Positions 1 to 64,000 of a stretch of DNA of 64,000 nucleotides are shown here, in pieces (the stretch's first letter is position 1; each line of letters starts with the position of its first letter). Source of the stretch: Micromonospora cathayae. GTDB taxonomy: Bacteria > Actinomycetota > Actinomycetes > Mycobacteriales > Micromonosporaceae. The notes below the pieces were generated by a model, which had not been told where the DNA came from, did no database searches, and was given only the letters and a program-made list of their open reading frames with translations. The stretch covers positions 4,121,001 through 4,185,000 of the forward strand of contig NZ_CP118615.1 of the NCBI RefSeq assembly GCF_028993575.1, in the 5' to 3' direction. A program made the position numbers and the translations under genes.

Positions 1-656
1 ACCAGCGGGAAGCCGGCCCGCCGGGCCAGCCGGGCGGCCACGTCCTGCCCCTTGCCGGGATTGATCCGGCCCAGCACGACCACGTGGTCCCCCTTGAGCG
101 GACGGGGCCGCCGGTCGGCGTCCACCGCGAGCGGGGTGGACAGGTGCACGTGCCCGACCGAATGGTCGCGCAGCGCCTGCGGGGCACGGGCGAGCTGGGA
201 CGCGGACACCCCGTTCACCCGGACCCGGTCACCGCCGTCGAGCTGGCCGTACAGGGCGGGGTGCTTGGCGAGGTCCCAGTGCAGGGTGTGCAGCACCGGC
301 GGGGCGTCCGGGCCCATCGCGGCGAGGGTGGCCAGGCCGACCGCCTCCACGTGGTCGTGCACCAGGTCGATGTCGTCGCGGGCGTGCAGCTGGCGCACCA
401 CCCCGGCCAGGTGCGCCTGGGCGAGCCCGCAGACCTGGTTGTACGGGCGTTGCAGCGCGGAGAACTGCCCGTCGGGGAAGACCGAGAACCGCTCGTCCAC
501 CGGCAGGGTGCTGGTGTCGACGGAGGCGAGCACCACGCGTACCCCGAGCCGGCGCAGCTCCGGCACCAGCGTGGCGATCACGTTCTCGATGCCGCCGTAC
601 CCGGGTGGCGGCACGGACAACCAGGGACCGGCGTTCATCAGCACGGTACGGCTCAC
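1..656 (-). CDS. Glycosyltransferase family 4 protein (partial, runs off the window start)
   Basis: The N-terminal 218 codons are present; the C-terminus lies outside the window. The start is GTG at 656, preceded by a GGAAGG ribosome-binding site. The N-terminus has a glycine-rich PPPGYGGIENV motif, typical of the sugar-acceptor Rossmann domain of GT-B enzymes. A loop near residue 200 (LGRINPGKGQD) matches the start of the nucleotide-sugar domain of GT4 family members. It would transfer a sugar from a nucleotide-sugar donor; the acceptor cannot be read from sequence. It shares strand with gpgS, 148 bp away across a tandem-repeat region. Family assignment is confident, substrate unknown. Confidence 0.82.
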   Translation of the reverse strand, partial: MSRTVLMNAGPWLSVPPPGYGGIENVIATLVPELRRLGVRVVLASVDTSTLPVDERFSVFPDGQFSALQRPYNQVCGLAQAHLAGVVRQLHARDDIDLVHDHVEAVGLATLAAMGPDAPPVLHTLHWDLAKHPALYGQLDGGDRVRVNGVSASQLARAPQALRDHSVGHVHLSTPLAVDADRRPRPLKGDHVVVLGRINPGKGQDVAARLARRAGFPL

Positions 657-677
657 GGGATCTTCCTTCCCTCGGCG

Positions 678-807
678 GAACGCGGGTGGTGCTGGGTCGC
701 ACGGGACGCGGATGGTGCCGGGGTCACGCGGAACGCGGGTCGTGCCGGGTAACGCGGCATGCGGATGGTGCCTGGTCACGTGGCACGCGGATGGTGGTGC
801 CGGGTCA
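678..807. repeat. Degenerate tandem repeat, about 26-bp period, five copies
   Basis: Five units start near 678, 705, 731, 757 and 783. They share the pattern ACGCGGRTGGTGCCGGGTCACG with scattered substitutions. The array fills the gap between the gpgS stop codon and the glycosyltransferase start, and the last unit overlaps the gpgS stop (805-807). No promoter or protein function is evident. Confidence 0.75.
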
Positions 808-1821
808 CGCCGCCGCCACCCGGCGGCGGGGCACCAGGTGTCGCAGCTCCGCCAGGGGCGGGCGCTCCTGGATGGCGATGTCGCTGACCACGATCTCCCG
901 GCCCAGGTTCGGCAGCGCGTCCGAGCCACCCCGCCGGAACTGGGTCAGCAGGGTGGCCGGCACGGCGTCCGGGTGCGCCCAGCCGCGCCGCTGCAACCGG
1001 GACCAGACGGTCAGCATGATCTGCGCCGACATCCGGCCCAGGGCGGCGGTGTCCTGGTGGCGGTGCTTGCGCTGGCCGAGATCCACCTGGGCCAGCGCGT
1101 CCAGACCGACCAGCTCCAGCAGGTCGATCAACATGGCCGTCTCCACGCCGTACCCGGAGACGAACGGCACCCGGGCCAGCACCTCGCGCCGACCGGCGTA
1201 CTCGCCGGCCAACGGCTGGACGAACCCGGCCAGCTCCGGCCAGAACAGGTTGAGCAGCGGGCGGGCCATCAGCTCGGTGACCCGACCACCCCCGTCCGGC
1301 TCGATGCTGGCCTGGCCGATCAGCGGCCGGTGGTAGAAGCCCTTGACGAAGTCGACGGAGGGATCGGTCAGCAGCGGCCCGAGCAGGCCGGTGACGAAGT
1401 GCGGACGGAACTCCCGGAGGTCGGCGTCGACGAACGCCACCACGTCCCCCCGGGCCGCGGCCAGCCCGGCCCAGAGCGCGTCCCCCTTGCCGGTGAGCCG
1501 GGGCAGCGACCGGGTCATCTCGTCCTGGCCGACCACCTCCGCCCCGGCGGCCCGGGCCACCTGCGCGGTCCGGTCGGTGGAGCGCGAGTCGACCACGATC
1601 AGCTCGTCGACCAGGGGTACCCGGTCCATCAGGTGTTCCCGGATCGTCGCCACGATCGCCCCGACGGTGGCCTCCTCGTCCCGGGCGGGCAACACCACGC
1701 TGACCCGGTTGTCCCCCTTCGCGGCGATCAGCCGCTGGGCCGTCCACTCGTCCGCCGAGGTCGTGCGGTACGTGGCCCAGGCTTCCACCACCGGTGACAC
1801 GCTCGATTCCGGATCCCGCAC
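805..1821 (-). CDS. gpgS: Glucosyl-3-phosphoglycerate synthase
   Basis: GT81-type GT-A enzyme that transfers glucose from an NDP-glucose donor to 3-phosphoglycerate, the first step of glucosylglycerate/methylglucose lipopolysaccharide synthesis. Visible motifs are the SVVLPARDEEATV donor-binding start, the VDSRSTDRT loop, a GKGDALW segment and the VDADL metal-binding motif. The order matches the mycobacterial enzyme. The frame stays open to an ATG at 1905. GTG 1821 has a GGGGG ribosome-binding site 7 nt away and gives 338 aa, close to the usual length, so I prefer it. The gene is divergent from the Gfo/Idh gene. The family call is confident; the start is less so. Confidence 0.88.
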   Translation of the reverse strand: MRDPESSVSPVVEAWATYRTTSADEWTAQRLIAAKGDNRVSVVLPARDEEATVGAIVATIREHLMDRVPLVDELIVVDSRSTDRTAQVARAAGAEVVGQDEMTRSLPRLTGKGDALWAGLAAARGDVVAFVDADLREFRPHFVTGLLGPLLTDPSVDFVKGFYHRPLIGQASIEPDGGGRVTELMARPLLNLFWPELAGFVQPLAGEYAGRREVLARVPFVSGYGVETAMLIDLLELVGLDALAQVDLGQRKHRHQDTAALGRMSAQIMLTVWSRLQRRGWAHPDAVPATLLTQFRRGGSDALPNLGREIVVSDIAIQERPPLAELRHLVPRRRVAAA

Positions 1822-2035
1822 TGGCACACCCCCATAGTCGTAACGGCGTCCGCCGTTGGCTGTGCGCGGGACGCGGACCAGGGATTTCCCAGCCGCGACC
1901 GCCACCTAACCGATCTGCCCCCATCATCTTGATCACAGGCCCCACCTGCACCATTTCCCCCAGGTGAACGTTTGCCCCCGCGCCGGTACGGGCAGTCGGC
2001 AGAGCACAGCAGAACACGGGCGGGGAGGACTGCGC

Positions 2036-3031
2036 ATGGGTGCGTGTCGGGTGGCACTGGTCGGGGCGGGCGGGGTGGCCCAACGGCACGCCCGGGTGCT
2101 GGGCGGGTTCGCCGACGTCGAACTGGTCGGGGTGACCGACGTCGCCCCCGACGCGGCGGCGGACCTCGCCGGGCGGTACGGCGGACGGGCGTTCCGGGAC
2201 ATCGACGACCTGCTGGCCGCCGGGCCCGACGCGGTGTACGTCTGCGTGCCGCCGTTCGCCCACGGCCCGGTCGAGGAGGCGATCGTCGACGCCGGCGTGC
2301 CGATGTTCGTGGAGAAACCGGTCGCGGTGGACCTGGACACCGCCGAACGGATCGCCGAGCGGGTGGCCCGCCGGGGTCTGCTCACCGCGGTCGGCCACCA
2401 CTGGCGCTACCTGCACGTGGTGGACCAGGCCCGGGAACTGCTCGCCGACCGCCCGGTGCGGCTGGTCAGCGGCGCCTGGCTGGACAAGGTCCCCCCGGTG
2501 GACTGGTGGGCCCGCCGGGACCGCTCGGGCGGCCCGGTGATCGAGCAGGCGGCCCACGTGCTGGACCTGATCCGGGTGCTGGTGGGTGAGGTCACCGAGG
2601 TCACCGCGTACGGCGACGGCAACCCGCCGCCGGTCGACGGCGCGGACATCGACTCGGTCACCACGGCGGCGCTGCGCTTCGCCGACGGGGCGGTGGGCAC
2701 CCTCGCCGCCGCCTGCGTGCTCGGCTGGAAGCACCGGGCCGGGCTGGAGATCCTCGCCGACGGGCTGGCCCTGTCGCTGACCGAGAACGGCCTGACGGTG
2801 TGCGACGCCGACGGGGAACGCCGCTTCGACGCCGACCCGGACGGCGCGCGGGTCGCCGTCGACCGGGCGTTCGTCGACGCGGTGCGGGGCGTCGGCGACG
2901 ACGTCCGGGTGCCGTACCCGGAGGCGCTCGGCACCCAGCGGCTGGCCTGCGCGGTCGCCGAGAGCGCCCGTACCGGACGGCCGGTGGCCCTGCCCGCCCC
3001 GGGCCGGATGGGGGTGACCGTCGGTGCGTGA
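2036..3031 (+). CDS. Gfo/Idh/MocA family NAD(P)-dependent oxidoreductase
   Basis: 331 aa from ATG 2036, 7 nt after a GGGGAGGA ribosome-binding site. An N-terminal Rossmann fold (VALVGAGGVAQRHARV) is followed by the family's FVEKPVAVDLDTAE segment, where EKP carries the catalytic lysine region. The C-terminal half is the usual alpha/beta substrate domain. Members oxidise or reduce sugars and cyclitols. The next gene, a medium-chain dehydrogenase, overlaps by 8 nt, so the two are co-transcribed and probably act on the same metabolite. With gpgS and a GT4 next door a sugar substrate is likely, but this is inference. Confidence 0.88.
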   Translation: MGACRVALVGAGGVAQRHARVLGGFADVELVGVTDVAPDAAADLAGRYGGRAFRDIDDLLAAGPDAVYVCVPPFAHGPVEEAIVDAGVPMFVEKPVAVDLDTAERIAERVARRGLLTAVGHHWRYLHVVDQARELLADRPVRLVSGAWLDKVPPVDWWARRDRSGGPVIEQAAHVLDLIRVLVGEVTEVTAYGDGNPPPVDGADIDSVTTAALRFADGAVGTLAAACVLGWKHRAGLEILADGLALSLTENGLTVCDADGERRFDADPDGARVAVDRAFVDAVRGVGDDVRVPYPEALGTQRLACAVAESARTGRPVALPAPGRMGVTVGA

Positions 3032-4112
3032 CCGGGTCGTGGTGGTCAGCGGCCCCGGGCAGGTCGACCTGGTCGAGGAGGAGCCCGCCGAGCTGCGTCC
3101 GGGCACCTTCCGGGTGGAGACCCTGTACAGCGGGATCTCGGCCGGCACCGAACTCAGCTACGTCAAGGGGACCAACCCGTACCTCAACGTCACCTGGAAC
3201 GCCGACCTCGGGCTGTTCCAGCCCGGCGCGGCGAGCACCCCGTACCCGGTGCGGCGGCTGGGCTACATGCAGGTCGGCCGGGTGGTGGAGAGCGCCACCC
3301 CGGCGGTCCGGGTCGGCGCGGTCGGCGCGATGACCTACGGCCACCGGACCGGGTACGTGGCCGACCCGGTCGCCGAGCGGTTCGTGCCGCTCCCCGACGA
3401 CCTCGACCCGCTGCTCGGCGTGTACGTGGCGCACATGGGGCCGATCTGCGCCAACGGTCTGCTGCACGCCGCCGCCGACCTGCACGGCGCCGACGTGCGC
3501 TCGCTCGCCGACGGGGTGGCCGGCCGTCGGGTCGCGGTGGTCGGCAGCGGGGTGGTGGCCCTGCTCACCGCCCTGTTCGCCCAGCGGCACGGGGCCGCCT
3601 CGGTGGTGGTGCTCGACCCGACGCCGCAGCGTCGGCAGGTCGCCGAGGCGCTCGGCCTGGAGACCCTCGACCCGGACGCCGCCGACCCGGCGGTGGTGCT
3701 GAAGACCAGGTGGGCGCACACCGCCGGGGACCGGGGCGCGGACGTGGTGTTCCAGTGTCGGGGACAGGCGTGGGCGCTGCACCTCGCGCTGCGGCTGCTG
3801 CGCCCCCAGGGCACCGTCATCGACCTGGCCTTCTACCAGGCCGGGGCGGACCAGGTCCGGTTCGGTGAGGAGTTCCACCACAACGGGCTGTCGCTGCGGT
3901 GCGCCCAGATCGGCCGGGTACCGAGAGGGCTCGCCCCGACCTGGGACCGGGAACGGCTCTCCGCCGAGACGGTCGCGCTGCTGCGCGACCGGGGGGAGCT
4001 GATCCGCGCGCACCTGGTCTCGGCCACGGTGCCGTTCGCGGAGGCCCCGGCCCTGCTGACCGACCTGGCCGAGCGTCGCCGGCAGGAACTCCAGGTCGTG
4101 CTGACCTGCTGA
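3024..4112 (+). CDS. Medium-chain (Zn-type) alcohol dehydrogenase-like protein without the usual zinc cysteine
   Basis: 362 aa from GTG 3024, overlapping the Gfo/Idh gene by 8 nt. The N-terminal GroES-like domain has the LYSGISAGTELSYVKG motif, where classic alcohol dehydrogenases carry the catalytic zinc cysteine; here it is SGISAGTE, as in the bacteriochlorophyllide-dehydrogenase-like branch. A Rossmann motif (VAVVGSGVVALLTALFA) begins near residue 172. The protein therefore probably binds NAD(P) but may not bind catalytic zinc in the standard way. The substrate is unknown and presumably linked to the upstream oxidoreductase. Confidence 0.85.
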   Translation: MRDRVVVVSGPGQVDLVEEEPAELRPGTFRVETLYSGISAGTELSYVKGTNPYLNVTWNADLGLFQPGAASTPYPVRRLGYMQVGRVVESATPAVRVGAVGAMTYGHRTGYVADPVAERFVPLPDDLDPLLGVYVAHMGPICANGLLHAAADLHGADVRSLADGVAGRRVAVVGSGVVALLTALFAQRHGAASVVVLDPTPQRRQVAEALGLETLDPDAADPAVVLKTRWAHTAGDRGADVVFQCRGQAWALHLALRLLRPQGTVIDLAFYQAGADQVRFGEEFHHNGLSLRCAQIGRVPRGLAPTWDRERLSAETVALLRDRGELIRAHLVSATVPFAEAPALLTDLAERRRQELQVVLTC

Positions 4113-4241
4113 GCAGCTGACCTGCTGCCCGCGTCACCGTTCGGCCGGGCGGGTCCGGGGCATCCGGCGGTCGGCCGGCCGGCGGTCCGTCGTCCGGCGG
4201 CCCGGCCGGTCCCGGGGATCAACCGAGCGGTACCGGGCGGT

Positions 4242-4247
4242 TACCGT
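4242..4247 (+). promoter_or_regulatory. Candidate -10 element (TACCGT), leaderless start
   Basis: TACCGT ends 6 nt before GTG 4254 and no ribosome-binding site is visible, as expected for a leaderless transcript of the ABC exporter. Confidence 0.45.
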
Positions 4248-4253
4248 GTTGCG

Positions 4254-6101
4254 GTGACCACCGGACCATCCCCCCGCGTCGGACTCGCCGCCCTCCTGCC
4301 CTATCTGCGCGCCCACCGCGGCACCCTGGTCGTGGTGGGCGTGCTGTCGCTGGTCAGCGCCGGAGCCGCGCTCGCCCAGCCGCTGCTCACCCGGTCGCTC
4401 CTGGACGCCGTGTCGGCGTCCCGGGCGGTCGGCCCCATCGTCGGCGTGCTGGTCGCCGTGCTGGTGGTCGGCGCGATCCTCGACGGCTTCCGCAACTACC
4501 TGCTGCAACGCACCGCCGAGGGGCTGGTGCTCACCACCCGCCGCCGGCTCGCCGGCCACCTGCTGCGGCTGCCGATCGCCGAGTACGACCAGCGCCGCAC
4601 CGGTGACCTGTTGTCCCGGGTCGGCTCGGACACCACCCTGCTGCGGGCGGTGGTCACCTCCGGCCTGTTCGAGCTGGTGACCGAGGTGGTCATGGTGGTC
4701 GGCGCGACCACCGCGATGCTGCTGCTCGACCCGCTGCTGTTCGGCGTCACCCTCGGCGGGGTCGCGCTCGGCCTCGCCTTCGCGCTCACCGTGGCCCGCC
4801 GGGTACGCGAGCTGTCCCGGGCCGCCCAGGAGCGGATCGGCGAGATGACCTCCGCCGTCGAACGGGCCATCTCCGCCGCCCGGACCATCCGGGCCAGCCG
4901 GGCCGAACAGCGGGAGACCGAGACCGTCGCGGCCAGCGCCGAGCAGGCGTACGCGGCGGGGCTGCGGGTGGCCCGGGTGCAGGCCGTGGTCGGCCCGGCC
5001 GGCACCATCACCATCCAGGGGGCGTTCCTGCTGGTGCTCGGCGTCGGCGGGTCCCGGGTGGCGTCCGGCGCGCTGAGCGTCGGCGACCTGGTCGCGTTCA
5101 TCATGTTCCTGTTCTTCCTGGTGATGCCGCTCGGTCAGGCGCTGAACGCGTACACCCAGCTGCAGACCGGCCTGGGCGCGCTCCAGCGGATCGAGGAGAT
5201 GTTCACGGTGCCGGTCGAGGGGGCCACCGACGCCGCCGGCGCCCCCCAGGTCCCGGCGTCCGGGGCCGTGCCGGCCGGCCTGGTAGCCGGAGCTGTCCCG
5301 GCCGGCCCGCCGCCCGGGGTCGCCCCGGCGGTCCCGGCGCAGACCCGGCCCACCCCACCGGTGGCTCCGGCGGCCATCGAGTTCGACCGGGTCGGGTTCG
5401 GCTACCCGTCCGGCGGCGGCCCGGTGCTGCACGAGGTGAGCTTCACCGTGCCGGCCGGCACCCGGACGGCCCTGGTCGGGCCCTCGGGCGCCGGGAAGTC
5501 CACGCTGCTGGCGCTGGTCGAGCGGTTCTACGAGGTCACCGAGGGCAGCCTGCGGCTGGACGGCGTCGACGTCCGGGACCTGCCCCGGGACGCGCTGCGG
5601 GCCCGGCTCGGCTACGTCGAGCAGGAGGCCCCGGTGCTCGCCGGCACCCTGCGGGAGAACCTGCTCATCACCGCCCCGGACGCCACCGAGGAGCAGCTGC
5701 ACGCCGTCCTCGCCGAGGTCAACCTCACCGCGCTCGTCACCCGGACCTCGCAGGGGCTGGACGTACCGGTCGGTGAGGGCGGGGTGCTGCTCTCCGGCGG
5801 GGAGCGGCAGCGGCTGGCGATCGCCCGCGCCCTGCTGGCCGGGCCGCCGGTGCTGCTGCTCGACGAGCCGACCAGCAACCTCGACGCCCGCAACGAGGCG
5901 GCGCTGCGCCGGGCCATCGACGCGGCGGCCGAGCGGCGGACCCTGCTGATCGTCGCGCACCGGCTGTCGACCGTGGTCGACGCGGACCAGATCGTGGTCC
6001 TCGAGGGCGGCCGGGTGGTCGCCGTGGGCACCCACGACGAGCTGACCGAGACCAACCCGCTGTACCGGGAACTCGCCGCCCACCAGCTGCTGGTGAGCTG
6101 A
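4254..6101 (+). CDS. ABC exporter: fused permease and ATP-binding protein
   Basis: 615 aa half-transporter of the MsbA/MDR type. Residues about 15-310 form the transmembrane domain with several long hydrophobic helices. A Pro/Ala/Gly-rich linker of about 60 residues (about 320-375) follows and is unusually long for this family. The nucleotide-binding domain has Walker A (GPSGAGKST), the ABC signature (LSGGERQRLAIARA), Walker B (VLLLDEPTSNLD) and the switch histidine (IVAHRLST). It should act as a homodimer, or with an outside partner, to export a hydrophobic compound or peptide; the substrate is unknown. It is a single gene followed by a strong hairpin at 6160-6192. Start GTG 4254 fits a -10 hexamer 6 nt upstream. 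Confidence 0.93.
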   Translation: MTTGPSPRVGLAALLPYLRAHRGTLVVVGVLSLVSAGAALAQPLLTRSLLDAVSASRAVGPIVGVLVAVLVVGAILDGFRNYLLQRTAEGLVLTTRRRLAGHLLRLPIAEYDQRRTGDLLSRVGSDTTLLRAVVTSGLFELVTEVVMVVGATTAMLLLDPLLFGVTLGGVALGLAFALTVARRVRELSRAAQERIGEMTSAVERAISAARTIRASRAEQRETETVAASAEQAYAAGLRVARVQAVVGPAGTITIQGAFLLVLGVGGSRVASGALSVGDLVAFIMFLFFLVMPLGQALNAYTQLQTGLGALQRIEEMFTVPVEGATDAAGAPQVPASGAVPAGLVAGAVPAGPPPGVAPAVPAQTRPTPPVAPAAIEFDRVGFGYPSGGGPVLHEVSFTVPAGTRTALVGPSGAGKSTLLALVERFYEVTEGSLRLDGVDVRDLPRDALRARLGYVEQEAPVLAGTLRENLLITAPDATEEQLHAVLAEVNLTALVTRTSQGLDVPVGEGGVLLSGGERQRLAIARALLAGPPVLLLDEPTSNLDARNEAALRRAIDAAAERRTLLIVAHRLSTVVDADQIVVLEGGRVVAVGTHDELTETNPLYRELAAHQLLVS

Positions 6102-6159
6102 CCCGCCACGCGTACCGGCGTCGATTTCCCGCCCGTCGGCGCCAGCCGGGAGCAGGACG

Positions 6160-6192
6160 GACCGTCCCGGTCCCCGACACTCCGGGACGGTC
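6160..6192 (+). terminator. Hairpin terminator after ABC exporter
   Basis: An 11-bp perfect stem (6160-6170 with 6182-6192) and an 11-nt loop lie 58 nt after the exporter stop. There is no U-tract, which is common for actinobacterial terminators. Confidence 0.6.
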
Positions 6193-6229
6193 GGGGGCGA
6201 CCGGGCCGCGCCGGACGGCCCGGGTCGCG

Positions 6230-6235
6230 TACCGT
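6230..6235 (+). promoter_or_regulatory. Candidate -10 element (TACCGT) for secA2
   Basis: TACCGT ends 8 nt before ATG 6244 with no ribosome-binding site between. This suggests a leaderless mRNA and supports ATG 6244 over the in-frame TTG 6235, which lies inside the hexamer. Confidence 0.45.
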
Positions 6236-6243
6236 TGCCGCTC

Positions 6244-8538
6244 ATGGGTGTGTCGCAACGGTTGAAGACCAGGTTCCGGCGCTTCCTCCAGCGGCCGGGC
6301 AGCACGGTTGACCTGGCCCCGCTGGAGAAGCTGCTGCCGCAGATCGAGGCCCGCGAGGAGGAGCTCGCCGGGCTCGACGACGCGGAGCTGACCGAGGCCG
6401 CCGCAAAGGCCGAGGGGTACGTCGAGATCTGCGCCATCGGTCGCGAGGCGGCCCGGCGCGGGCTGGACCAGCGGCCGTACGACGTGCAGCTGCTCGGCGC
6501 GATGTCGCTGCTGTCCGGCAAGGTCGCCGAGATGGCCACCGGTGAGGGCAAGACGCTCACCGCCACCATCGCCGCGTACGGCCACGTGCGGCTCGGCAAC
6601 GGCCCGGTGCACGTGCTGACCGTCAACGACTACCTGGCCCGCCGGGACGCGCAGTGGATGGAGCCGGTCTACACCCTGCTCGGGCTGACCGTCGGCTGGG
6701 TCAACGAGGCGTCCACCCCGCAGGAGCGGCGCGACGCGTACGCCCGTGACGTCACCTACGTCTCGGTCAGCGAGGCCGGCTTCGACTACCTGCGCGACCA
6801 GCTCGTCACCGACATCGACGACCGGGTGCAGCCGCCGCTGCGCACCGCCATCGTCGACGAGGCCGACTCCATCCTGATCGACGAGGCCCGGGTGCCGATG
6901 GTGCTCGCCGGTGCCGTCCCCGGTGAGCAGGACCCGGTGCACACCGCCGCCGCGCTGGTGCGCGGCCTGCGCAAGGGTAAGCACTACACGGTCGCCGAGG
7001 ACGGTCGCAGCGTCGCCTTCACCAGCGCCGGCCTGACCACCGTCGAGGCCAAGCTCGGCGGCATCGACCTGTACGCCGAGGAGAACGTCGCCCAGCTCTC
7101 CGCGGTGAACGTGGCGCTGCACGCCCAGGCCCTGCTGCACCGGGACGTCGACTACATCGTCCGGGACGGCACCGTCGAGCTGATCGACGAGATGCGCGGC
7201 CGGGTCGCCCAACGCCGCCGCTGGCCGGACGGGCTCCAGGCGGCGGTGGAGGCCAAGGAGGGCCTGGACGCCACCGCCGAGGGGGAGGTGCTCGGCACCA
7301 TCGCCGTGCAGGCGTTCGTCGCCCTCTACCCGAAGGTGTGCGGGATGACCGCCACCGCCGTGCTGGTCGGCGACCAGCTCCGCGAGTTCTTCTCGCTCGA
7401 GGTCGCGGTGATCCCCTCGAACACCCCGTGCGTGCGGGTGGACGAGCCGGACCGCATCTACGCCACCCGGGCGGAGAAGGAGGAGGCGCTGATCGACGAG
7501 ATCAAGCGCTGCCACGAGGCGGGTCGGCCGGTGCTGGTCGGCACCCTGGACGTCAAGGAGTCCGAGCAGCTCGCCGCCGGCCTCAACGCCGCCGGGGTGC
7601 CGTGCGTGGTGCTGAACGCCAAGAACGACGACGAGGAAGCGGCGATCATCGCCGAGGCCGGCGCGTACGGGGCGGTCACCGTCTCCACCCAGATGGCCGG
7701 CCGGGGCGTGGACATCCGGCTCGGCGGCAGCGACCAGGCCGACCGGGACCGGGTCGCCGAGCTGGGCGGCCTGTACGTCATCGGCAGCGGCCGGCACGAC
7801 AGCCGCCGGGTCGACGACCAGCTGCGGGGCCGCGCGGGCCGGCAGGGTGACCCGGGCGGCTCGGTCTTCTTCGTCAGCCTGGAGGACGACCTGGTGGTCC
7901 GACACGCCGCCGACGCCATCCCACCGTCGCCCCGGATGAACGCCGACGGCCTGGTCACCGACGACCAGGTCGACTTCGCGGTGGAGCACGCCCAGCGGGT
8001 GGCCGAGGGCGTCAACCACGAGATCCACCGCAACACCTGGCGGTACAGCGTGGTGATCGAGCAGCAGCGCAAGGCGCTCGCCGAGCGGCGGGAGCGGCTG
8101 CTGACCAGCGAGGTGGCGGCGCTGATGCTGCTGGACCGGGTGCCGGAGAAGGCCGGCGAGATGGACGAGGACGTGCTGACCCGGGTGGCCCGGTCGATCG
8201 CCCTCTACCACACCGACCGGCTGTGGGCGGAGCATCTCGCGGAGCTGTCCGAGGTACGCGAGGGCGTGCATCTGCGGGCGCTGGGCCGGCTCGACCCGCT
8301 CGACGAGTTCCACCGCTCCGCGGTGCCGGCGTTCAACGCGTTGATCCCGGAGATCGAGGCGCGCACCATCGCCACCTTCACCGAGACCGAGTTCGACGAC
8401 GACTGGGAGCCGGACGCCTCCCAGTTGGTCCGGCCGAGCGCCACCTGGACGTACCTGGTGCACGACAACCCGTTCGGCTCCGAGCTGGACCGGCTCATCG
8501 CGTCGGTGGGCCGCCGGCTCAGCTCCGGGTCGCGCTGA
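6244..8538 (+). CDS. secA2: Accessory Sec system translocase ATPase SecA2
   Basis: 764 aa from ATG 6244. The DEAD-type motor is clear: Walker A region EMATGEGKT near residue 98, the VHVLTVNDYLARRDAQWM block, the DEAD-box equivalent VDEADSILID, and the C-terminal helicase motifs (STQMAGRGVDIRLGG and RGRAGRQGDPG). It lacks the long C-terminal linker and the zinc-binding CxCx8C/H tail of housekeeping SecA, and it is shorter, as for mycobacterial-type SecA2. It would power export of a limited set of proteins through SecYEG. No partner export gene lies next to it. A 13-bp hairpin follows directly. Confidence 0.92.
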   Translation: MGVSQRLKTRFRRFLQRPGSTVDLAPLEKLLPQIEAREEELAGLDDAELTEAAAKAEGYVEICAIGREAARRGLDQRPYDVQLLGAMSLLSGKVAEMATGEGKTLTATIAAYGHVRLGNGPVHVLTVNDYLARRDAQWMEPVYTLLGLTVGWVNEASTPQERRDAYARDVTYVSVSEAGFDYLRDQLVTDIDDRVQPPLRTAIVDEADSILIDEARVPMVLAGAVPGEQDPVHTAAALVRGLRKGKHYTVAEDGRSVAFTSAGLTTVEAKLGGIDLYAEENVAQLSAVNVALHAQALLHRDVDYIVRDGTVELIDEMRGRVAQRRRWPDGLQAAVEAKEGLDATAEGEVLGTIAVQAFVALYPKVCGMTATAVLVGDQLREFFSLEVAVIPSNTPCVRVDEPDRIYATRAEKEEALIDEIKRCHEAGRPVLVGTLDVKESEQLAAGLNAAGVPCVVLNAKNDDEEAAIIAEAGAYGAVTVSTQMAGRGVDIRLGGSDQADRDRVAELGGLYVIGSGRHDSRRVDDQLRGRAGRQGDPGGSVFFVSLEDDLVVRHAADAIPPSPRMNADGLVTDDQVDFAVEHAQRVAEGVNHEIHRNTWRYSVVIEQQRKALAERRERLLTSEVAALMLLDRVPEKAGEMDEDVLTRVARSIALYHTDRLWAEHLAELSEVREGVHLRALGRLDPLDEFHRSAVPAFNALIPEIEARTIATFTETEFDDDWEPDASQLVRPSATWTYLVHDNPFGSELDRLIASVGRRLSSGSR

Positions 8539-8545
8539 GTCCGAG

Positions 8546-8588
8546 AAGGGGCCCTCCCGTACCGTGTCCGCTGCGGGGAGGGCCCCTT
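8546..8588 (+). terminator. Strong hairpin terminator after secA2
   Basis: A 13-bp perfect stem (8546-8558 with 8576-8588) with a 17-nt loop begins 8 nt after the secA2 stop and ends in TTTC. Confidence 0.8.
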
Positions 8589-8722
8589 TCGTGCGGTTTC
8601 GGCCCGGGTTCGCGCGGGTAGTAGGCCGGGTCCGTGGAGTCGGGAGAAGACGACGTGAACATGACGGTACTGACGGTGGGGGGAGCCGCGTCCGACGCGG
8701 TGGCGGCGGAGGCTGCGATCCG

Positions 8723-9463
8723 GTGAACCTGGAGATGCACGATCCCGCGGTGGAGACTCTGGGCGTGTTGGAGACCGCGGGGCTGCTGCGGGAGTTGACC
8801 GCCGGTCTGCTCGAGGTGACCGACTTCGACGAGGCCCTGACCCGACTGGTCACCATCGCCCGGGACGCGGTGCCGGGGGTGTCCTGGTGCGGGTTCACCG
8901 TGCTGCGGGCCGGTGAACCGGCCGGGGTGGCCGCCTCGGATGCCCGCCTGGCCGAGCTGGACGACCTCGGACACGGCCCGGAGTCGCCGGCGATGAGCGC
9001 GATCCACCGCCGGGAGCTGGTGGTCTCGGCCGACCTGGCGACCGAGCAGCGGTGGCGGTCCTGGACGGACCGGGCCGGCGCGCTCGGCGTACGGGCCGTG
9101 CTGTCCGCCCCGGTGGACGTCGACGAACAGGTCATCGGCGCGCTCAACCTGTACGCCGACACGCCCGACGCGCTGACGGCACGGCGACAGCTCACCGCGA
9201 TGCTGCTCGCCGAGCACGCCGGCCTGCTGCTGGCCGCGGTACGTGGCCGGGCCCGACAGGCCACCCTGGCCGCCGAGATCGACGGATCTCTTCTTCAGGA
9301 GGGTGTGGTCGGACAGGCGATCGGTGTCATCATGACTCAGCGGGGTTGCCCGGCACCGGAAGCGTTACAGGTGCTGCGCAGCGCCGCCACGGCGCTCTCC
9401 ATACCGTTGCGGGAGGTCGCCGAGCGGCTGGTGGTCACCGTCTCCCGGCCCCGGGAGGGTTGA
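8723..9463 (+). CDS. GAF and ANTAR domain-containing regulator
   Basis: 246 aa from GTG 8723, 10 nt after a GGAGG site. The frame is open upstream to 8564, but codon content there looks non-native. A GAF domain spans about residues 15-165 (LLRELTAGLLEVTDFDEALTRL through a VISAP-like core and IGALNLYAD). A C-terminal ANTAR domain of about 55 residues follows (VVGQAIGVIMTQRGCPAPEAL). ANTAR proteins bind paired hexaloop RNA hairpins and prevent termination; the GAF domain would sense a small molecule. No kinase partner is adjacent and I did not identify the RNA target. Confidence 0.88.
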   Translation: MNLEMHDPAVETLGVLETAGLLRELTAGLLEVTDFDEALTRLVTIARDAVPGVSWCGFTVLRAGEPAGVAASDARLAELDDLGHGPESPAMSAIHRRELVVSADLATEQRWRSWTDRAGALGVRAVLSAPVDVDEQVIGALNLYADTPDALTARRQLTAMLLAEHAGLLLAAVRGRARQATLAAEIDGSLLQEGVVGQAIGVIMTQRGCPAPEALQVLRSAATALSIPLREVAERLVVTVSRPREG

Positions 9464-9533
9464 TCGTTTGCCGTGCCGCCCGCCGGGTAGCAGTCCGGGG
9501 GTGAGGAGTTGAGCCGACCCCGGGGGAGGGGAC

Positions 9534-10034
9534 ATGCAGAGCCGACTGCGGGTGCACGGCCATCCGATCCAACCCATGCTGGTGACGTTCCCGTTCGGGC
9601 TGTTCGTCTGCGCGACCCTGTTCGACCTGTTCGACCTCGCCGGCGGTCCGGCCTTCCTCGGTGAGGTCGGCTACTGGACGGCGGTGGCGGGGCTGGTCGC
9701 CGCGGCGCTGGCCGGGATGGCCGGCATGGTGGACCTGTGGGACGTGCCGGCCGGCGCGACCCGGCGTACCGCGATCAGCTTCAACCTGGCCAACGTGCTG
9801 ACGGCGGCGCTGTTCGTGGTGACCTGCCTGGTCCGGGCGGACGCGCCGGGGCGCGGGGCGTCCGGGGCGCTGATCGCCACCGAGCTGATCGCGCTCGCGG
9901 TGGGTGGGTTCGGCGTCTGGCTCGGCACCCACCTGGTCCGGCGGTTCGACCGGAGCCCGGTGGAGCCGGGCAGCCTCGACGCGCTCGGCGGGGTGTCCGG
10001 GTCCACCGTGGACATCGCGCAGCGGCGGGTCTGA
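9534..10034 (+). CDS. DUF2231 four-helix membrane protein
   Basis: 166 aa with ATG 9534 after a GGGGGAGGGG ribosome-binding site. Four hydrophobic segments lie at about residues 15-35, 45-70, 80-100 and 110-135. The N-terminus (RLRVHGHPIQPMLVTFPFGLF) is the DUF2231 signature with its conserved His and Pro residues, which may bind a metal or haem. Function is unknown. It stands between the ANTAR regulator (70 nt upstream) and a methyltransferase gene on the same strand. Confidence 0.8.
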   Translation: MQSRLRVHGHPIQPMLVTFPFGLFVCATLFDLFDLAGGPAFLGEVGYWTAVAGLVAAALAGMAGMVDLWDVPAGATRRTAISFNLANVLTAALFVVTCLVRADAPGRGASGALIATELIALAVGGFGVWLGTHLVRRFDRSPVEPGSLDALGGVSGSTVDIAQRRV

Positions 10035-10085
10035 CCGCCGGTAAACCGGTTGTCGGGGCCGGCCGGGCCCGGTGAGACTGCCCCG

Positions 10086-10847
10086 GTGTCCACACACGAC
10101 GACTTCGACGACCTGGTGGCCGAGGCGGTCGCGGTCCCGGTCCAGGGCTGGGACTTCGCCTGGTTGACGGGCCGGGCCAGCGAGGAACGACCCCCCTGGG
10201 GCTACGCCACGCTGCTGGCCGACCGGATGGCGCGGGCCGACAGCGCGCTGGACATCGACACCGGCGGTGGGGAGGTGCTCGCCGGCATTCCCCGACCGCC
10301 CCGGTCGCTGGTCGCCACCGAGGCGTGGCTGCCGAACGTGCCGGTGGCCCGCCGCAACCTGCGTCGGGTCGGCGCGACCGTGGTGGCCGTCGCCGACCGT
10401 CCACCGCTGCCGTTCCGGGACGCCGCTTTCGACCTGGTGACCAGCCGGCACCCGGTGGACACCTGGTGGCCGGAGATCGCCCGGGTGCTCCGCCCCGGTG
10501 GGCGGTACCTCTCCCAGCAGATCGGCGCCGGTCAGGTGCACGAGCTGGTGGAGGCGATGCTGGGTCCGGTGCCGGTGGGTGCGGAGCGTCGCCCCGAGCG
10601 CCTGGTGGCCGGGGCCGAGGCCGCCGGGTTGACCGTCGTCGACCTGCGGGAGGCCACTTTGCGGACGGTCTTCCACGACATCGCGGCGGTGGTGTGGTTT
10701 CTGCGCAAGGTGGTCTGGACGGTCCCGGACTTCACCGTCGAGCGGTACCGGCCGCAGCTGCGCCGGCTGCACGAGCGGATCGTGGCCGAGGGGCCGTTCG
10801 TCGCGCACGCCCGCCGCTTCCTGATCGAGGCGGTCCGACCGGACTGA
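10086..10847 (+). CDS. Class I SAM-dependent methyltransferase
   Basis: 253 aa from GTG 10086. The glycine-rich AdoMet-binding loop is modified but recognisable (ALDIDTGGGEVLAGI), followed by an acidic second-strand end and the post-motif block FRDAAFDLVTSRHPV and WWPEIARVLRPGGRYL, typical of Methyltransf_11 enzymes. There is no membrane segment. The substrate cannot be deduced. The gene sits alone after DUF2231. The region downstream (10848-11051) carries short degenerate repeats and no ORF. Confidence 0.82.
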   Translation: MSTHDDFDDLVAEAVAVPVQGWDFAWLTGRASEERPPWGYATLLADRMARADSALDIDTGGGEVLAGIPRPPRSLVATEAWLPNVPVARRNLRRVGATVVAVADRPPLPFRDAAFDLVTSRHPVDTWWPEIARVLRPGGRYLSQQIGAGQVHELVEAMLGPVPVGAERRPERLVAGAEAAGLTVVDLREATLRTVFHDIAAVVWFLRKVVWTVPDFTVERYRPQLRRLHERIVAEGPFVAHARRFLIEAVRPD

Positions 10848-10950
10848 CCGTCGGTCCGGCCTTCGGCGCGGCCTGGCCTGTCGGTCCGGCCCGACCGTCG
10901 GCGCGGTCTGGCCTTTGGATCGGTCCGGCCTTTCGACCGGCCCGGCAGGG
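10848..10950. repeat. Degenerate direct repeats based on GTCGGTCCGGCC
   Basis: Between two convergent genes the motif TCGGTCCGGCC occurs three times (near 10851, 10880 and 10919), separated by related GGCGCGGYCTGGCCT blocks. It may serve as an extended terminator region. No coding signal is visible in 10848-11051. Confidence 0.5.
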
Positions 10951-11051
10951 GCTGGCCGCTGGCGCGGCGCTTCCCCGTCCGAGCGGTCGGACCGACCGTC
11001 GCGCCGGCATGACCGGGGCCGCCCGGTGTGACCGGAGCCGGCGGTCGGGGG

Positions 11052-12008
11052 TCACCCGGAGTGGGGGTGGGCCTCGGCGTGGTGGGCGGCGAGCAGGTCG
11101 GCGCCGAAGTCGGCCGACGGGCGACGCAGCACGGTGTGCGCGTGGTTGCCGTCGGCGGCGGTGTTGTCGTACTCGATCAGCAGGTCGTCGCCCTGTACCC
11201 GGTAGTAGTGGCGCTGCCCCGGCCCGGCCGGCCCGGCCCAGGCGAAGTGCAGTTCCCCGCCGGTCAGCCGGTGCGCCTGCCGGGCGGCCAGCTCGGGCGG
11301 GAGCCGGTCGAGGTAGAGGGCGACCACCTGGTCGAGCAGCGCCCGGCCGGTCGGCCCGAGCCGGCTGGCGGGCACGCCGAGCGGGTCGATCCGGCCGGGC
11401 GCGGTGGGCCGGGTGGCGCTGATGATGTCGTCGGGGGCGTGGTCGGCCACCACGGCGGCGGCACGGGCCGCGGGTCCCATCGTGTCCAGCAGCGCGCGGG
11501 CCAGGTCCTCCTCGGCCGCGAGCGGTCGGGAGACGGTCCGCCCGGCGTACCGGACGGCGGCCGGGTTCGCGCCGAGGAAGATCGGGGCGGGGGAGACCTC
11601 GTCGGCCACCACGGTCATGCTGACCGACAGGTGGTGCCCCTCCACCCGCCACGCCCACCGGTCGTCGTGCGCCGGATCACCGAAGACGGCCACCCAGTAG
11701 TCGGCGCTGTGCCGGCCGCGCCGCCAGCCCTCCGCGCGGTCCAGCACCTCCTCCAGCGACATCACCGTCATCGCCTGGGCGTACGCGTGCGGGCTGAGCG
11801 CGGTGGCCAGCAGCCGGTGGGTGGCCTTGCGGCCGGCCCGGTCCAGGTCGGCCAGGCAGACCCCGGCCCGGGGACGCGGCCGGTACTCCAGCCATTGGCG
11901 GGCCTGGTCGTCGAACGGGTGGGCCGCCGCGGCGCGGGCCGGTTCGTCGAGCGTGGTCAGCAGCGTCGTGGCGGCGGCGCGCATCCGTTCCGGCAGGGGA
12001 TCCTCCAT
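11052..12008 (-). CDS. DUF3500 domain-containing protein
   Basis: 318 aa, start ATG 12008. The order of conserved segments (QWLEYRPRPRAGVCL, an MSLEEVLD block, FGDPAHDDRWAWRVEGHHLS and the C-terminal LHFAWAGP, HYYRVQGDDLLIEYDN and HAHTVLRRP) matches the DUF3500 family. No signal peptide or membrane segment is present. The H/W/E-rich segments suggest a metal or small-ligand site, but the function is unknown. The ankyrin-repeat gene ends 7 nt upstream, so the two form an operon. Confidence 0.8.
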   Translation of the reverse strand: MEDPLPERMRAAATTLLTTLDEPARAAAAHPFDDQARQWLEYRPRPRAGVCLADLDRAGRKATHRLLATALSPHAYAQAMTVMSLEEVLDRAEGWRRGRHSADYWVAVFGDPAHDDRWAWRVEGHHLSVSMTVVADEVSPAPIFLGANPAAVRYAGRTVSRPLAAEEDLARALLDTMGPAARAAAVVADHAPDDIISATRPTAPGRIDPLGVPASRLGPTGRALLDQVVALYLDRLPPELAARQAHRLTGGELHFAWAGPAGPGQRHYYRVQGDDLLIEYDNTAADGNHAHTVLRRPSADFGADLLAAHHAEAHPHSG

Positions 12009-12014
12009 GGTGGG

Positions 12015-12407
12015 TCAGTCCTGGCCGAGCAGCGCCAGCATCGGCGCGAGGTCGAAGAACCGGGCGGTCTCCACCGCCGACGGGCTGCCGTGGTCCGGGT
12101 CGGCCCCGGCGGCGAGCAACGCCCGGACGGCCTCGGCGCTGCTGCGGAAGACGGCGGCGGCGAGCGCCGTCTGCCCCCGGTCGTTGGTCCGGCCGTGGTC
12201 GGCGCCCCGGTCCAGCAGCGCGGCCACCGTCTCCGGGTGGGCGTGGTACGCGGCGAGGATGAGCAGGGTGTCGCCCTTGCTGTTGGTCAGGTTGACCGGC
12301 AGGCCGGCGTCGACCTGGGCGGCGAGTTCCCCGGTGGCACCGCCCCGGGCCAGGTCGAACATCCGGTGGGCGAAGGCCAGGGTCGCGTCGTCCAGCTCCT
12401 CGGTCAC
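12015..12407 (-). CDS. Small ankyrin-repeat protein
   Basis: 130 aa, start GTG 12407. About three ankyrin repeats span residues 35-125 (GDTLLILAAYHAHPETVAALLDRGAD and GQTALAAAVFRSSAEAVRALLAAGADPD). These are protein-interaction modules. The gene is operonic with the DUF3500 protein, 6 nt downstream, which may be its binding partner (inference). A TACCCT -10 element 6 nt upstream suggests a leaderless transcript. Confidence 0.87.
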   Translation of the reverse strand: MTEELDDATLAFAHRMFDLARGGATGELAAQVDAGLPVNLTNSKGDTLLILAAYHAHPETVAALLDRGADHGRTNDRGQTALAAAVFRSSAEAVRALLAAGADPDHGSPSAVETARFFDLAPMLALLGQD

Positions 12408-12413
12408 CCGCCC

Positions 12414-12419
12414 AGGGTA
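12414..12419 (-). promoter_or_regulatory. Candidate -10 element (TACCCT), ankyrin/DUF3500 operon
   Basis: On the minus strand TACCCT ends 6 nt before the GTG start of the ankyrin gene, with no ribosome-binding site between. This is a leaderless arrangement. Confidence 0.45.
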
Positions 12420-12466
12420 GCCAGCCCCGGTTGCTAGCCTGCGACGCCACGACGGACGGGAGCACG

Positions 12467-12844
12467 ATGGACGACAGCGTGTACGTGGGCAACGCCGGGC
12501 GTGACGGCGCCGGCAACGGCGGCTGGTTGCTGGGGCACTTCATGGCCGACGGCGACGTGCGGCACAGCACCGACGTGGAGGTGAAGTGGGGGGTGCACGC
12601 GGCGGGGGAGCGGCGCGAGCGGTGGGCGACCGGTGAGCGGCGTACCGCCCTGCTGGTGCTGGTCAGCGGGGCGTTCCGGGTGGAGTTGCCGGACCGTACG
12701 GTGCGGTTGGGCATGTCGGGCGACTACCTGCTCTGGGGTCGTGGCGTGGATCACTCGTGGTACGCCGAGCGGGATTCGGTGCTGGTCACGGTCCGCTGGC
12801 CGTCGGTGCCGGGTTACCGGGTCGGGCCGCCCGTCCGGCCCTGA
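12467..12844 (+). CDS. Cupin-like small protein of unknown function
   Basis: 125 aa from ATG 12467 with GGGAG upstream. The middle and C-terminal parts read like a single cupin barrel: a VEVKWGVHAAGE strand pair, TALLVLVSGAFRVEL, then GDYLLWGRGVDHSWYAERDSV. The H-x3-E/H metal ligands of classical cupins are only partly present. It may bind a small ligand rather than catalyse a reaction. It is divergent from the ankyrin gene with about 60 bp between, so the two promoters face away from each other. Function is not assigned. Confidence 0.7.
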   Translation: MDDSVYVGNAGRDGAGNGGWLLGHFMADGDVRHSTDVEVKWGVHAAGERRERWATGERRTALLVLVSGAFRVELPDRTVRLGMSGDYLLWGRGVDHSWYAERDSVLVTVRWPSVPGYRVGPPVRP

Positions 12845-12884
12845 GCCGACGGACCACGGCCGGTGTCCCAACTTTCGGGAAAGC

Positions 12885-12955
12885 CTACTAACCCGCTAGG
12901 TTTTAACGGTTATTCTGGGTTCGCTTCCGTCGCCCGAGAGTCACGAGGAACCACC
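12885..12955 (+). promoter_or_regulatory. AT-rich promoter/operator region of the cysteine dioxygenase operon
   Basis: This short region is far lower in GC than its neighbours. It contains overlapping inverted half-sites TAACC/GGTT and TAACC/GGTTA and a possible -10 TATTCT at 12911-12916, 40 nt before the start codon. It is a plausible repressor operator for the sulfur operon; the regulator is unknown. Confidence 0.4.
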
Positions 12956-13399
12956 ATGGACCGCCGCACCGAACCGGACCTGCTCGCCGTCGCCCGCCAC
13001 CACGCCGCGTCGCCGCTGCCGATCCGGTTCGATCCCGTGGACCGGTGGTACACCCGGCTCGCGGCCCAGCGCGACCACGAGGTCTGGCTGCTCACCTGGC
13101 TGCCCGGCCAGGGCACCGACCTGCACGACCACGGCGGTTCCGCCGGGGCCTTCCTGGTCGTCTCCGGCACCCTGACCGAGGAGGTCGTCGTCGGTGGGCG
13201 GCTGCGCCCGCACCAGCTCACCCCCGGCCTCGGGCGTAGGTTCGGTGTCCGACACGTGCACCAGGTGACCAACCGGGGAAACCAGCCGGCGGTCAGCGTG
13301 CACGTCTACCGTCCCGCCCTGCACCGGATGACCCGTTACCGCCTCACCGACGGCCTGCTCCAGGTCGCCGAGGTCGCCCACGCCGGCGTGGCCTGGTGA
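12956..13399 (+). CDS. Cysteine dioxygenase family protein
   Basis: 147 aa from ATG 12956, after GAGGAA. It has a cupin fold with the HDHGGSAGAF motif (His57, His59), a GTLTEE segment and the RFGVRHVHQVTN motif supplying the third iron ligand (His102 or His100). These are the 3-His ferrous site residues of type I cysteine dioxygenases, which convert cysteine to cysteine sulfinate. The protein is shorter than mammalian enzymes, as usual in bacteria. A rhodanese gene follows 25 nt downstream, so a role in sulfur or persulfide oxidation is likely. Confidence 0.88.
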   Translation: MDRRTEPDLLAVARHHAASPLPIRFDPVDRWYTRLAAQRDHEVWLLTWLPGQGTDLHDHGGSAGAFLVVSGTLTEEVVVGGRLRPHQLTPGLGRRFGVRHVHQVTNRGNQPAVSVHVYRPALHRMTRYRLTDGLLQVAEVAHAGVAW

Positions 13400-13424
13400 G
13401 GCCCTGATCCACCGGAGGAGCACG

Positions 13425-13916
13425 ATGCACACCACCGACCTCTGTCCCGGCCCCACCGTCACCGCGCCGCCCGGCTCGCGCGGCATCGACGAGATCCTCG
13501 CGGCCGCCCGCGCCCGACTGCACCGGCTCGACCCGGAGCGGGCGCACGTGGCCCACCGGCGGGGCGCGCTGCTGGTCGACATCCGGCCGGCCGCCCAGCG
13601 CGCCGCCCACGGCACCGTCCCCGGTGCGCTGGCCGTCGAGCGCAACGTGCTGGAGTGGCGGTTCGACCCGCGCTGCGCCGCCCGGCTGCCGCAGGCGGTC
13701 GGGTACGACCTCCAGGTGCTGATCCTCTGCCAGGAGGGCTACACCTCGTCGCTCGCCGCGGCCGCGTTGCAGGACATCGGCCTGCACCGGGCCACCGACG
13801 TCATCGGCGGTTTCGCCGCCTGGTCGATCGCCGGGCTACCCACGCTCGGCCCGACCGTCCTGAAGGCACCGGCGCCCACCGTCGCGCCGGTGGCCGTCCG
13901 ACCCACGCCGTACTGA
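13425..13916 (+). CDS. Single-domain rhodanese (sulfurtransferase)
   Basis: 163 aa from ATG 13425 after GGAGGAG. The rhodanese fold is visible: ALLVDIRPAAQRAAHGTVPGAL, then the active-site loop ILCQEGYTSS with catalytic Cys102, then DVIGGFAAW. It transfers sulfane sulfur through a cysteine persulfide. It is the second gene of the cysteine dioxygenase operon (25 nt gap) and is followed 45 nt later by a winged-helix gene. The C-terminal 20 residues are Ala/Pro/Val-rich and probably disordered. Confidence 0.9.
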   Translation: MHTTDLCPGPTVTAPPGSRGIDEILAAARARLHRLDPERAHVAHRRGALLVDIRPAAQRAAHGTVPGALAVERNVLEWRFDPRCAARLPQAVGYDLQVLILCQEGYTSSLAAAALQDIGLHRATDVIGGFAAWSIAGLPTLGPTVLKAPAPTVAPVAVRPTPY

Positions 13917-13961
13917 CCGCCGACCCGGCGCGTCGCGCGGCACCCAGAGCAGGGAGACAGC

Positions 13962-14552
13962 ATGTCCATCTTCGCCACGTCCGCGCGTCCGTACCCGGCG
14001 CCCCGCCTGGTCGCACCGCCGCGACCCCGGGTGGCCCCGGCCCTGACCATCACCGTCGACGTCACCCCCGGCGCGGTGACCCCCCGGCTGGCCCGCCTGG
14101 TCGAACTCCTCAACGAACTGGCCGAGACGGGCGAGGGGGTGCTCCGGGTGCAGGGGCTGGACCGGGTGGCGCTCGCCGAGGCGCCGGTGGAGCCGGCCCG
14201 CCGGGAGCCGGCGCCCGCGCCGACTCCCGTACCCCGTCGACCCGGCCCGCAGACGTTGACCCTCTCGGTCGCCGCCCGGGACGCGCGGTGGGGCTCCCGG
14301 GTCGTCGGTCTGACCCGGATCGAGTTCGACCTGCTGCTCTTCCTGGCCGAGCACCCGCGCCGGGTGTTCACCCGGCGGCAACTGCTCGCCGGGGTGTGGG
14401 GACACGAGCACTCCGTCACCCGGACCGTCGACGTGCACGTGCGCCGGCTCCGGGCCAAGGTCGGCGACACCGTGCCGTTGGTCACCACGGTGCACGGCGT
14501 CGGCTACCGGCTCGCCGACGACGCGCCGGTGGTCATCGACCGGGACCACTGA
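13962..14552 (+). CDS. OmpR-type winged-helix DNA-binding protein without receiver domain (copy 1)
   Basis: 196 aa from ATG 13962. The C-terminal 100 residues are a complete trans_reg_C winged helix: LTRIEFDLLLFLAEHP, VFTRRQLLAGVWG, RTVDVHVRRLRAKVG and the wing VTTVHGVGYRL. In place of a phosphoacceptor receiver, the N-terminus has a short strand-helix segment (ALTITVDVTPGAVTPRLARL) and a Pro-rich linker, so it is not a normal response regulator. A paralogue lies 261 bp downstream. It probably regulates the adjacent cysteine dioxygenase/rhodanese genes (inference). Confidence 0.86.
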   Translation: MSIFATSARPYPAPRLVAPPRPRVAPALTITVDVTPGAVTPRLARLVELLNELAETGEGVLRVQGLDRVALAEAPVEPARREPAPAPTPVPRRPGPQTLTLSVAARDARWGSRVVGLTRIEFDLLLFLAEHPRRVFTRRQLLAGVWGHEHSVTRTVDVHVRRLRAKVGDTVPLVTTVHGVGYRLADDAPVVIDRDH

Positions 14553-14639
14553 TCCTTTCCGGCCGGGAACGGAAGTCTCCCCGGGCACCGTCAGATGGAT
14601 GTGAAAGCCGCAAGGCACCCCCGCATCGGGCCTTCCCGA

Positions 14640-14770
14640 CGCTTCTGCTGTAATCATCTTCGTACGCAGAGCGAGCATTCGGCTCCGATGTGTTCGCCAA
14701 TTGTCACATTCCAGCAACACGGCCGCCCTTGATTCTCGTACTGGTACCGGGAAGCATCGATCGAAGGAGC
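14640..14770. promoter_or_regulatory. Low-GC island between the two winged-helix genes
   Basis: About 130 bp of clearly lower GC than the neighbours, without an ORF, includes a CAATTG palindrome at about 14697-14702 and TGTCACATTCC next to it. It is likely the promoter and operator region of the second winged-helix gene. Confidence 0.4.
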
Positions 14771-14813
14771 GTTCCCGGGCCGTGGGGAGACACTGGACCA
14801 GCCAAGGAGGACC

Positions 14814-15419
14814 ATGTCGGTCAGCCCCGCCTCGTCGCGCGCCGGATGGCATACGTCCCAGCCCGTGGTCCCCGGTCGTCCCCCCGCCGGCCAGCGCCGT
14901 CCGGCCAGCACAGCGGCCCCCGTCCTCACCGTGACCCTGTCCATCCCGCTCGCCTCCGACGAGGCGCTGACCCCGGCGGCCCGCCGACTGCTGGACGCCG
15001 CCCGGGAACTGCTCGAGCGCGGGGAGGGCGTGGTCACCGCCGTGCCCGCGGCGGACCGTCGCCCGGAAGCCGTCCCGTCGGGTCGTACGCCGTCGCGGGC
15101 GGTCGCGCCGACCGTGCCGGCCCTGCACATCCTCGCCGCCTCCCGGTCGGTGCTACGCGACGGCGAGCCGCTGCCGTTGACCCGGCTGGAGTTCGACCTG
15201 CTGCTGCACCTGGTCGCCCACCCGCGCCGGGTCTTCACCCGGCTGCAACTGCTCAACGCCGTCTGGGGGTACGAACACGCCGGGGTGCGGACCGTGGACG
15301 TGCACGTGCGCCGGTTGCGCGGCAAGGTCGGGGTGGACGTCCCGCTGGTCACCACGGTCTACGGTGTCGGCTACCGGCTCGCCGACGACGCCCGGGTAAC
15401 CGTCGACCGGACGGGCTGA
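14814..15419 (+). CDS. OmpR-type winged-helix DNA-binding protein without receiver domain (copy 2)
   Basis: 201 aa from ATG 14814 with an AAGGAGGA ribosome-binding site. It is paralogous to the protein at 13962: the same layout of a VLTVTLSIPL N-terminal segment, Pro/Ala linker, and the winged helix LTRLEFDLLLHLVAHP, VFTRLQLLNAVWG, RTVDVHVRRLRGKVG and TTVYGVGYRL. The DNA-binding domains are nearly the same while the N-terminal sensor-like parts have diverged. This suggests shared or overlapping sites with different inputs, or heterodimers. The gene has its own low-GC upstream region. Confidence 0.86.
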   Translation: MSVSPASSRAGWHTSQPVVPGRPPAGQRRPASTAAPVLTVTLSIPLASDEALTPAARRLLDAARELLERGEGVVTAVPAADRRPEAVPSGRTPSRAVAPTVPALHILAASRSVLRDGEPLPLTRLEFDLLLHLVAHPRRVFTRLQLLNAVWGYEHAGVRTVDVHVRRLRGKVGVDVPLVTTVYGVGYRLADDARVTVDRTG

Positions 15420-15594
15420 CCGCCGCCCGCCGCAACCGTCCGGGCGAAGTGCCGGCGGTGGCCGGGTTCCCGGTTCCGGCCCCATGGCTGCCCCAGCCGG
15501 TCCGCCCGGCCTCGACCGGTGCGTCCGGCACCAGGGGCCTGCCTCGACCGGTCCGTCCGGTCCCGGCGACGGGCCGGTCCGGCACCATGGTCGG

Positions 15595-16230
15595 ATGCGG
15601 ATCCGCCCCATCTCCGTCGAACGGCTCGTCGCCGAGCTGACCGACCGACTGATCGACACCCCGGTCGCCGGACGGCTCCGGGTCGCCCTGGACGGCGCGC
15701 CCGCCGCCGAACCCGACCGGCTCGCCGAGGCGCTGGTCGACCCGCTGCGTGCCGCCGGCCGGGCGGTGCTGCACGTCCGTACCACGGACTTCCTCCGGCC
15801 GGCCTCGATCCGCCTCGAACACGGCCGGACCAACCCCGACGCGTACTACGAGGGCTGGTACGACGAGCAGGGGCTGCGCCGCGAGGTGCTGGACCCGGCC
15901 GGGCCGGCCGGTGGGGGTGACCTGCTGCCGTCGCTCTGGGACGCCCGTACCGACCGGGCCAGCCGGGCCGGCTACGTCCACCTGCCACCCGGCGGCGTGG
16001 TGCTGGTCAGCGGCCCGCTGCTGCTCGGTGGCGCGCTGCCCTTCGACGTCACCGTCCACCTGGCGCTCTCGCCGGCCGCGCTCCGCCGCCGCACCGACCC
16101 CGACCAGGAGTGGACCCTGCCGGCGTTCATCCGGTACGCCGAGGAGGTCGTCCCGGACTCCTTCGCCGACGTGGTGGTCCGGGTCGACGACCCCCGCCAC
16201 CCCGCCCTCGTGGAGTCCTCCGCAGGATGA
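15595..16230 (+). CDS. Uridine kinase-like protein with a degenerate P-loop
   Basis: 211 aa from ATG 15595. The overall layout matches actinobacterial proteins annotated as uridine kinase: an ARDRIDT-like helix, the RVALDG strand, FLRPASIRLEHGRTNPDAYYEGWYD, LPPGGVVLVSGPLLLGG and a basic lid (LRRRTDP). Where family members have a P-loop (GxxxxGKT/S), this protein reads LDGAPAAEPDRLAEAL, with no Lys-Thr/Ser pair. It is therefore unlikely to bind ATP in the normal way and may be a catalytically altered or dead paralogue. An upstream in-frame extension to 15484 lacks a ribosome-binding site. Confidence 0.75.
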   Translation: MRIRPISVERLVAELTDRLIDTPVAGRLRVALDGAPAAEPDRLAEALVDPLRAAGRAVLHVRTTDFLRPASIRLEHGRTNPDAYYEGWYDEQGLRREVLDPAGPAGGGDLLPSLWDARTDRASRAGYVHLPPGGVVLVSGPLLLGGALPFDVTVHLALSPAALRRRTDPDQEWTLPAFIRYAEEVVPDSFADVVVRVDDPRHPALVESSAG

Positions 16231-16354
16231 CGGAAATCCGCGGTTTGATCCACCGCAAGGTTGGGTACTCGGCCGGCTCACAAGCGGACCGTCGCCGGAC
16301 GTGACCGCCGGCGGCTCGGGGTCCTTCCCGATCCCAGAGGAAAGGCAGGCAGCG

Positions 16355-16753
16355 ATGCTCGTCCACGACACGGTCGGAACGGGCCGATCCCCGCAGGACG
16401 TCGACCGGATCCGGCTCTCCCTGCAGGCACGCTACGACGAGCTGTCCGCGGAGTACGAGCAGGCGGTGCTGGACAGCCAGGTGCTGCGGCTGGTGGAGGT
16501 CGGCGACACGGCCGGGGACGACCAGGCCGACAGCGGCACCAAGACCGCGGAACGGGACACCGCGCAGTCCCTGCTGCGCACCATCCTCGACCGGCGGGCC
16601 CAGTTCGAGCACGCGCTGGCCCGGCTGGAGGAGGGCACCTACGGCAACTGCGAGGGCTGCTCCGCGCCGATCCCGGTGGAACGGCTGGAGATCTTCCCCT
16701 CCGCCACCAGCTGCGTCACCTGCAAGCAGAGCCGCGAACGGCGCGCCGCCTGA
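16355..16753 (+). CDS. TraR/DksA-family C4 zinc-finger protein
   Basis: 132 aa from ATG 16355 after GAGGAAAGG. The N-terminal two thirds form a helical coiled coil (residues 15-90). The C-terminus has the DksA/TraR zinc finger, Cys99-x2-Cys102 and Cys120-x2-Cys123, with the segment GTYGNCEGC. Proteins of this family bind RNA polymerase through the secondary channel or act as stand-alone zinc fingers. A perfect 12-bp hairpin follows 17 nt after the stop codon. Confidence 0.9.
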   Translation: MLVHDTVGTGRSPQDVDRIRLSLQARYDELSAEYEQAVLDSQVLRLVEVGDTAGDDQADSGTKTAERDTAQSLLRTILDRRAQFEHALARLEEGTYGNCEGCSAPIPVERLEIFPSATSCVTCKQSRERRAA

Positions 16754-16770
16754 CCGCCGGTACCCGGGCC

Positions 16771-16797
16771 ACCGCTCCGGCGTCGCGCCGGAGCGGT
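16771..16797 (+). terminator. Hairpin terminator after traR/dksA-like gene
   Basis: A 12-bp perfect stem (16771-16782 with 16786-16797) closes on a 3-nt loop. The distal arm covers GTG 16796, which argues that the DUF72 gene starts at ATG 16811 instead. Confidence 0.7.
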
Positions 16798-16810
16798 GAC
16801 CGTCGTCCCG

Positions 16811-17725
16811 ATGGGTGACATCCTGGTCGGCACGGCCTCGTGGACCGACCGCACCCTGCTGGAGTCCGGCTGGTACCCGGCCGGGGCGGACACGCCCGAG
16901 CGTCGGCTGGCCCACTACGCCCGGTGCTTCCCCATGGTCGAGGTGGACGCCACCTACTACGCCCCACCCGCCGAGCGGACCGCCCGGCTGTGGGCCGACC
17001 GTACCCCGGCCGCCTTCACCTTCAACGTCAAGGCGTTCAGCCTCCTCACCGGACACCCGACCCGGGTGTCCGCGCTGTACCGGGACCTGCGTCCGGAGAC
17101 CGGGAAGCGGACCGTCTACCCGGGCGACCTGCCCGCCCAGGCGTACGAGGAGGTCTGGACGCGCTTCCTCTCCGCGCTGGATCCGCTGGTGGCGGCGGGC
17201 AAGCTGGGTGTGCTGCTGTTCCAGTTCCCGCCCTGGTTCACCCTCCGGCGGGACAACAAGGAGTACCTGGTCGAGGTGGCGGGGCGCTGCGCGCCGCTGC
17301 GCCCGGCCTTCGAGTTCCGGCACGCCTCCTGGTTCGCCGGTGACAACGCCGCCGAGACCCTCGACCTGCTGCGCCGGCACCGGCTGACGTACGTCTGCGT
17401 GGACATGCCGCAGGGCCACCGCTCGTCGGTGCCGCCGGTGCTGGCGGCCACCACCGACCTGGCCGTGGTGCGTTTCCACGGGCACAGCGACAAGTGGACC
17501 AGCCGGGACATCCACGAGAAGTTCGGGTACCGCTACTCGGACCGGGAGCTGCGCGGGTGGGTGCCGCGGCTGCGCGAACTGGCCGACCGGGCGGACCGCA
17601 CCCACGTCCTCATGAACAACTGCTACCGGGACTACGCGCAGACCAACGCGGCCACCCTCGCCGGCCTGCTCGACACCGCCCACGCCGGCCCGCGGCGCAA
17701 GGGCGCACCGGCGCGGCGGGGCTGA
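16811..17725 (+). CDS. DUF72 domain-containing protein
   Basis: 304 aa from ATG 16811. TIM-barrel-like DUF72 signature: ILVGTASWTD near the N-terminus, YARCFPMVEVDATYYAPP, AFTFNVKAF, LGVLLFQFPPWF, FEFRHASWF, VCVDMPQG, VVRFHGHSDKW and the C-terminal MNNCYRDYAQTNA. Family members have a phosphoribosyl-isomerase-like fold, and their activity is not established. It stands alone between the TraR hairpin and a GC-rich 246-bp gap with no evident ORF. Confidence 0.88.
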   Translation: MGDILVGTASWTDRTLLESGWYPAGADTPERRLAHYARCFPMVEVDATYYAPPAERTARLWADRTPAAFTFNVKAFSLLTGHPTRVSALYRDLRPETGKRTVYPGDLPAQAYEEVWTRFLSALDPLVAAGKLGVLLFQFPPWFTLRRDNKEYLVEVAGRCAPLRPAFEFRHASWFAGDNAAETLDLLRRHRLTYVCVDMPQGHRSSVPPVLAATTDLAVVRFHGHSDKWTSRDIHEKFGYRYSDRELRGWVPRLRELADRADRTHVLMNNCYRDYAQTNAATLAGLLDTAHAGPRRKGAPARRG

Positions 17726-17971
17726 GCGGCGGCGACCCGTGGCTTTAGGCCCGGCTGACCGTCCGGGGCGTCGGGTCCGGGTGTCGGGGCCGGCCGGTGG
17801 TCCGGGCATCGGGGGCCGGGCGGCGGGCCCGGCCGGTGATCCGGGCGGCGGGAATCACCCGCCGAGGGTGAGGACGACTCACCCCGGTGCCGGGGACCGT
17901 GAGGGCGTGTGCGGTGGTGCGAGCCGGCCGCCGCGTGCGGCGCGACGACGGGCAGAACGGGGGTGCGCGAC

Positions 17972-18181
17972 GTGACGGTTCGAGTGGACCGCCGGCACGA
18001 CACGGTGGAGCGGCACGGCACGGTGGTGCGCGTGGCCGGGACGCCGAACCTGCGGCCCGGCTGCGTGGCCCGGCCCGGGCGGGTGAGCCCGACCCGGCAG
18101 TGGCGGGCCCCGGGCGCGCCACCACGGCGCGACGACCATCGACGGTGGGAGACCGACGGACGGGGGTGGGCACATGGCTAA
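17972..18181 (+). CDS. Candidate small basic protein overlapping the DUF2267 gene
   Basis: A 69-codon frame starts at GTG 17972, after GGGGGTG, and ends 8 nt inside the DUF2267 gene, the usual geometry of translationally coupled genes. The product is Arg-rich (RVDRRHDTVERHG at the start) with no recognisable domain. High GC makes such frames common by chance, so this is a weak call. Confidence 0.3.
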   Translation: MTVRVDRRHDTVERHGTVVRVAGTPNLRPGCVARPGRVSPTRQWRAPGAPPRRDDHRRWETDGRGWAHG

Positions 18182-18602
18182 CGAACCGAACTCGGTGTTC
18201 GAGTCATCGCTGGACAAGACGAATCTGATCCTCAAGGACATCGAACAGGCGTACGGCTGGTCCAAGGACCGCCGCAACCAGTCCTTCGCGGCGCTGCGTA
18301 CCGTCCTGCACCTGCTGCGCGACCGGCTGCCGGTGCAGGAGAGCGTCGAGTTCTCGGCGCAGCTGCCGGTGCTGGTGCGGGGCGTCTACTTCGACGGCTG
18401 GGACCCGTCGAACGTGCCGATCAAGCTCAACCGGGAGGACTTCCTGTTCGAGGTCCGGCAGGGCTTCCCGTACGAGACCGAGGGCGGCCCGGAACGGGTG
18501 GTGCAGGTGGTCCTGGACACCCTGCGCCGGCACGTCACCCAGGGCGAGTGGGCGGACGTACGGGCCACCATGCCGGGCGACCTGGCGAAGATGATTCCCT
18601 GA
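18174..18602 (+). CDS. DUF2267 domain-containing protein
   Basis: 142 aa from ATG 18174, a few bases after GGGGGTGGGCAC. All-helical DUF2267 protein: an N-terminal helix (VFESSLDKTNLILKDIEQAYGW), then RNQSFAALRTVLHLLRDRLPV, SAQLPVLVRGVYFDGWDPS and EGGPERVVQVVLDTLRRHV. Members look like two-repeat helical bundles of unknown function, often stress-related in context. It may be preceded by a small coupled ORF. The repeat-peptide gene lies 187 bp downstream on the same strand with its own promoter region. Confidence 0.88.
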   Translation: MANEPNSVFESSLDKTNLILKDIEQAYGWSKDRRNQSFAALRTVLHLLRDRLPVQESVEFSAQLPVLVRGVYFDGWDPSNVPIKLNREDFLFEVRQGFPYETEGGPERVVQVVLDTLRRHVTQGEWADVRATMPGDLAKMIP

Positions 18603-18789
18603 CCCGGTACGCGCCACCGGCGGGCCCGTCGGCGATCACCGGCGGGCCCGCCGCAGCGGCTGGGCCGATCCGCCGGTACGCCCGTGGCCTGCCGTCTACG
18701 GTGGGGTTAGAGAAGATCGCGCGGCGGGTACCACCGGCCGTACGACCACCCCCGACGTAGGGCGGGGCGGCACATCCGAGGGAGCACCG

Positions 18790-19032
18790 ATGGCACTCAA
18801 CGACGACGACATCACCACGACCGGCGGCGGCGGGGCGGAGGGTCCGGCCGACGGCGGTGCCACCCCCGGTCAGCAGGACGGCGGCGCCGACGGCGGGGCG
18901 GAGGGTCCGGCCGACGGCGGTGCCACCCCCGGTCAGCAGGACGGCGGCGCCGACGGCGGCGCGGAGGGCCCGGCTGACGGGGGCGCCACCCCGGGCCAGC
19001 AGGACGGCGGCGCCGACGGCGGCGCCCGGTAA
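18790..19032 (+). CDS. Short repeat peptide: leader plus three perfect 21-residue Gly/Asp/Ala repeats (RiPP-precursor-like)
   Basis: 80 aa from ATG 18790, after a GAGGGAG ribosome-binding site. Residues 1-15 are a leader-like start (MALNDDDITTTGGGG). Residues 16-78 are three identical copies of a 21-residue unit that begins AEGPADGG, continues ATPGQQDGG and ends ADGG; the protein ends in Ala-Arg. It has no cysteine, aromatic or basic residues except the last Arg. Sequences of this style have been labelled BatC in actinobacterial annotations, without proven function. A JmjC oxygenase gene starts 6 nt after the stop. The layout resembles a multi-core ribosomal peptide precursor with its modifying enzyme (inference). 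Confidence 0.82.
   Translation: MALNDDDITTTGGGGAEGPADGGATPGQQDGGADGGAEGPADGGATPGQQDGGADGGAEGPADGGATPGQQDGGADGGAR
18835..19023. repeat. Three 63-bp in-frame repeats inside the repeat-peptide gene
   Basis: Copies lie at 18835-18897, 18898-18960 and 18961-19023. Copies 1 and 2 differ at one base. Copy 3 differs from copy 2 at six third-codon positions, all synonymous. Confidence 0.95.
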
Positions 19033-19038
19033 CGCCTG

Positions 19039-20394
19039 ATGACGACCATCGACCCGCCGGGCGGCCGTGCTGGCCGCCCGGCGGTTCCGGCTGTCCCGAC
19101 CCGCGACTCCGCCGCTGCCGTCGGCTCCCTGGCTGCCTCCGCCGCTGTCGTCGACTCCGCCGGCACCGGCGCCCCGGCCGCCCTCGCCGCGTTGGCCCGG
19201 TGCGTGGCCGTCGAACCGGCGAAGTTCGCCGCCGCCCACTGGGGACGGGCCCCACTGCTGTCCCGGGCCGCCGAGCTACCCCGGCCGGCCGGCTTCACCG
19301 ACCTGCTCAGCCCCGCCGACGCCGACGAGCTGCTCAGCCGGCGCGGCCTGCGTACCCCGTTCCTGCGGATCGCCCGGGACGGCCAGCTCGTGCCGGCGGC
19401 GCGGTGGACCGGCGGTGGCGGGGCCGGCGCCGAGGTCGGCGACCAGGTGCTCGACGAACGGGTCATGGAGCAGTACGCCGACGGCGCGACCCTGGTCCTG
19501 CAGGGCCTGCACCGCACCTGGCCGCCGCTGATCGACCTGGCCCGCGACCTGGGTCTGGCCGTGGGGCAGCCGATGCAGGTCAACGCCTACCTCACCCCGC
19601 CCGGCAACCAGGGGTTCGCCACCCACTACGACACCCACGACGTCTTCGTGTTGCAGGTGGACGGCCGCAAACGGTGGCGGATCCACCCGCCGGTGCTGCC
19701 GGACCCGCTGGAACGGCAGCCCTGGGGCGGTCGGGCCGACGAGGTCTCCGCCACCGCCGAGGGTCCCGCCGCGCTCGACGTGGTGCTCGAACCCGGCGAC
19801 GCGCTCTACCTGCCGCGCGGCTGGCTGCACAGCGCCCAGGCGCAGGAGTCCAGCTCGCTGCACCTGACCATCGGGGTACGGGCGCTGACCCGGTACGCCA
19901 TCGTCGAGGAACTGCTCGGCCTCGCCGCCGAGGATCCCCGGCTGCGGGCCGGCGTGCCGTTCGGCACCGACCTGGCCGACCCGGAGGCGGTGGAACCCGA
20001 GCTGACCGAGACCGTCGACGCGCTCCGCGACTGGCTGCTGCGCGCCGACCCGGCGGCGGTCGCCGACCGGCTGCGTCAGCGTCTCTGGCCGGCGGCCCGA
20101 CCCGCGCCGATCCGCCCGCTCGCCCAGGCCGCCGCGATCCACGCGGTGAACCTCGACAGCACCCTCACCCTCCGCGCCGGGCTGCGGTGGCAGCTCGTCG
20201 GGGACGGCCCGGACCGGGTGGCCCTGCGGCTGTTCGACCGGACCATCAGCTGGCCGGCGGTGTGCGGGGAGGCGGTCCGGGCGTTGCTCACCGGCACGGT
20301 GTCCCGGGTCGGTGACCTGCCCGGCCTCGACGACCCCGACCGTGTCGTGGTCGCCCGCCGGCTGCTGCGCGAAGCCGTCGTCGTCCCCACCTGA
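19039..20394 (+). CDS. JmjC/cupin-4 domain Fe(II)/2-oxoglutarate oxygenase
   Basis: 451 aa from ATG 19039, 6 nt after the repeat-peptide stop. The first 50 residues are Ala/Pro-rich. The JmjC barrel carries the iron triad His196-x-Asp198 (in FATHYDTHD) and His264 (in LPRGWLHSA), plus Lys211 in DGRKRWRIHPP at the usual 2-oxoglutarate site. A C-terminal helical and winged-helix-like part follows, as in bacterial ribosomal-protein hydroxylases of the RoxA type. Such enzymes hydroxylate Arg, His, Asn or Asp side chains in proteins. Because the repeat peptide lies immediately upstream, that peptide is the likely substrate (inference); a ribosomal protein is the alternative. Confidence 0.88.
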   Translation: MTTIDPPGGRAGRPAVPAVPTRDSAAAVGSLAASAAVVDSAGTGAPAALAALARCVAVEPAKFAAAHWGRAPLLSRAAELPRPAGFTDLLSPADADELLSRRGLRTPFLRIARDGQLVPAARWTGGGGAGAEVGDQVLDERVMEQYADGATLVLQGLHRTWPPLIDLARDLGLAVGQPMQVNAYLTPPGNQGFATHYDTHDVFVLQVDGRKRWRIHPPVLPDPLERQPWGGRADEVSATAEGPAALDVVLEPGDALYLPRGWLHSAQAQESSSLHLTIGVRALTRYAIVEELLGLAAEDPRLRAGVPFGTDLADPEAVEPELTETVDALRDWLLRADPAAVADRLRQRLWPAARPAPIRPLAQAAAIHAVNLDSTLTLRAGLRWQLVGDGPDRVALRLFDRTISWPAVCGEAVRALLTGTVSRVGDLPGLDDPDRVVVARRLLREAVVVPT

Positions 20395-20401
20395 CCGGTC
20401 G

Positions 20402-20443
20402 CGTGCCGCCCCGGCACCCGCCCGTGCCGCCCCGGCACCCGCC
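20402..20443. repeat. Exact 21-bp tandem duplication containing small hairpins
   Basis: The 21-bp unit occurs twice without mismatch (20402-20422 and 20423-20443). Each copy contains GTGCC-GCCCC-GGCAC, a 5-bp stem with a 5-nt loop, just after the JmjC stop codon. It may act as a terminator or mRNA 3' end structure. Confidence 0.85.
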
Positions 20444-20532
20444 TCTTTGTGGGCAATCCGGCGCATTGCCCGCCATCGGGTCGGTCGCTGGTGGAGCCTG
20501 CCAGAGGGGAGGTACGCCGGAGGGAGGGCGCG

Positions 20533-22170
20533 GTGCGGGGACGGGACCGCCGGCTGCTCGGGTTGCTCGTCCTGACCAGCCTGTCCCCGATGACCGAGGC
20601 CGTCGTGCTGGTCGCGATGGGATTCCGGGCCGCCGAGGGACTGGCCCCGCAGAACGCCTCCGTGTGGCCGTACGACACCTACCACGACCTGCGCTGGCTG
20701 TACGTCTACCACGAATCCTGGCCGCACTTCCTGTTCTGGCTGGGCATGCTGGTGGTGAGCCGGGGCCTGTTCCACACCCTCCTGGTGGTGCTGGCCTGGC
20801 CGACGGAGGTACCCCGACCGCCGGTGCGCTGGCTGCTGCGGCGCAGCCTGGTCCTCGCCCTGGTGCTGGCCCTGTTCGTGACGCCGTGGGCGGTGGTCTC
20901 GGTGGCCGCGTCGGTGGTCGCGTTGTCCTGGGTGCTGCTGGCGTCGCTGCTGCCGATGGTGCTGCTGGCGCCGTTCCTGCAACGGGCCGCCGTGGTACCC
21001 GACTGGTGGCGGGGACTGCCGTCGGTGTCGATGGTCGGCTGGTCGCTGCTGAACTTCGTGGTGCTGACCGTGGCCGGGGCGTTGTGCTGGAGCGTGCCGG
21101 GCTGGTGGACGGTGCCGGTCGCGGCGGTGGCCGGGCTGGTGAACGGGCTGCTGTGGAACCGGACGATCCGCTCCGCGCTGCTGGTGTCCCGGGTCAGGTG
21201 GGCCCGGATCCCGGTCACCCCGCTGGCGGCGCTGCTGGCGCTCGCCGTACCGGCGGTCGTCCCGCTGCTGGTCAACGTGCTACCCGCCGGTGACCTGCAG
21301 ATCGAGGCGGTGGTGCTCGACCGCCGGCTGCCACCGGAGGTCGACCAGGCGGTGCTGGTGCTCGCCGGCTACGGCTCCGCCTACCACGGCGAGCGGCCCC
21401 CCGACCCACGGGTGCGGCGGTTCTCCTACCGGGGGCTGGGGCCGGACGGGCAGCCCCTGCCGTACGGTCCGCCGGACACCACCATCGCGGTCACCGAGAG
21501 CGTACGGCTGCTCGGGGAACAGGTGGACCGGCTGCACCAGGAGACCGGCCGGCCAATCGCCCTGGTCGGGGAGAGCGAGGGGGCCGTGGTCGCCCGCACC
21601 TACCTGGCCCGGCGTCCGCACCCGGCGGTCGAGTCGCTGGCCATGTTCAGCCCGTTGATCAACGCCGGACGGGCCTACTACCCGCCCCCGCACGTCGACC
21701 GGGGTTGGGGGGTGGTCACCGGCTGGCAACTGCGGGTCATGTTCGGGCTGGTCGACGTGCTCGGCGGTCCGGGCCAGGGGCCGGACGAGCCGTTCATCCG
21801 TTCGCTGCTCGACGACGCGCCGTTCTACCGCAACCAGCTCATGTGCCCGGTGCCCGGGGTCCGGGTGGTCGCCTTCCTGCCCACCACCACGGCCGCCGAG
21901 GCCCCACCCGGGGAGTTCAGCCGGATCCCGGTCTTCCAGATCCCCGGCGTCCACGGTGGGCTGCTCGGCCGGAATCTGGTGCAGAGCAGCCTGATCAGCT
22001 TTCTCGAAGGTAAGCAGGTGCAGCGGATCCGCAGCGACTACGGGCTGATCCAGCGGCTCGGGGCCGCCTGGCAGGCACCACCGCTGCCGCTCGCCGCCAA
22101 CCCGGCCTGGGCGGGCGACCCGCAGCCCGACCCCGCGTTCACCGGCCGGGTCTGCCTGCCGCCCCGCTGA
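20533..22170 (+). CDS. Integral membrane protein with C-terminal alpha/beta-hydrolase domain
   Basis: 545 aa from GTG 20533, 5-14 nt after GGAGGGAGGG. The N-terminal 270 residues contain about six hydrophobic segments (for example LVLALVLALFVTPWAVVSVAA and LLALAVPAVVPLLVNVL). The C-terminal 270 residues are an alpha/beta-hydrolase: VLVLAGYGSAYHG at the first strand, nucleophile elbow ALVGESEGAVVA with the GxSxG serine, and a late HGG motif (IPGVHGGLLG) that can provide the catalytic histidine. It would be a membrane-anchored esterase or lipase. It lies 138 bp after the JmjC gene on the same strand; a link to it is not shown. Confidence 0.8.
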   Translation: MRGRDRRLLGLLVLTSLSPMTEAVVLVAMGFRAAEGLAPQNASVWPYDTYHDLRWLYVYHESWPHFLFWLGMLVVSRGLFHTLLVVLAWPTEVPRPPVRWLLRRSLVLALVLALFVTPWAVVSVAASVVALSWVLLASLLPMVLLAPFLQRAAVVPDWWRGLPSVSMVGWSLLNFVVLTVAGALCWSVPGWWTVPVAAVAGLVNGLLWNRTIRSALLVSRVRWARIPVTPLAALLALAVPAVVPLLVNVLPAGDLQIEAVVLDRRLPPEVDQAVLVLAGYGSAYHGERPPDPRVRRFSYRGLGPDGQPLPYGPPDTTIAVTESVRLLGEQVDRLHQETGRPIALVGESEGAVVARTYLARRPHPAVESLAMFSPLINAGRAYYPPPHVDRGWGVVTGWQLRVMFGLVDVLGGPGQGPDEPFIRSLLDDAPFYRNQLMCPVPGVRVVAFLPTTTAAEAPPGEFSRIPVFQIPGVHGGLLGRNLVQSSLISFLEGKQVQRIRSDYGLIQRLGAAWQAPPLPLAANPAWAGDPQPDPAFTGRVCLPPR

Positions 22171-22287
22171 CCGGCGCGGCCTGCGGTCCGGCCCGCGCCT
22201 GCCGACCGGCCCCGAATGGCGCGGCCCTGGCCTGGCCGCAGCGCCGGTCGGCGCCGGTTCCGGCCCGGACGTAGCGTCGGACCAGGG

Positions 22288-22956
22288 TCAGCGGAGGCCG
22301 GTGACCAGCAGGAACGCGGTGGCGAGCAGCCCTGCCACCAGCACGATCGTCATCGGCCGGGGGCCCAGCACGGCGTGCCGGCGGTCGGCGAGCACCTTCG
22401 CCGGCCAGAGCCCGACCAACGGCCCGAGCAGCGACACCACCAGGGCGATCACCGGCAGCCCTACCGCCAGGTCACCGCCGTACCGCTCGCCGGCGGCCCG
22501 CGCGGCCATCGCCACCGCGTACGCGACCGTCGCGCCGAGCACCCCGCAGAGGGCCAGCAGCGGGTTCACCGAGCCGGGCAGGTCACCCGGCTGTCGGGTC
22601 CGGTCCAGCAGCTCCCGCGCCTGGTCCAGCCGCACCAGCGGGTCACCCGAGGCGTCCCGGGCCGGGCCGGGCGGGTCACCGAGCCGGCGGCCACCCGCGC
22701 CGATCCGCCCGCGCAGCACCTGCCACAGGTGGGCCGCCTCGGCGTCCACCCGCTCCACCAGCTCGGTCGCCTCGGCCACCTCCGTCTCGGCCCGACGGAC
22801 CTGCTCGGTGGCCTCCCGTACCGCCCGCTCGGCGGCGGCGCACTGCCGTTCGTGCCAGCTCGTCGCCTCGGCCCGCTGGGCCGCCGCGTGCGCGGTCAGC
22901 TCGGCCAGCCGGCGCAGGCAGGCGGCGTACGACTCACTGGTGACCGGTTCGTTCAT
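22288..22956 (-). CDS. Coiled-coil protein with C-terminal membrane helices (last gene of FtsK-like operon)
   Basis: 222 aa from ATG 22956, overlapping the FtsK-like gene stop by 4 nt (ATGA). Residues about 5-85 form a long charged helix with heptad character (RRLAELTAHAAAQRAEA and AAERAVREATEQVRRAETEV). The C-terminal 95 residues hold three or four hydrophobic segments (NPLLALCGVLGATVAYAVAM, LPVIALVVSLLGPLVGLWPA and MTIVLVAGLLATAFLLVTGL). I recognise no family. Coupling to the ATPase suggests it is the membrane anchor or channel component of the system. Confidence 0.82.
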   Translation of the reverse strand: MNEPVTSESYAACLRRLAELTAHAAAQRAEATSWHERQCAAAERAVREATEQVRRAETEVAEATELVERVDAEAAHLWQVLRGRIGAGGRRLGDPPGPARDASGDPLVRLDQARELLDRTRQPGDLPGSVNPLLALCGVLGATVAYAVAMAARAAGERYGGDLAVGLPVIALVVSLLGPLVGLWPAKVLADRRHAVLGPRPMTIVLVAGLLATAFLLVTGLR

Positions 22957-25631
22957 CGGGGAAGTCCGTACGGGATGATGGTCTGGCCGGTGCGGTGCAC
23001 CGCCCGGTCGAAGAACAGGCCCCGCCACGGGCGGGGGTACCAGTCCGGCCCGCCGGTGCCCGGGTACAGCGACGACCCCAGCTCCCCGCCCTGCACGTCG
23101 AGGGCCACCCAGGCGCCGATCTGGTCGGTGCGGGACGCCGGCCCGCCCAGGTCGTTGCGCATCCGGGCCACCCCCCGCCACCAGGCCAGCACGTGGGTGC
23201 GCCGCTCCGGCCCGTCGTGCAGGATCTGCCGCAGGTGCTCCAGCCCGGTACGCCGCCCCACCCGGGCCGACAGCCGGCCGGCCGCCGCGTCCACCGCGTA
23301 CAGCAGCAGGTAGTGCGGGGTGGCCGGGGTGCCCGGCGCGGTCAGCGCGTCGGCCGTCTCGGCCATCAGCTCCGCCACGGTCTCCTCGTCGTACCAGGCG
23401 GCGTCGTCGGCCAGGTCCTCGTAGAGCGTCCGGGCGGCGTGGTCGGCGTCCGGGTCGAGGCAGGCGATGGAGAACCGGGCCGAGCCGGGCTCGTGCTGGC
23501 GGGCCAGGGACCGTCCGGCGGCGTCCAACACCGCGCACGCCTCGTCGACCCGGGTGCCGAGCACCGCCAGGTTGCGGCCGGGGGCCCGGGGCAGCCGCAG
23601 CGCCGCCGAGCGGGCCTGCACGTCGATGATCTCCCCGAGCAGGGCCACCGGCCCGCGCGCCCCACCGGGCTGCCGGGCCGGGGCCAACGCCCGGTGGTCG
23701 GGGGCGTCGGCGAGCCGGGGGATCGCGTCACCGTCGAACAGCCGGGCCGGGGCGGCGTCCGGCGGGCGCATCCGCCACAGCCTGTGCTGGAGTTCGCTCC
23801 AGGTCTCCCACTCGCTGGCCGACGGGATCCGGGCGACCTGGTTGCCCTCCACCATCCCGGACTCCGCGTTGATCACCGCGTGGTGCCGGGGCAGGGACTG
23901 GGCGGCGTCGTTGCGTTCGGCCAGGATCCGCAGCGCCTTGGGCAGCGCGATCCGCAGGGTGAACTGGGCGACCAGTGCCGGCCGCCCCCACAGCGCCTCG
24001 ATGCCCCGCACGTCCTGCGAGGCGAGCACCAGGTGGATGCCCTGGGACCGGCCCCGCCGGGCCAGGTCCTCCAGCAGGTCGGCGGCCTCCCGGGCCACCA
24101 CGTCCCGGCCGGCGAGCAGCATCTGGAACTCGTCCACCACCGCCACGATCCGGGGCCAGTGCCCGGTCGGGTCGACCGCACGCAGCTCGGCGAGCTTGGT
24201 GACCTCGTGCTGCTTCGCGGCGTCCGCCCGGCGGCGCAGCTCCTCGGCGAGGAACCGCAGCAGCGCCAACCCGAACTCCCGGTCGGTGTTGACGTTGATC
24301 CCGACCAGCCGCATGTGCGGCAGCCAGCTCGGGTCCCGCCGGCCCTGGGCGAACCGGGCGAAGGACACCCCCTCCTTGAAGTCGAGCAGGTAGAACTCCA
24401 GCTCGGCGGGAGAGTACCGGGACGCCAGCGCCCCGATCCAGGCGAAGATCAGGTTGGTCTTGCCGGTGCCGGACGGGCCGCCGATCAGGGCGTGCGGCGG
24501 GTAGTCGCCGAGGGTGAGCAGCACCTGCCGGCCGTTCGGCGCCTCACCGATCGGCGCGACCAGCGCGGTCGACGAGTCCTCCTGCCACATCTCGTCGGGC
24601 AGCAGCTCGGTGAACGGGGTGGGGGCGGGGCCGGCGGCGACCGTGCCGGCGATCCGCCGGCAGGTCTCGGTGACCAGCCCGGCCGGGGGTGGCGGGTCGA
24701 GGCGTACCGGCAGGCCGGCCGGTCCACCCACCCGGACGTCACCGGGCGAGACCAGCACCCGCTGCACGGTCGGGTCGTCCGGCAGCGCGATGCCCCGCAC
24801 CACCAGGTGCACCCCGCAGGCCGCCCCGGTCCGCACCACCCGGTCGAGCTGGCCGCGTTCGTGTCGGGAGAGTTCGTCCCCGCCGAGCAGCACCGCCACC
24901 CGCCACGGCTCCGGACGCCGTCCGGTGGCCGCGGCCAGCTCCCGCAGCGAGGAGTGTTCGCCGGCCAGCACCGTCTCGTTGATCCGGCGGATCTGCTCGA
25001 CCAGGTCGTCCAGCAGCCGGCCCAGCCCGCCGGGACCGACGAAGGTGAGCAGCCCGGCGGTACCGAGCGGGGCGAACCCGGCCAGCCCGCCACCGAGGTG
25101 CTCCGGGTCGTACCCGATCAGCCGGACGGTGCCCGGGTCGGCCCGGCCGACGCTGCGCAGCAACAGCGCGGCGACCACCGCGTCGCAGCCGGCCCGGTCG
25201 GTGCCGGCCAGGTGCACGTGCCCGGCGTCCAGCAGCGGCACCAGCGCGGGCACCGGCTGCGCGCCGGGGATGCGGACCGTGCCGACCCGGACCGCGCCGG
25301 GCGGCTCGGCCCGTCCCGCCGGGGTGGGCTGCCAGCCCGACCAGTCGGCGGACGCGGCCCCGGGGGCCTCCCGCTCGGCGGCGGCCGCCGCCCGGCGGGC
25401 CAGCTCGGCGATCCGTTCGGTGTACCGGGCGTCGATCTCGGCGAGCCGGCGGTCCCGTTCCGCGCCGACCCGCTGCGGTACGTCGTCGGCGGCCCGGCGG
25501 ATCCGGTCCAGCCGGGCCTGACCGGTCTCCAGGTCGGCGCGGGCGGCGGCCAGCCGGCCCCGGGTCGACCCCAACGCCTCGGAGAGCAGCCCACGGACCC
25601 GCCCCACCAGCTGGGCGCGCCGGTCAGCCAT
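22953..25631 (-). CDS. FtsK/SpoIIIE-type ATPase, soluble, with N-terminal coiled coil
   Basis: 892 aa from ATG 25631, overlapping the upstream gene by 8 nt and the downstream gene by 4 nt. Residues 1-90 form a coiled coil with no membrane helix. Residues about 110-300 resemble a degenerate ATPase domain. The active FtsK/SpoIIIE domain has Walker A GGPSGTGKTN near residue 385, LLDFKEGVSFARFA, Walker B IVAVVDEFQMLLAG and GIHLVLASQDVRGIEALWG. About 300 further residues (DIPRL and LGTRVDEACAVLD blocks) suggest a second, degenerate motor copy, as in EccC-like proteins. It could move DNA or secrete proteins; the small helical partner favours a secretion-like role, but this is inference. Confidence 0.87.
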   Translation of the reverse strand: MADRRAQLVGRVRGLLSEALGSTRGRLAAARADLETGQARLDRIRRAADDVPQRVGAERDRRLAEIDARYTERIAELARRAAAAAEREAPGAASADWSGWQPTPAGRAEPPGAVRVGTVRIPGAQPVPALVPLLDAGHVHLAGTDRAGCDAVVAALLLRSVGRADPGTVRLIGYDPEHLGGGLAGFAPLGTAGLLTFVGPGGLGRLLDDLVEQIRRINETVLAGEHSSLRELAAATGRRPEPWRVAVLLGGDELSRHERGQLDRVVRTGAACGVHLVVRGIALPDDPTVQRVLVSPGDVRVGGPAGLPVRLDPPPPAGLVTETCRRIAGTVAAGPAPTPFTELLPDEMWQEDSSTALVAPIGEAPNGRQVLLTLGDYPPHALIGGPSGTGKTNLIFAWIGALASRYSPAELEFYLLDFKEGVSFARFAQGRRDPSWLPHMRLVGINVNTDREFGLALLRFLAEELRRRADAAKQHEVTKLAELRAVDPTGHWPRIVAVVDEFQMLLAGRDVVAREAADLLEDLARRGRSQGIHLVLASQDVRGIEALWGRPALVAQFTLRIALPKALRILAERNDAAQSLPRHHAVINAESGMVEGNQVARIPSASEWETWSELQHRLWRMRPPDAAPARLFDGDAIPRLADAPDHRALAPARQPGGARGPVALLGEIIDVQARSAALRLPRAPGRNLAVLGTRVDEACAVLDAAGRSLARQHEPGSARFSIACLDPDADHAARTLYEDLADDAAWYDEETVAELMAETADALTAPGTPATPHYLLLYAVDAAAGRLSARVGRRTGLEHLRQILHDGPERRTHVLAWWRGVARMRNDLGGPASRTDQIGAWVALDVQGGELGSSLYPGTGGPDWYPRPWRGLFFDRAVHRTGQTIIPYGLPR

Positions 25632-26643
25632 GCCGACCGGGCCTGCCGGATGTCGGATCCGCCGGACGCGGCGGGGGGACCCGGTCGGCCGGCTCCGCCC
25701 GACGGGGCCGCGAGGTCGCCTCCGCCCGACGGGGCCGGTCGACCGGGTCGGGTCGGGTCGGCCCGTCCCCGCGCCGCTCGTCGTCGGGGCGTTCCTCGGG
25801 CAGGTCCCGGCCCAGCCGCTCCAGCAGCAGACCGGTCAGCACGCCGGCGGTGACCGCCGGGTCAGCCGGATGGGGCTGCTCCTCGTCGGACTTCTGCCGG
25901 GGCGGGGGCATCCGGCAGACCCGGGTCAGCACCGTCTCCAGCACCGGTGGCGGCAGCCCGGGGAGCAGGTCGCGGACCTTCCCGTCCAGCGTGTCGCGCA
26001 GCTTCGGCAGGTCGGCCGCCCGGGGTGGGTGCCCGAGCAGCTCACCGGCGAGTTCCCGCAGCAGCGGCGGGGTGACCGTCGCCAGGCCCAACCCGACGTC
26101 GGCGTGTGCCCGGCGCAGTTCACCGTGTAGCCGGGACCGGTCGCCGGCCTTCACCCCGCCGACCACCCGGCGCAGCAGCTCCCGGGCGTCGGTGACCTGC
26201 TCGTCCGGGCCGGTCGGCTCGCCCTCGGAGCCGCCGGTCAGCTCCGCCACCCGCACCGCCCACCAGCGGCGTACCACCGGGGCCGGTTCGGGGTCGTCGG
26301 CCGGGACCGCGTCCGGCGGCGGCGCGTCCCCGCGCGGCGCGTCGTGCGCCGGCCGGCGGTCCTGCGGCCGGGCCGCCGGCGCGCCGTCCGCACCCAGTCC
26401 GATCGCGGCCAGGTAGCTGGCGAGCTGTTCCTGGGCCACCCGCAGGGCGTGCCCGGCGCTCTCGGCATGCTCGACGGCCGCCGACAGCTCCGGCACACCC
26501 ATCGGGTTCGACGACTCCTGCCGCACCCAGCGCAGCCGCTCGGTGGCCAGGGCGAACTTCTCCAACGCCTGGGCGAGCGGGGCCAGCGGCAGGTCGTCGG
26601 CGGCGGCCCGGACCTGTGCCCCGATGTCCTCGATGATCGACAT
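25624..26643 (-). CDS. Helical protein with disordered Arg/Pro-rich tail, second gene of FtsK-like operon
   Basis: 339 aa from ATG 26643, 5 nt after the stop of the small helical gene. The N-terminal 90 residues are helical (MSIIEDIGAQVRAAADDLPL, and LSAAVEHAESAGHALRVAQEQLASYL), similar in style to the preceding 86-aa protein. The middle (about 150-270) is another helical block with LLRRVVGGVKAGDRSRLHGELR and DTLDGKVRDLLPGLPPPVLETV. The last 70 residues are Arg/Pro/Asp-rich and probably disordered. I recognise no family. It may be a substrate or adaptor of the adjacent ATPase. Confidence 0.8.
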   Translation of the reverse strand: MSIIEDIGAQVRAAADDLPLAPLAQALEKFALATERLRWVRQESSNPMGVPELSAAVEHAESAGHALRVAQEQLASYLAAIGLGADGAPAARPQDRRPAHDAPRGDAPPPDAVPADDPEPAPVVRRWWAVRVAELTGGSEGEPTGPDEQVTDARELLRRVVGGVKAGDRSRLHGELRRAHADVGLGLATVTPPLLRELAGELLGHPPRAADLPKLRDTLDGKVRDLLPGLPPPVLETVLTRVCRMPPPRQKSDEEQPHPADPAVTAGVLTGLLLERLGRDLPEERPDDERRGDGPTRPDPVDRPRRAEATSRPRRAEPADRVPPPRPADPTSGRPGRHG

Positions 26644-26648
26644 CGGCG

Positions 26649-26909
26649 TCAGAGCGCGGACACGTAGAGCTGCGCCTGTTCCACCGCGACCAGCGTCGCG
26701 GCGAGACATTCCTCCAGCTCCTGGCTGGCCTGGGTCAACGAGGCCTGGGCGGCCTCGACGGTCTCGTGGCCGCTGCCCTCCAACGCGCCGGCGAGGGTCT
26801 GCTGTGCCTCGGCCAGCTTCTCGCCGGCCGCCTGCACCGCTGTCTGCCCTTCACCGATCTGCTGGAGCGCGATATCGATGGCGGCCTTGAGCTCGGCGAC
26901 GCTCGCCAC
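26649..26909 (-). CDS. 86-residue helical-hairpin protein of ESAT-6 size, first gene of FtsK-like operon
   Basis: 86 aa from GTG 26909, which has a perfect GGAGG site 7 nt upstream; an upstream ATG extension to 26942 has no such site. It consists of two amphipathic helices (about residues 2-41 and 47-84) separated by a GSGHE turn, with regular Ala/Gln heptads and one Cys. Length and hairpin layout match WXG100/ESAT-6 proteins, but no W-x-G is present. The following gene begins 5 nt later. A role as a secreted partner of the FtsK-type ATPase is plausible but unproven. Confidence 0.83.
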   Translation of the reverse strand: MASVAELKAAIDIALQQIGEGQTAVQAAGEKLAEAQQTLAGALEGSGHETVEAAQASLTQASQELEECLAATLVAVEQAQLYVSAL

Positions 26910-26986
26910 AGCGAAACCTCCTGGGGGCGGGGAGGACTCCATTAGAGCTTATTCCGGTCCGGGAAAGAAAACGCGCCGTGCGGTCG

Positions 26987-27436
26987 TTACCGCCCCGCTG
27001 TCCGGTCCCGGTCGGGCAGGTCCCGGTGACCGGCGTGCGCGTCGCGCGGGGCGGGGCCCTCCCCGCGCAGCCAGCGGGGTCCGTAGACCTCCGCGCCGAC
27101 GGCGGTGACCCGCTCCCGCAGCGCCCGGTCGGCGGTCACCACCACCCGCCGCCGGTCCGGCTCCGCCGCCGCCAGCGCCACGATCGCGTCGTCGCCGGAG
27201 CCCTTGGCGGCGACCACCCGGACGCCCTCGGTGGCCGGCACGTCCCGCGCGGCGCCCTCGACCACCAGGACCACCTCGACCGGCGCGGGCAGCTCCGGCG
27301 GTACGCCCGACGCGCCCACCGGCACCAGCCGGTCCCGTAGCCGCGCGGTGGCCCCGGCCCGGTCCCGCCACCAGCCGTCCGGGCGGGACCCGACGACGTT
27401 GGCGGCGTCCACGATCAGCAGCGGCGGTGTCTCCAT
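26987..27436 (-). CDS. NYN/PIN-like domain protein (putative ribonuclease)
   Basis: 149 aa from ATG 27436. The N-terminus LLIVDAANVVGSRPDGWWRD holds the first conserved Asp and Asn of NYN domains. Further acidic residues occur in VLVVEGAARD, AKGSGDDAIV and VVVTADRALRERV, the order seen in PIN/NYN nucleases of the YacP type. The last 25 residues are charged and probably unstructured. It would cleave RNA using a metal cluster; the target is unknown. It is divergent from the ClpC-like gene with 95 bp between, so the two share a promoter region. Confidence 0.8.
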   Translation of the reverse strand: METPPLLIVDAANVVGSRPDGWWRDRAGATARLRDRLVPVGASGVPPELPAPVEVVLVVEGAARDVPATEGVRVVAAKGSGDDAIVALAAAEPDRRRVVVTADRALRERVTAVGAEVYGPRWLRGEGPAPRDAHAGHRDLPDRDRTAGR

Positions 27437-27531
27437 GCCCCCACCCTGCCATCCGGACGCGTTTGTCGGGCCGACCCTCGGGTAGCCCTGCGTGTTGCTC
27501 CTGTCGCCGCCGACCTGCCCGAGGAGTGTTC

Positions 27532-30084
27532 ATGTGGGGACCCGCTGACTTCGGCGCCGACCCGTGGGACGAGTTCCTGGCCCGCTACTTCGGTCGGGGG
27601 GAGGCCGGTGGCCGGCCCGCGCACCGGGTCGACATCACCCGCCTGATGACCGCCGACGCCCGGGAGATGCTGGCCGACGCGGCCCGCCGGGCCGCCCAGC
27701 GGCGTAGCAACGACCTGGACACCGACCACCTGCTCTGGTCGGCGCTGCAACGCCAGGCGCTACGCGACCTGGTCAGCCGGGCCGGGGCCGACCCGGACAC
27801 CCTGCTCAACGCCCTCGGTGGCCGGGGCGACGGCGCGCCGGGCGGCGAGGTGCCGCCGAACCTCTCGCTCACCCCGGCGGCCAAGCGGGCGCTGCTGGAC
27901 GCGCACCAGCTCGCCCGGGCGATCGGAGCCAACTACATCGGCCCCGAGCACATCCTGATGGCCCTGCCGCTGAACCCGGAGTCGCCGGCCGGGCGGATGC
28001 TGGCGGCCGGGCGGATCCAGCCGGAGTCCCTGCAGGCGGCGGGGGCGGAACGGGGACCGATGAGCGCACGACCGGACCGGGGCACGCCGACGCTCGACCA
28101 GTACGGCCAGGACCTCACCGACCTGGCCAAGGCCGACCGGATCGATCCGGTGATCGGCCGTGGCGACGAGATCGAACAGGCCGTGGAGATCCTGTCCCGA
28201 CGGACCAAGAACAACCCGGTGCTGATCGGTGAGGCCGGGGTCGGCAAGACCGCCATCGTGGAGGGGCTGGCCGAGCGGATCTGTGACGGCGACGTGCCGC
28301 AGACCCTGCTCGGCAAGCGGGTGATCCAGCTCGACCTGGCCGGCCTGGTCGCCGGCACCCGGTACCGGGGCGACTTCGAGGAACGGCTCAAGAAGGTGGT
28401 CGACGAGATCCGCGCCCACCGCGAGGAGCTGATCATCTTCCTGGACGAGATCCACACCCTGGTCGGGGCCGGCGGGGCCGGCAGCGAGGGCGGCATGGAC
28501 GCGTCCAACATGCTCAAACCCGCGCTGGCCCGGGGCGAGCTGCGGGTGATCGGCGCGACCACCCTGGACGAGTACCGGCGCACCATCGAGAAGGACGCCG
28601 CGCTGGCCCGCCGCTTCCAGCCGGTACTGGTGCCGGAGCCGACGGTCGAGGACTCGGTGGCCATCCTGCGCGGCCTGCGGGACCGGTACGAGGCCCACCA
28701 CCAGGTGCGGTTCACCGACGAGGCGCTGGTCGCCGCGGCCGAGCTGGCCGACCGGTACGTCACCGACCGGTACCTGCCGGACAAGGCGATCGACCTGATC
28801 GACCAGGCCGGCGCCCGGGTCCGGTTGCGGACCCGCACCCCGGCGGCGGACGTGCGGGAGCTGGAACGCCAGCTCGACGAGGTACGCCGGGACAAGGAGC
28901 AGGCCGTCGCCGACGAGCAGTACGAGCGGGCCACCACCCTGCGGGACCGGCTGCACGAGCTGGAGGAGGAGATCCGGCAGGCCCAGGGGGACGGCGACCC
29001 GCAGCGGGTGCCGAACGTGACCCCCCAGGAGATCGCCGAGGTGGTCTCCCGGGCCACCGGCATCCCGGTCAGCCAGCTCACCGAGGAGGAACGGGAACGG
29101 CTGCTGCGGCTGGAGGGGCACCTGCACGAACGGGTGGTCGGCCAGGACGACGCGGTGACCGCGGTCGCCGAGGCGGTCCGCCGGTCCCGGACCGGGCTGG
29201 CCGACCCGGACCGGCCGATGGGCAGCTTCCTGTTCCTCGGCCCGACCGGCGTCGGCAAGACCGAACTGGCCCGCGCGCTGGCCGAGGCGCTGTTCGGGGA
29301 GGCCGACCGGATGGTGCGGCTGGACATGAGCGAGTTCCAGGAGCGGCACACGGTCAGCCGGCTGGTCGGCGCGCCGCCCGGCTACGTCGGCTACGAGGAG
29401 GCCGGCCAGCTCACCGAGGCGGTCCGTCGCCGCCCGTACGCGGTGGTGCTGCTGGACGAGATCGAGAAGGCCCACCCGGACGTGTTCAACGTCCTGCTCC
29501 AGGTCCTCGACGACGGCCGGTTGACCGACAGCCAGGGCCGGACGGTGAACTTCCGCAACACCGTACTGATCATGACGAGCAACCTCGGCTCGGAGCTGAT
29601 CACCGGCAGCCAGCGCAGCGTCGGTTTCGGGGCGGGGGAACCCGGCAGCGCGCAGGAGACCGACGAGCTGCGGGAACGGTTGATGCGCCGGCTCCAGGAG
29701 AACTTCCGGCCGGAGTTCCTCAACCGGATCGACGAGATCATCATCTTCCGCCGGTTGGAGGCCGAGCAGTTGCGGCAGATCACCGGCCTGCTGCTGGAGG
29801 AGACCCGCCGCCGGCTGCACGGGCAGGACATCACCGTCGAGGTGACCGACGCGGGCGTCGACTGGCTGGCCGAGCACGGGTACCAGCCCGAGTTCGGCGC
29901 CCGGCCGCTGCGCCGGGTGATCCAGCGGGAGCTGGACAACCGGCTCTCCCGGATGCTGCTGGAGGGCCAGATCTCGCCGGGCCAGCGGGTCACCGTGGAC
30001 GCCCGCGACGGCGCGCTGGCCATCGACGTCGCCGCCGGTGAGCGGGGCGGCTACACCCCGGCCACCACGACCCACCCACGGTAG
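27532..30084 (+). CDS. ClpC-like Hsp100 AAA+ ATPase
   Basis: 850 aa from ATG 27532, after GAGGAG. It has an N-terminal Clp_N domain ([18 protein letters not shown], then [10 protein letters not shown]), D1 with Walker A GEAGVGKT near residue 233, a short M domain with a UVR-like motif ([18 protein letters not shown], near residue 465), and D2 with Walker A GPTGVGKT near residue 570. A VGFG tripeptide follows the TSNLGS block, at the position of the ClpP-binding loop. The short M domain points to ClpC rather than ClpB. An extra N-terminal [14 protein letters not shown] segment is unusual. It probably unfolds proteins for ClpP. Two small genes follow closely. Confidence 0.9.
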
Positions 30085-30118
30085 CGGGGTGACCCGTGCC
30101 CGACAGCGGGAGGAGCCG

Positions 30119-30286
30119 GTGAGCGAACCCGAGGAGAACCAGGACGAGGCCGACCGGACCGAGCCGATCGTGGCCGCGCCGACCGCGAACCCGGCCCGGG
30201 TCCAGGTGCCGCCGGAGGGCCCGGAGGCGTTGGCCGACGGTGTCCGGCCGCCAGAACCCGGGCCGGTGCCCGGAGAGGAGACGTGA
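30119..30286 (+). CDS. Small acidic Pro-rich protein
   Basis: 55 aa from GTG 30119, 5 nt after GGGAGGAG. Composition is Glu/Pro/Ala-rich with no predicted fold (SEPEENQDEADRTEPIV, then PPEPGPVPGEET). The stop overlaps the ATG of the DUF3140 gene (TGATG), so the two are translationally coupled. It lies 34 bp after the ClpC-like gene. I recognise no family; it may be an intrinsically disordered partner. Confidence 0.65.
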   Translation: MSEPEENQDEADRTEPIVAAPTANPARVQVPPEGPEALADGVRPPEPGPVPGEET

Positions 30287-30636
30287 TGGCACGCGAGGCG
30301 AGACTCGACGCGGACGTGGAGGTGCTCTGGGCGGACTTCCACGCCCGGGTCAACATGCCCTCCGAGCAGTTGCGGCAGTGGCTGCTCACCCGGGGATCGG
30401 GGGAGGAGGCGTTCGGGCCGAACCCGGACCTGGACCTGCCGGTGCCGGGCCGGCACATCCTCGCCGTGCTCGGCAAACGCAAGGTCGACCTCACCGGCGA
30501 GGACATCCGGATCATGCAGGACACCGTGGACCGGATCGACGCGCTGGTCGACGCGAGGCCGCCCGCCGGCAACGCCGACGACGGCTGGCGGCACGCGCTG
30601 CTCGACCTGGGCCACGACCCGCTCGCCGTACGCTGA
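30286..30636 (+). CDS. DUF3140 domain-containing protein
   Basis: 116 aa from ATG 30286 (a GTG codon lies directly before it). DUF3140 features: EVLWADFHARVNMPSEQLRQWLLT near the N-terminus, then ILAVLGKRKVDLTGEDIRIMQDTVDRI. Family members are small helical actinobacterial and cyanobacterial proteins that may bind DNA or other proteins; function is unknown. It is coupled to the small acidic protein gene and probably co-transcribed with the ClpC-like gene, which hints at a stress-related role. Confidence 0.85.
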   Translation: MAREARLDADVEVLWADFHARVNMPSEQLRQWLLTRGSGEEAFGPNPDLDLPVPGRHILAVLGKRKVDLTGEDIRIMQDTVDRIDALVDARPPAGNADDGWRHALLDLGHDPLAVR

Positions 30637-30664
30637 CCCGCCGGCCGCCCCGCTCGTTCCCGGC

Positions 30665-30772
30665 GGGGCCGGTGTACCGGTCGGGCCCTGCGGTGGCCGC
30701 TGTGCCGGCCCTGGTCGTACCCGCCGGGGCCGGTGTACCGGTCGTGCTCCGGTCGGGGCCGGTGTGCCGGCG
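30665..30772. repeat. Three copies of GGGGCCGGTGTACCGG in an intergenic region
   Basis: GGGGCCGGTGTACCGGTCG occurs at 30665-30683 and 30726-30744 (61 bp apart), with a third, diverged copy at 30755-30772. Each holds the palindrome CCGGTGTACCGG or a variant. The 30637-30833 gap between convergent genes has no coding signal, so a terminator role is possible. Confidence 0.6.
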
Positions 30773-30833
30773 TGCCCGGTGGGCGCGGCCGGCCGCGGCG
30801 GGATCCGTGGCGGCCGGTGGTCCGGCCGGGGGC

Positions 30834-31076
30834 CTACCCGGACTCGATGCTGCCGATGGTCAGGCCCAACCGGTCCACCGCCGCCTGCCGGTCGGCGCGG
30901 GCCCGCTCGTCCCGGCTGAGCAGGTTGGCGTACTCGGCGACGTGCGACGGGTCCGCCGTCTCGGGCAGGGTACGCAGGAAGGACTCCAGGTCCCGGGCGG
31001 CGGCGGTGGCCGCCTCGGCGGCCCGGCGGGCGGTCCGCCGGTCGTCGTCGGGCCGGGCGTGCTCGGTGTCGGTCAT
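30834..31076 (-). CDS. Small helical hypothetical protein
   Basis: 80 aa from ATG 31076. It is mostly charged and helical (RRTARRAAEAATAAARDLESFL, ADPSHVAEYANLLSRDERARA) and ends in GLTIGSIESG. No domain is recognised. It stands between the convergent DUF3140 gene and the LysR gene, on the LysR strand, separated from LysR by 100 bp. Confidence 0.65.
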   Translation of the reverse strand: MTDTEHARPDDDRRTARRAAEAATAAARDLESFLRTLPETADPSHVAEYANLLSRDERARADRQAAVDRLGLTIGSIESG

Positions 31077-31176
31077 GCCCCGTACCTACCCGGTCGCCGG
31101 GACTTCGCACCCCGGTCGGCCGCCGCACCGGACCGGCCTGGTGGCCCCGGCCCGACCCGGGTCACCGACACCGGGC

Positions 31177-32148
31177 CTAGACCGGGGTGCGGTGGCGTAC
31201 CCCGAAGTCGGGGTGGTCCAGCAGCCACTCCAGGTAGGCCGGGTGCGGCGCGAGGGAGTCGGTGTACGCGGCCGTCGCCGCCTCCAGCACGCCCTCGGCG
31301 AACCGGGCCGCCGGGGACTCCGGATGCCAGCCGAGCATCAGCCGCCACCGCAGCGGGTTGCCGGTCAGCCGCCGGGTGACCAGGCCGCCCACCGGTCGGA
31401 AGGTGGCCTGGCACAGCGCCACCGCCACCCCCGCCTCGACCAGGTCGACGCAGCCCCGCACGTCGGTCTCGTACACCTTGCGGGGGGTGAACCCGGCGCG
31501 GGCGCAGGCGGCGGCGAAGCAGTCGCCGAAGCAGCCGTCGCCGGGCGCCGCCACCCACTGCTCGTGCCGCAGGTCCACCAGGGCCACCTCGTCCCGGTCG
31601 GCCTGGGCGTGCGACTCCGGCAGCATGACGAAGACCGGGTCCACCGCCACCTCCCGCCAGCTCAGGCCGAACTCCGCCGACGGGGCGGCGTCACCGCACA
31701 CCCCGGTCAGCACGTAGTCGAGCCGGCCGCCCAGCACCAGCTGGGACAGCTCGTCGACCGACCACGAGGCGTACGTGTTGATCGGGGCGTTGGGTTGTTC
31801 GGCGGCGAGCCGGTGCACCAGCCGGCCGAGGATCGGGCTGTTCACCCCGCCGAACCGGTACCGGCTCAGCGCGTCCCCGGCGCTGGCCAGCCGGGCCGCC
31901 TCGTCCTGGAGGCCCTTCATCGCCGGCAGCAGCACCCGCGCCCGGGACAGCACCAGCTCACCGAGCGCGGTGGGCCGGGCCCCGCGCCGGTCCCGGTCGA
32001 ACAGCGCACCGCCGAGGGCCCGTTCGATGCGCTGGAGCTGCGCGGTCAGTGCCGGTTGTGCCAGTCCGAGGGTCGAGGCCGCCTTCGTCACGCTGCCGGT
32101 CTCCGCGATCGCGCAGACCACCCTGAGGTGTCGCAACTCCAGGTTCAT
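31177..32148 (-). CDS. LysR-family transcriptional regulator
   Basis: 323 aa from ATG 32148. The N-terminal winged helix-turn-helix is clear (LRHLRVVCAIAETGSVTKAASTLGLAQPALTAQLQRIE). The rest is a two-lobed periplasmic-binding-like effector domain (residues about 95-300), with FGGVNSPILGRL, LDYVLTGVCGD and VAVALCQATFRPVGGLVTRRL. It would control nearby or distant genes in response to a small ligand. Its neighbours upstream (hemerythrin) and downstream (small hypothetical gene) lie on the same strand, so the target is not obvious. Confidence 0.92.
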   Translation of the reverse strand: MNLELRHLRVVCAIAETGSVTKAASTLGLAQPALTAQLQRIERALGGALFDRDRRGARPTALGELVLSRARVLLPAMKGLQDEAARLASAGDALSRYRFGGVNSPILGRLVHRLAAEQPNAPINTYASWSVDELSQLVLGGRLDYVLTGVCGDAAPSAEFGLSWREVAVDPVFVMLPESHAQADRDEVALVDLRHEQWVAAPGDGCFGDCFAAACARAGFTPRKVYETDVRGCVDLVEAGVAVALCQATFRPVGGLVTRRLTGNPLRWRLMLGWHPESPAARFAEGVLEAATAAYTDSLAPHPAYLEWLLDHPDFGVRHRTPV

Positions 32149-32241
32149 GACGTGACGGTAGGACTGGTCGGGACCATCCGGAAGACCTTTCGTGTTTCGA
32201 AGGTTCCCGATGGCTGACAGAAGTTTACGAAAGTTGCCTTG
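32149..32241 (-). promoter_or_regulatory. Low-GC upstream region of the LysR gene
   Basis: 93 bp with repeated TTTCG/CGAAA elements, including the near-palindrome ACCTTTCG-TGTTT-CGAAGGT. The length and position fit LysR autoregulation. Confidence 0.4.
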
Positions 32242-32847
32242 TCACCGGTCCCGGTCGAGGTCCGCGAGGTACGTGCGGCGCCCGGTGACCGCGTCGCGGA
32301 CCTTGTCGACCACCCCGACCGCCGGCTCGACGATCCGGTTCCACGGGGGAGTGGCCGGCGTGCCGGGATGCGGTCGGGTCGGCGCGGCCTCCTCGGCGAT
32401 CTCCAGCCGGTTGCCCAGTCGGATCAGCTCCGCCTCGCTGGCGACCGCGCACAGCCGCTCCAGCGCCGGCCGTACCGCGGCGACGTGCCGCCGCCACACC
32501 TCCCGCACGTCGATGACCTGGGTCCCGTCGGTGTCCTTGAGGACCCGCAGCAGCGCCGCGTCGGTCTCGATCTCCCGGTCGGCCAGCTCACCGCCGTCGG
32601 GCAACGCCCGGCGTACCGCCGGGTAGAGGTACTGCTCCTCGGCCGAGAGGTGCCGGGACACGGCGGCGGCGAACACCTCGGCCACCTCCCGCCGGCGGGC
32701 CCCGTCGGTGTCCGGCGCGGCGAGTTCCCCGGCCAGCGCGGTGATCCGGTGGTGCTCCTCCTCGACGATGTCGACCAGGCTACGGCCACCCGGCCGGTAC
32801 CCGTCGTCGCCGTCACCGGGCGGCAGTGGTGGCAGCGGAACACTCAT
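32242..32847 (-). CDS. Hemerythrin HHE-domain protein
   Basis: 201 aa from ATG 32847, with GAGGAGG upstream. A hemerythrin-like four-helix bundle with metal ligands occupies residues about 22-130: EEEHHRI (helix A), VSRHLSAEEQYLYPAVRRAL (helix B, with H and E ligands), and WRRHVAAVRPALERL. The C-terminal 70 residues are Pro-rich with a final VVDKVRDAVTG segment. It would bind a diiron site for O2 or NO sensing or storage. It precedes the LysR gene on the same strand and diverges from the M20 peptidase gene. Confidence 0.88.
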   Translation of the reverse strand: MSVPLPPLPPGDGDDGYRPGGRSLVDIVEEEHHRITALAGELAAPDTDGARRREVAEVFAAAVSRHLSAEEQYLYPAVRRALPDGGELADREIETDAALLRVLKDTDGTQVIDVREVWRRHVAAVRPALERLCAVASEAELIRLGNRLEIAEEAAPTRPHPGTPATPPWNRIVEPAVGVVDKVRDAVTGRRTYLADLDRDR

Positions 32848-33123
32848 GGGTGCCTCCTCGGCGCGGACGGTGCCGGCGCCACCGTCCGGCGTGGCGGACC
32901 CGGTGTGCCGGGCCCGGGGCGGCGGGTCCGTCACCGGGGCCCGATGTGGCGGTGGACCCGGTACCCGACCGCCCGCCTGCCGAAACCGGGCCGACCCGCC
33001 GGCCCCCGCGCCGGCCTGACCCGCCGGCCTGAGCCGTGTCCGCCGACCCGCGGGCGGGTGTCGTGCGGCACCCGCCGGTCGACGGGGGCTCGTGGGGGCG
33101 TCCCCCGGCTGATAAGAAGAGGC

Positions 33124-34449
33124 ATGACCGACGCCGTTTCCGCCGTGCCCGACCCCACCGACGAGGTCGTGGAACTCTGCCGTGACCTGCTGCGTATCGA
33201 CACCACCAACACCGGCGACAACGCCACCAGCGTCGGGGAACGACTCGCGGCCGAGTACGTCGCGGAGAAGCTCGCCGAGGTGGGCGTCGAGTCCACCCTG
33301 CTGGAGTCCGCGCCCGGCCGGGCCAACCTGGTGGCCCGGATCCCCGGCGCCGACCCGGGCCGGCCCGCGCTGCTGGTCCACGGTCATCTCGACGTGGTCC
33401 CCGCCGACGCCGACGAGTGGTCGGTGCACCCGTTCTCCGGTGAGGTCCGCGACGGGTACCTGTGGGGGCGCGGCGCGATCGACATGAAGGACTTCGACGC
33501 CATGGTGCTCGCCGTGGTGCGGCACTGGCAGCGCACCGGGGTCCGGCCGCCGCGCGACATCGTGCTGGCGTACACCGCCGACGAGGAGGCCGGCAGCGAC
33601 TACGGCGCGCACTTCCTCGTCGAGCGGCACCCCGACCTCTTCGACGGCTGCGCCGAGGCGGTCGGTGAGGTGGGTGGCTTCTCGTACACGGTGGACGACG
33701 CCACCCGGCTCTACCTCATCGAGACCGCCGAGAAGGGCATCGACTGGCTGCGGCTGCACGCCCGGGGCCGTCCCGGGCACGGCTCGATGATGCACGACGA
33801 CAACGCGGTGACCGCGCTCGCCGAGGCGGTCGCCCGGATCGGCCGGCACCGGTTCCCGGTGGTGGTCACCGACACCGTACGGGCCTTCCTGGCGGAGGTC
33901 GGCGACGTGCTGGGCATCGAGGTCGACCCGGACGACCCGGAGACCGCGATCGCCAAGCTCGGCCCGATCGCCAACATGATCGGCGCGAGCATCCGCAACA
34001 CCGCCAACCCGACCCGGTTGGCCGCCGGCTACAAGGACAACGTCATCCCCGGCCGGGCCACCGCCGCCATCGACTGCCGCAGCCTGCCCGGCCAGTCCGA
34101 GCTGCTGGAACGGCAGCTACGGGAGCTGGTCGGCCCGCACATCGACATCGAGTACATCCACCGCCAGCCGGCCCTGGAGACCACCTTCGACGGGGCGCTG
34201 GTGGAGGCGATGTCCGCCGCGTTGCGCGCCGAGGACCCGGGCGCGCGGGCGGTGCCGTACATGCTCTCCGGCGGCACCGACGCCAAGGCGTTCTCCCGGC
34301 TCGGTATCCGCTGCTTCGGGTTCGCCCCGCTGCGGCTGCCGGCGGACCTGAATTTCTCCGCGCTGTTCCATGGCATTGACGAGCGGGTTCCGGTGGACGG
34401 GCTACAGTTCGGCGTGCGGGTACTCGACCGGTTCCTCCGTAGTTGCTGA
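33124..34449 (+). CDS. M20-family metallopeptidase
   Basis: 441 aa from ATG 33124. M20 zinc sites are all visible: LLVHGHLDVVPAD (His and first Asp), YLWGRGAIDMKDFD (bridging Asp), YTADEEAGSDYGA (catalytic Glu and ligand Glu), then the dimerisation domain near GRPGHGSMM, and the last His region in ALFHGIDERVPVDG. It would cleave a dipeptide or acyl-amino acid bond in the cytoplasm. The start has no strong ribosome-binding site but matches the family N-terminus. The next gene (34516) is 66 nt downstream. Confidence 0.92.
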   Translation: MTDAVSAVPDPTDEVVELCRDLLRIDTTNTGDNATSVGERLAAEYVAEKLAEVGVESTLLESAPGRANLVARIPGADPGRPALLVHGHLDVVPADADEWSVHPFSGEVRDGYLWGRGAIDMKDFDAMVLAVVRHWQRTGVRPPRDIVLAYTADEEAGSDYGAHFLVERHPDLFDGCAEAVGEVGGFSYTVDDATRLYLIETAEKGIDWLRLHARGRPGHGSMMHDDNAVTALAEAVARIGRHRFPVVVTDTVRAFLAEVGDVLGIEVDPDDPETAIAKLGPIANMIGASIRNTANPTRLAAGYKDNVIPGRATAAIDCRSLPGQSELLERQLRELVGPHIDIEYIHRQPALETTFDGALVEAMSAALRAEDPGARAVPYMLSGGTDAKAFSRLGIRCFGFAPLRLPADLNFSALFHGIDERVPVDGLQFGVRVLDRFLRSC

Positions 34450-34515
34450 CCGGCTGCGCCGCGACGCGGTCCGGCACTGCTCCTTCCCCCCGATTCGCGA
34501 AAGGGACTTCCTCAC

Positions 34516-35175
34516 ATGACCGACCAGCACGGTGAGCTGGACGCTGCCCTCGAGCGGGTGATCGACGCGGCCCGTCGGCACCTGGCCGCCGTACGCGCCG
34601 CTCAGGGCCGGGTCGACGACGACGACGTCTGGCAGGCGTACGTCGAGCTGAACAACGCCTCCTTCGCCTACGACGAGCAGCTCCTGGACGCCTTCGGCGA
34701 GGTCACCCCGTGGGACGTGGAGTCGATCGACCCGGACGAGGCCGACGCGCACTTCGGCGCGGCCGGTACGGGCGCCGAGCCCACCGACCCGCACCCGCAG
34801 GTGATCTCCGTCCGGCAGCGCCGTGACTACCGGGTGCCGAGCGTCTCCGCGCTGATCCGCGCCGCCGAGGCGGCCCGCCGCGAGGGCACCCCCGCCGAGG
34901 ACGAGCCGGCCCCGGTGGAGGGCGTCGGCGAGGCGGTGCTGGAGCTGCTGCAGAGCGGCGACGGCTCGCTCAGCGCGCTGGACGTGCCCGAGCTGGAGCC
35001 GCTCGACGGGGTGGTGATGGTCAGCGAGGTGGGTACCCCGGTCGACCTGGAGTCCTTCGACGACGACGACCCGGTGGGCCCGTTCCAGCCGGCGGCCGAC
35101 GACCGGCTGGTCGGTCGCCTCGACGAGCACCCGTTCCTCGACGTGGAGGACGGCGAGCTGGGGCACACCCACTGA
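34516..35175 (+). CDS. Acidic hypothetical protein
   Basis: 219 aa from ATG 34516. Residues 1-60 are helical (LDAALERVIDAARRHLAAVRAA and VWQAYVELNNASFAYDEQLLDAFGEV); the rest is Asp/Glu-rich and likely extended, ending in DVEDGELGHTH. It has no catalytic motif, signal peptide or membrane helix that I can see. Similar actinobacterial proteins are sometimes named primosomal proteins without evidence. It follows the M20 peptidase on the same strand and ends in a strong hairpin. Confidence 0.75.
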   Translation: MTDQHGELDAALERVIDAARRHLAAVRAAQGRVDDDDVWQAYVELNNASFAYDEQLLDAFGEVTPWDVESIDPDEADAHFGAAGTGAEPTDPHPQVISVRQRRDYRVPSVSALIRAAEAARREGTPAEDEPAPVEGVGEAVLELLQSGDGSLSALDVPELEPLDGVVMVSEVGTPVDLESFDDDDPVGPFQPAADDRLVGRLDEHPFLDVEDGELGHTH

Positions 35176-35180
35176 CCGGC

Positions 35181-35210
35181 GGGGCCCGGGTCGCTCGCGG
35201 CCCGGGCCCC
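35181..35210. terminator. Hairpin terminator, convergent pair
   Basis: A 10-bp perfect GC stem (35181-35190 with 35201-35210) and a 10-nt loop lie 6 nt after the stop of the acidic protein and between two convergent genes, so it can serve both. Confidence 0.7.
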
Positions 35211-35261
35211 GGACGTCAGTAGGGGAGCCGGTCGGCGCCGGTGGCCCCGGACGTCAGTAGG
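35205..35261. repeat. 19-bp exact direct repeat spanning a stop codon
   Basis: GGCCCCGGACGTCAGTAGG occurs at 35205-35223 and 35243-35261. The second copy includes the stop codon of the minus-strand DUF5703 gene, so the first copy looks like a duplication of its 3' end. Confidence 0.85.
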
Positions 35262-35454
35262 AGAGTCCGGGCTGCGGCTGGGCGACCCGCCGCCGACGGA
35301 GCATCACCTGCCGGGTGCCGTCCCGGTACAACCGCACCCGGGCCAGTTCCCAGCCCGAGTACTCCGCCTGGATCGCCAACTGCACCGCGGCGGTCACCCG
35401 GTCGACGTTCGGCGGTAACCGCAGCGGTGCGTATTCGTAGTCCATGCCCTCCAT
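35254..35454 (-). CDS. DUF5703 family protein
   Basis: 66 aa from ATG 35454 (an in-frame ATG at 35445 is an equally good start). The sequence MDYEYAPLRLPPNVDR, then AIQAEYSGWELARVRLYRDGTRQVMLRRR, is the pattern of this short actinobacterial family. It is likely a small alpha/beta protein; function is unknown. It stands alone between convergent genes with its 3' end partly duplicated downstream. Confidence 0.75.
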   Translation of the reverse strand: MEGMDYEYAPLRLPPNVDRVTAAVQLAIQAEYSGWELARVRLYRDGTRQVMLRRRRVAQPQPGLSY

Positions 35455-35518
35455 GCTGCCCAGCCGCGCCCGCCGGCGCCACCCCCTTGCCCGCCGGCTC
35501 CCCCGGGCCGGGCCCGGC

Positions 35519-36490
35519 TCAGCCGTCGCGTTCCGGGTAGCCGACCTCGACGGCGGAGACGTCGTCCAGGGCCGTGGTGATCTCCTCCGGCAGGGTCATC
35601 CGTTCGACCTGGAGGGCACCCAGCAGTTGACCCACGGTGCGGGCCCCGAGGATCGGCGCGACCACCCCGGGACGGTCCCGGATCCAGGCCAGCGCCACCT
35701 CCAGCGGGGAGACACCGAGCCCGCCGGCCGCGATGACCACCGCCTCCACGATGCTGGAGCAGCGCGGCTCCAGGTAGGTGGCGACGAACGGCCCGAAGTG
35801 CGGTGAGGTGGCCCGCGAGTCCGCCGGCCGGCCGTGCCGGTACTTGCCGGTCAGCACCCCGCGCCCGAGCGGGGACCAGGGCAGCACCCCGAGCCCCAGG
35901 GCCGCGCAGGCCGGCAGCACCTCCCGTTCCACCCCCCGCTCCAGCAGCGAGTACTCCACCTGGGCGGCGACCACCGGGGCCCGGCCCGGGTAGGCGGCCT
36001 GCCAGGCGGCGGCCCGCGCGGTCTGCCAGCCGGCGAAGTTCGACACCCCCACGTACCGGACCCGGCCGCTGGTCACCGCGTGGTCCAGCGCCGACAGGGT
36101 CTCCTCCAGGGGGGTGTCCGGGTCGTAGCCGTGCACCTGCCACAGGTCGACGTGGTCGGTGCCGAGCCGGCGCAGCGAGGCGTCCAGGGTGCGCAGCAGG
36201 TGCCCCCGGGAGCCGTCCCGGCGGCGTGCGCCGCCCGGCCGCAGCCCCGCCTTGGTGGCGATCAGCAGCTCCTCGCGGGGCACCAGGCCGCCCAGCAGCG
36301 ACCCGATGACCGCCTCGGCGTCCCCGTCGCCGTACACGTCGGCGGTGTCGACCAGGTTGCCGCCCGCGTCGAGGTAGCTCTTCAACTGGGCGGCCGCGTC
36401 GTCGGCGTCGGTGTCCCGGCCCCAGGTCATGGTGCCGAGCGCGAGCCGGGAAACCGCCAGCCCGCTTCGGCCGAGCGGTCGTTGCTGCAT
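35519..36490 (-). CDS. Aldo/keto reductase
   Basis: 323 aa from ATG 36490. TIM-barrel AKR motifs are complete: LGTMTWGRDTD near the N-terminus, NLVDTADVYGDGDAE with the catalytic Asp and Tyr, the Lys in IATKAGLRPGG, the His in VDLWQVHGYDPDTPLEE, YVGVSNFAGWQ, then the NADPH-binding region (SPLGRGVLTGKYR). It resembles the YajO/Tas-like subgroup. It reduces aldehydes or ketones with NADPH; the substrate is unknown. It is divergent from the F420-type oxidoreductase gene, with about 175 bp between. Confidence 0.92.
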   Translation of the reverse strand: MQQRPLGRSGLAVSRLALGTMTWGRDTDADDAAAQLKSYLDAGGNLVDTADVYGDGDAEAVIGSLLGGLVPREELLIATKAGLRPGGARRRDGSRGHLLRTLDASLRRLGTDHVDLWQVHGYDPDTPLEETLSALDHAVTSGRVRYVGVSNFAGWQTARAAAWQAAYPGRAPVVAAQVEYSLLERGVEREVLPACAALGLGVLPWSPLGRGVLTGKYRHGRPADSRATSPHFGPFVATYLEPRCSSIVEAVVIAAGGLGVSPLEVALAWIRDRPGVVAPILGARTVGQLLGALQVERMTLPEEITTALDDVSAVEVGYPERDG

Positions 36491-36664
36491 AGGTGAACCA
36501 TATTTCGAATCGGGCCCCGACCGATATCCTCGCCTCCGTCAACTCTCCGACGCTCCGGTTGTGATCTTCGTCCGGTCCCGGTGGCGGGGGTGAGCCGGTG
36601 GACGGGGCGTCCGCCCGCATTGCGTAACCTGATGCGACTCGTGGTGCGGGATGGGGGAGGACCA

Positions 36665-37717
36665 GTGCGACTCGGGCTCAGCCTCGGATACCAGACGGCG
36701 TGGAGCACACCCGCCGACCACCTGGCTCTGGCCCAGGAGGCGGACCGGCTCGGCTACTCGGTGGTGTGGGCGGCGGAGGCCTACGGCTCTGACTCGCCGA
36801 GCATGCTGGCGTGGATCGCCGGGCAGACCGAGCGGATCGACGTGGGCAGCGCGGTGATGCAGATCCCGGCGCGTACCCCGGCGGCGACCGCGATGACCGC
36901 GACGACCATCGACGCGCTCTCCGGCGGCCGGTTCCGGCTCGGCCTGGGGGTGTCCGGCCCGCAGGTCTCCGAGGGCTGGCACGGCGTCCGGTTCGCCAAG
37001 CCGCTCGCCCGCACCCGCGAGTACGTCGACATCGTCAAGCTCGCCGTCGGCCGCAAGGAGGTCGCCTACGCCGGCGACCACTACACGCTTCCGCTGCCCG
37101 ACGGGCCCGGCAAGGCGCTGCGGCTGGGTTTCCGGCCGCCGCGCGAGCACATCCCGATCTACCTGGCCGCGGTCGGCCCGAAGAACCTGGAGCTGGCCGG
37201 CGAGATCGCCGACGGCTGGCTGGCCGTCTTCTACGCCCCGGAGTTCGCCGAGGACCAGCTCGCCGCGGTCCGCGCCGGCCGGGCACGGGCCGGAAAGGAA
37301 CTGGCCGGGTTCGACGTGGTCCCGTCGGTGCCGGTGGTGGTCGGTGACGACCTCGCCGCCTGCGCCGAACTGGTCCGCTGGTACGCCGCGCTGTACGTGG
37401 GCGGGATGGGCAGCCGGCAGCAGAACTTCTACAACCAGCTCGCCACCCGGATGGGCTACGGCGACGCCGCCCGTGAGGTACAGGACCTCTACCTCGCCAA
37501 GCAGCAGCGTGACGCCGCCGCCGCGGTGCCGCTGGAGTTCATCGACCGGACGTCGCTGCTCGGGCCGAAGGAACGCATCGCCGAGCGGATGCGGGAGTAC
37601 GCCGCGGCCGGCGTCACCACCCTGTCGGTGACGCTGTTCGTGGCCGACCGGGAATCCGGCGTGCAGACCCTGCGGACCTGCGCCGAGGCCCTCGACCTGG
37701 CCGGGGTGGGCGAGTGA
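36665..37717 (+). CDS. LLM-class F420-dependent oxidoreductase
   Basis: 350 aa from GTG 36665, 4 nt after GGGGGAGGA. Luciferase-like TIM barrel of the F420 branch: [72 protein letters not shown], then [24 protein letters not shown]. It uses coenzyme F420, which this lineage makes, to oxidise or reduce an unknown substrate. The uppP gene overlaps its stop by 4 nt (GTGA), so expression is coupled. It is a single-domain protein of normal length. Confidence 0.9.
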
Positions 37718-38550
37718 GCTGGATCGAGGCGATCGTCCTCGGCGTCGTCCAGGGCCTCACCGAGTTCCTCCCGGTCTCCTCGTCCGGACATATGCGGATC
37801 ACCTCCGCGATCTTCTTCGACCGGGACGCCGGGGCGTCGTTCACCGCGGTCACCCAGCTCGGCACCGAGGCGGCCGTGCTGATCTACTTCGCCAAGGACA
37901 TCTGGCGGATCACCCGGACCTGGATCGTCGGGATCTGGGACAAGTCGGTGCGGTCCAGCCTGGACTACCGGATGGCCTGGTACGTGATCGTCGGTTCGAT
38001 CCCGATCGGCTTCTTCGGGTTCCTGTTCAAGGACCAGATCCGCACCGCCGGCCGGAACCTGTGGGTGGTCGCCACCACGCTGATCGTGTTCGCGTTCGTG
38101 CTGGCCTTCGCCGAGTACTGGGGTCGGCAGACCCGCACCCTGGAGAACTTCCGGATGAAGGACGGCGTCGTGATGGGTCTCGCCCAGGCGATGGCGCTGG
38201 TCCCGGGGGTGTCCCGCTCCGGCGGTACGCTCACCGCCGGTCTGCTGCTCAACCTGACCCGGGAGACCGCGGCCCGGTACTCGTTCCTGCTGGCCATCCC
38301 GGCGGTGGTGATGTCCGGCATCTTCAGCGTCGGGGACGTCTTCGAGCCGGCGGCGCCGGGCACCTCGGTGCCGAGCCTGGCGCAGATGGTGGTGGCGACG
38401 CTGATCGCCTTCGCCGTCGGGTACGCGGCCATCGCCTGGCTGCTCCGCTACGTCGCGCACCACACCCTGTACGTGTTCGTGCTGTACCGGGTCGCGTTGG
38501 GCACCCTGGTGCTGGCGTTGCTGCTGACCGGCACCATCTCCGCCACCTGA
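37714..38550 (+). CDS. uppP: Undecaprenyl-diphosphate phosphatase
   Basis: 278 aa from GTG 37714, overlapping the preceding gene by 4 nt. BacA/UppP motifs: [13 protein letters not shown] near the N-terminus, with the catalytic Glu, and [13 protein letters not shown] in the middle. About seven hydrophobic segments are present. It recycles undecaprenyl diphosphate to the monophosphate carrier for cell-wall synthesis at the membrane, and gives bacitracin tolerance when abundant. A 16-bp hairpin lies directly downstream, between this gene and a convergent secreted-protein gene. Confidence 0.93.
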
Positions 38551-38568
38551 CCCGGCGCTGAACAGCCG

Positions 38569-38606
38569 AACGGGCCGGTACCCCCTGTGCGGGGTACCGG
38601 CCCGTT
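38569..38606. terminator. 16-bp bidirectional hairpin terminator
   Basis: A perfect 16-bp stem (38569-38584 with 38591-38606) and a 6-nt loop lie between convergent uppP and the secreted-protein gene. Confidence 0.85.
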
Positions 38607-38612
38607 GGTGAC

Positions 38613-39212
38613 TCAGCTGTTCCAGTGTGCGGCGACCAGGTCAGCGGCCTGCTTCTCCCACTGCGCGTAGTGGTCCGGGTAGGCGGACACCTGGACCTTC
38701 TGCGCGGCCTGGGTCAGCGGCATGTCCTTCCAGCCGTCGACCTGCTTCAGGCCCTTCAGGAACGCGGTCGTGGAGTACTCGGGGTCGGTGATCTGCTCGA
38801 CCGTGCCCCAACCACTGGACGGACGCTGCTGGAACAGGCCCTGCGAGTCGTGGTCGTTGCGGTCACCGAGGTGACCCAGGTTCTCCAGCTTCGACTCCTG
38901 CAGGCTGGTCGCGATGGCGACCACGGCGGCCCGCTCGTCCATCCCGGCCTTCTTCGTGGCCTTCACGATGGCCTTCGCGTTCGCGGTCTGCTCGGCGTTC
39001 AGCGGGATGCTCGACTGGCCGCCCGGCGTGCCGTGGGGCAGCAGCTTGCCGGTGTCCGGCTTGTCCGCCTGCACCGCCACCGGCGCGGCATGAGCCGGAG
39101 CCGCGTCCACCGCACCGGCGACCGGACCGGCCACCACACCACCGGCGAACGCCAGACCGGCGACACCCAGAACCGTCTTCCGCAGCAGCGTCGTGCTCAT
39201 GATTGTGTTCAT
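38613..39212 (-). CDS. Secreted lysozyme-like (transglycosylase-fold) protein
   Basis: 199 aa from ATG 39212; a second ATG at 39200 is also possible. It has an N-terminal signal peptide (LRKTVLGVAGLAFAGGVVAG, cleavage probably near AHAA, about residue 43). The mature part has GMDERAAVVAIATSLQESKLENL, where a Glu follows a long helix as in goose-type lysozymes and transglycosylases, then DHDSQGLFQQRPSSGWGT, and YPDHYAQWEKQAADLV. I infer a cell-wall hydrolase or resuscitation-type role; activity is not proven. It is preceded by two ECF-type promoters and ends at the uppP hairpin. Confidence 0.8.
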   Translation of the reverse strand: MNTIMSTTLLRKTVLGVAGLAFAGGVVAGPVAGAVDAAPAHAAPVAVQADKPDTGKLLPHGTPGGQSSIPLNAEQTANAKAIVKATKKAGMDERAAVVAIATSLQESKLENLGHLGDRNDHDSQGLFQQRPSSGWGTVEQITDPEYSTTAFLKGLKQVDGWKDMPLTQAAQKVQVSAYPDHYAQWEKQAADLVAAHWNS

Positions 39213-39336
39213 GGGGGAACTCCCATCCGTGGGGGATCATCGCGTCCCGCGGGGGCGGGACACGGCGCGCCGTCCGGCGCTCCTCGCTTCGGGTGGTGAT
39301 CGACCGGGAGTCGTGCTCCACCGGTCCGAACCATGT

Positions 39337-39365
39337 GTAACGACCGCCGGGCTGGGGTCATTCCC
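39337..39365 (-). promoter_or_regulatory. ECF-sigma-type promoter, proximal copy
   Basis: On the minus strand, -35 GGGAAT (39365-39360) and -10 CGTTAC (39342-39337) are separated by exactly 17 nt. It lies 125 nt upstream of the secreted-protein start. Confidence 0.6.
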
Positions 39366-39420
39366 GCGACCCGCCGCGTCGGCGCAGGTCAGCGGCCTCC
39401 TCGTCCGGCCGTCCAAGGGT

Positions 39421-39449
39421 GTAACGACCGACTGCCGGCGGCCATTCCC
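39421..39449 (-). promoter_or_regulatory. ECF-sigma-type promoter, distal copy
   Basis: On the minus strand, -35 GGGAAT (39449-39444) and -10 CGTTAC (39426-39421) have the same 17-nt spacing as the proximal copy, 84 bp further upstream. The flanking bases also match (GGTCGTTACA). Confidence 0.6.
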
Positions 39450-39605
39450 CGCCCGCCCACCCGCCGGCCTCCGCCGGTACCGGACATCCAACCCATCGCG
39501 GCCGAAACCACTCAAGCCTGGAGCGGCACCCAGCCCCGCCGGGACGGCAACCGCCCGAGCCGGGACGGCGCGCACCCGGAGCCCTCGCCGATCCGGCGCG
39601 GGCCC

Positions 39606-39611
39606 TAGGGT
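39606..39611 (+). promoter_or_regulatory. Candidate -10 element (TAGGGT)
   Basis: TAGGGT ends 7 nt before GTG 39619, a leaderless geometry for the phosphatase gene. Confidence 0.5.
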
Positions 39612-39618
39612 GGGCAGC

Positions 39619-40323
39619 GTGGCGACCCTTCTGCTTCTGCGACACGGCCGGACGACCGCGAACGCCGCCGGCGGACTGGCCGGTCGACAACCGGTCGAAC
39701 TGGACGACACCGGTCGAGACCAGGCGCGGGCGGTGGGGGAGCGGCTGCGGGGCCTGCCGCTGGCCGCCGTGGTGACCAGCCCGCTGATCCGCTGCCGGCA
39801 GACCCTGGAACTGGCCCTGCCGGACGCGGTCCCGGCGGTCGAGGAGGGGCTGATCGAGTGCGGGTACGGCGAGTGGGAGGGCAAACCGCTCAAGACGCTG
39901 GCGAAGGACCCGCTCTGGCCGGTGGTCCAGCAGCACCCGAGCGCGGCGGTCTTCCCGCAGGGCGAGTCGATGGCCGGGATGGCCGCCCGGGCGGTCGCGG
40001 CGGTACGGTCCTGGGACGCCCGGCTGACCGCCGACCACGGCCCCGAGGCGGTCTGGGTGGCGTGCAGCCACGGTGACGTGATCAAGGCCATCGTGGCGGA
40101 CGCGCTCGGCGTACACCTGGATCTCTTCCAGCGCATCGTGGCGGACCCGGCGTCGGTCACGGCGATCCGCTACACCCCGACCCGGCCGTTCCTGCTGCGG
40201 CTGAACGACACCGGTGGCGACCTGTCCGGGCTGGTGCCGCCGGCCCGTAAGCGTCGGCGGCGGCCGACCCGGGCGGCCGACTCGGACGCCGCGGTGGGCG
40301 GCGGTGCGGGAGCCGGCCGGTGA
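39619..40323 (+). CDS. Histidine phosphatase family protein
   Basis: 234 aa from GTG 39619. The frame is open far upstream, but the -10 TAGGGT 7 nt before this codon and the family start at MATLLLLRHGRT favour this start. Catalytic motif LLRHGRTTANAAG near residue 5, then VVTSPLIRCRQTLELAL, the Glu in IECGYGEWEGKPL and the second His in WVACSHGDVIKAI. It resembles actinobacterial proteins grouped with DUF3090 and SCO1664-like genes, as here. It is a phosphomonoesterase of unknown substrate. The C-terminal 30 residues are Arg/Ala-rich. Confidence 0.88.
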   Translation: MATLLLLRHGRTTANAAGGLAGRQPVELDDTGRDQARAVGERLRGLPLAAVVTSPLIRCRQTLELALPDAVPAVEEGLIECGYGEWEGKPLKTLAKDPLWPVVQQHPSAAVFPQGESMAGMAARAVAAVRSWDARLTADHGPEAVWVACSHGDVIKAIVADALGVHLDLFQRIVADPASVTAIRYTPTRPFLLRLNDTGGDLSGLVPPARKRRRRPTRAADSDAAVGGGAGAGR

Positions 40324-40431
40324 GGCCCGCCGCACGGCGGACGGTGGTGACGGTCCCGACCCGGCCCGGCCGCCGCCCGGGGTGGCGACGGTTCTGCGTC
40401 GGTGGGGTGCGCGCCCTTCCGGACGGCCGGA

Positions 40432-40437
40432 TAGGGT
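40432..40437 (+). promoter_or_regulatory. Candidate -10 element (TAGGGT)
   Basis: TAGGGT ends 7 nt before ATG 40445, a leaderless geometry for the DUF3090 gene. Confidence 0.5.
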
Positions 40438-40444
40438 CGTGGGT

Positions 40445-41023
40445 ATGACACACCAGGTGCACTCCTTCGAACCGCCCGAGCGGTTCGTCGCGGGGACCGT
40501 GGGGCCGCCGGGGGAGCGCACGTTCTTCCTCCAGGCGCGCGGCGGCGGCCGGGTGGTCAGCGTCGCGCTGGAGAAGGTCCAGGTCTCCCTGCTCGCCGAG
40601 AAGCTGGAAGAGCTGCTCACCGAGGCGCAGCGCCGGTTCGGCGTCGAGCTGCCCGAGCTGCCGCCCGCCGGTGCGGCCGACAACGACCCGTTGGACACGC
40701 CGGTGGACGAGGAGTTCCGGGTCGGCACCCTGGGCCTCGCCTTCGACGTGGACACCACCACCGTGGTGATCGAGGCGATCGCCGCCGGTGAGGCGGAGAC
40801 CGAGGTCGAGCTGGACGATGACGACGACGATGACGACGAGGTGCCCGAGCCGGACGACGACCTGGACCGGCTCCGGGTCCGGCTCACCCCCCAGGAGACC
40901 CGTCGGTTCATCGAGCGGGCCCGCCGGGTGGTGAACGCCGGCCGGCCGCCCTGCCCGCTCTGCGGCCAGCCGCTCGACCCCGCCGGTCACCTCTGCCCCC
41001 GGCACAACGGCTACCACCGGTGA
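40445..41023 (+). CDS. DUF3090 domain-containing protein
   Basis: 192 aa from ATG 40445. Sequence blocks FEPPERFVAGTVGPPGERTFFLQA, VALEKVQVSLLAEKLEELL and FRVGTLGLAFDVDT match DUF3090. An Asp run (residues about 120-128) precedes DRLRVRLTPQETRRFIERARRVV. A C-terminal zinc knuckle CPLCGQPLDPAGHLCPRHNGY follows, with Cys-x2-Cys and Cys-x2-His. The function is unknown; the family neighbours SCO1664-like and mshC genes in actinobacteria, as here. The next gene overlaps its stop by 4 nt. Confidence 0.92.
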   Translation: MTHQVHSFEPPERFVAGTVGPPGERTFFLQARGGGRVVSVALEKVQVSLLAEKLEELLTEAQRRFGVELPELPPAGAADNDPLDTPVDEEFRVGTLGLAFDVDTTTVVIEAIAAGEAETEVELDDDDDDDDEVPEPDDDLDRLRVRLTPQETRRFIERARRVVNAGRPPCPLCGQPLDPAGHLCPRHNGYHR

Positions 41024-41838
41024 CGTTGTCGCAGCTCCGGCCGGGCGAGGCGGAGAGCGCCGCGCTGCGGCTGCTCCGCGAGGGCGAGTTCGCCCTGGAA
41101 GGCCGGCTGGTGGACGCGTCCAACACGACGCTGCGCGGCACGCTGACCCTGGACGGGGCGACGGTGCGCTGCGTCTACAAACCGGTCCGGGGTGAGCGCC
41201 CGCTCTGGGACTTCCCGGACGGCACCCTCGCCGGCCGGGAGGTCGCCGCCTACCTGGTCTCCCGGGCCAGCGGCTGGGATCTGGTCCCGCCGACGGTGCT
41301 GCGGGACGGCCCGTTCGGGCCCGGCTCCTGCCAGCTCTGGATCGACGAGCCGGACGACGCCGAGCCGCTGGTCGCGTTCGTGCCGGCGGACGCGGTGCCA
41401 CCACGCTGGTTTCCGGTGGCCGCCGCCCGGGACGAGGACGGCACCGCGTACGCGCTGGCCCACGCCGACGATCCCCGGCTGGCCCGGCTGGCGGTGCTGG
41501 ACGCGGTGCTGAACAACGCCGACCGCAAGGGCGGGCACGTGCTGCTCGGCCCGGACGACCGGATCTACGGGGTGGACCACGGCGTCACCTTCCACGTGGA
41601 GGACAAGCTGCGTACCGTGCTGTGGGGCTGGTCGGGGCGGCGGCTGCCGCCGGACGCGGTCGACATGCTCGACGCGCTTGCCCCCCAGGTCGACGGGGCG
41701 CTCGGCGACGAACTGGCCGAGCACCTGACCGCGACCGAGATCCGCCGGCTGGCCGCCCGGATCGCGGCGCTGCGCGGGACCGGTCGTTTCCCGCGACCGT
41801 CGGAGGACTGGCCGGCGATGCCCTGGCCACCCATCTGA
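41020..41838 (+). CDS. SCO1664-family (PI3/PI4-kinase-like fold) protein
   Basis: 272 aa from GTG 41020, overlapping DUF3090 by 4 nt (GTGA). The lipid-kinase-like core shows [33 protein letters not shown] with the conserved Lys, then [19 protein letters not shown] (catalytic Asp and Asn, HRD-like loop) and [11 protein letters not shown] (DFG-like). Proteins of this actinobacterial family are of unknown substrate; a protein or small-molecule kinase is plausible. It is coupled to DUF3090 and followed by a hairpin (41899-41935) and mshC. Confidence 0.9.
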
Positions 41839-41898
41839 CCTGCGGGTCGGTCGCGGCGGGGCGGCCGGCGCGACGACCAGGACGGCCCGGTGGACGGG

Positions 41899-41935
41899 CC
41901 ACGCCGGCCGCACGGTGCCGGTCCGGCCGGCGTGG
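41899..41935 (+). terminator. Hairpin terminator before mshC
   Basis: A 12-bp stem (41899-41910 with 41924-41935) and a 13-nt loop lie 60 nt after the SCO1664-like stop. Confidence 0.65.
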
Positions 41936-42019
41936 TGTCGCGGAGCCGGTGCCGGTGCGGCGGGCGGCCGGTCGGGTCGATCACCCGGTGCGGGAGCGCG
42001 GCGGTGTCCTGGCGATCGT

Positions 42020-42025
42020 TAGGCT
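42020..42025 (+). promoter_or_regulatory. Candidate -10 element (TAGGCT) for mshC
   Basis: TAGGCT ends 7 nt before ATG 42033, with no ribosome-binding site, a leaderless geometry. Confidence 0.45.
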
Positions 42026-42032
42026 GGCGGGC

Positions 42033-43271
42033 ATGGAGTCATGGACGGGCCACGAGGTGCCACGGCTGCCGGGTCGGGGCGAGCCGTTGACGTTGTTCGA
42101 CTCGGCGCGGCGCGCCGTTCACCCGAGTGCGCCGGAGGGCACCGCGACCATGTACGTCTGCGGGATCACCCCGTACGACGCGACCCACCTCGGGCACGCC
42201 GCCACCATGATCACCTTTGATCTCGTCCAGCGGATGTGGCGGGACGCCGGCCGGTCGGTCGACTACGTGCAGAACGTCACCGACATCGACGATCCGCTGC
42301 TGGAGCGGGCCGAGCGCGACGGCGAGGACTGGAAGGTCCTGGCGATGCGCGAGACCGCGCTGTTCCGGGAGGACATGGAGGCCCTGCGGATCATCCCGCC
42401 AGCGCACTACGTCGGTGCCGTCGAGTCCATTCCGGACATCGCCGACCGGGTGGGGGAGCTGCTCAAGGACGGCGCGGCGTACCGGCTGGACGACGGCACC
42501 GGCGACGTGTACTTCGACATCGCCGCCGCGCCCCGGTTCGGCTACGAGTCCAACCTCTCCCGGGCGGAGATGCTGGAGATCTTCCCGGAGCGGGGCGGGG
42601 ACCCGCAGCGGGCCGGCAAGCGGGACCCGCTCGACCCGCTGCTGTGGCGGGGCGCCCGGGACGGGGAACCCTCCTGGCCGGGCGGCGACCTGGGCCCCGG
42701 CCGGCCGGGCTGGCACATCGAGTGCACGGTGATCGCGCTGAACCTGCTCGGTGACCGGATCGACGTGCAGGGCGGCGGCAACGACCTGATCTTCCCGCAC
42801 CACGAGTGTTCGGCCGCGCACGCCGAGCGGCTCACCGGCCGGGCCCCGTTCGCCGCGCACTACGTGCACGCCGGCATGATCGGGCTGGACGGCGAGAAGA
42901 TGTCCAAGTCCCGGGGGAACCTGGTCTTCGTGTCCCGGCTGCGGGCCGACCGGGTCGATCCGATGGCGGTGCGGCTGGCCCTGATGGCCGGGCACTACCG
43001 CAGCGACCGGTCCTGGACCGACGAGCTGCTCGCCGCCGGCCAGGCCCGGCTGGACCGCTGGCGCCGGGCCGCCGCCGCGCCCGCCGGGCCGTCCGGGGCC
43101 GTGCTGCTGGCCGGGGTACGCTCCCGGCTCGCCGACGACCTGGACACCGCGGGGGCGCTGGCGCTGGTCGACCGGTGGGCCGAGGACACCCTGGCCGGGG
43201 CGGGCGACGACCGGGACGCGCCCCACCTGGTCGCCGACACCGTGGACGCCCTGCTCGGCATCCGGCTCTGA
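42033..43271 (+). CDS. mshC: Cysteine:1D-myo-inosityl 2-amino-2-deoxy-alpha-D-glucopyranoside ligase
   Basis: 412 aa from ATG 42033. It ligates cysteine to GlcN-Ins, the penultimate step of mycothiol synthesis, using ATP. Class I aminoacyl-tRNA-synthetase fold derived from CysRS: zinc cysteine Cys43 in [15 protein letters not shown] with the HIGH-like HLGH, a second cysteine in [24 protein letters not shown] for the other ligands, and [15 protein letters not shown] (KMSKS). It is shorter than CysRS and lacks the anticodon-binding tail, which separates it from cysS. Mycothiol is confined to actinomycetes. It follows the DUF3090/SCO1664-like pair, as in related genomes. Confidence 0.95.
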
Positions 43272-43281
43272 CCGTCGCGGC

Positions 43282-43349
43282 CGGCACCGGTGCAGTGGGA
43301 GCTGTCGTGAGTCGGCACCGGTGCAGCGGGAGCTGCCGTGGCCGGCACC
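43282..43349. repeat. Tandem 30/31-bp repeats with palindromic GGCACCGGTGC core
   Basis: Copies start at 43282, 43313 and 43343. Each has CGGCACCGGTGCAG or CGGCACCGGTGCC, followed in the first two by GGGAGCTG. The last copy forms one arm of the terminator. Confidence 0.8.
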
Positions 43350-43368
43350 GGTGCCTCCGGTGCCGGCC
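43340..43368. terminator. Hairpin between convergent mshC and GntR gene
   Basis: A 10-bp stem (43340-43349 with 43359-43368) and a 9-nt loop sit at the end of the tandem repeat and can terminate both convergent genes. Confidence 0.65.
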
Positions 43369-43402
43369 GTGCTCCTGACCGCTGCGGGCCGAGCCGGCAC
43401 CG

Positions 43403-44194
43403 TCAGCCGAGCATGAGCCCCGGGTCCGGGTCGGGCTCCGGGGCCGGTCCGGGAATCCGGTACTCCTCGGTCAACGTGGTCATCGGTCCCGGCCACGTCG
43501 CCTGGGCCACCTCGATCGGCTTGCGCGCGCCGTCGTAGGCGACGTGCAGCAGGTGCAGTACGGGGGTGTCCGGCCGGATCTGGAGCGTCTCGGCCTCCTC
43601 GCGGCTGGGTTGGCGGGCACTGATCGTGTCGGTGGCGGTGGCGTACCGCCGCCCGGTCGCCTCCTCCGCCTCCTGGTACAGCGGGCGGCCGAACGCCTCG
43701 GCGCGTTCCAGGGTGGTGCCGGCGGTGTCGGCCGGCAGGAACCAGGACGCGCCGACCTCGACCGGGGAGTCCTCGGTGCGGACCAGGTGCCGCCGGACCA
43801 GCAGCTCGGTGCCGTCCGGCACGCCGAAGGCGTCGGCGACCTCGGGTGGGGCGGGGGCGCGGCCCACCCCGATCAGGTGCTGCCGGTACCGGGCGGCCAG
43901 GTCGGTGTGGTAGCCCCGGAAGCCACCGTACCGGCCCCGGGAGAGCCGGTTGAGTCGCCGCCGGGTGCCCCGGACGTACGTACCGGAGCCAGGTTTGGTG
44001 ATCAGGATCCCCTCTACCCGGAGCTGGTCCACGGCGCGTTGCACGGTCTGCTTGGCCACTCCGAACATCTCGGCGATGGCCGGGATGGACGGAAGCCGCT
44101 CGCCGGGTCCCCAGTCCCCGCGCCGCACCTGTGCCTTCAGTTGCGCGGCGATCTGGCGGTGCGGGAACTCGGCGGCTCCCGGATTGATCTGCAT
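43403..44194 (-). CDS. GntR-family transcriptional regulator (HutC/UTRA type)
   Basis: 263 aa from ATG 44194. The N-terminal GntR winged helix is typical: FPHRQIAAQLKAQVRRGDWGPGERLPSIPAIAEMFGVAKQTVQRAVDQLRVEGILITKPGSGTYV. The C-terminal UTRA domain (residues about 95-245) has the VRRHLVRTEDSPVEVGASWFLPAD and LQIRPDTPVLHLLHVAYD blocks. It would bind a small effector. A CTAGG-TT-CCTAG palindrome sits 25 nt before its start and is likely its own operator. Confidence 0.92.
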   Translation of the reverse strand: MQINPGAAEFPHRQIAAQLKAQVRRGDWGPGERLPSIPAIAEMFGVAKQTVQRAVDQLRVEGILITKPGSGTYVRGTRRRLNRLSRGRYGGFRGYHTDLAARYRQHLIGVGRAPAPPEVADAFGVPDGTELLVRRHLVRTEDSPVEVGASWFLPADTAGTTLERAEAFGRPLYQEAEEATGRRYATATDTISARQPSREEAETLQIRPDTPVLHLLHVAYDGARKPIEVAQATWPGPMTTLTEEYRIPGPAPEPDPDPGLMLG

Positions 44195-44219
44195 GGTGCG
44201 CTCCTCCCCAGCCGAACAG

Positions 44220-44231
44220 CTAGGTTCCTAG
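44220..44231. promoter_or_regulatory. GntR-type palindromic operator CTAGG-TT-CCTAG
   Basis: A perfect 5+5 bp inverted repeat with a 2-bp centre just upstream of the GntR gene start suggests autoregulation by this regulator. Confidence 0.6.
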
Positions 44232-44354
44232 GATGCCCTGCGCGGTGTGCCGCGCGCCACCCGGCTCGCCGAAGACCGCTCCGAACAGCACGCTAAGCAC
44301 GGCGTTCGCGCCGCACAACGAAACCTGCGGCGAACCCCGTCAGGGGAAGACGAA

Positions 44355-44390
44355 CGGGCCGGACGCGTCATCCCTGACGCGTCCGGCCCG
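44355..44390 (-). terminator. 16-bp hairpin terminator after the PAC2 gene
   Basis: A perfect 16-bp stem (44355-44370 with 44375-44390) with a 4-nt loop, followed on the minus strand by a T-rich run, lies 18 nt after the PAC2 stop. Confidence 0.85.
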
Positions 44391-44407
44391 CAGAAGACGA
44401 CGGACGG

Positions 44408-45277
44408 TTACCAGGAGCCGGCGGTGGGGCCGGCGGAACCGCCCCGGCGGCGCAGGTACTTCTCGAACTCCTGGGCGATCTCGTCCCCGGTCAACGGGGT
44501 GATCCCCGCGTCGCCGACCCGTTCCTCCAGCTCACGCACGTACTCGCCGAGTTCGGCGTCCTGCTCGGCGGCACTGCGGACCCGCTGCTCCCATTCGGCG
44601 GCCTCCTCGGCCAGGTCGGCCATCGGTACCGGCAGGTCGAGCACCTCCTCGACCCGGTGCAGCAGGGCCAGCGTGGCCTTCGGGCAGGGCGGGTTGTTGG
44701 CGTAGTGCGGCACGTGCACCCAGAACGAGACCGCGTCCACCTCGGCGCGGCCGCAGGCGTCGTGCAGCACCCCGACGATGCCGGTCGGCCCGTCGTACCG
44801 GGTGGGGGTGAGCTGGTACCGCTGCGCGGCTTCGGCGTCCGACGCGCTGCCGGTGATGGGCAACGGCCGGGTGTACGGCACGTCGGCCAGCAGCGCGCCG
44901 AGCAGCACCACCCGCTCGACCTCCAGGCTGTGGCAGATCTCCAGCACCTGCTCGCAGAAGGTGCGCCAGCGCATGCTCGGCTCGATGCCCCGGATCAGCA
45001 CCACGTCCCGCTCGGTGCCCTCCGGACTGGCGACCATGAACCGGGTGGTGGGCCACTCGACCCGGCGGGTCGCGCCCTCGGCCATCGTGATGGTCGGCCG
45101 GCTGACCTGGAAGTCGTAGAAGTCCTCCGGGTCCAGCTCGGCGACCTGGCGCGCCTGCCAGACCTGCTCCAGGTGTTCGACCGCGGCGGTGGACGCGTCC
45201 GCGGCGTCGTTCCAGCCCTCGAAGGCGGCGATGGCCACCGGTGAGCGCAGCACCGGCAGCCCGTCGAACTCGGTCAC
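44408..45277 (-). CDS. PAC2 family protein (proteasome-assembly-chaperone fold)
   Basis: 289 aa from GTG 45277, with GAGGTG 6-11 nt upstream. The PAC2 fold is visible: PVAIAAFEGWNDAADASTAAVEHL, DFQVSRPTITMAEG, VVLIRGIEPSMRWRTFCEQVL, RVVLLGALLADVPYTRPLPITGSA, then VSFWVHVPHYANNPPCPKATLALLHRVEEVL. Actinobacterial PAC2 proteins have no settled function. The last 80 residues are helical and charged. It is the last minus-strand gene after the DUF1707-like gene. Confidence 0.9.
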   Translation of the reverse strand: MTEFDGLPVLRSPVAIAAFEGWNDAADASTAAVEHLEQVWQARQVAELDPEDFYDFQVSRPTITMAEGATRRVEWPTTRFMVASPEGTERDVVLIRGIEPSMRWRTFCEQVLEICHSLEVERVVLLGALLADVPYTRPLPITGSASDAEAAQRYQLTPTRYDGPTGIVGVLHDACGRAEVDAVSFWVHVPHYANNPPCPKATLALLHRVEEVLDLPVPMADLAEEAAEWEQRVRSAAEQDAELGEYVRELEERVGDAGITPLTGDEIAQEFEKYLRRRGGSAGPTAGSW

Positions 45278-45373
45278 GCCGTCACCTCACCCTGCTCGTT
45301 CCGGCCGACGCCGGCAGCACACCCGGTCGTGTCCCCGTCCCGAGTGCTGGCGTCCCTGTTCTCCTTCACGCCG

Positions 45374-45781
45374 TCAGCCTACGTGCCGGCGCGGGATGCG
45401 GCCCGTCGGCCGCGCCGGTCCGCGTGCGCACCGCCCCGGCGAAAGCCTCGAAACGGACGGATGAATCGGGTCGGAGTCGTGTCCGGCGGGATCCGGGCGG
45501 GCGAACGGGCCTGCGTCGGGCCGCAGGATCGGCCGTGGGGCCTGCCGTGCGTGCGGATCGCCGGGCTGTGGCCGGTGCTCGACGCGCGGTCCCGTCGCCA
45601 GCTGCGCTCTCCCGGGGAGGACGTAGGCCGCCACCCGGTGGGCGAACTCGGCCGGGTCCAGCCGGTGTGCGTGCAGGTGCTCTTCGAGGGCGGTTTCCGC
45701 CGCCCGGCGTTCGGGTGTGCCGACGCGTACCTCGGGCGGGTCTTCGGCGGAGTCCGGACGAGGGGCGTCGGCGGTGGTCAC
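45374..45781 (-). CDS. DUF1707-like N-terminal domain with atypical Pro/Arg-rich tail
   Basis: 135 aa from GTG 45781. Residues 18-55 (VRVGTPERRAAETALEEHLHAHRLDPAEFAHRVAAYVL) read like a DUF1707 (SHOCT-like) helix pair. From about residue 60 the sequence becomes Arg/Pro/His-rich (VEHRPQPGDPHARQAPRP) and loses the family's usual ending, so a frameshift or a decayed tail is possible; no alternative frame restores it clearly. A TAACCT -10 element 6 nt upstream suggests a leaderless transcript. Confidence 0.6.
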   Translation of the reverse strand: MTTADAPRPDSAEDPPEVRVGTPERRAAETALEEHLHAHRLDPAEFAHRVAAYVLPGRAQLATGPRVEHRPQPGDPHARQAPRPILRPDAGPFARPDPAGHDSDPIHPSVSRLSPGRCARGPARPTGRIPRRHVG

Positions 45782-45787
45782 GGCAGC

Positions 45788-45793
45788 AGGTTA
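45788..45793 (-). promoter_or_regulatory. Candidate -10 element (TAACCT)
   Basis: On the minus strand TAACCT ends 6 nt before the GTG start at 45781, a leaderless geometry. Confidence 0.45.
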
Positions 45794-45833
45794 GCCGGGA
45801 TGATCAGGCCGACGGAACGGGCGACCGGGCGGG

Positions 45834-46166
45834 CTACCGGTGCTCGCCGAAGAGCGGGTCGCTGGTGCGGGGCCAGGAGCCCGCCGATCCGGCCACGGTG
45901 GCCTCCAGCCGGGCGAGCCGGTCCTTGATCTGCCTGAGTTCCGCCGCGACCGCTCCCGGCACCGCTCCGGCTGTCGGGTCGGTGCCCGGAGCCGCTCCGT
46001 GCCCCAGTTGGGCACGCAGTGACGCGACCTCGGCGGTCAGCGCGGCGATGGTCTGTTCGACGGCGTCGAGGAACGCGTCCACCTCCTCCTCGTCGTAGCC
46101 GCGCTTGCCGAGCGAGGGCTTGCGGAACGCGACGTTGTGCACGTCGGCGGGGGTGAGGTGGGGCAT
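45834..46166 (-). CDS. DivIVA-domain-containing short protein
   Basis: 110 aa from ATG 46166, with GGAGG upstream. The N-terminus [40 protein letters not shown] is a DivIVA/Wag31-type N-terminal domain followed by a coiled coil ([11 protein letters not shown]). The middle is Pro/Ala-rich. The C-terminal helix [20 protein letters not shown] is a second coiled coil. It is much shorter than Wag31, so it may be an accessory polar-growth factor rather than the main DivIVA. It is a single-gene unit. Confidence 0.88.
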
Positions 46167-46447
46167 GGCTGGGCCTCCAGGAGGGATGTCCGGACCCCGA
46201 GCCTAGGCGGGGCGGGCCAGCCCGGGTGCGGTGGTGGCCGATCGACCGCCTGCCGTCTGCCGCTGTCCGTCTGCCGCCCACCGCCGGCCGTGGACGGTGT
46301 CCGTGGTGGCGGGTCGGGCGGCTGGCCAGCGTGTGGGGTGCGGTCCGGACCAGCCGCCGTCGACTGTGGTGGGTGGGCAGCTCAGGCCGGCTGCCGCCCG
46401 GTCGATCACCGAGCGGAGTCCCTTTCGTCCCGCAGGGCAGCGTGGCC

Positions 46448-46474
46448 GGAACGGGATTGGCTATGGTGCGTTTT
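46448..46474 (+). promoter_or_regulatory. Possible ECF-type promoter for the secreted protein
   Basis: GGAAC (46448-46452) and CGTTTT (46469-46474) are 16 nt apart and 56 nt before ATG 46530. This is a looser match than the pair at 39337-39449. Confidence 0.35.
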
Positions 46475-46529
46475 CTGCACGCGTTCCATCACGGCGCGTG
46501 ACGAACCACGGGGGAAGGTAGTTCTGAGT

Positions 46530-47474
46530 ATGTCCGTCACCCTGTCCACCGGGCGTCGTGTCGCCGCTGTCGTGCTCGGCACGGCGGTCGTTCTGGCCGG
46601 TGCCACGGCCCCCGCCGTCGCCCACCCGCCCGGGACCGGTTCCGGTACGTTGTCCGTCACCGCGCAGCGGTTGGTCCTGGAGCCGACCGCTCAGGGCTAC
46701 GTCGGCATCCTCGATGTCACGGTCACGAACGGCACCCCGACGGCCGCCGGCTTCTACAGCCTGACCTTCCTGGAACCGGCGGGTGCTTCGGACGCCCGTA
46801 TGGTCGTCGAGGACGCCTGCGTCCCGCAGGGCGTGGTCGGTCTGCGTCAGGTGGTGAACTGCGGCACCGGGGGCGTCGAGCTGGCCCCCGGCGCAAGCTC
46901 GACGCACAGTGTCCGGTTCCAGGTCTGGACGACCCCTCGGGACTATCCGATGGTGGTCGGCGACAGTTGGATCGGCGTGGTGCCGGACGGTGATCAGGAA
47001 CCGGTGCACAGCGTTCCGTTCACCACCCTGTTCCGGTCCACCAAGGGCCAGCTCAGCAAGCCTCGGCCGTACGTGCAGGCGACGCAGACCGACGTGGCGC
47101 TGACCGCGGGCGCGGTCACCCTCGACCGGCTGCCCGACGGGAGCCTCCAGGGCCGGATGCCGGTGACCGTCCGGTACGGCAACGACGCTCCCTCCAGCGA
47201 CCTCAAGGTCGACGCCCTCCTACCGGCCGGGGTCGTGGTGGACCACACCGAACCGGAGGACGTTCCGGGCTCCTGGCACGCGTTCATCGTGCCGGGCGGC
47301 CGGTTCATGCCGGGCGAGGTGCGCACCTTCGACGTCATCCTCACTGCGCCGGCCGGTACTCCGGCGGGTGTGCTGGGCACCGCCTCGTACACGGCGGGCT
47401 CGCGCTACCAGGTCAGCCTGACCGACGTGGATCCGGCGGACGACACGACCTCGTTCACCGTCACGGCGGGCTGA
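46530..47474 (+). CDS. Secreted protein with repeated Ig-like/DUF11-type strands
   Basis: 314 aa from ATG 46530, after GGGGAAGG. It has an N-terminal signal peptide (RRVAAVVLGTAVVLAGATAPAVAHP, cleavage near Ala31). The mature part is beta-rich and looks like two Ig-like domains: LVLEPTAQGYVGILDVTVTNGTPTAAGFYSLTFLEP and a second LPDGSLQGRMPVTVRYGNDAPSSDLKVDALLPAGVVVD with SSDLKVDALLPAG as in DUF11-type repeats. Two Cys (residues about 105 and 118) could form a disulfide. There is no sortase signal or lipobox. Function is unknown. Confidence 0.75.
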   Translation: MSVTLSTGRRVAAVVLGTAVVLAGATAPAVAHPPGTGSGTLSVTAQRLVLEPTAQGYVGILDVTVTNGTPTAAGFYSLTFLEPAGASDARMVVEDACVPQGVVGLRQVVNCGTGGVELAPGASSTHSVRFQVWTTPRDYPMVVGDSWIGVVPDGDQEPVHSVPFTTLFRSTKGQLSKPRPYVQATQTDVALTAGAVTLDRLPDGSLQGRMPVTVRYGNDAPSSDLKVDALLPAGVVVDHTEPEDVPGSWHAFIVPGGRFMPGEVRTFDVILTAPAGTPAGVLGTASYTAGSRYQVSLTDVDPADDTTSFTVTAG

Positions 47475-47488
47475 ACCCGGGTCGGCAC

Positions 47489-47526
47489 CGGACGGCCCGG
47501 ACTCCGCCCCGGTTCCGGGCCGTCCG
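47489..47526 (+). terminator. Hairpin terminator after the secreted-protein gene
   Basis: A 13-bp perfect stem (47489-47501 with 47514-47526) and a 12-nt loop begin 14 nt after the stop. Confidence 0.75.
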
Positions 47527-47551
47527 CCTTCCGGGCAGGGTGGTGCTCGGC

Positions 47552-47557
47552 TAGGGT
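47552..47557 (+). promoter_or_regulatory. Candidate -10 element (TAGGGT)
   Basis: TAGGGT ends 8 nt before ATG 47566, a leaderless geometry for the GNAT gene. Confidence 0.45.
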
Positions 47558-47565
47558 CCGTCCAC

Positions 47566-48093
47566 ATGGGAGAGAACATCGCCGTGCGGGTGGCGACGCC
47601 GGACGACGTCGACCGGCTCGTGGAGGTGCACACGCAGGGGCGGCTGGCGTACTACACGGCGGGTGGGTTGAGCCCCGAGGAGGTCGACAGTCCGGTCTGG
47701 CGGCAGGAGCGGCACACCGGGTGGTCCCGGGGGATCGAGTCGGCCCAGCAGCAGGTGTGGTGCGCCACGCTGGGTGGCGAGGTGGTCGGTGCGGCCGCGA
47801 TGGGTCTGCCGCACGCACCGGAGGTCGACGACGGGGCGACCGGGCAGCTCTTCCAGATCCACGTGCTGCCCGACCGCTGGGGGCACGGGGTCGGCGGGCT
47901 GCTGCACGGGGTGTTCCTCCGCTACCTGGCCGAGGTGTCCCGCCCGACCGGGTTCCTGGAGGTGTGGGAACGCAACGAGCGGGCGCGGTCGTTCTACGCC
48001 CGGCACGGTTGGCGACCGGACGGGACGTCCCGGCCCGGTCCGGCCGGCTCCCGCTACCTGAACCTGCGGCTGGCGGTGTCGGCCGGAACCTGA
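47566..48093 (+). CDS. GNAT-family N-acetyltransferase
   Basis: 175 aa from ATG 47566. GNAT fold: IAVRVATPDDVDRLVEVH at the N-terminus, VWCATLGGEVVGAAAMG, then the acetyl-CoA P-loop LFQIHVLPDRWGHGVGGLLHGVFLR (R/Q-x-x-G-x-G/A region) and FLEVWERNERARSFYARHGWRPDG. It is a normal-length single-domain enzyme that acetylates a small molecule or protein; the target is unknown. It stands between two terminated or independent genes. Confidence 0.88.
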   Translation: MGENIAVRVATPDDVDRLVEVHTQGRLAYYTAGGLSPEEVDSPVWRQERHTGWSRGIESAQQQVWCATLGGEVVGAAAMGLPHAPEVDDGATGQLFQIHVLPDRWGHGVGGLLHGVFLRYLAEVSRPTGFLEVWERNERARSFYARHGWRPDGTSRPGPAGSRYLNLRLAVSAGT

Positions 48094-48208
48094 TCGGTGG
48101 GGTTCTCCTCGTCCGGCCCGGTGCACCGCAGGCCGTGGTGAGCGGTGGCGCATCATCCGTGCCGGGGTGGGGTACTGCTGGCCCAGCGCTGACGCCGGGG
48201 AGGGCACC

Positions 48209-48940
48209 GTGACGCGTGGTTCGGCAGGTTGGCTCGGTGGGTTGCTGGCGGCCCTGGTGGCGGTGGGGGCGTGTGCGGTCGGGCCGGTCACCGAGGGTGG
48301 AGAAGGCGGCCCGCAGGAGCCCGGTCCGGGGGTGACCGAGGGGGACGGCGCCACCCGGGCGGACACCCCGACGAACGTCGAGGACTTCAAGCGGGACATC
48401 ACCAGCGCGGTCCGGTCCGCCGAGACGTACTGGTCGGCGCAGTTCGAGGCGTCGGGGCAGCGGTTCCAGCCGGTCCGGCGGATCATCGCGTACACCCGGG
48501 AGGGGGAGGTGTCCTGCGGCGGGCAGGGGTTGCCGCGCAACAACGCCGTGTACTGCTCGGCGGGGGACTTCATCGCCTACGACGTGAACTGGGCGGTGGC
48601 GGCGTTCCGGCAGATCGGTGACGCGTTCCTGTACTACCTGCTCGGTCACGAGTACGCGCACGGCGTCCAGATCCGGCTGGGGGTCCGCTACGAGTACACC
48701 ATCCAGCAGGAGTTGCAGGCGGACTGCATGGCCGGGGCGTACCTGGGCGGGTCGATCCAGGCGGGGGTGCTGGAGTTGGAGGACGGTGACCTGGAGGAGT
48801 TCCGGGAGGGGCTGCTCGCGGTCGGTGACGATCCGGGGCAGCCGTGGTTCGCCGAGGGCGCGCACGGTACCGCCGAGCAGCGCACCCAGGCGTTCTTCTC
48901 CGGGTACGAGAAGACGCTGTCCGCCTGTGACCTGGGCTGA
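48209..48940 (+). CDS. Lipoprotein neutral zinc metallopeptidase
   Basis: 243 aa from GTG 48209, after GGGGAGGG. The N-terminus GWLGGLLAALVAVGACAV is a lipoprotein signal peptide with the lipid-modified Cys22. The catalytic zinc motif HEYAH (His147, Glu148, His151) in LLGHEYAHGVQ is followed by ELQADCMAGAYLGG, which holds the third ligand Glu. It belongs to the YpfJ-like neutral zinc metallopeptidase family, acts outside the membrane and has unknown substrates. It is a single gene. Confidence 0.88.
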   Translation: MTRGSAGWLGGLLAALVAVGACAVGPVTEGGEGGPQEPGPGVTEGDGATRADTPTNVEDFKRDITSAVRSAETYWSAQFEASGQRFQPVRRIIAYTREGEVSCGGQGLPRNNAVYCSAGDFIAYDVNWAVAAFRQIGDAFLYYLLGHEYAHGVQIRLGVRYEYTIQQELQADCMAGAYLGGSIQAGVLELEDGDLEEFREGLLAVGDDPGQPWFAEGAHGTAEQRTQAFFSGYEKTLSACDLG

Positions 48941-49092
48941 CCGGCTGTCACCAGGGGCTGAGGTGGTCTGCGGGGGCCGGTGACCCGGGCTGACCGGCGG
49001 TTGACGCAGGTCTCGTCGGTGGGGTCCGCCGTCGGTGGCGGCCGGTGCGGCTGCGAGGATCGCACCCGATCGCCGTACCCGGGGAGGAACCG

Positions 49093-49782
49093 CTGAGCAG
49101 CTCGCATCCCGCCGCCGTGCTCTTCGACATGGACGGCACGCTGGTCGACAGTGAGAAACTGTGGGACGTCGCCCTGTACGAGTTGGCCGCCGAGTACGGT
49201 GGCGCGCTCTCGGATGCGGCCCGGCGGGCCATGGTGGGCACGAGCATGGCGGTGTCCATGCTGATCCTGCACGAGGACCTGGCCCAGCCGTGGCGGGATC
49301 CGGCGGCCAGCGCCGCCTGGATCGACGCCCGGATCGTGGAGCTGTTCCGTACCGGTCTGCGGTGGCGGCCCGGCGCGTTGGCCCTGCTGGATGCGGTCCG
49401 GGTGGCCGGCGTGCCGACCGCTCTGGTGACCTCCAGTGGCCGGCGGCTGGTGGAGGTGGCCCTGGATACGTTGGGTCGGCACAACTTCGACGCGGTGGTG
49501 TGTGGCGACGAGGTGGAGTCGGCGAAGCCGCACCCGGAGCCGTACCTGACCGCGGCCCGGCTGCTCGGCGTGCCGATCGGGCGGTGTGTGGCGATCGAGG
49601 ACTCGCCGGCCGGGGTGGCCAGCGCGGTGGCCGCCGGGGCGGCGGTGCTGGCCGTGCCGGCGGAGGTGCCCCTCGACGCGGTCGACGGCGTGCACCTGCG
49701 GGACAGCCTGACCGGGGTGGATCTGGCGGTGTTGGCGGCCCTGCTCACCCCGCCGCCACCCCCGCCCGGGTCCGATCGGTAG
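49093..49782 (+). CDS. HAD-superfamily hydrolase (phosphoglycolate/beta-PGM-like), probable CTG start
   Basis: 229 aa from CTG 49093; a GGGGAGGA ribosome-binding site ends 5 nt upstream. The only other in-frame start is GTG 49045, which has no such site. HAD motifs: motif I AVLFDMDGTLVDS, motif II TALVTSSGRR, motif III K in VESAKPHPEPYL, motif IV CVAIEDSPAGVASA. It resembles the family of beta-phosphoglucomutase-like and phosphoglycolate phosphatase-like enzymes. Its substrate is unknown. The Pro-rich C-terminus PPPPPPGSDR is a simple tail. Confidence 0.87.
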   Translation: MSSSHPAAVLFDMDGTLVDSEKLWDVALYELAAEYGGALSDAARRAMVGTSMAVSMLILHEDLAQPWRDPAASAAWIDARIVELFRTGLRWRPGALALLDAVRVAGVPTALVTSSGRRLVEVALDTLGRHNFDAVVCGDEVESAKPHPEPYLTAARLLGVPIGRCVAIEDSPAGVASAVAAGAAVLAVPAEVPLDAVDGVHLRDSLTGVDLAVLAALLTPPPPPPGSDR

Positions 49783-49843
49783 GCCTCCCGCCCAGGGCCG
49801 GTCCCCCGCCCGGGACCGGGCAGGGGAACCGACCGGGACACCG

Positions 49844-49889
49844 GTCCGTGGGTCCCCCCGGCCGTGCGACGGCGGAGGGACCCACGGAC
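49844..49889. terminator. Bidirectional hairpin between convergent HAD and permease genes
   Basis: A 13-bp perfect stem (49844-49856 with 49877-49889) and a 20-nt loop separate two convergent genes. Confidence 0.7.
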
Positions 49890-49893
49890 GGGA

Positions 49894-52440
49894 TCAGTCG
49901 TGGGCGATGGCGCCGAGGACGTTGATCCGGGCGGCCCGGATCGCCGGTACGACGGCGGCGACCACCCCGATCAGCGCGGCCAGGCCCAGGAACAGGGCCA
50001 TCTGCGACCAGGGCAGGACCAGGTCGGTGATGCCCTCGTCCTTGAGGGCCTCGACCACGGCCGCGCCGAGACCGGTGCCGACCACGATGCCGAGCAGCGC
50101 GCCGAACACCGAGATCACCACCGCCTCGACGGTGATCATCCGCATGGTCTGGGCGCGGCGCAGTCCGATGGCCCGCAGCAGGCCCAGCTCCCGGGTGCGT
50201 TCCAGCACCGACAGGGCGAGGGTGTTGATGATCCCGAGGACGGCGATCACGATGGCCAGCGTCAGCAGGATCTGGATCATGGTGAGGAGCTGGTCGAAGC
50301 CGCTGGTCTGCTGTTCGACGTAGGCGGCCCGGTCGACCACCGACACCTCCGGGCTGTCGGCGACCAGCGCGTCCAGTTGGGCCTGCACCCGGGCCTGGTC
50401 GGCACCGTCGGCGAGCTGCACCAGCGCCAGGTACGCCTGCGGCACCGTGAAGTCGGTGGCGCTCTCCCGGGGCAGCAGGTACGAGCCGGGCAGCTGGTCC
50501 TCCGGCACGATCGCCGACACCGTGTAGGTGTGTTCGGCGCCCCGGGAGTACCGGATGGTGAGGGTGTCCCCGATGGCCTTGCCGCGGTTCTTCGCGAGCG
50601 GTTCACTCAGCGCGATCTGGTCGGGTCGCAGCGTGTCGAGGCTGCCGGCGGTGGCCTGCGCGCCGTAGATGCGCTGCACGGCGGCCAGGTCGGAGGCGGC
50701 GTTGACGTAGCGTCGTTCCCCGTCGACCTCGGCGAAGTCGTTGAACAGGCCCAGCGCGGCGCTCACCCCGGGCAGCGCGGCGGCCTTGTCCACCACGGCC
50801 GGGTCGAAGGTGGGCTGCCGGGGTCCGGTCTGCGCGCCGGAGATCGCCAGTTCCGCGTCGAGGTTGTCCTCGACCTGTCCGGCGATGCTGGACTTGGCCG
50901 AGTCGAGGATCACCGTGACGCCGGTGACCAGGGCGATGCCGACCATCAGCGCGGCGGCGGTGATGGCGGTGCGGCGCGGGTTGCGACCCGAGTTGAGCCG
51001 GCCCAGCTTGCCCGGCACCGACCAGGCGAACAGCGCGCCCAGCAGGGACACCACCGGCCGGCTGATCAGCGGGGTCAGCAGCGCCACCCCGACGAAGGCG
51101 AACAGCACCCCGCCGAGGATGGTGGCGAGGGTCTGCCCGCCGGCGTTGCCGGTGAGCCCGAGCGCCAGCAGCGCCGCCCCGATGGTGGTGACCACCGCGC
51201 CGGCCACGGTGACCTTCGTCAACGGCCGGTCGGGGGTGGCGACGTCCTGCATGGCGGCGATCGGGGGGATCCGGGCGGCCCGCAGCGCCGGCAGCAGCGC
51301 CGCGACCAGCGTGATCAGCATGCCGACCGCGAAGGCGCTGATCACCGCCGCCGGGGGCACCGCGATGCCGGCCAGCGCCAGGTCACCGCCGAGCTGCCCG
51401 AACAGGTACGCCAGCAGCGCGCCCACGCCGACGCCGGCGGCCAGGCCGAGTAGTGAGGCGAGCAGCCCCACCGCGAGGGCCTCCAGCACCACCGAGCCGA
51501 TGATCTGCCGGCCGCTGGCCCCGATGGCGCGCATCAGCGCCAGTTCCCGGGTCCGCTGCGCCACGATGATGGAGAACGTGTTGAGGATGAGGAAGGTGCC
51601 GACGAGCAGCGCCACCCCGGCGAAGCCGAGCAGGATGCGGTTGAAGAAGGACAGCCCCTCCTTCAGTCCGGCGGACGCGTCGTCGGAGAGCTGCCGGCCG
51701 GTCTTCACGTCGTACCGGTCGCCGAGGGCGGCGGTGATGTCGTCGCGCAGCGCTTCGGGGCGTACCCCGGCGGCGGCCTCGACGGCGACGCTGCTGACGG
51801 TGCCGGGCTTGCCGAGCATCAGCTCCTGCGCGACCGGGGTGGTGAACGCGATGTTCTGCGCGCCGCCGATGCTGTCCCGGTCGCCGCTGAAACCGAAGAC
51901 CCCGACCACGGTGAACTCGCGTTTCGGCGCGAGGGTCAGCACCCCGACCCGGTCACCGACGGCGACCTTCCCGGCTTCGGCCAGGCCGGCGTTGATGGCG
52001 ATCTCGTCGGCGGCCTGCGGTCCGCGTCCCTCACGGAGCTGGATCAGGTCGCTCTCGCCGAGCCAGTTCTGACCGAACTGCGGTGCGCCCAGGGTGCCGA
52101 CGACCTTGCCGTTGCCGCCGATGAGCCGGGCGCCGTCGGCGCTGACCATGCCGGTCGCCTCGGCCACCCCGGGTACGGCGGCGACCTGGTCGACGACGGT
52201 GGCCGGGAACGGTACGGCGCTCAGCGGGGTCTCGTTGCCGCCGGCGATGTTCGGTTTGGCGGCGACGTTGACGTCGAGTTCCTCGAACGCGTCGGCGAAG
52301 ATCGCGTCGAAGGAGCGGCCGAGGGTGTCGGTGAGCACGAAGGAGCCGGAGACGAACATCACCCCGAGCACCACCGCCAGCCCGGAGAGGATGAGCCGGA
52401 CCTTGCGGGCCAGCAGGCTCTTCAGCGTGGCCCGGAACAT
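49894..52440 (-). CDS. ABC transporter permease (FtsX/MacB-like, two FtsX domains)
   Basis: 848 aa from ATG 52440, sharing one base with the ATPase stop (TGATG). It has an N-terminal transmembrane helix (VRLILSGLAVVLGVMFVSGSFVL), a MacB-like periplasmic domain (about 40-260), then FtsX-type helices (ILLGFAGVALLVGTFLILNTFSIIVAQRTRELALMRAIGAS), a second periplasmic domain and a second FtsX block (LGIINTLALSVLERTRELGLLRAIGLRRAQTMRMI). Such permeases drive export of, or resistance to, antibiotics or lipids rather than classic import. Partner ATPase is directly upstream and the adjacent two-component system may regulate both. Confidence 0.92.
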   Translation of the reverse strand: MFRATLKSLLARKVRLILSGLAVVLGVMFVSGSFVLTDTLGRSFDAIFADAFEELDVNVAAKPNIAGGNETPLSAVPFPATVVDQVAAVPGVAEATGMVSADGARLIGGNGKVVGTLGAPQFGQNWLGESDLIQLREGRGPQAADEIAINAGLAEAGKVAVGDRVGVLTLAPKREFTVVGVFGFSGDRDSIGGAQNIAFTTPVAQELMLGKPGTVSSVAVEAAAGVRPEALRDDITAALGDRYDVKTGRQLSDDASAGLKEGLSFFNRILLGFAGVALLVGTFLILNTFSIIVAQRTRELALMRAIGASGRQIIGSVVLEALAVGLLASLLGLAAGVGVGALLAYLFGQLGGDLALAGIAVPPAAVISAFAVGMLITLVAALLPALRAARIPPIAAMQDVATPDRPLTKVTVAGAVVTTIGAALLALGLTGNAGGQTLATILGGVLFAFVGVALLTPLISRPVVSLLGALFAWSVPGKLGRLNSGRNPRRTAITAAALMVGIALVTGVTVILDSAKSSIAGQVEDNLDAELAISGAQTGPRQPTFDPAVVDKAAALPGVSAALGLFNDFAEVDGERRYVNAASDLAAVQRIYGAQATAGSLDTLRPDQIALSEPLAKNRGKAIGDTLTIRYSRGAEHTYTVSAIVPEDQLPGSYLLPRESATDFTVPQAYLALVQLADGADQARVQAQLDALVADSPEVSVVDRAAYVEQQTSGFDQLLTMIQILLTLAIVIAVLGIINTLALSVLERTRELGLLRAIGLRRAQTMRMITVEAVVISVFGALLGIVVGTGLGAAVVEALKDEGITDLVLPWSQMALFLGLAALIGVVAAVVPAIRAARINVLGAIAHD

Positions 52441-53210
52441 CAGCCGGTCACCTCGGTGACCGGGGTGTCCAGCTTCTTCATGGTGTCCAGCACCGTGTCG
52501 GCGGTCGGCTCGATCAGCTCGGAGACGATCTGCCCGTCGGCGAGGAAGACCACCCGGTCGGCGTACGCGGCGGCCACCGGGTCGTGGGTGACCATGACGA
52601 TGGTCTGCCCGTGCTCGCGGACCGAGTTCCGCAGGAACCGCAGCACCTCCGCGCCGGAGCGGGAGTCCAGGTTGCCGGTCGGCTCGTCGGCGAAGATCAC
52701 GTCCGGGCGGGAGACCAGGGCCCGGGCGCAGGCCACCCGCTGCTGCTGGCCGCCGGAGAGCTGCGCCGGCCGGTGGTCCAGCCGGTCCCGCAGCCCGACC
52801 GTGTCGATGACCGTGTCGTACCAGGCCGGGTCGGGTTTGCGGCCGGCGATCGACAGCGGCAGCAGGATGTTCTCCTTCGCGGTCAGCGTCGGCAGCAGGT
52901 TGAACTGCTGGAAGATGAAGCCGACCTGGTCACGGCGCAGCTTCGTCAGGCCGGCGTCCTTCAGCCCGGTGACCGTGGTGTCGCCGATCGCCACCGTGCC
53001 CCGGGTGACCGAGTCCAGCCCGGCGAGGCAGTGCATCAACGTCGACTTGCCCGACCCGGACGGGCCCATGATCGCGGTGAACCGGCCGCGTTCGAACTCC
53101 ACACTGACTCCGCGCAGCGCGAGGACCTGTGCCTCGCCGCTGCCGTACACCTTCCACACGTCGCTGGCACGGGCCGCGACCTGCGCCTGACGGTCCACCG
53201 CAGTGGTCAC
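52440..53210 (-). CDS. ABC transporter ATP-binding protein (LolD/MacB type)
   Basis: 256 aa from GTG 53210, after GAGGGGGAAC; an in-frame upstream extension lacks a ribosome-binding site. Walker A (MGPSGSGKST), the Q-loop (GFIFQQFNLLPTLTA), signature (LSGGQQQRVACARA), Walker B (DVIFADEPTGNLDSRS) and H-loop (VMVTHDPVAAAYAD) are intact. The family pairs with FtsX-like permeases, as here, to extrude substrates from the membrane. The 305-bp upstream region holds a 12-bp perfect palindrome that is probably its operator. Confidence 0.95.
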   Translation of the reverse strand: MTTAVDRQAQVAARASDVWKVYGSGEAQVLALRGVSVEFERGRFTAIMGPSGSGKSTLMHCLAGLDSVTRGTVAIGDTTVTGLKDAGLTKLRRDQVGFIFQQFNLLPTLTAKENILLPLSIAGRKPDPAWYDTVIDTVGLRDRLDHRPAQLSGGQQQRVACARALVSRPDVIFADEPTGNLDSRSGAEVLRFLRNSVREHGQTIVMVTHDPVAAAYADRVVFLADGQIVSELIEPTADTVLDTMKKLDTPVTEVTG

Positions 53211-53515
53211 CGTTCCCCCTCGAGTAGGTTCCTGTCGCCGCACCGCCCCCGCTGGCCGGTACGGCCTGTTTCTCATCCTCGGTGCCGGGCCGGGGTGATC
53301 CGTCCGTCCGTAGGCGGACCGGGAACGGATTTCCCGCTGCGGGTCAGGCCCCGATCCGTACTCAGGGTCACCCCTGAGTACGGTCCGGACGGTGCCGGCC
53401 CGGCTGACGCTAGGCTAGGAGCTGACGCCGCGTCAGGGTCCAACGACCGTACCGGAGGGCCTGACCCGCCCGTGACGCTACGTGGTCCCGTCAACCGGAT
53501 TGGTGGGGACGTCGG
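53211..53515. other. 305-bp intergenic region before the ABC transporter operon
   Basis: There is no convincing ORF. The region holds the palindrome at 53356-53383, another short palindrome GACGCCGCGTC at about 53424-53434, and a direct GCTGACGC repeat. It is the upstream region of the ABC transporter operon and lies against the 3' end of the response-regulator gene. Confidence 0.5.
53356..53383. promoter_or_regulatory. 12-bp perfect palindromic operator with 4-bp centre
   Basis: CCGTACTCAGGG (53356-53367) and CCCTGAGTACGG (53372-53383) flank TCAC. It lies 146-173 nt before the ABC ATPase start, in the region between the transporter and the two-component system, so it may be the binding site of the LuxR-type response regulator. 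Confidence 0.65.
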
Positions 53516-54196
53516 TCAGGCCCGGGGACGGACCAGCCCGGTCTCGTAGGCCAGCACCACCGCCTGGACCCGGTCCCGGAGGCCGAGCTTGGTCAACACG
53601 TGTCCCACGTGGGTCTTGATGGTGGTCTCGCTGACCGACAACGCCCGGGCGATCTCCGCGTTGGACAGGCCCCGGGCGACCTGGACCAGCACCTCCCGTT
53701 CCCGTTCGGTCAGCGACGCCAACGTCTTCGGTGGCGTGTGCGACGGATCGGGCAGCAGGTCGGCGAACCGGTCCAGCAGCCGCCGCAGGATCCGTGGCGC
53801 CACCACCGCCTCACCGGCGGCGACCGTGCGGATCGCGGTGACCAGGTCCTCGGCCGGTACGTCCTTGGCGAGGAAGCCGCTGGCCCCGGCCCGCAGCGCC
53901 CCCACCACGTACTCGTCCAGGTCGAAGGTGGTGAGGATCAGCACCCGCACCGGCAGCCGCGCGTCGACGATCGCCCGGGTGGCGGCCACCCCGTCCATCC
54001 GGGGCATCCGGATGTCCATCAGCACCACGTCGGGCAGCAGCCGCCGGGCCAGGTCCACCGCCTCCGCGCCGTCCCCGGCCTCGGCGACGATGTCCAGGTC
54101 GTCCTCCGCGCCGAGCACCATCCGGAAGCCGGTACGCAGCAGCGGCTGGTCGTCGGCGAGCAGCACCCGCACCGGCCGGCTCGTGCCCTCGGTCAT
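53516..54196 (-). CDS. NarL/LuxR-family response regulator
   Basis: 226 aa from ATG 54196, overlapping the histidine kinase stop by 4 nt (ATGA). The receiver domain has PVRVLLADDQPLLRTGF with acidic pocket Asp15 and Asp16, phosphoacceptor Asp61 (VLMDIRMPRMDG) and Lys near residue 111 (FLAKD). The LuxR helix-turn-helix SLTEREREVLVQVARGLSNAEIARALSVSETTIKTHVGHVLTKLGLRDR ends the protein. It pairs with the kinase directly upstream and probably controls the ABC transporter next to it. Confidence 0.93.
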   Translation of the reverse strand: MTEGTSRPVRVLLADDQPLLRTGFRMVLGAEDDLDIVAEAGDGAEAVDLARRLLPDVVLMDIRMPRMDGVAATRAIVDARLPVRVLILTTFDLDEYVVGALRAGASGFLAKDVPAEDLVTAIRTVAAGEAVVAPRILRRLLDRFADLLPDPSHTPPKTLASLTEREREVLVQVARGLSNAEIARALSVSETTIKTHVGHVLTKLGLRDRVQAVVLAYETGLVRPRA

Positions 54197-55410
54197 TCGG
54201 TTCTCCTGCCGTGCCGTGCGCTCGGACCGCCGTCGGCGGCGAGCTGGTCCATCGGTAACGTGGCGCGCACCTGGAAGCCGCCGCCGGGGCGGCGACCGGT
54301 GTGCAGGACCCCACCGTAGAGGCCGACCCGTTCGCGCATCCCGACCAGGCCGTGCCCGATCCGGTCGGGTTCCCGACCCGGCCCCCGGCCGGTGTCGGTG
54401 ACCTCCACCACCAGCCACACCTCGCCGAACAGCAGCCGTACCTGGGCGGTCGCCGGTCCGGCGTGCTTGAGGGCGTTGGTCAGCGCCTCCTGCACGATCC
54501 GGTAGACGGTCAACGTCACCCCCTCCTCCAACGGGCCGGGGGTGCCCTCGACGGTGAGCGTCACCGGCAGCCCCGCCTCCCGTACCTGCTCGGTCAGGGC
54601 GGCGAGGCCGGCCAGTCCGGGCTGCGGGGTCAGCTCGGCGACCGGCTCGTCGGTGCGCAGCACGTCCAGCAGCCGGCGCATCTCGCGCAGCGTGGCCCGG
54701 CTGGTGTCCTCGATGGTGGCGATCGCCTCGTCGGCGGCGTCCGGGTCCCGGCGCAGCACCCGACGGGCGCCGGTGGCGAGCACCCCCATCACGCTGACGT
54801 GGTGGGCCACCACGTCGTGCAGTTCCCGGGCGATGCGCCGCCGCTCGTCGGCGACCGCCTGCTCGGCCAGGGACCGCTGGTTGGCCTCGGCGACCCGGGC
54901 CCGTTCCCGCAGCGCCTCCGTGGAGGCCCGCCGGGCGTGCACCGCCCGTCCCACCGCGAACACCCCCACCGCGACCAGGACGTTGTTCAGCACCGCGGCG
55001 GTCGGGGACACCTCCAGCACGCTCTCCAGCGGGGCCACCACGTTGAGCACCATCACCGGCACCCACAGCACCACCGTCGCGACGATCGCCGGCCGCAGCG
55101 AACGGTTCGCCGCCATGGTGTACGTGAGCACCACGAACGTGAGGCTCTGCGTGGTCGGGGCGTACCCGAGCACGGCCGGCAGGATCAGCGTCGCCACCGC
55201 CGCGCCGACCGCCACCCAGGGCACGACCCGGCGTACCGCCACCGGGGCGGCGCACAGCACGCTCCAGCCGATCGCCACCGGCAGCTGCCGGGGCCAGAAC
55301 TCGCGGGGGGTCACCAGGGTGAACGCCACGTCGAGCAGCACCAGCCCGGCCGCCGCGAGGATGTCCACGGCGAGCGGGTGGCGGCGCAGCCAGGGCGGTG
55401 CCTCGATCAC
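54193..55410 (-). CDS. Membrane sensor histidine kinase (HisKA_3 type)
   Basis: 405 aa from ATG 55410. About five hydrophobic segments lie in residues 13-155 (LAVDILAAAGLVLLDVAFTLV, AVGAAVATLILPAVLG, LTFVVLTYTMA, AIVATVVLWVPVMVLNVVA and LNNVLVAVGVFAVGRAV). The dimerisation/phosphoacceptor motif is RRIARELHDVVAHHVSVM with His198, followed by an ATPase domain with TVYRIVQEALTNALKHAG (N box), VEVTDTGRGPG (G1) and GHGLVGMRERVGLYGG (G2). It phosphorylates the coupled LuxR-type regulator. The signal is unknown; proximity suggests cell-envelope or antibiotic stress. Confidence 0.94.
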   Translation of the reverse strand: MIEAPPWLRRHPLAVDILAAAGLVLLDVAFTLVTPREFWPRQLPVAIGWSVLCAAPVAVRRVVPWVAVGAAVATLILPAVLGYAPTTQSLTFVVLTYTMAANRSLRPAIVATVVLWVPVMVLNVVAPLESVLEVSPTAAVLNNVLVAVGVFAVGRAVHARRASTEALRERARVAEANQRSLAEQAVADERRRIARELHDVVAHHVSVMGVLATGARRVLRRDPDAADEAIATIEDTSRATLREMRRLLDVLRTDEPVAELTPQPGLAGLAALTEQVREAGLPVTLTVEGTPGPLEEGVTLTVYRIVQEALTNALKHAGPATAQVRLLFGEVWLVVEVTDTGRGPGREPDRIGHGLVGMRERVGLYGGVLHTGRRPGGGFQVRATLPMDQLAADGGPSARHGRRTE

Positions 55411-55585
55411 ATCACGACGCTAGCTGCCACCGGGGCGCAGTGATCGTCGCCCACGACGAACCCGGGCTCATCCTCGCGGAGGAGAACCACTCGTCCGTAC
55501 GGGCCCGGCCGGCCGGCACCCGTCGGCGCCGGGGCCACCCGGTTGGCCTCCGTCGTGGCGGCCTGTGGGGGTCACCGGTCCGCCG

Positions 55586-56506
55586 TCACTCGTCGGCGCC
55601 GGGGGCGGCCGGCCGGGACCGCGCGTCCTGGAGCGGGTCACCGGCCCCCGCCTCCGGGAACGGCGGCGGGGTGCCGCCGAACGTCGGGCAGAGCGCCTGG
55701 TGGCTGCACCAGTCACAGAGCCGGCTCGGCCGGGGCCGGAAGTCCCGCTGCTCGGTGGCCTGCTCGATCGCCCGCCACAACGCCACCACGGTCCGCTCGA
55801 ACCGGGCCAGCTCCTCGGCGTCCGGGGTGTAGTCGCAGACCTCGGCGTCGCGCAGGTAGAGCAGCCGCAGCACCCGCGGCACCACGCCCCGGGTCCGCCA
55901 CAGCACCAGGGCGTAGAACTTGAGCTGGAACAGGGCGCGCGCCTCGAACGTCTCGCGGGGCGCGCCGCCGGTCTTGTAGTCGACCACCCGCAGCGCCCCG
56001 TCCGGAGCCACGTCGAGCCGGTCCAGGTAGCCCCGGATCAGCAGCTCGTCGTCGACCACCGCGGAGATCAGCGCCTCCCGCTCGGCCGGCTCCAGCCGGC
56101 GCGGGTCCTCGACGGTGAAGTAGCCCTCCAGCAGCGCGGCGGCGGAGCGGAGGAACTCCGTCCGGGCGGCCGGATCGTCGTCGTCGCCGAACAGCGCGGC
56201 CAGCTCCGGCTGCTCGGTGACCAGCCGGTCCCACTGCGGGGCGACAAGGTCACCGGCCGCCGTCGGCGTGCGGCCCGCGGCGGGCAGGTCGAACAGCCGC
56301 TCCAGCACGGCGTGCACCAGGGTGCCCCGGGCCTGCTCCATGCTGGGCCGCTCCGGCAGCCGGTCGATGCTGCGGAACCGGTAGAGCAGCGGGCAGGTCT
56401 TGAAGTCGGCGGCCCGCGACGGGGACAGCGACGCCCGTACCGTCGGCGGCACCGCCACCGCGGCCGTCTCCTGCTGGGTGGTGGTGGTCACCGGTTGCGC
56501 CGTCAT
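55586..56506 (-). CDS. RecB-like PD-(D/E)XK nuclease with cysteine cluster
   Basis: 306 aa from ATG 56506. Nuclease core: SPSRAADFKTCPLLYRFRSIDRLPE at the N-terminus, ARGTLVHAVLERLFDLP (His motif), then VVDYKTGGAPRETF with the D-(x)-D/E-x-K residues (DYKTG) and FQLKFYALVL. The C-terminal cysteines in LCDWCSHQALCPTF, together with the N-terminal TCPLLYRF cysteine, fit an AddB/Cas4-like Fe-S cluster. It is a stand-alone nuclease domain, not fused to a helicase. It diverges from the site-2 protease gene; both have leaderless-type promoters. Confidence 0.88.
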   Translation of the reverse strand: MTAQPVTTTTQQETAAVAVPPTVRASLSPSRAADFKTCPLLYRFRSIDRLPERPSMEQARGTLVHAVLERLFDLPAAGRTPTAAGDLVAPQWDRLVTEQPELAALFGDDDDPAARTEFLRSAAALLEGYFTVEDPRRLEPAEREALISAVVDDELLIRGYLDRLDVAPDGALRVVDYKTGGAPRETFEARALFQLKFYALVLWRTRGVVPRVLRLLYLRDAEVCDYTPDAEELARFERTVVALWRAIEQATEQRDFRPRPSRLCDWCSHQALCPTFGGTPPPFPEAGAGDPLQDARSRPAAPGADE

Positions 56507-56513
56507 GCCCCGA

Positions 56514-56519
56514 AGGTTA
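56514..56519 (-). promoter_or_regulatory. Candidate -10 element (TAACCT)
   Basis: On the minus strand TAACCT ends 7 nt before ATG 56506, a leaderless geometry for the nuclease gene. Confidence 0.45.
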
Positions 56520-56590
56520 GGCCACCGGTGTGACACCGACAGCGCGCCGCACCGCGGGACCAGCCTGACCGGGCACCGGCCCGAGGTCCG

Positions 56591-58900
<2,310 letters not shown>

Positions 58901-58943
58901 CGGTCGCGCCGGAAGCGGACGCCGAGCGGAGGGAGGCGGTGTC

Positions 58944-59516
58944 ATGAGCCGACCGGGTATCGGCGGCGGTGACCTGCCCGCGGTCTTCCCGGACTGGTCG
59001 CCGTACCAGGATCTCGAGTCGGCGGCCCGTGCCTACCTGCGGGACCCGGACGTGGCGCTGGAGGCGCTCGGCGGGGTGCTGCGCGGCGCGTCCGTGCTCG
59101 GGTTCACCCTGGAACGCTTCGTCAACGAGGTCAACGGGGTGTGGCAGGAGGTGGTGGTCTGCGACGGCAGCCGGCTGATCCTCTGGCACGGTGAGGACGT
59201 GCCACCGGGGGAGGGGCCGCCCGGCTCGATGACCTCGTCACTGCGGGTGGTGCCGGTCTCCACGGTCACCGAGGTCGGTTGCCGTCGTCGCCTCACCCGG
59301 GCCGACGACGGCGGGATCCGGGTCGACAGCATCGACGTGTACCTGTTGCTGACGTCGCTGGACGAGGCGCCGCCCGGCGACGAGACGGTCGGCGCGCCCC
59401 GGCACGACGCGTTGCGGTTCGGCAAGACCCTCGACGACGGCGGCGCGGGACAGATCGCCCGGTTGGAGGAGTTCGCCCGGCTGGTCGCCTCGGTGGTCGG
59501 GCGGCCGGTGCTCTGA
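58944..59516 (+). CDS. DUF5998 family protein
   Basis: 190 aa from ATG 58944, after GGAGGGAGG. Sequence blocks FPDWSPYQDLESAARAYLRDPDVALEALGGVLRGASVLGFTLERFVNEVNGVWQEVVVCDGSRLILWHGED and VDSIDVYLLLTSLDE match the actinobacterial DUF5998 family found beside trmI and arc. It is an alpha/beta protein with no recognised catalytic site. It is 43 nt after trmI on the same strand. Confidence 0.88.
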   Translation: MSRPGIGGGDLPAVFPDWSPYQDLESAARAYLRDPDVALEALGGVLRGASVLGFTLERFVNEVNGVWQEVVVCDGSRLILWHGEDVPPGEGPPGSMTSSLRVVPVSTVTEVGCRRRLTRADDGGIRVDSIDVYLLLTSLDEAPPGDETVGAPRHDALRFGKTLDDGGAGQIARLEEFARLVASVVGRPVL

Positions 59517-59629
59517 ACGCCCGGCCGTCCCGTCCCCGGGCCGGGGTCGTTTCGTTGACGACGTGGCGCGGCTCGACGGGCCCGCCCGGGTCGGGGCCGG
59601 GTAGCCCCGGTCTGGCCGTGCGAGGTCGG

Positions 59630-59938
59630 TCAGTCGTCCTCGGCGTCCGGTCCGGCGACCTCGACGCCGTCGCCGCGCACCACGTGGATGCACTCGCCCG
59701 GGCACTCCTTCGCCGAGTCGATCACCTCGAGGCGCAGGTGGGCGGGGACGTCCACCCGCTCGCCCGGGTTCAGCCGCAGCTCGCCGTCGTCGCCCTTGAC
59801 GTATGCCAGGCCGTCGACGTCGAATTCGAAGACCTCGGGCGCGTACTGCACGCAGAGCCCGTCGCCCGTGCACAGATCCTGATCCACCCAGACCTGCAGC
59901 TGGTCCGTCGCGACCTCCGCCACCGGTGCACCCCCCAT
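59630..59938 (-). CDS. Ferredoxin
   Basis: 102 aa from ATG 59938 (an alternative in-frame start lies at 59956). Cysteine-cluster ferredoxin: [32 protein letters not shown] with Cys23 and Cys29, and [14 protein letters not shown] with Cys79 and Cys83. The spacing fits a [3Fe-4S] or [4Fe-4S] single-cluster ferredoxin of the mono-cluster actinobacterial type. It lies on the minus strand, between DUF5998 and arc. Confidence 0.88.
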
Positions 59939-60093
59939 GCTCTGCCGTCCCACCACCCGACGGTACCCGAACCGCCCCCGACGCCCCGTTGGAGACCCCG
60001 GCGATCAAGGTTCAGGGCGTTGCGTGGGACCGAATCGGGCTCATAGCGGCTAGTGTTAGGGCAGAACGTTCAAGCCCCCCGGGGAGGTGGGAC

Positions 60094-61875
60094 GTGGCAC
60101 GCAGCGACGACGCGGATTCGCGCGCCGCACGGTGGGAGAAGGAGGCCCACGATCTCTCCACGCAGGTCGCGTTTCTCCAAGAGGAACTCGCTCTGGTGCG
60201 GCGCAAGTTGACCGAGAGCCCCCGACACGTCCGGCAGCTCGAAGAGCGCCTGGCGGCCACCCAGGCACAGTTGGCGCGGCTGACCGAGAACAACGAACGG
60301 CTGGTGAGCACCCTCAAGGAGGCTCGTGCCCAGATCGTGACGCTCAAGGAGGAGATCGACCGCCTGGCGCAGCCGCCCAGCGGTTACGGTGTCTTCCTGG
60401 CCCGGCACGACGACGGCACGGTCGACATCTTCACCGGGGGTCGCAAGCTCAGGGTGGCCGTCTCCCCCTCGCTGGACGCCACCGAGCTCCAGCGCGGCCA
60501 GGAGGTCCTGCTCAACGACGCGTTGAACATCGTCGACGCGTTCGGGTACGAGCGGGTCGGTGAGGTCGTGATGCTCAAGGAGGTGCTGGCGGGTCCCGCC
60601 GGCGAGCCGGGTGACCGGGCGCTGGTGGTCTCGCACTCCGACGAGGAGCGGATCGTGCACCTCGCGGAGACCCTGATCGGTTCGGCGATCCGGGCCGGTG
60701 ACTCACTCATGATCGAGCCCCGCTCGGCGTACGCGTACGAGCGGATCCCGAAGAGTGAGGTCGAGGAACTGGTCCTGGAGGAGGTGCCCGACGTCGACTA
60801 CAGCGACATCGGTGGCCTCCAGTCGCAGATCGAGCAGATCCGCGACGCGGTGGAGCTGCCCTTCCTGCACGCCGACCTGTTCCGCGAGCACCAGCTCCGG
60901 CCGCCGAAGGGCATCCTGCTGTACGGGCCGCCCGGCTGCGGTAAGACGCTGATCGCCAAGGCGGTGGCGAACTCGCTGGCGAAGAAGATCGCCGAGCGGC
61001 AGGGCAAGGAGCGGCACACCAGCTTCTTCCTGAACATCAAGGGCCCCGAGCTGCTCAACAAGTACGTCGGCGAGACCGAGCGGCACATCCGGTTGATCTT
61101 CCAGCGGGCGCGGGAGAAGGCCGGCGAGGGCACCCCGGTGATCGTGTTCTTCGACGAGATGGACTCGATCTTCCGGACCCGTGGCTCCGGCGTCTCCTCG
61201 GACGTGGAGAACACCATCGTTCCGCAGCTGCTCAGCGAGATCGACGGTGTGGAGGGGCTGGAGAACGTCATCGTGATCGGCGCCTCCAACCGGGAGGACA
61301 TGATCGACCCGGCCATCCTGCGTCCCGGCCGGCTCGACGTGAAGATCAAGATCGAGCGTCCGGACGCCGAGGCGGCCAAGGACATCTTCTCCAAGTACAT
61401 CCTCTCCGGGCTGCCCCTGCACCCGGACGACCTGGCCGAGCACGGCGGCGACCCCCAGGCCACCGTCGCGGCCATGATCGACGCGGTCGTGCTGCGGATG
61501 TACTCGGAGACCGAGGAGAACCGCTTCCTCGAGGTCACCTACGCCAACGGCGACAAGGAAGTCCTCTACTTCAAGGACTTCAACTCCGGCGCGATGATCC
61601 AGAACATCGTCGACCGGGGCAAGAAGATGGCCATCAAGGAGTTCCTCACCTCCGGTCGCAAGGGGCTGCGGCTCCAGCACCTCCTCGACGCCTGCGTCGA
61701 CGAGTTCCGCGAGAACGAGGACCTGCCCAACACCACCAACCCGGACGACTGGGCCCGGATCTCCGGCAAGAAGGGCGAGCGGATCGTCTACATCCGTACG
61801 CTCGTCTCCGGCGGCAAGGGCACCGAGGCCGGCCGGTCCATCGAGACCGCCAGCAACACCGGCCAGTACCTGTAA
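60094..61875 (+). CDS. arc: Proteasome-associated AAA+ ATPase (ARC/Mpa)
   Basis: 593 aa from GTG 60094, after GGGGAGGTGG. It has an N-terminal coiled coil (residues about 15-85), the two OB-fold interdomain segments, and one AAA+ module with Walker [14 protein letters not shown], Walker [13 protein letters not shown] and the pore-loop area ([18 protein letters not shown]). It ends in a short tail, GQYL, that can gate the 20S proteasome, as in Mpa. It unfolds pupylated proteins. A 14-bp hairpin follows, then dop and pup. Confidence 0.95.
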
Positions 61876-61890
61876 GGTCCATCGATCACC

Positions 61891-61923
61891 GGGAGCCCGC
61901 GGCGCGACACGCCGCGGGCTCCC
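61891..61923 (+). terminator. Hairpin terminator between arc and dop
   Basis: A 14-bp perfect stem (61891-61904 with 61910-61923) and a 5-nt loop lie 15 nt after the arc stop. Confidence 0.8.
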
Positions 61924-62058
61924 GCGTGTCCGCGCGCCGACGCTCGCAGAAGATCCATTTCGCCGTACCGGGTAATCTGCCATGCCGCTTTATCCCGTGA
62001 CGCGGACTACGCTCAACGTGACACCGGAGCACGTTGGGCGAGCGGAGCGGGCAGGTCG

Positions 62059-63576
62059 ATGAGCGTACGACGGATCATGGGCACCGAGGTCGAGTACGGA
62101 ATCTCCGTGCCCGGTCAGGCCGGAGCCAACCCGATGGTCACCTCGTCGCAGGTGGTCAACGCCTACGGCGCACGGCCCGAGCTCAACCGGGGCGGCCGGG
62201 CGCGCTGGGACTACGAGGAGGAGTCGCCGCTGCGCGACGCCCGCGGCTTCACCTACTCCGGGGCGGCCTACGACCCGGCCGAGGCGCTCGCCGACGAGGA
62301 CCTGGGACTGGCCAACGTCATCCTCACCAACGGCGCACGGCTCTACGTCGACCACGCCCACCCCGAGTACTCCACCCCCGAGGTGACCACCCCGCGTGAC
62401 GTGGTGCGCTGGGACAAGGCGGGGGAGCGGGTGATGGCCGAGGCGGCCCGCCGGGCGGCCACCATCCCCGGCACCCACCCGATCCACCTGTACAAGAACA
62501 ACACCGACAACAAGGGCGCCAGCTACGGCGCGCACGAGAACTACCTGATGCGCCGCCAGACGCCGTTCGCCGACATCGTGGCGTACCTGACGCCGTTCTT
62601 CGTCACCCGGCAGATCGTCTGCGGGGCCGGGCGGGTCGGCATCGGCCAGGACGGCGGCCAGAGCGGCTTCCAGATCTCCCAGCGGGCCGACTTCTTCGAG
62701 GTCGAGGTGGGGCTGGAGACCACCCTCAAGCGGCCCATCATCAACACCCGGGACGAGCCGCACGCCGACGCCGACAAGTACCGCCGGCTCCACGTGATCA
62801 TCGGCGACGCCAACCTGTCGGAGATCTCCACGTACCTGAAGGTCGGCACCACCGCCCTGATCCTCACCATGATCGAGGAGAAGGCCCTCACCCCGGACCT
62901 GGGCATCGCCGACCCGGTCAGCGAGCTGCGCGCGGTCAGCCACGACCCGACGCTGACCCACCGGATGCGGCTGCGCGACGGGCGACGGCTCACCGCCCTG
63001 GACGTGCAGTGGGCGTACTTCGAGCGGGTGAAGTCCTTCGTGGACGACCGGTACGGCGCCGACGCCGACGAGCAGACCCTCGACGTGCTGGACCGCTGGG
63101 AGAACGTGCTGGACCGGCTGGGCCGCGACGTGATGCTCTGCGCCGACGAACTGGACTGGGTGGCGAAGCTGCGGCTGCTGGAGGGCTACCGGGAGCGCGA
63201 GAAGCTCGGCTGGGGCTCGCACAAGCTCCAGCTCGTCGACCTGCAGTACTCCGACGTCCGGCCGGAGAAGGGCCTCTACCACCGGCTGGTGACCCGGGGG
63301 TCGATGAAGACGCTGCTGACCGACGAGGAGACCCGGACGGCGATGACCGAGCCGCCGGAGGACACCCGGGCCTACTTCCGGGGCCGCTGCCTGGCCCAGT
63401 ACGCCTCCGAGGTGGTCGCCGCGAGCTGGGACTCGGTGATCTTCGACGTGGGCCGGGAGTCCCTCGTCCGGGTGCCGATGATGGAGCCGGAGCGGGGCAC
63501 CCGGCGACACGTCGGCGAGTTGTTCGACCGGTGCGCCAGCGCGAAGGACCTGCTGGAGACGCTGACCGGCGGCTGA
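62059..63576 (+). CDS. dop: Depupylase/deamidase of Pup (Dop)
   Basis: 505 aa from ATG 62059. Glutamine-synthetase-like fold: [13 protein letters not shown] at the N-terminus (metal-binding Glu), then [51 protein letters not shown], and [17 protein letters not shown]. The length, about 500 aa, fits Dop rather than the Pup ligase PafA. It deamidates the C-terminal Gln of Pup to Glu and removes Pup from substrates. It lies 93 bp before pup. Confidence 0.95.
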
Positions 63577-63669
63577 GCCGTCAGCCATCGGCGAAAGCGG
63601 GCCGCGTGACCGGTTTTCGTCGGCCCCGCGAGGTAAGTTTCTGGCAGGCGATCGTGGAGGAGGCACCAG

Positions 63670-63885
63670 ATGGCTACCCGTGACAGCGGCGGTCAGTCCC
63701 AGTCGGGCAAGGCCCGTCAGGGCGAGGAGATCGAGGACGTCACCACCGAGGCGAACCCGGAGGTCGCCGAGCGGCACGCCGAGATCACCGAGGACGTCGA
63801 CGACCTGCTCGACGAGATCGACTCCGTCCTGGAGGAGAACGCCGAGGAGTTCGTGAGGGGTTACGTGCAGAAAGGAGGTCAGTGA
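63670..63885 (+). CDS. pup: Prokaryotic ubiquitin-like protein Pup
   Basis: 71 aa from ATG 63670, with GGAGGAGG upstream. The disordered, acidic Pup sequence includes EVAERHAEITEDVDDLLDEIDSVLEENAEEFVRGYVQK and ends Gly-Gly-Gln, so Dop must deamidate it before PafA can ligate it. The helical region near residues 33-55 binds the Mpa coiled coil. The codons for the last Lys-Gly-Gly, AAAGGAGGT, read as a perfect Shine-Dalgarno sequence at 63871-63879. Confidence 0.97.
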   Translation: MATRDSGGQSQSGKARQGEEIEDVTTEANPEVAERHAEITEDVDDLLDEIDSVLEENAEEFVRGYVQKGGQ

Positions 63886-63906
63886 TTATTCTGGGGTAAA
63901 TCGGAC

Positions 63907-64000
63907 ATGGGATTGCCTCTGGATGATCACGACGGCCAACGTCGCTGCCGTGACTGCGGGGTGTGGAAGCCGCTGGAGGACTTCTGTGCCAGCAGCAAGC
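63907..64000 (+). CDS. Endonuclease VII-like zinc-finger protein (partial, runs off the window end)
   Basis: Only 31 codons are present from ATG 63907. The start reads GLPLDDHDGQRCRDCGVWKPLEDFCASSK, where the Cys-x2-Cys and a third Cys begin the zinc site typical of recombination endonuclease VII domain proteins (HNH type). Such a gene sits between pup and the proteasome genes in related actinomycetes. Upstream there is no ordinary ribosome-binding site; only the Shine-Dalgarno-like bases inside pup lie near, 27 nt away. Confidence 0.6.
   Translation, partial: MGLPLDDHDGQRRCRDCGVWKPLEDFCASSK

Follow-up and report, generated by a model that had tools for sequence, protein, structure and literature searches.

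A repeat peptide gene beside a JmjC oxygenase gene

What is the substrate of a JmjC oxygenase whose gene begins 6 nt past the stop codon of a gene for a short repeat peptide? Both genes lie in the window, by which is meant the whole 64,000-nucleotide stretch of Micromonospora cathayae DNA analysed here, part of a 7.2-Mb single-contig genome (G000). The reading developed below is that the two genes probably form a phylum-wide RiPP-like system in which the oxygenase would hydroxylate the Asp residues of the repeats. The peptide gene has the following parts.

18790..19032, plus strand: precursor-like peptide gene, 80 aa (open reading frame; in 79 of 80 close relatives a homologue immediately precedes the JmjC gene)
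18790..18834, plus strand: leader-like N-terminus MALNDDDITTTGGGG, in which LNDDDIT is similar to the LxDxDIxT motif seen in distant precursors
18835..18897, plus strand: repeat 1, AEGPADGGATPGQQDGGADGG (repeat comparison)
18898..18960, plus strand: repeat 2, protein identical to repeat 1 (repeat comparison)
18961..19023, plus strand: repeat 3, protein identical, with 7 and 6 synonymous differences from repeats 1 and 2

The open reading frame and the repeat comparison confirm the original prediction of an 80-residue peptide with a short leader and three identical 21-residue repeats: MALNDDDITTTGGGG is followed by three copies of AEGPADGGATPGQQDGGADGG (starting at 18835, 18898 and 18961), then by AR and the stop codon. 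The repeats differ pairwise by 1, 7 and 6 nucleotides, every one at a third codon position, as expected for purifying selection on a translated repeat. A chance low-complexity reading frame is ruled out by these synonymous-only changes together with the conserved gene pairing described below. Pfam and NCBIfam contain no family for the peptide at E<=0.1; a search in which 8000 candidates were scored gave 170 homologues at E<=0.001. Two of these, P0011 and P0015, bear the name BatC, in agreement with the earlier remark that similar peptides are so labelled; the name has no domain support in Pfam or NCBIfam and looks like a low-complexity transfer. In the metagenomic peptide P0043 the repeats continue into a stretch resembling the start of a JmjC domain; either the two genes are naturally fused there or the contig has a frame error. 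Like a RiPP precursor, the peptide is short, gene-encoded and composed of leader-like and core-like parts; the leader motif is missing in five divergent precursors.

Pairing of the two genes across the phylum

The close-relative set comprised the best 80 of 104 relatives, and the peptide gene precedes the JmjC gene in 79 of them. A script recognised 78 of these pairs, including L030 and L055, in which the contig end cuts the peptide and part of it is visible; L056, where the peptide is interrupted by a run of N, was read by eye. L045, the one remaining relative, has too short an upstream sequence for a judgement. A sample of 148 genomes of the class contained 46 with a JmjC match at E<=1e-10. 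Directly upstream of the 30 best places (E<=1.1e-43) an Asp-rich repeat peptide is encoded in 29 cases, the exception being L113 (G069), whose upstream reading frame is acidic and non-repeating. In a 246-genome sample of the phylum, 33 genomes matched JmjC at E<=1e-20, and a precursor was found at 19 of the 20 new loci; L195 is truncated by the end of its contig, and the places G173:C264 and G294 stand outside this count. The rows compared share descent, so that the counts are not independent; overall there are three misses, two of them contig ends and one real. Nothing further came from a plasmid search, whose 153 records all had less than 60% identity.

The pairing is a property of this clade of enzymes. 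Among the 24 weaker rows of the class sample, G033, one row of G125 and one of G015 were left out and two G119 rows represent one gene; an Asp-rich repeat peptide was found at only one (L146) of 20 stretches with such JmjC_2 paralogues and was absent at 19, of which 11 were also read in three frames. JmjC homologues widely present without a neighbouring repeat peptide, named in the original prediction as the finding that would speak against it, are encountered among distant paralogues; within the clade no such wide occurrence was found, L113 being the one enzyme there with a non-repeating upstream frame. Seen from the peptide side, a profile built from 41 rows (the window peptide and 40 of the 170 homologues) matches 23 of the 148 genomes, and in 22 the match adjoins JmjC; the match without JmjC beside it, in G005 (E 4e-4), is the weakest of the 23. 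Several distant precursors that escape the profile were recognised when the sequences were read.

A putative modifying enzyme is therefore encoded with its precursor over many genomes, as in RiPP systems, and the predicted co-occurrence of the two genes is borne out. It is almost certain that the two genes work together.

The oxygenase and its relation to ribosomal oxygenases

19039..20394, plus strand: JmjC_2 (cupin-4) Fe(II)/2-oxoglutarate oxygenase, 451 aa, with the NO66/MINA53/YcfD fold (Pfam, sequence and model matches)
19186..19893, plus strand: catalytic jelly-roll part, about residues 50-285 (Pfam and model)
19624..19632, plus strand: codons for H196-Y-D198, which supplies two iron ligands (unchanged in all 67 rows)
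19828..19830, plus strand: codon for H264, which completes the iron site (unchanged in all 67 rows)
20152..20391, plus strand: C-terminal winged-helix domain, approximately residues 372-451 (model secondary structure; agreement with the C-terminus of NO66)

The protein, which shares 89% identity over 88% of its length with a sequence labelled Micromonospora inyonensis, matches JmjC_2 (PF08007, E 2.4e-29) and Cupin_8 (E 1.2e-10) in Pfam. The gene and the His196-x-Asp198...His264 site are present as had been predicted. Invariant in the 67 aligned rows, besides the iron ligands, is K211, which from the alignment we take to be the 2OG-binding lysine. The Pfam match, the HxD...H site and this lysine identify the protein as a JmjC_2 oxygenase.

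Its closest solved structures by sequence and fold, over the whole length, are NO66, MINA53 and YcfD, and the model matches full-length human NO66 including the C-terminal winged helix. This likeness is the argument for regarding the enzyme as another ribosomal oxygenase acting on a ribosomal protein, with the peptide as a co-transcribed regulator or decoy. Four observations make this very unlikely. The gene occurs patchily (the 46 of 148 class genomes mentioned above), and its pairing with an Asp-rich peptide of variable length is fixed. The serine of NO66 that binds the substrate His, Ser421 (PMC4556315, PMC9994133), aligns with G279 by count along the alignment, a position occupied by Gly in 66 of 67 rows, so that this mark of the His-type ribosomal oxygenases is replaced. 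Finally, basic residues are found where relatives without the peptide are acidic. Enzymes with Asp-rich precursors are marked by R105, R159, R54, R379 and R441 and have Arg, Gln or His at positions 105, 155, 158 and 159, whereas those without such precursors often have Glu at 105 and Asp or Glu at 155 and 158.

In a tree of 70 enzymes, with a midpoint root and some forks open, the precursor types cluster. The GGAD type requires 2 changes versus a mean of 21.7 after shuffling, the DxD type 4 versus 18.9, and the state without a precursor 4 versus 17.7. The long-branch proteins L148, L151 and L156, which have no Asp-rich precursor, are placed among the Asp group.

The residue probably modified in the repeats

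Close to the window the repeat has the form EGPADGGATPG(Q/H/K/R)(Q/H/R)DGGADG(G/S). In 224 repeat units from 64 Micromonospora and Salinispora loci, position 5 is Asp in all 224, position 14 in 222 (2 are unreadable) and position 18 in 222 (2 are Pro), with synonymous variation of the codons. Within the repeat it is the two Gln positions that vary. Distant precursors, whose leader is usually like LTDEDIxTVW or LNDDDITT, retain little of the core beyond dense Asp among Gly, Ala, Ser and Thr, in runs resembling DADGTDGDATDGTDGD, TDADADS or GADGGADGG. The precursor at L199 is built on another acidic repeat, PTEDDENLDAPGEHSQDTGDE, which is very unlike these and occurs twice.

Dense acidic repeats of the DxDxDG kind recall calcium-binding repeats. 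Their occurrence in distant precursors could mean that the peptide functions without modification, perhaps as a disordered acidic protein that binds calcium or another metal, the oxygenase being a partner with another substrate. This is improbable in view of the leader-plus-core layout, the fixed gene order and the invariant catalytic residues, and because sister JmjC_2 genes have other short peptides or a TfuA-like gene as neighbours (see below); we rate it marginally lower than the action on a ribosomal protein. The enzyme very probably modifies the peptide.

Which residue it modifies was approached through the composition of the cores, taken as the last 45 residues of each precursor. The script covered 48 of 51 loci; unscored were L103, a script miss with a peptide visible by reading, and L113 and L195, which yielded none. 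Asp and Ala are present in all 48 cores, Gly in 47, Ser in 42, Thr in 35, Pro in 25, His in 23, Gln in 16 and Asn in 9; Cys, Phe and Tyr occur in none. The original prediction had named Asp, Gln or Pro as the target. Asp is favoured, and Gln and Pro are rejected as universal targets because the Gln positions are variable and 32 of the 48 cores lack Gln and 23 lack Pro. His is disfavoured by its restriction to 23 cores and by the replacement of the NO66 serine, which is Gly in every one of the 48 enzymes that have Asp-rich precursors; the glycine counts against His only, since it is also found in 15 of 19 enzymes without such precursors. Mere presence does not distinguish Asp from Ala and Gly, and Asp is preferred on account of its functional side chain and of the evidence from the enzyme.

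A different modification would be oxidation of His, Gln, Pro, Ala or Gly, or a desaturation, a cross-link or a cleavage of the backbone. In its favour, His or Gln directly precedes the middle Asp in many repeats, Ala and Gly are as universal as Asp, and 2OG enzymes are described as going beyond hydroxylation in RiPPs (PMC12636437). The counts for His, Gln and Pro and the glycine at the serine site weigh against it, and we consider it unlikely, with a better chance all the same than either reading that leaves the peptide unmodified. Oxidation of Asp by the JmjC enzyme is the likely reaction. The comparison of genes and proteins shows phylum-wide pairing, intact cofactor residues, constraint on Asp and a correlated change in enzyme charge. 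Points that weigh against this reading are the equal universality of Ala and Gly, the non-repeating frame at L113, the placement of L148, L151 and L156 on the tree, the clade whose precursors have no leader motif, and the lack of a conspicuous conserved protease or transporter (see below).

The winged helix and the leader

In the model, the C-terminal domain consists of strands followed by helices, the order found in RRE domains, which are winged helices of three strands and three helices; the domain also matches the winged helix of NO66. RRE-like folds are reported to be fused to PF08007 in fish and algae, with bacterial homologues in RiPP-like contexts (PMC12710340, section 6). The modelled domain in the window fits the RRE order of elements given there; the part of that text dealing with PF08007 fusions names no precursor family of the Asp-repeat type.

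The leader motif is missing in one clade (L105, L106, L109, L111 and L112), whose winged helices align at a lower coverage of 0.85-0.88 and have a low identity of 0.24-0.34 to that of the window. The values of L110, which has a short leader, and of L113 are similar (0.26 and 0.30), and L108, in which the leader is present, has 0.33. Loss of the leader together with a diverged winged helix fits leader binding by this domain weakly, because it represents one event in one clade. Recognition of the leader by the winged helix has about an even chance of being correct.

Neighbouring genes

Reading frames of at least 90 aa were clustered over 26 stretches, and no protease or transporter family stood out among them. 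Genes for leader removal or export are not part of every RiPP cluster and may lie elsewhere in the genome. The one family other than JmjC and its antisense frames present in more than 4 stretches outside Micromonosporaceae was Suc_Fer-like (PF06999), ferredoxin-like, an identity confirmed by Pfam in the 4 proteins checked. Its gene lies directly downstream of JmjC in 16 of 20 chosen non-Micromonosporaceae stretches, for example:

L167:7314-8216, minus strand: Suc_Fer-like gene after JmjC
L173:10127-11047, plus strand: Suc_Fer-like gene after JmjC

The Suc_Fer motif was also found in 4 of the 20 phylum-sample loci, which have short flanks. A motif search was negative in the window and in all 80 loci L002-L081, and PF06999 has no match in the M. 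cathayae genome. These absences rule out Suc_Fer as a third obligatory gene, and it is regarded as accessory. The families conserved outside Micromonosporaceae do not include DUF2267, DUF72 or the downstream membrane protein; inside Micromonosporaceae other neighbours are conserved, which is ordinary synteny. Elsewhere in the window, the neighbouring frames 13962-14552 and 14814-15419 appear by eye to be paralogues; their C-terminal parts are alike and recall the DNA-binding domain of OmpR-type proteins.

The genome has a second JmjC_2/Cupin_8 gene outside the window (L083, G000:C1 around 5526828, minus strand), preceded by an unrelated three-repeat peptide with units like HFPAHVKNSYVNCQEYARTARLSPPPAAE. 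The JmjC_2 gene at L145 directly follows a TfuA-like gene (PF07812, E 4.7e-29), TfuA being a partner in thioamidated RiPP clusters, and the one at L153 lies beside a piece of a peptidase S9. At L153-L155, L158, L161, L149 and L150, which are more distant JmjC_2 genes, short non-repeating peptides just upstream end in sequences like DSDGTDGSSDFI, SDGSDG or SDGND; these may represent further families of precursors sharing the Asp-Gly target. A RiPP-like appearance is thus also seen at some JmjC_2 genes that lack an Asp-repeat precursor.

A model for the two-gene system

According to the model, the small gene would give rise to a flexible precursor with the short acidic leader LNDDDIT and tandem repeats of Asp, Gly and Ala. 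The oxygenase would bind the leader, possibly through its C-terminal winged helix, and the repeats would be fed past a basic surface into the Fe(II)/2-oxoglutarate active site, where Asp side chains would be oxidised, most likely by hydroxylation at C-3 (beta). Up to three Asp could be modified in each repeat, nine in the repeats of the window.

As no dedicated protease or exporter stood out nearby, the product could be pictured as a metal-binding hydroxyaspartyl peptide that stays intracellular or is released by general proteases, a tentative view more easily wrong than right. More speculative still is a phylum-wide class of poly-hydroxyaspartyl peptides in which one JmjC enzyme modifies many Asp per chain to yield an acidic iron- or calcium-binding biopolymer, an intracellular metal buffer coupled to oxygen and iron and not a secreted antibiotic; the Suc_Fer-like gene would belong to the same iron/redox theme.

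The significance of the locus lies in a compact, widely conserved, probable enzyme-substrate pair. If the model is confirmed, it adds a JmjC enzyme acting on Asp and a RiPP-like family in which a single enzyme modifies each chain at many sites, and it hints that a winged helix of the NO66 type can be a leader-binding domain.

Comparison with known systems

No description of the Asp-repeat peptide/JmjC family was found in the literature searched, a body of text that leaves most subscription papers aside; a term search of PMC7794033 gave no mention of JmjC or cupin. JmjC enzymes are known to hydroxylate peptidyl Orn in RiPPs of the biphenomycin type (PMC12257519, PMC12707348). As proposed for the pair in the window, PbsQ, BpmG and BipG are JmjC or cupin-like hydroxylases of a ribosomal precursor; they are set apart by belonging to multi-gene clusters, in which they modify Orn once other enzymes have acted. 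In the window, unlike the biphenomycin clusters, the JmjC enzyme is the sole modifying enzyme beside a multi-repeat, Asp-rich precursor.

PesHI and SmaO beta-hydroxylate Asp within ribosomally made precursors (PMC13060819, PMC13097080). PesHI is an MNIO and not a JmjC enzyme, and the precursors and cluster layouts described for both differ from the pair in the window. FIH, which has the JmjC fold, hydroxylates Asp in an ankyrin-repeat protein (PMC4543633).

With NO66/RIOX1, MINA53/RIOX2 and YcfD the window enzyme shares the whole-length fold with the winged helix, the HxD...H site and the side-chain-binding Tyr, Y184 aligning with Tyr328 of NO66 by count along the alignment. It differs by its position next to an Asp-rich repeat peptide, by Gly in place of the substrate-binding serine, by Arg, Gln or His at 105, 155, 158 and 159, and by an extra LRTPFLR stretch at a gap in NO66. 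The enzyme is apparently a relative of the ribosomal oxygenases that has switched to an acidic low-complexity peptide.
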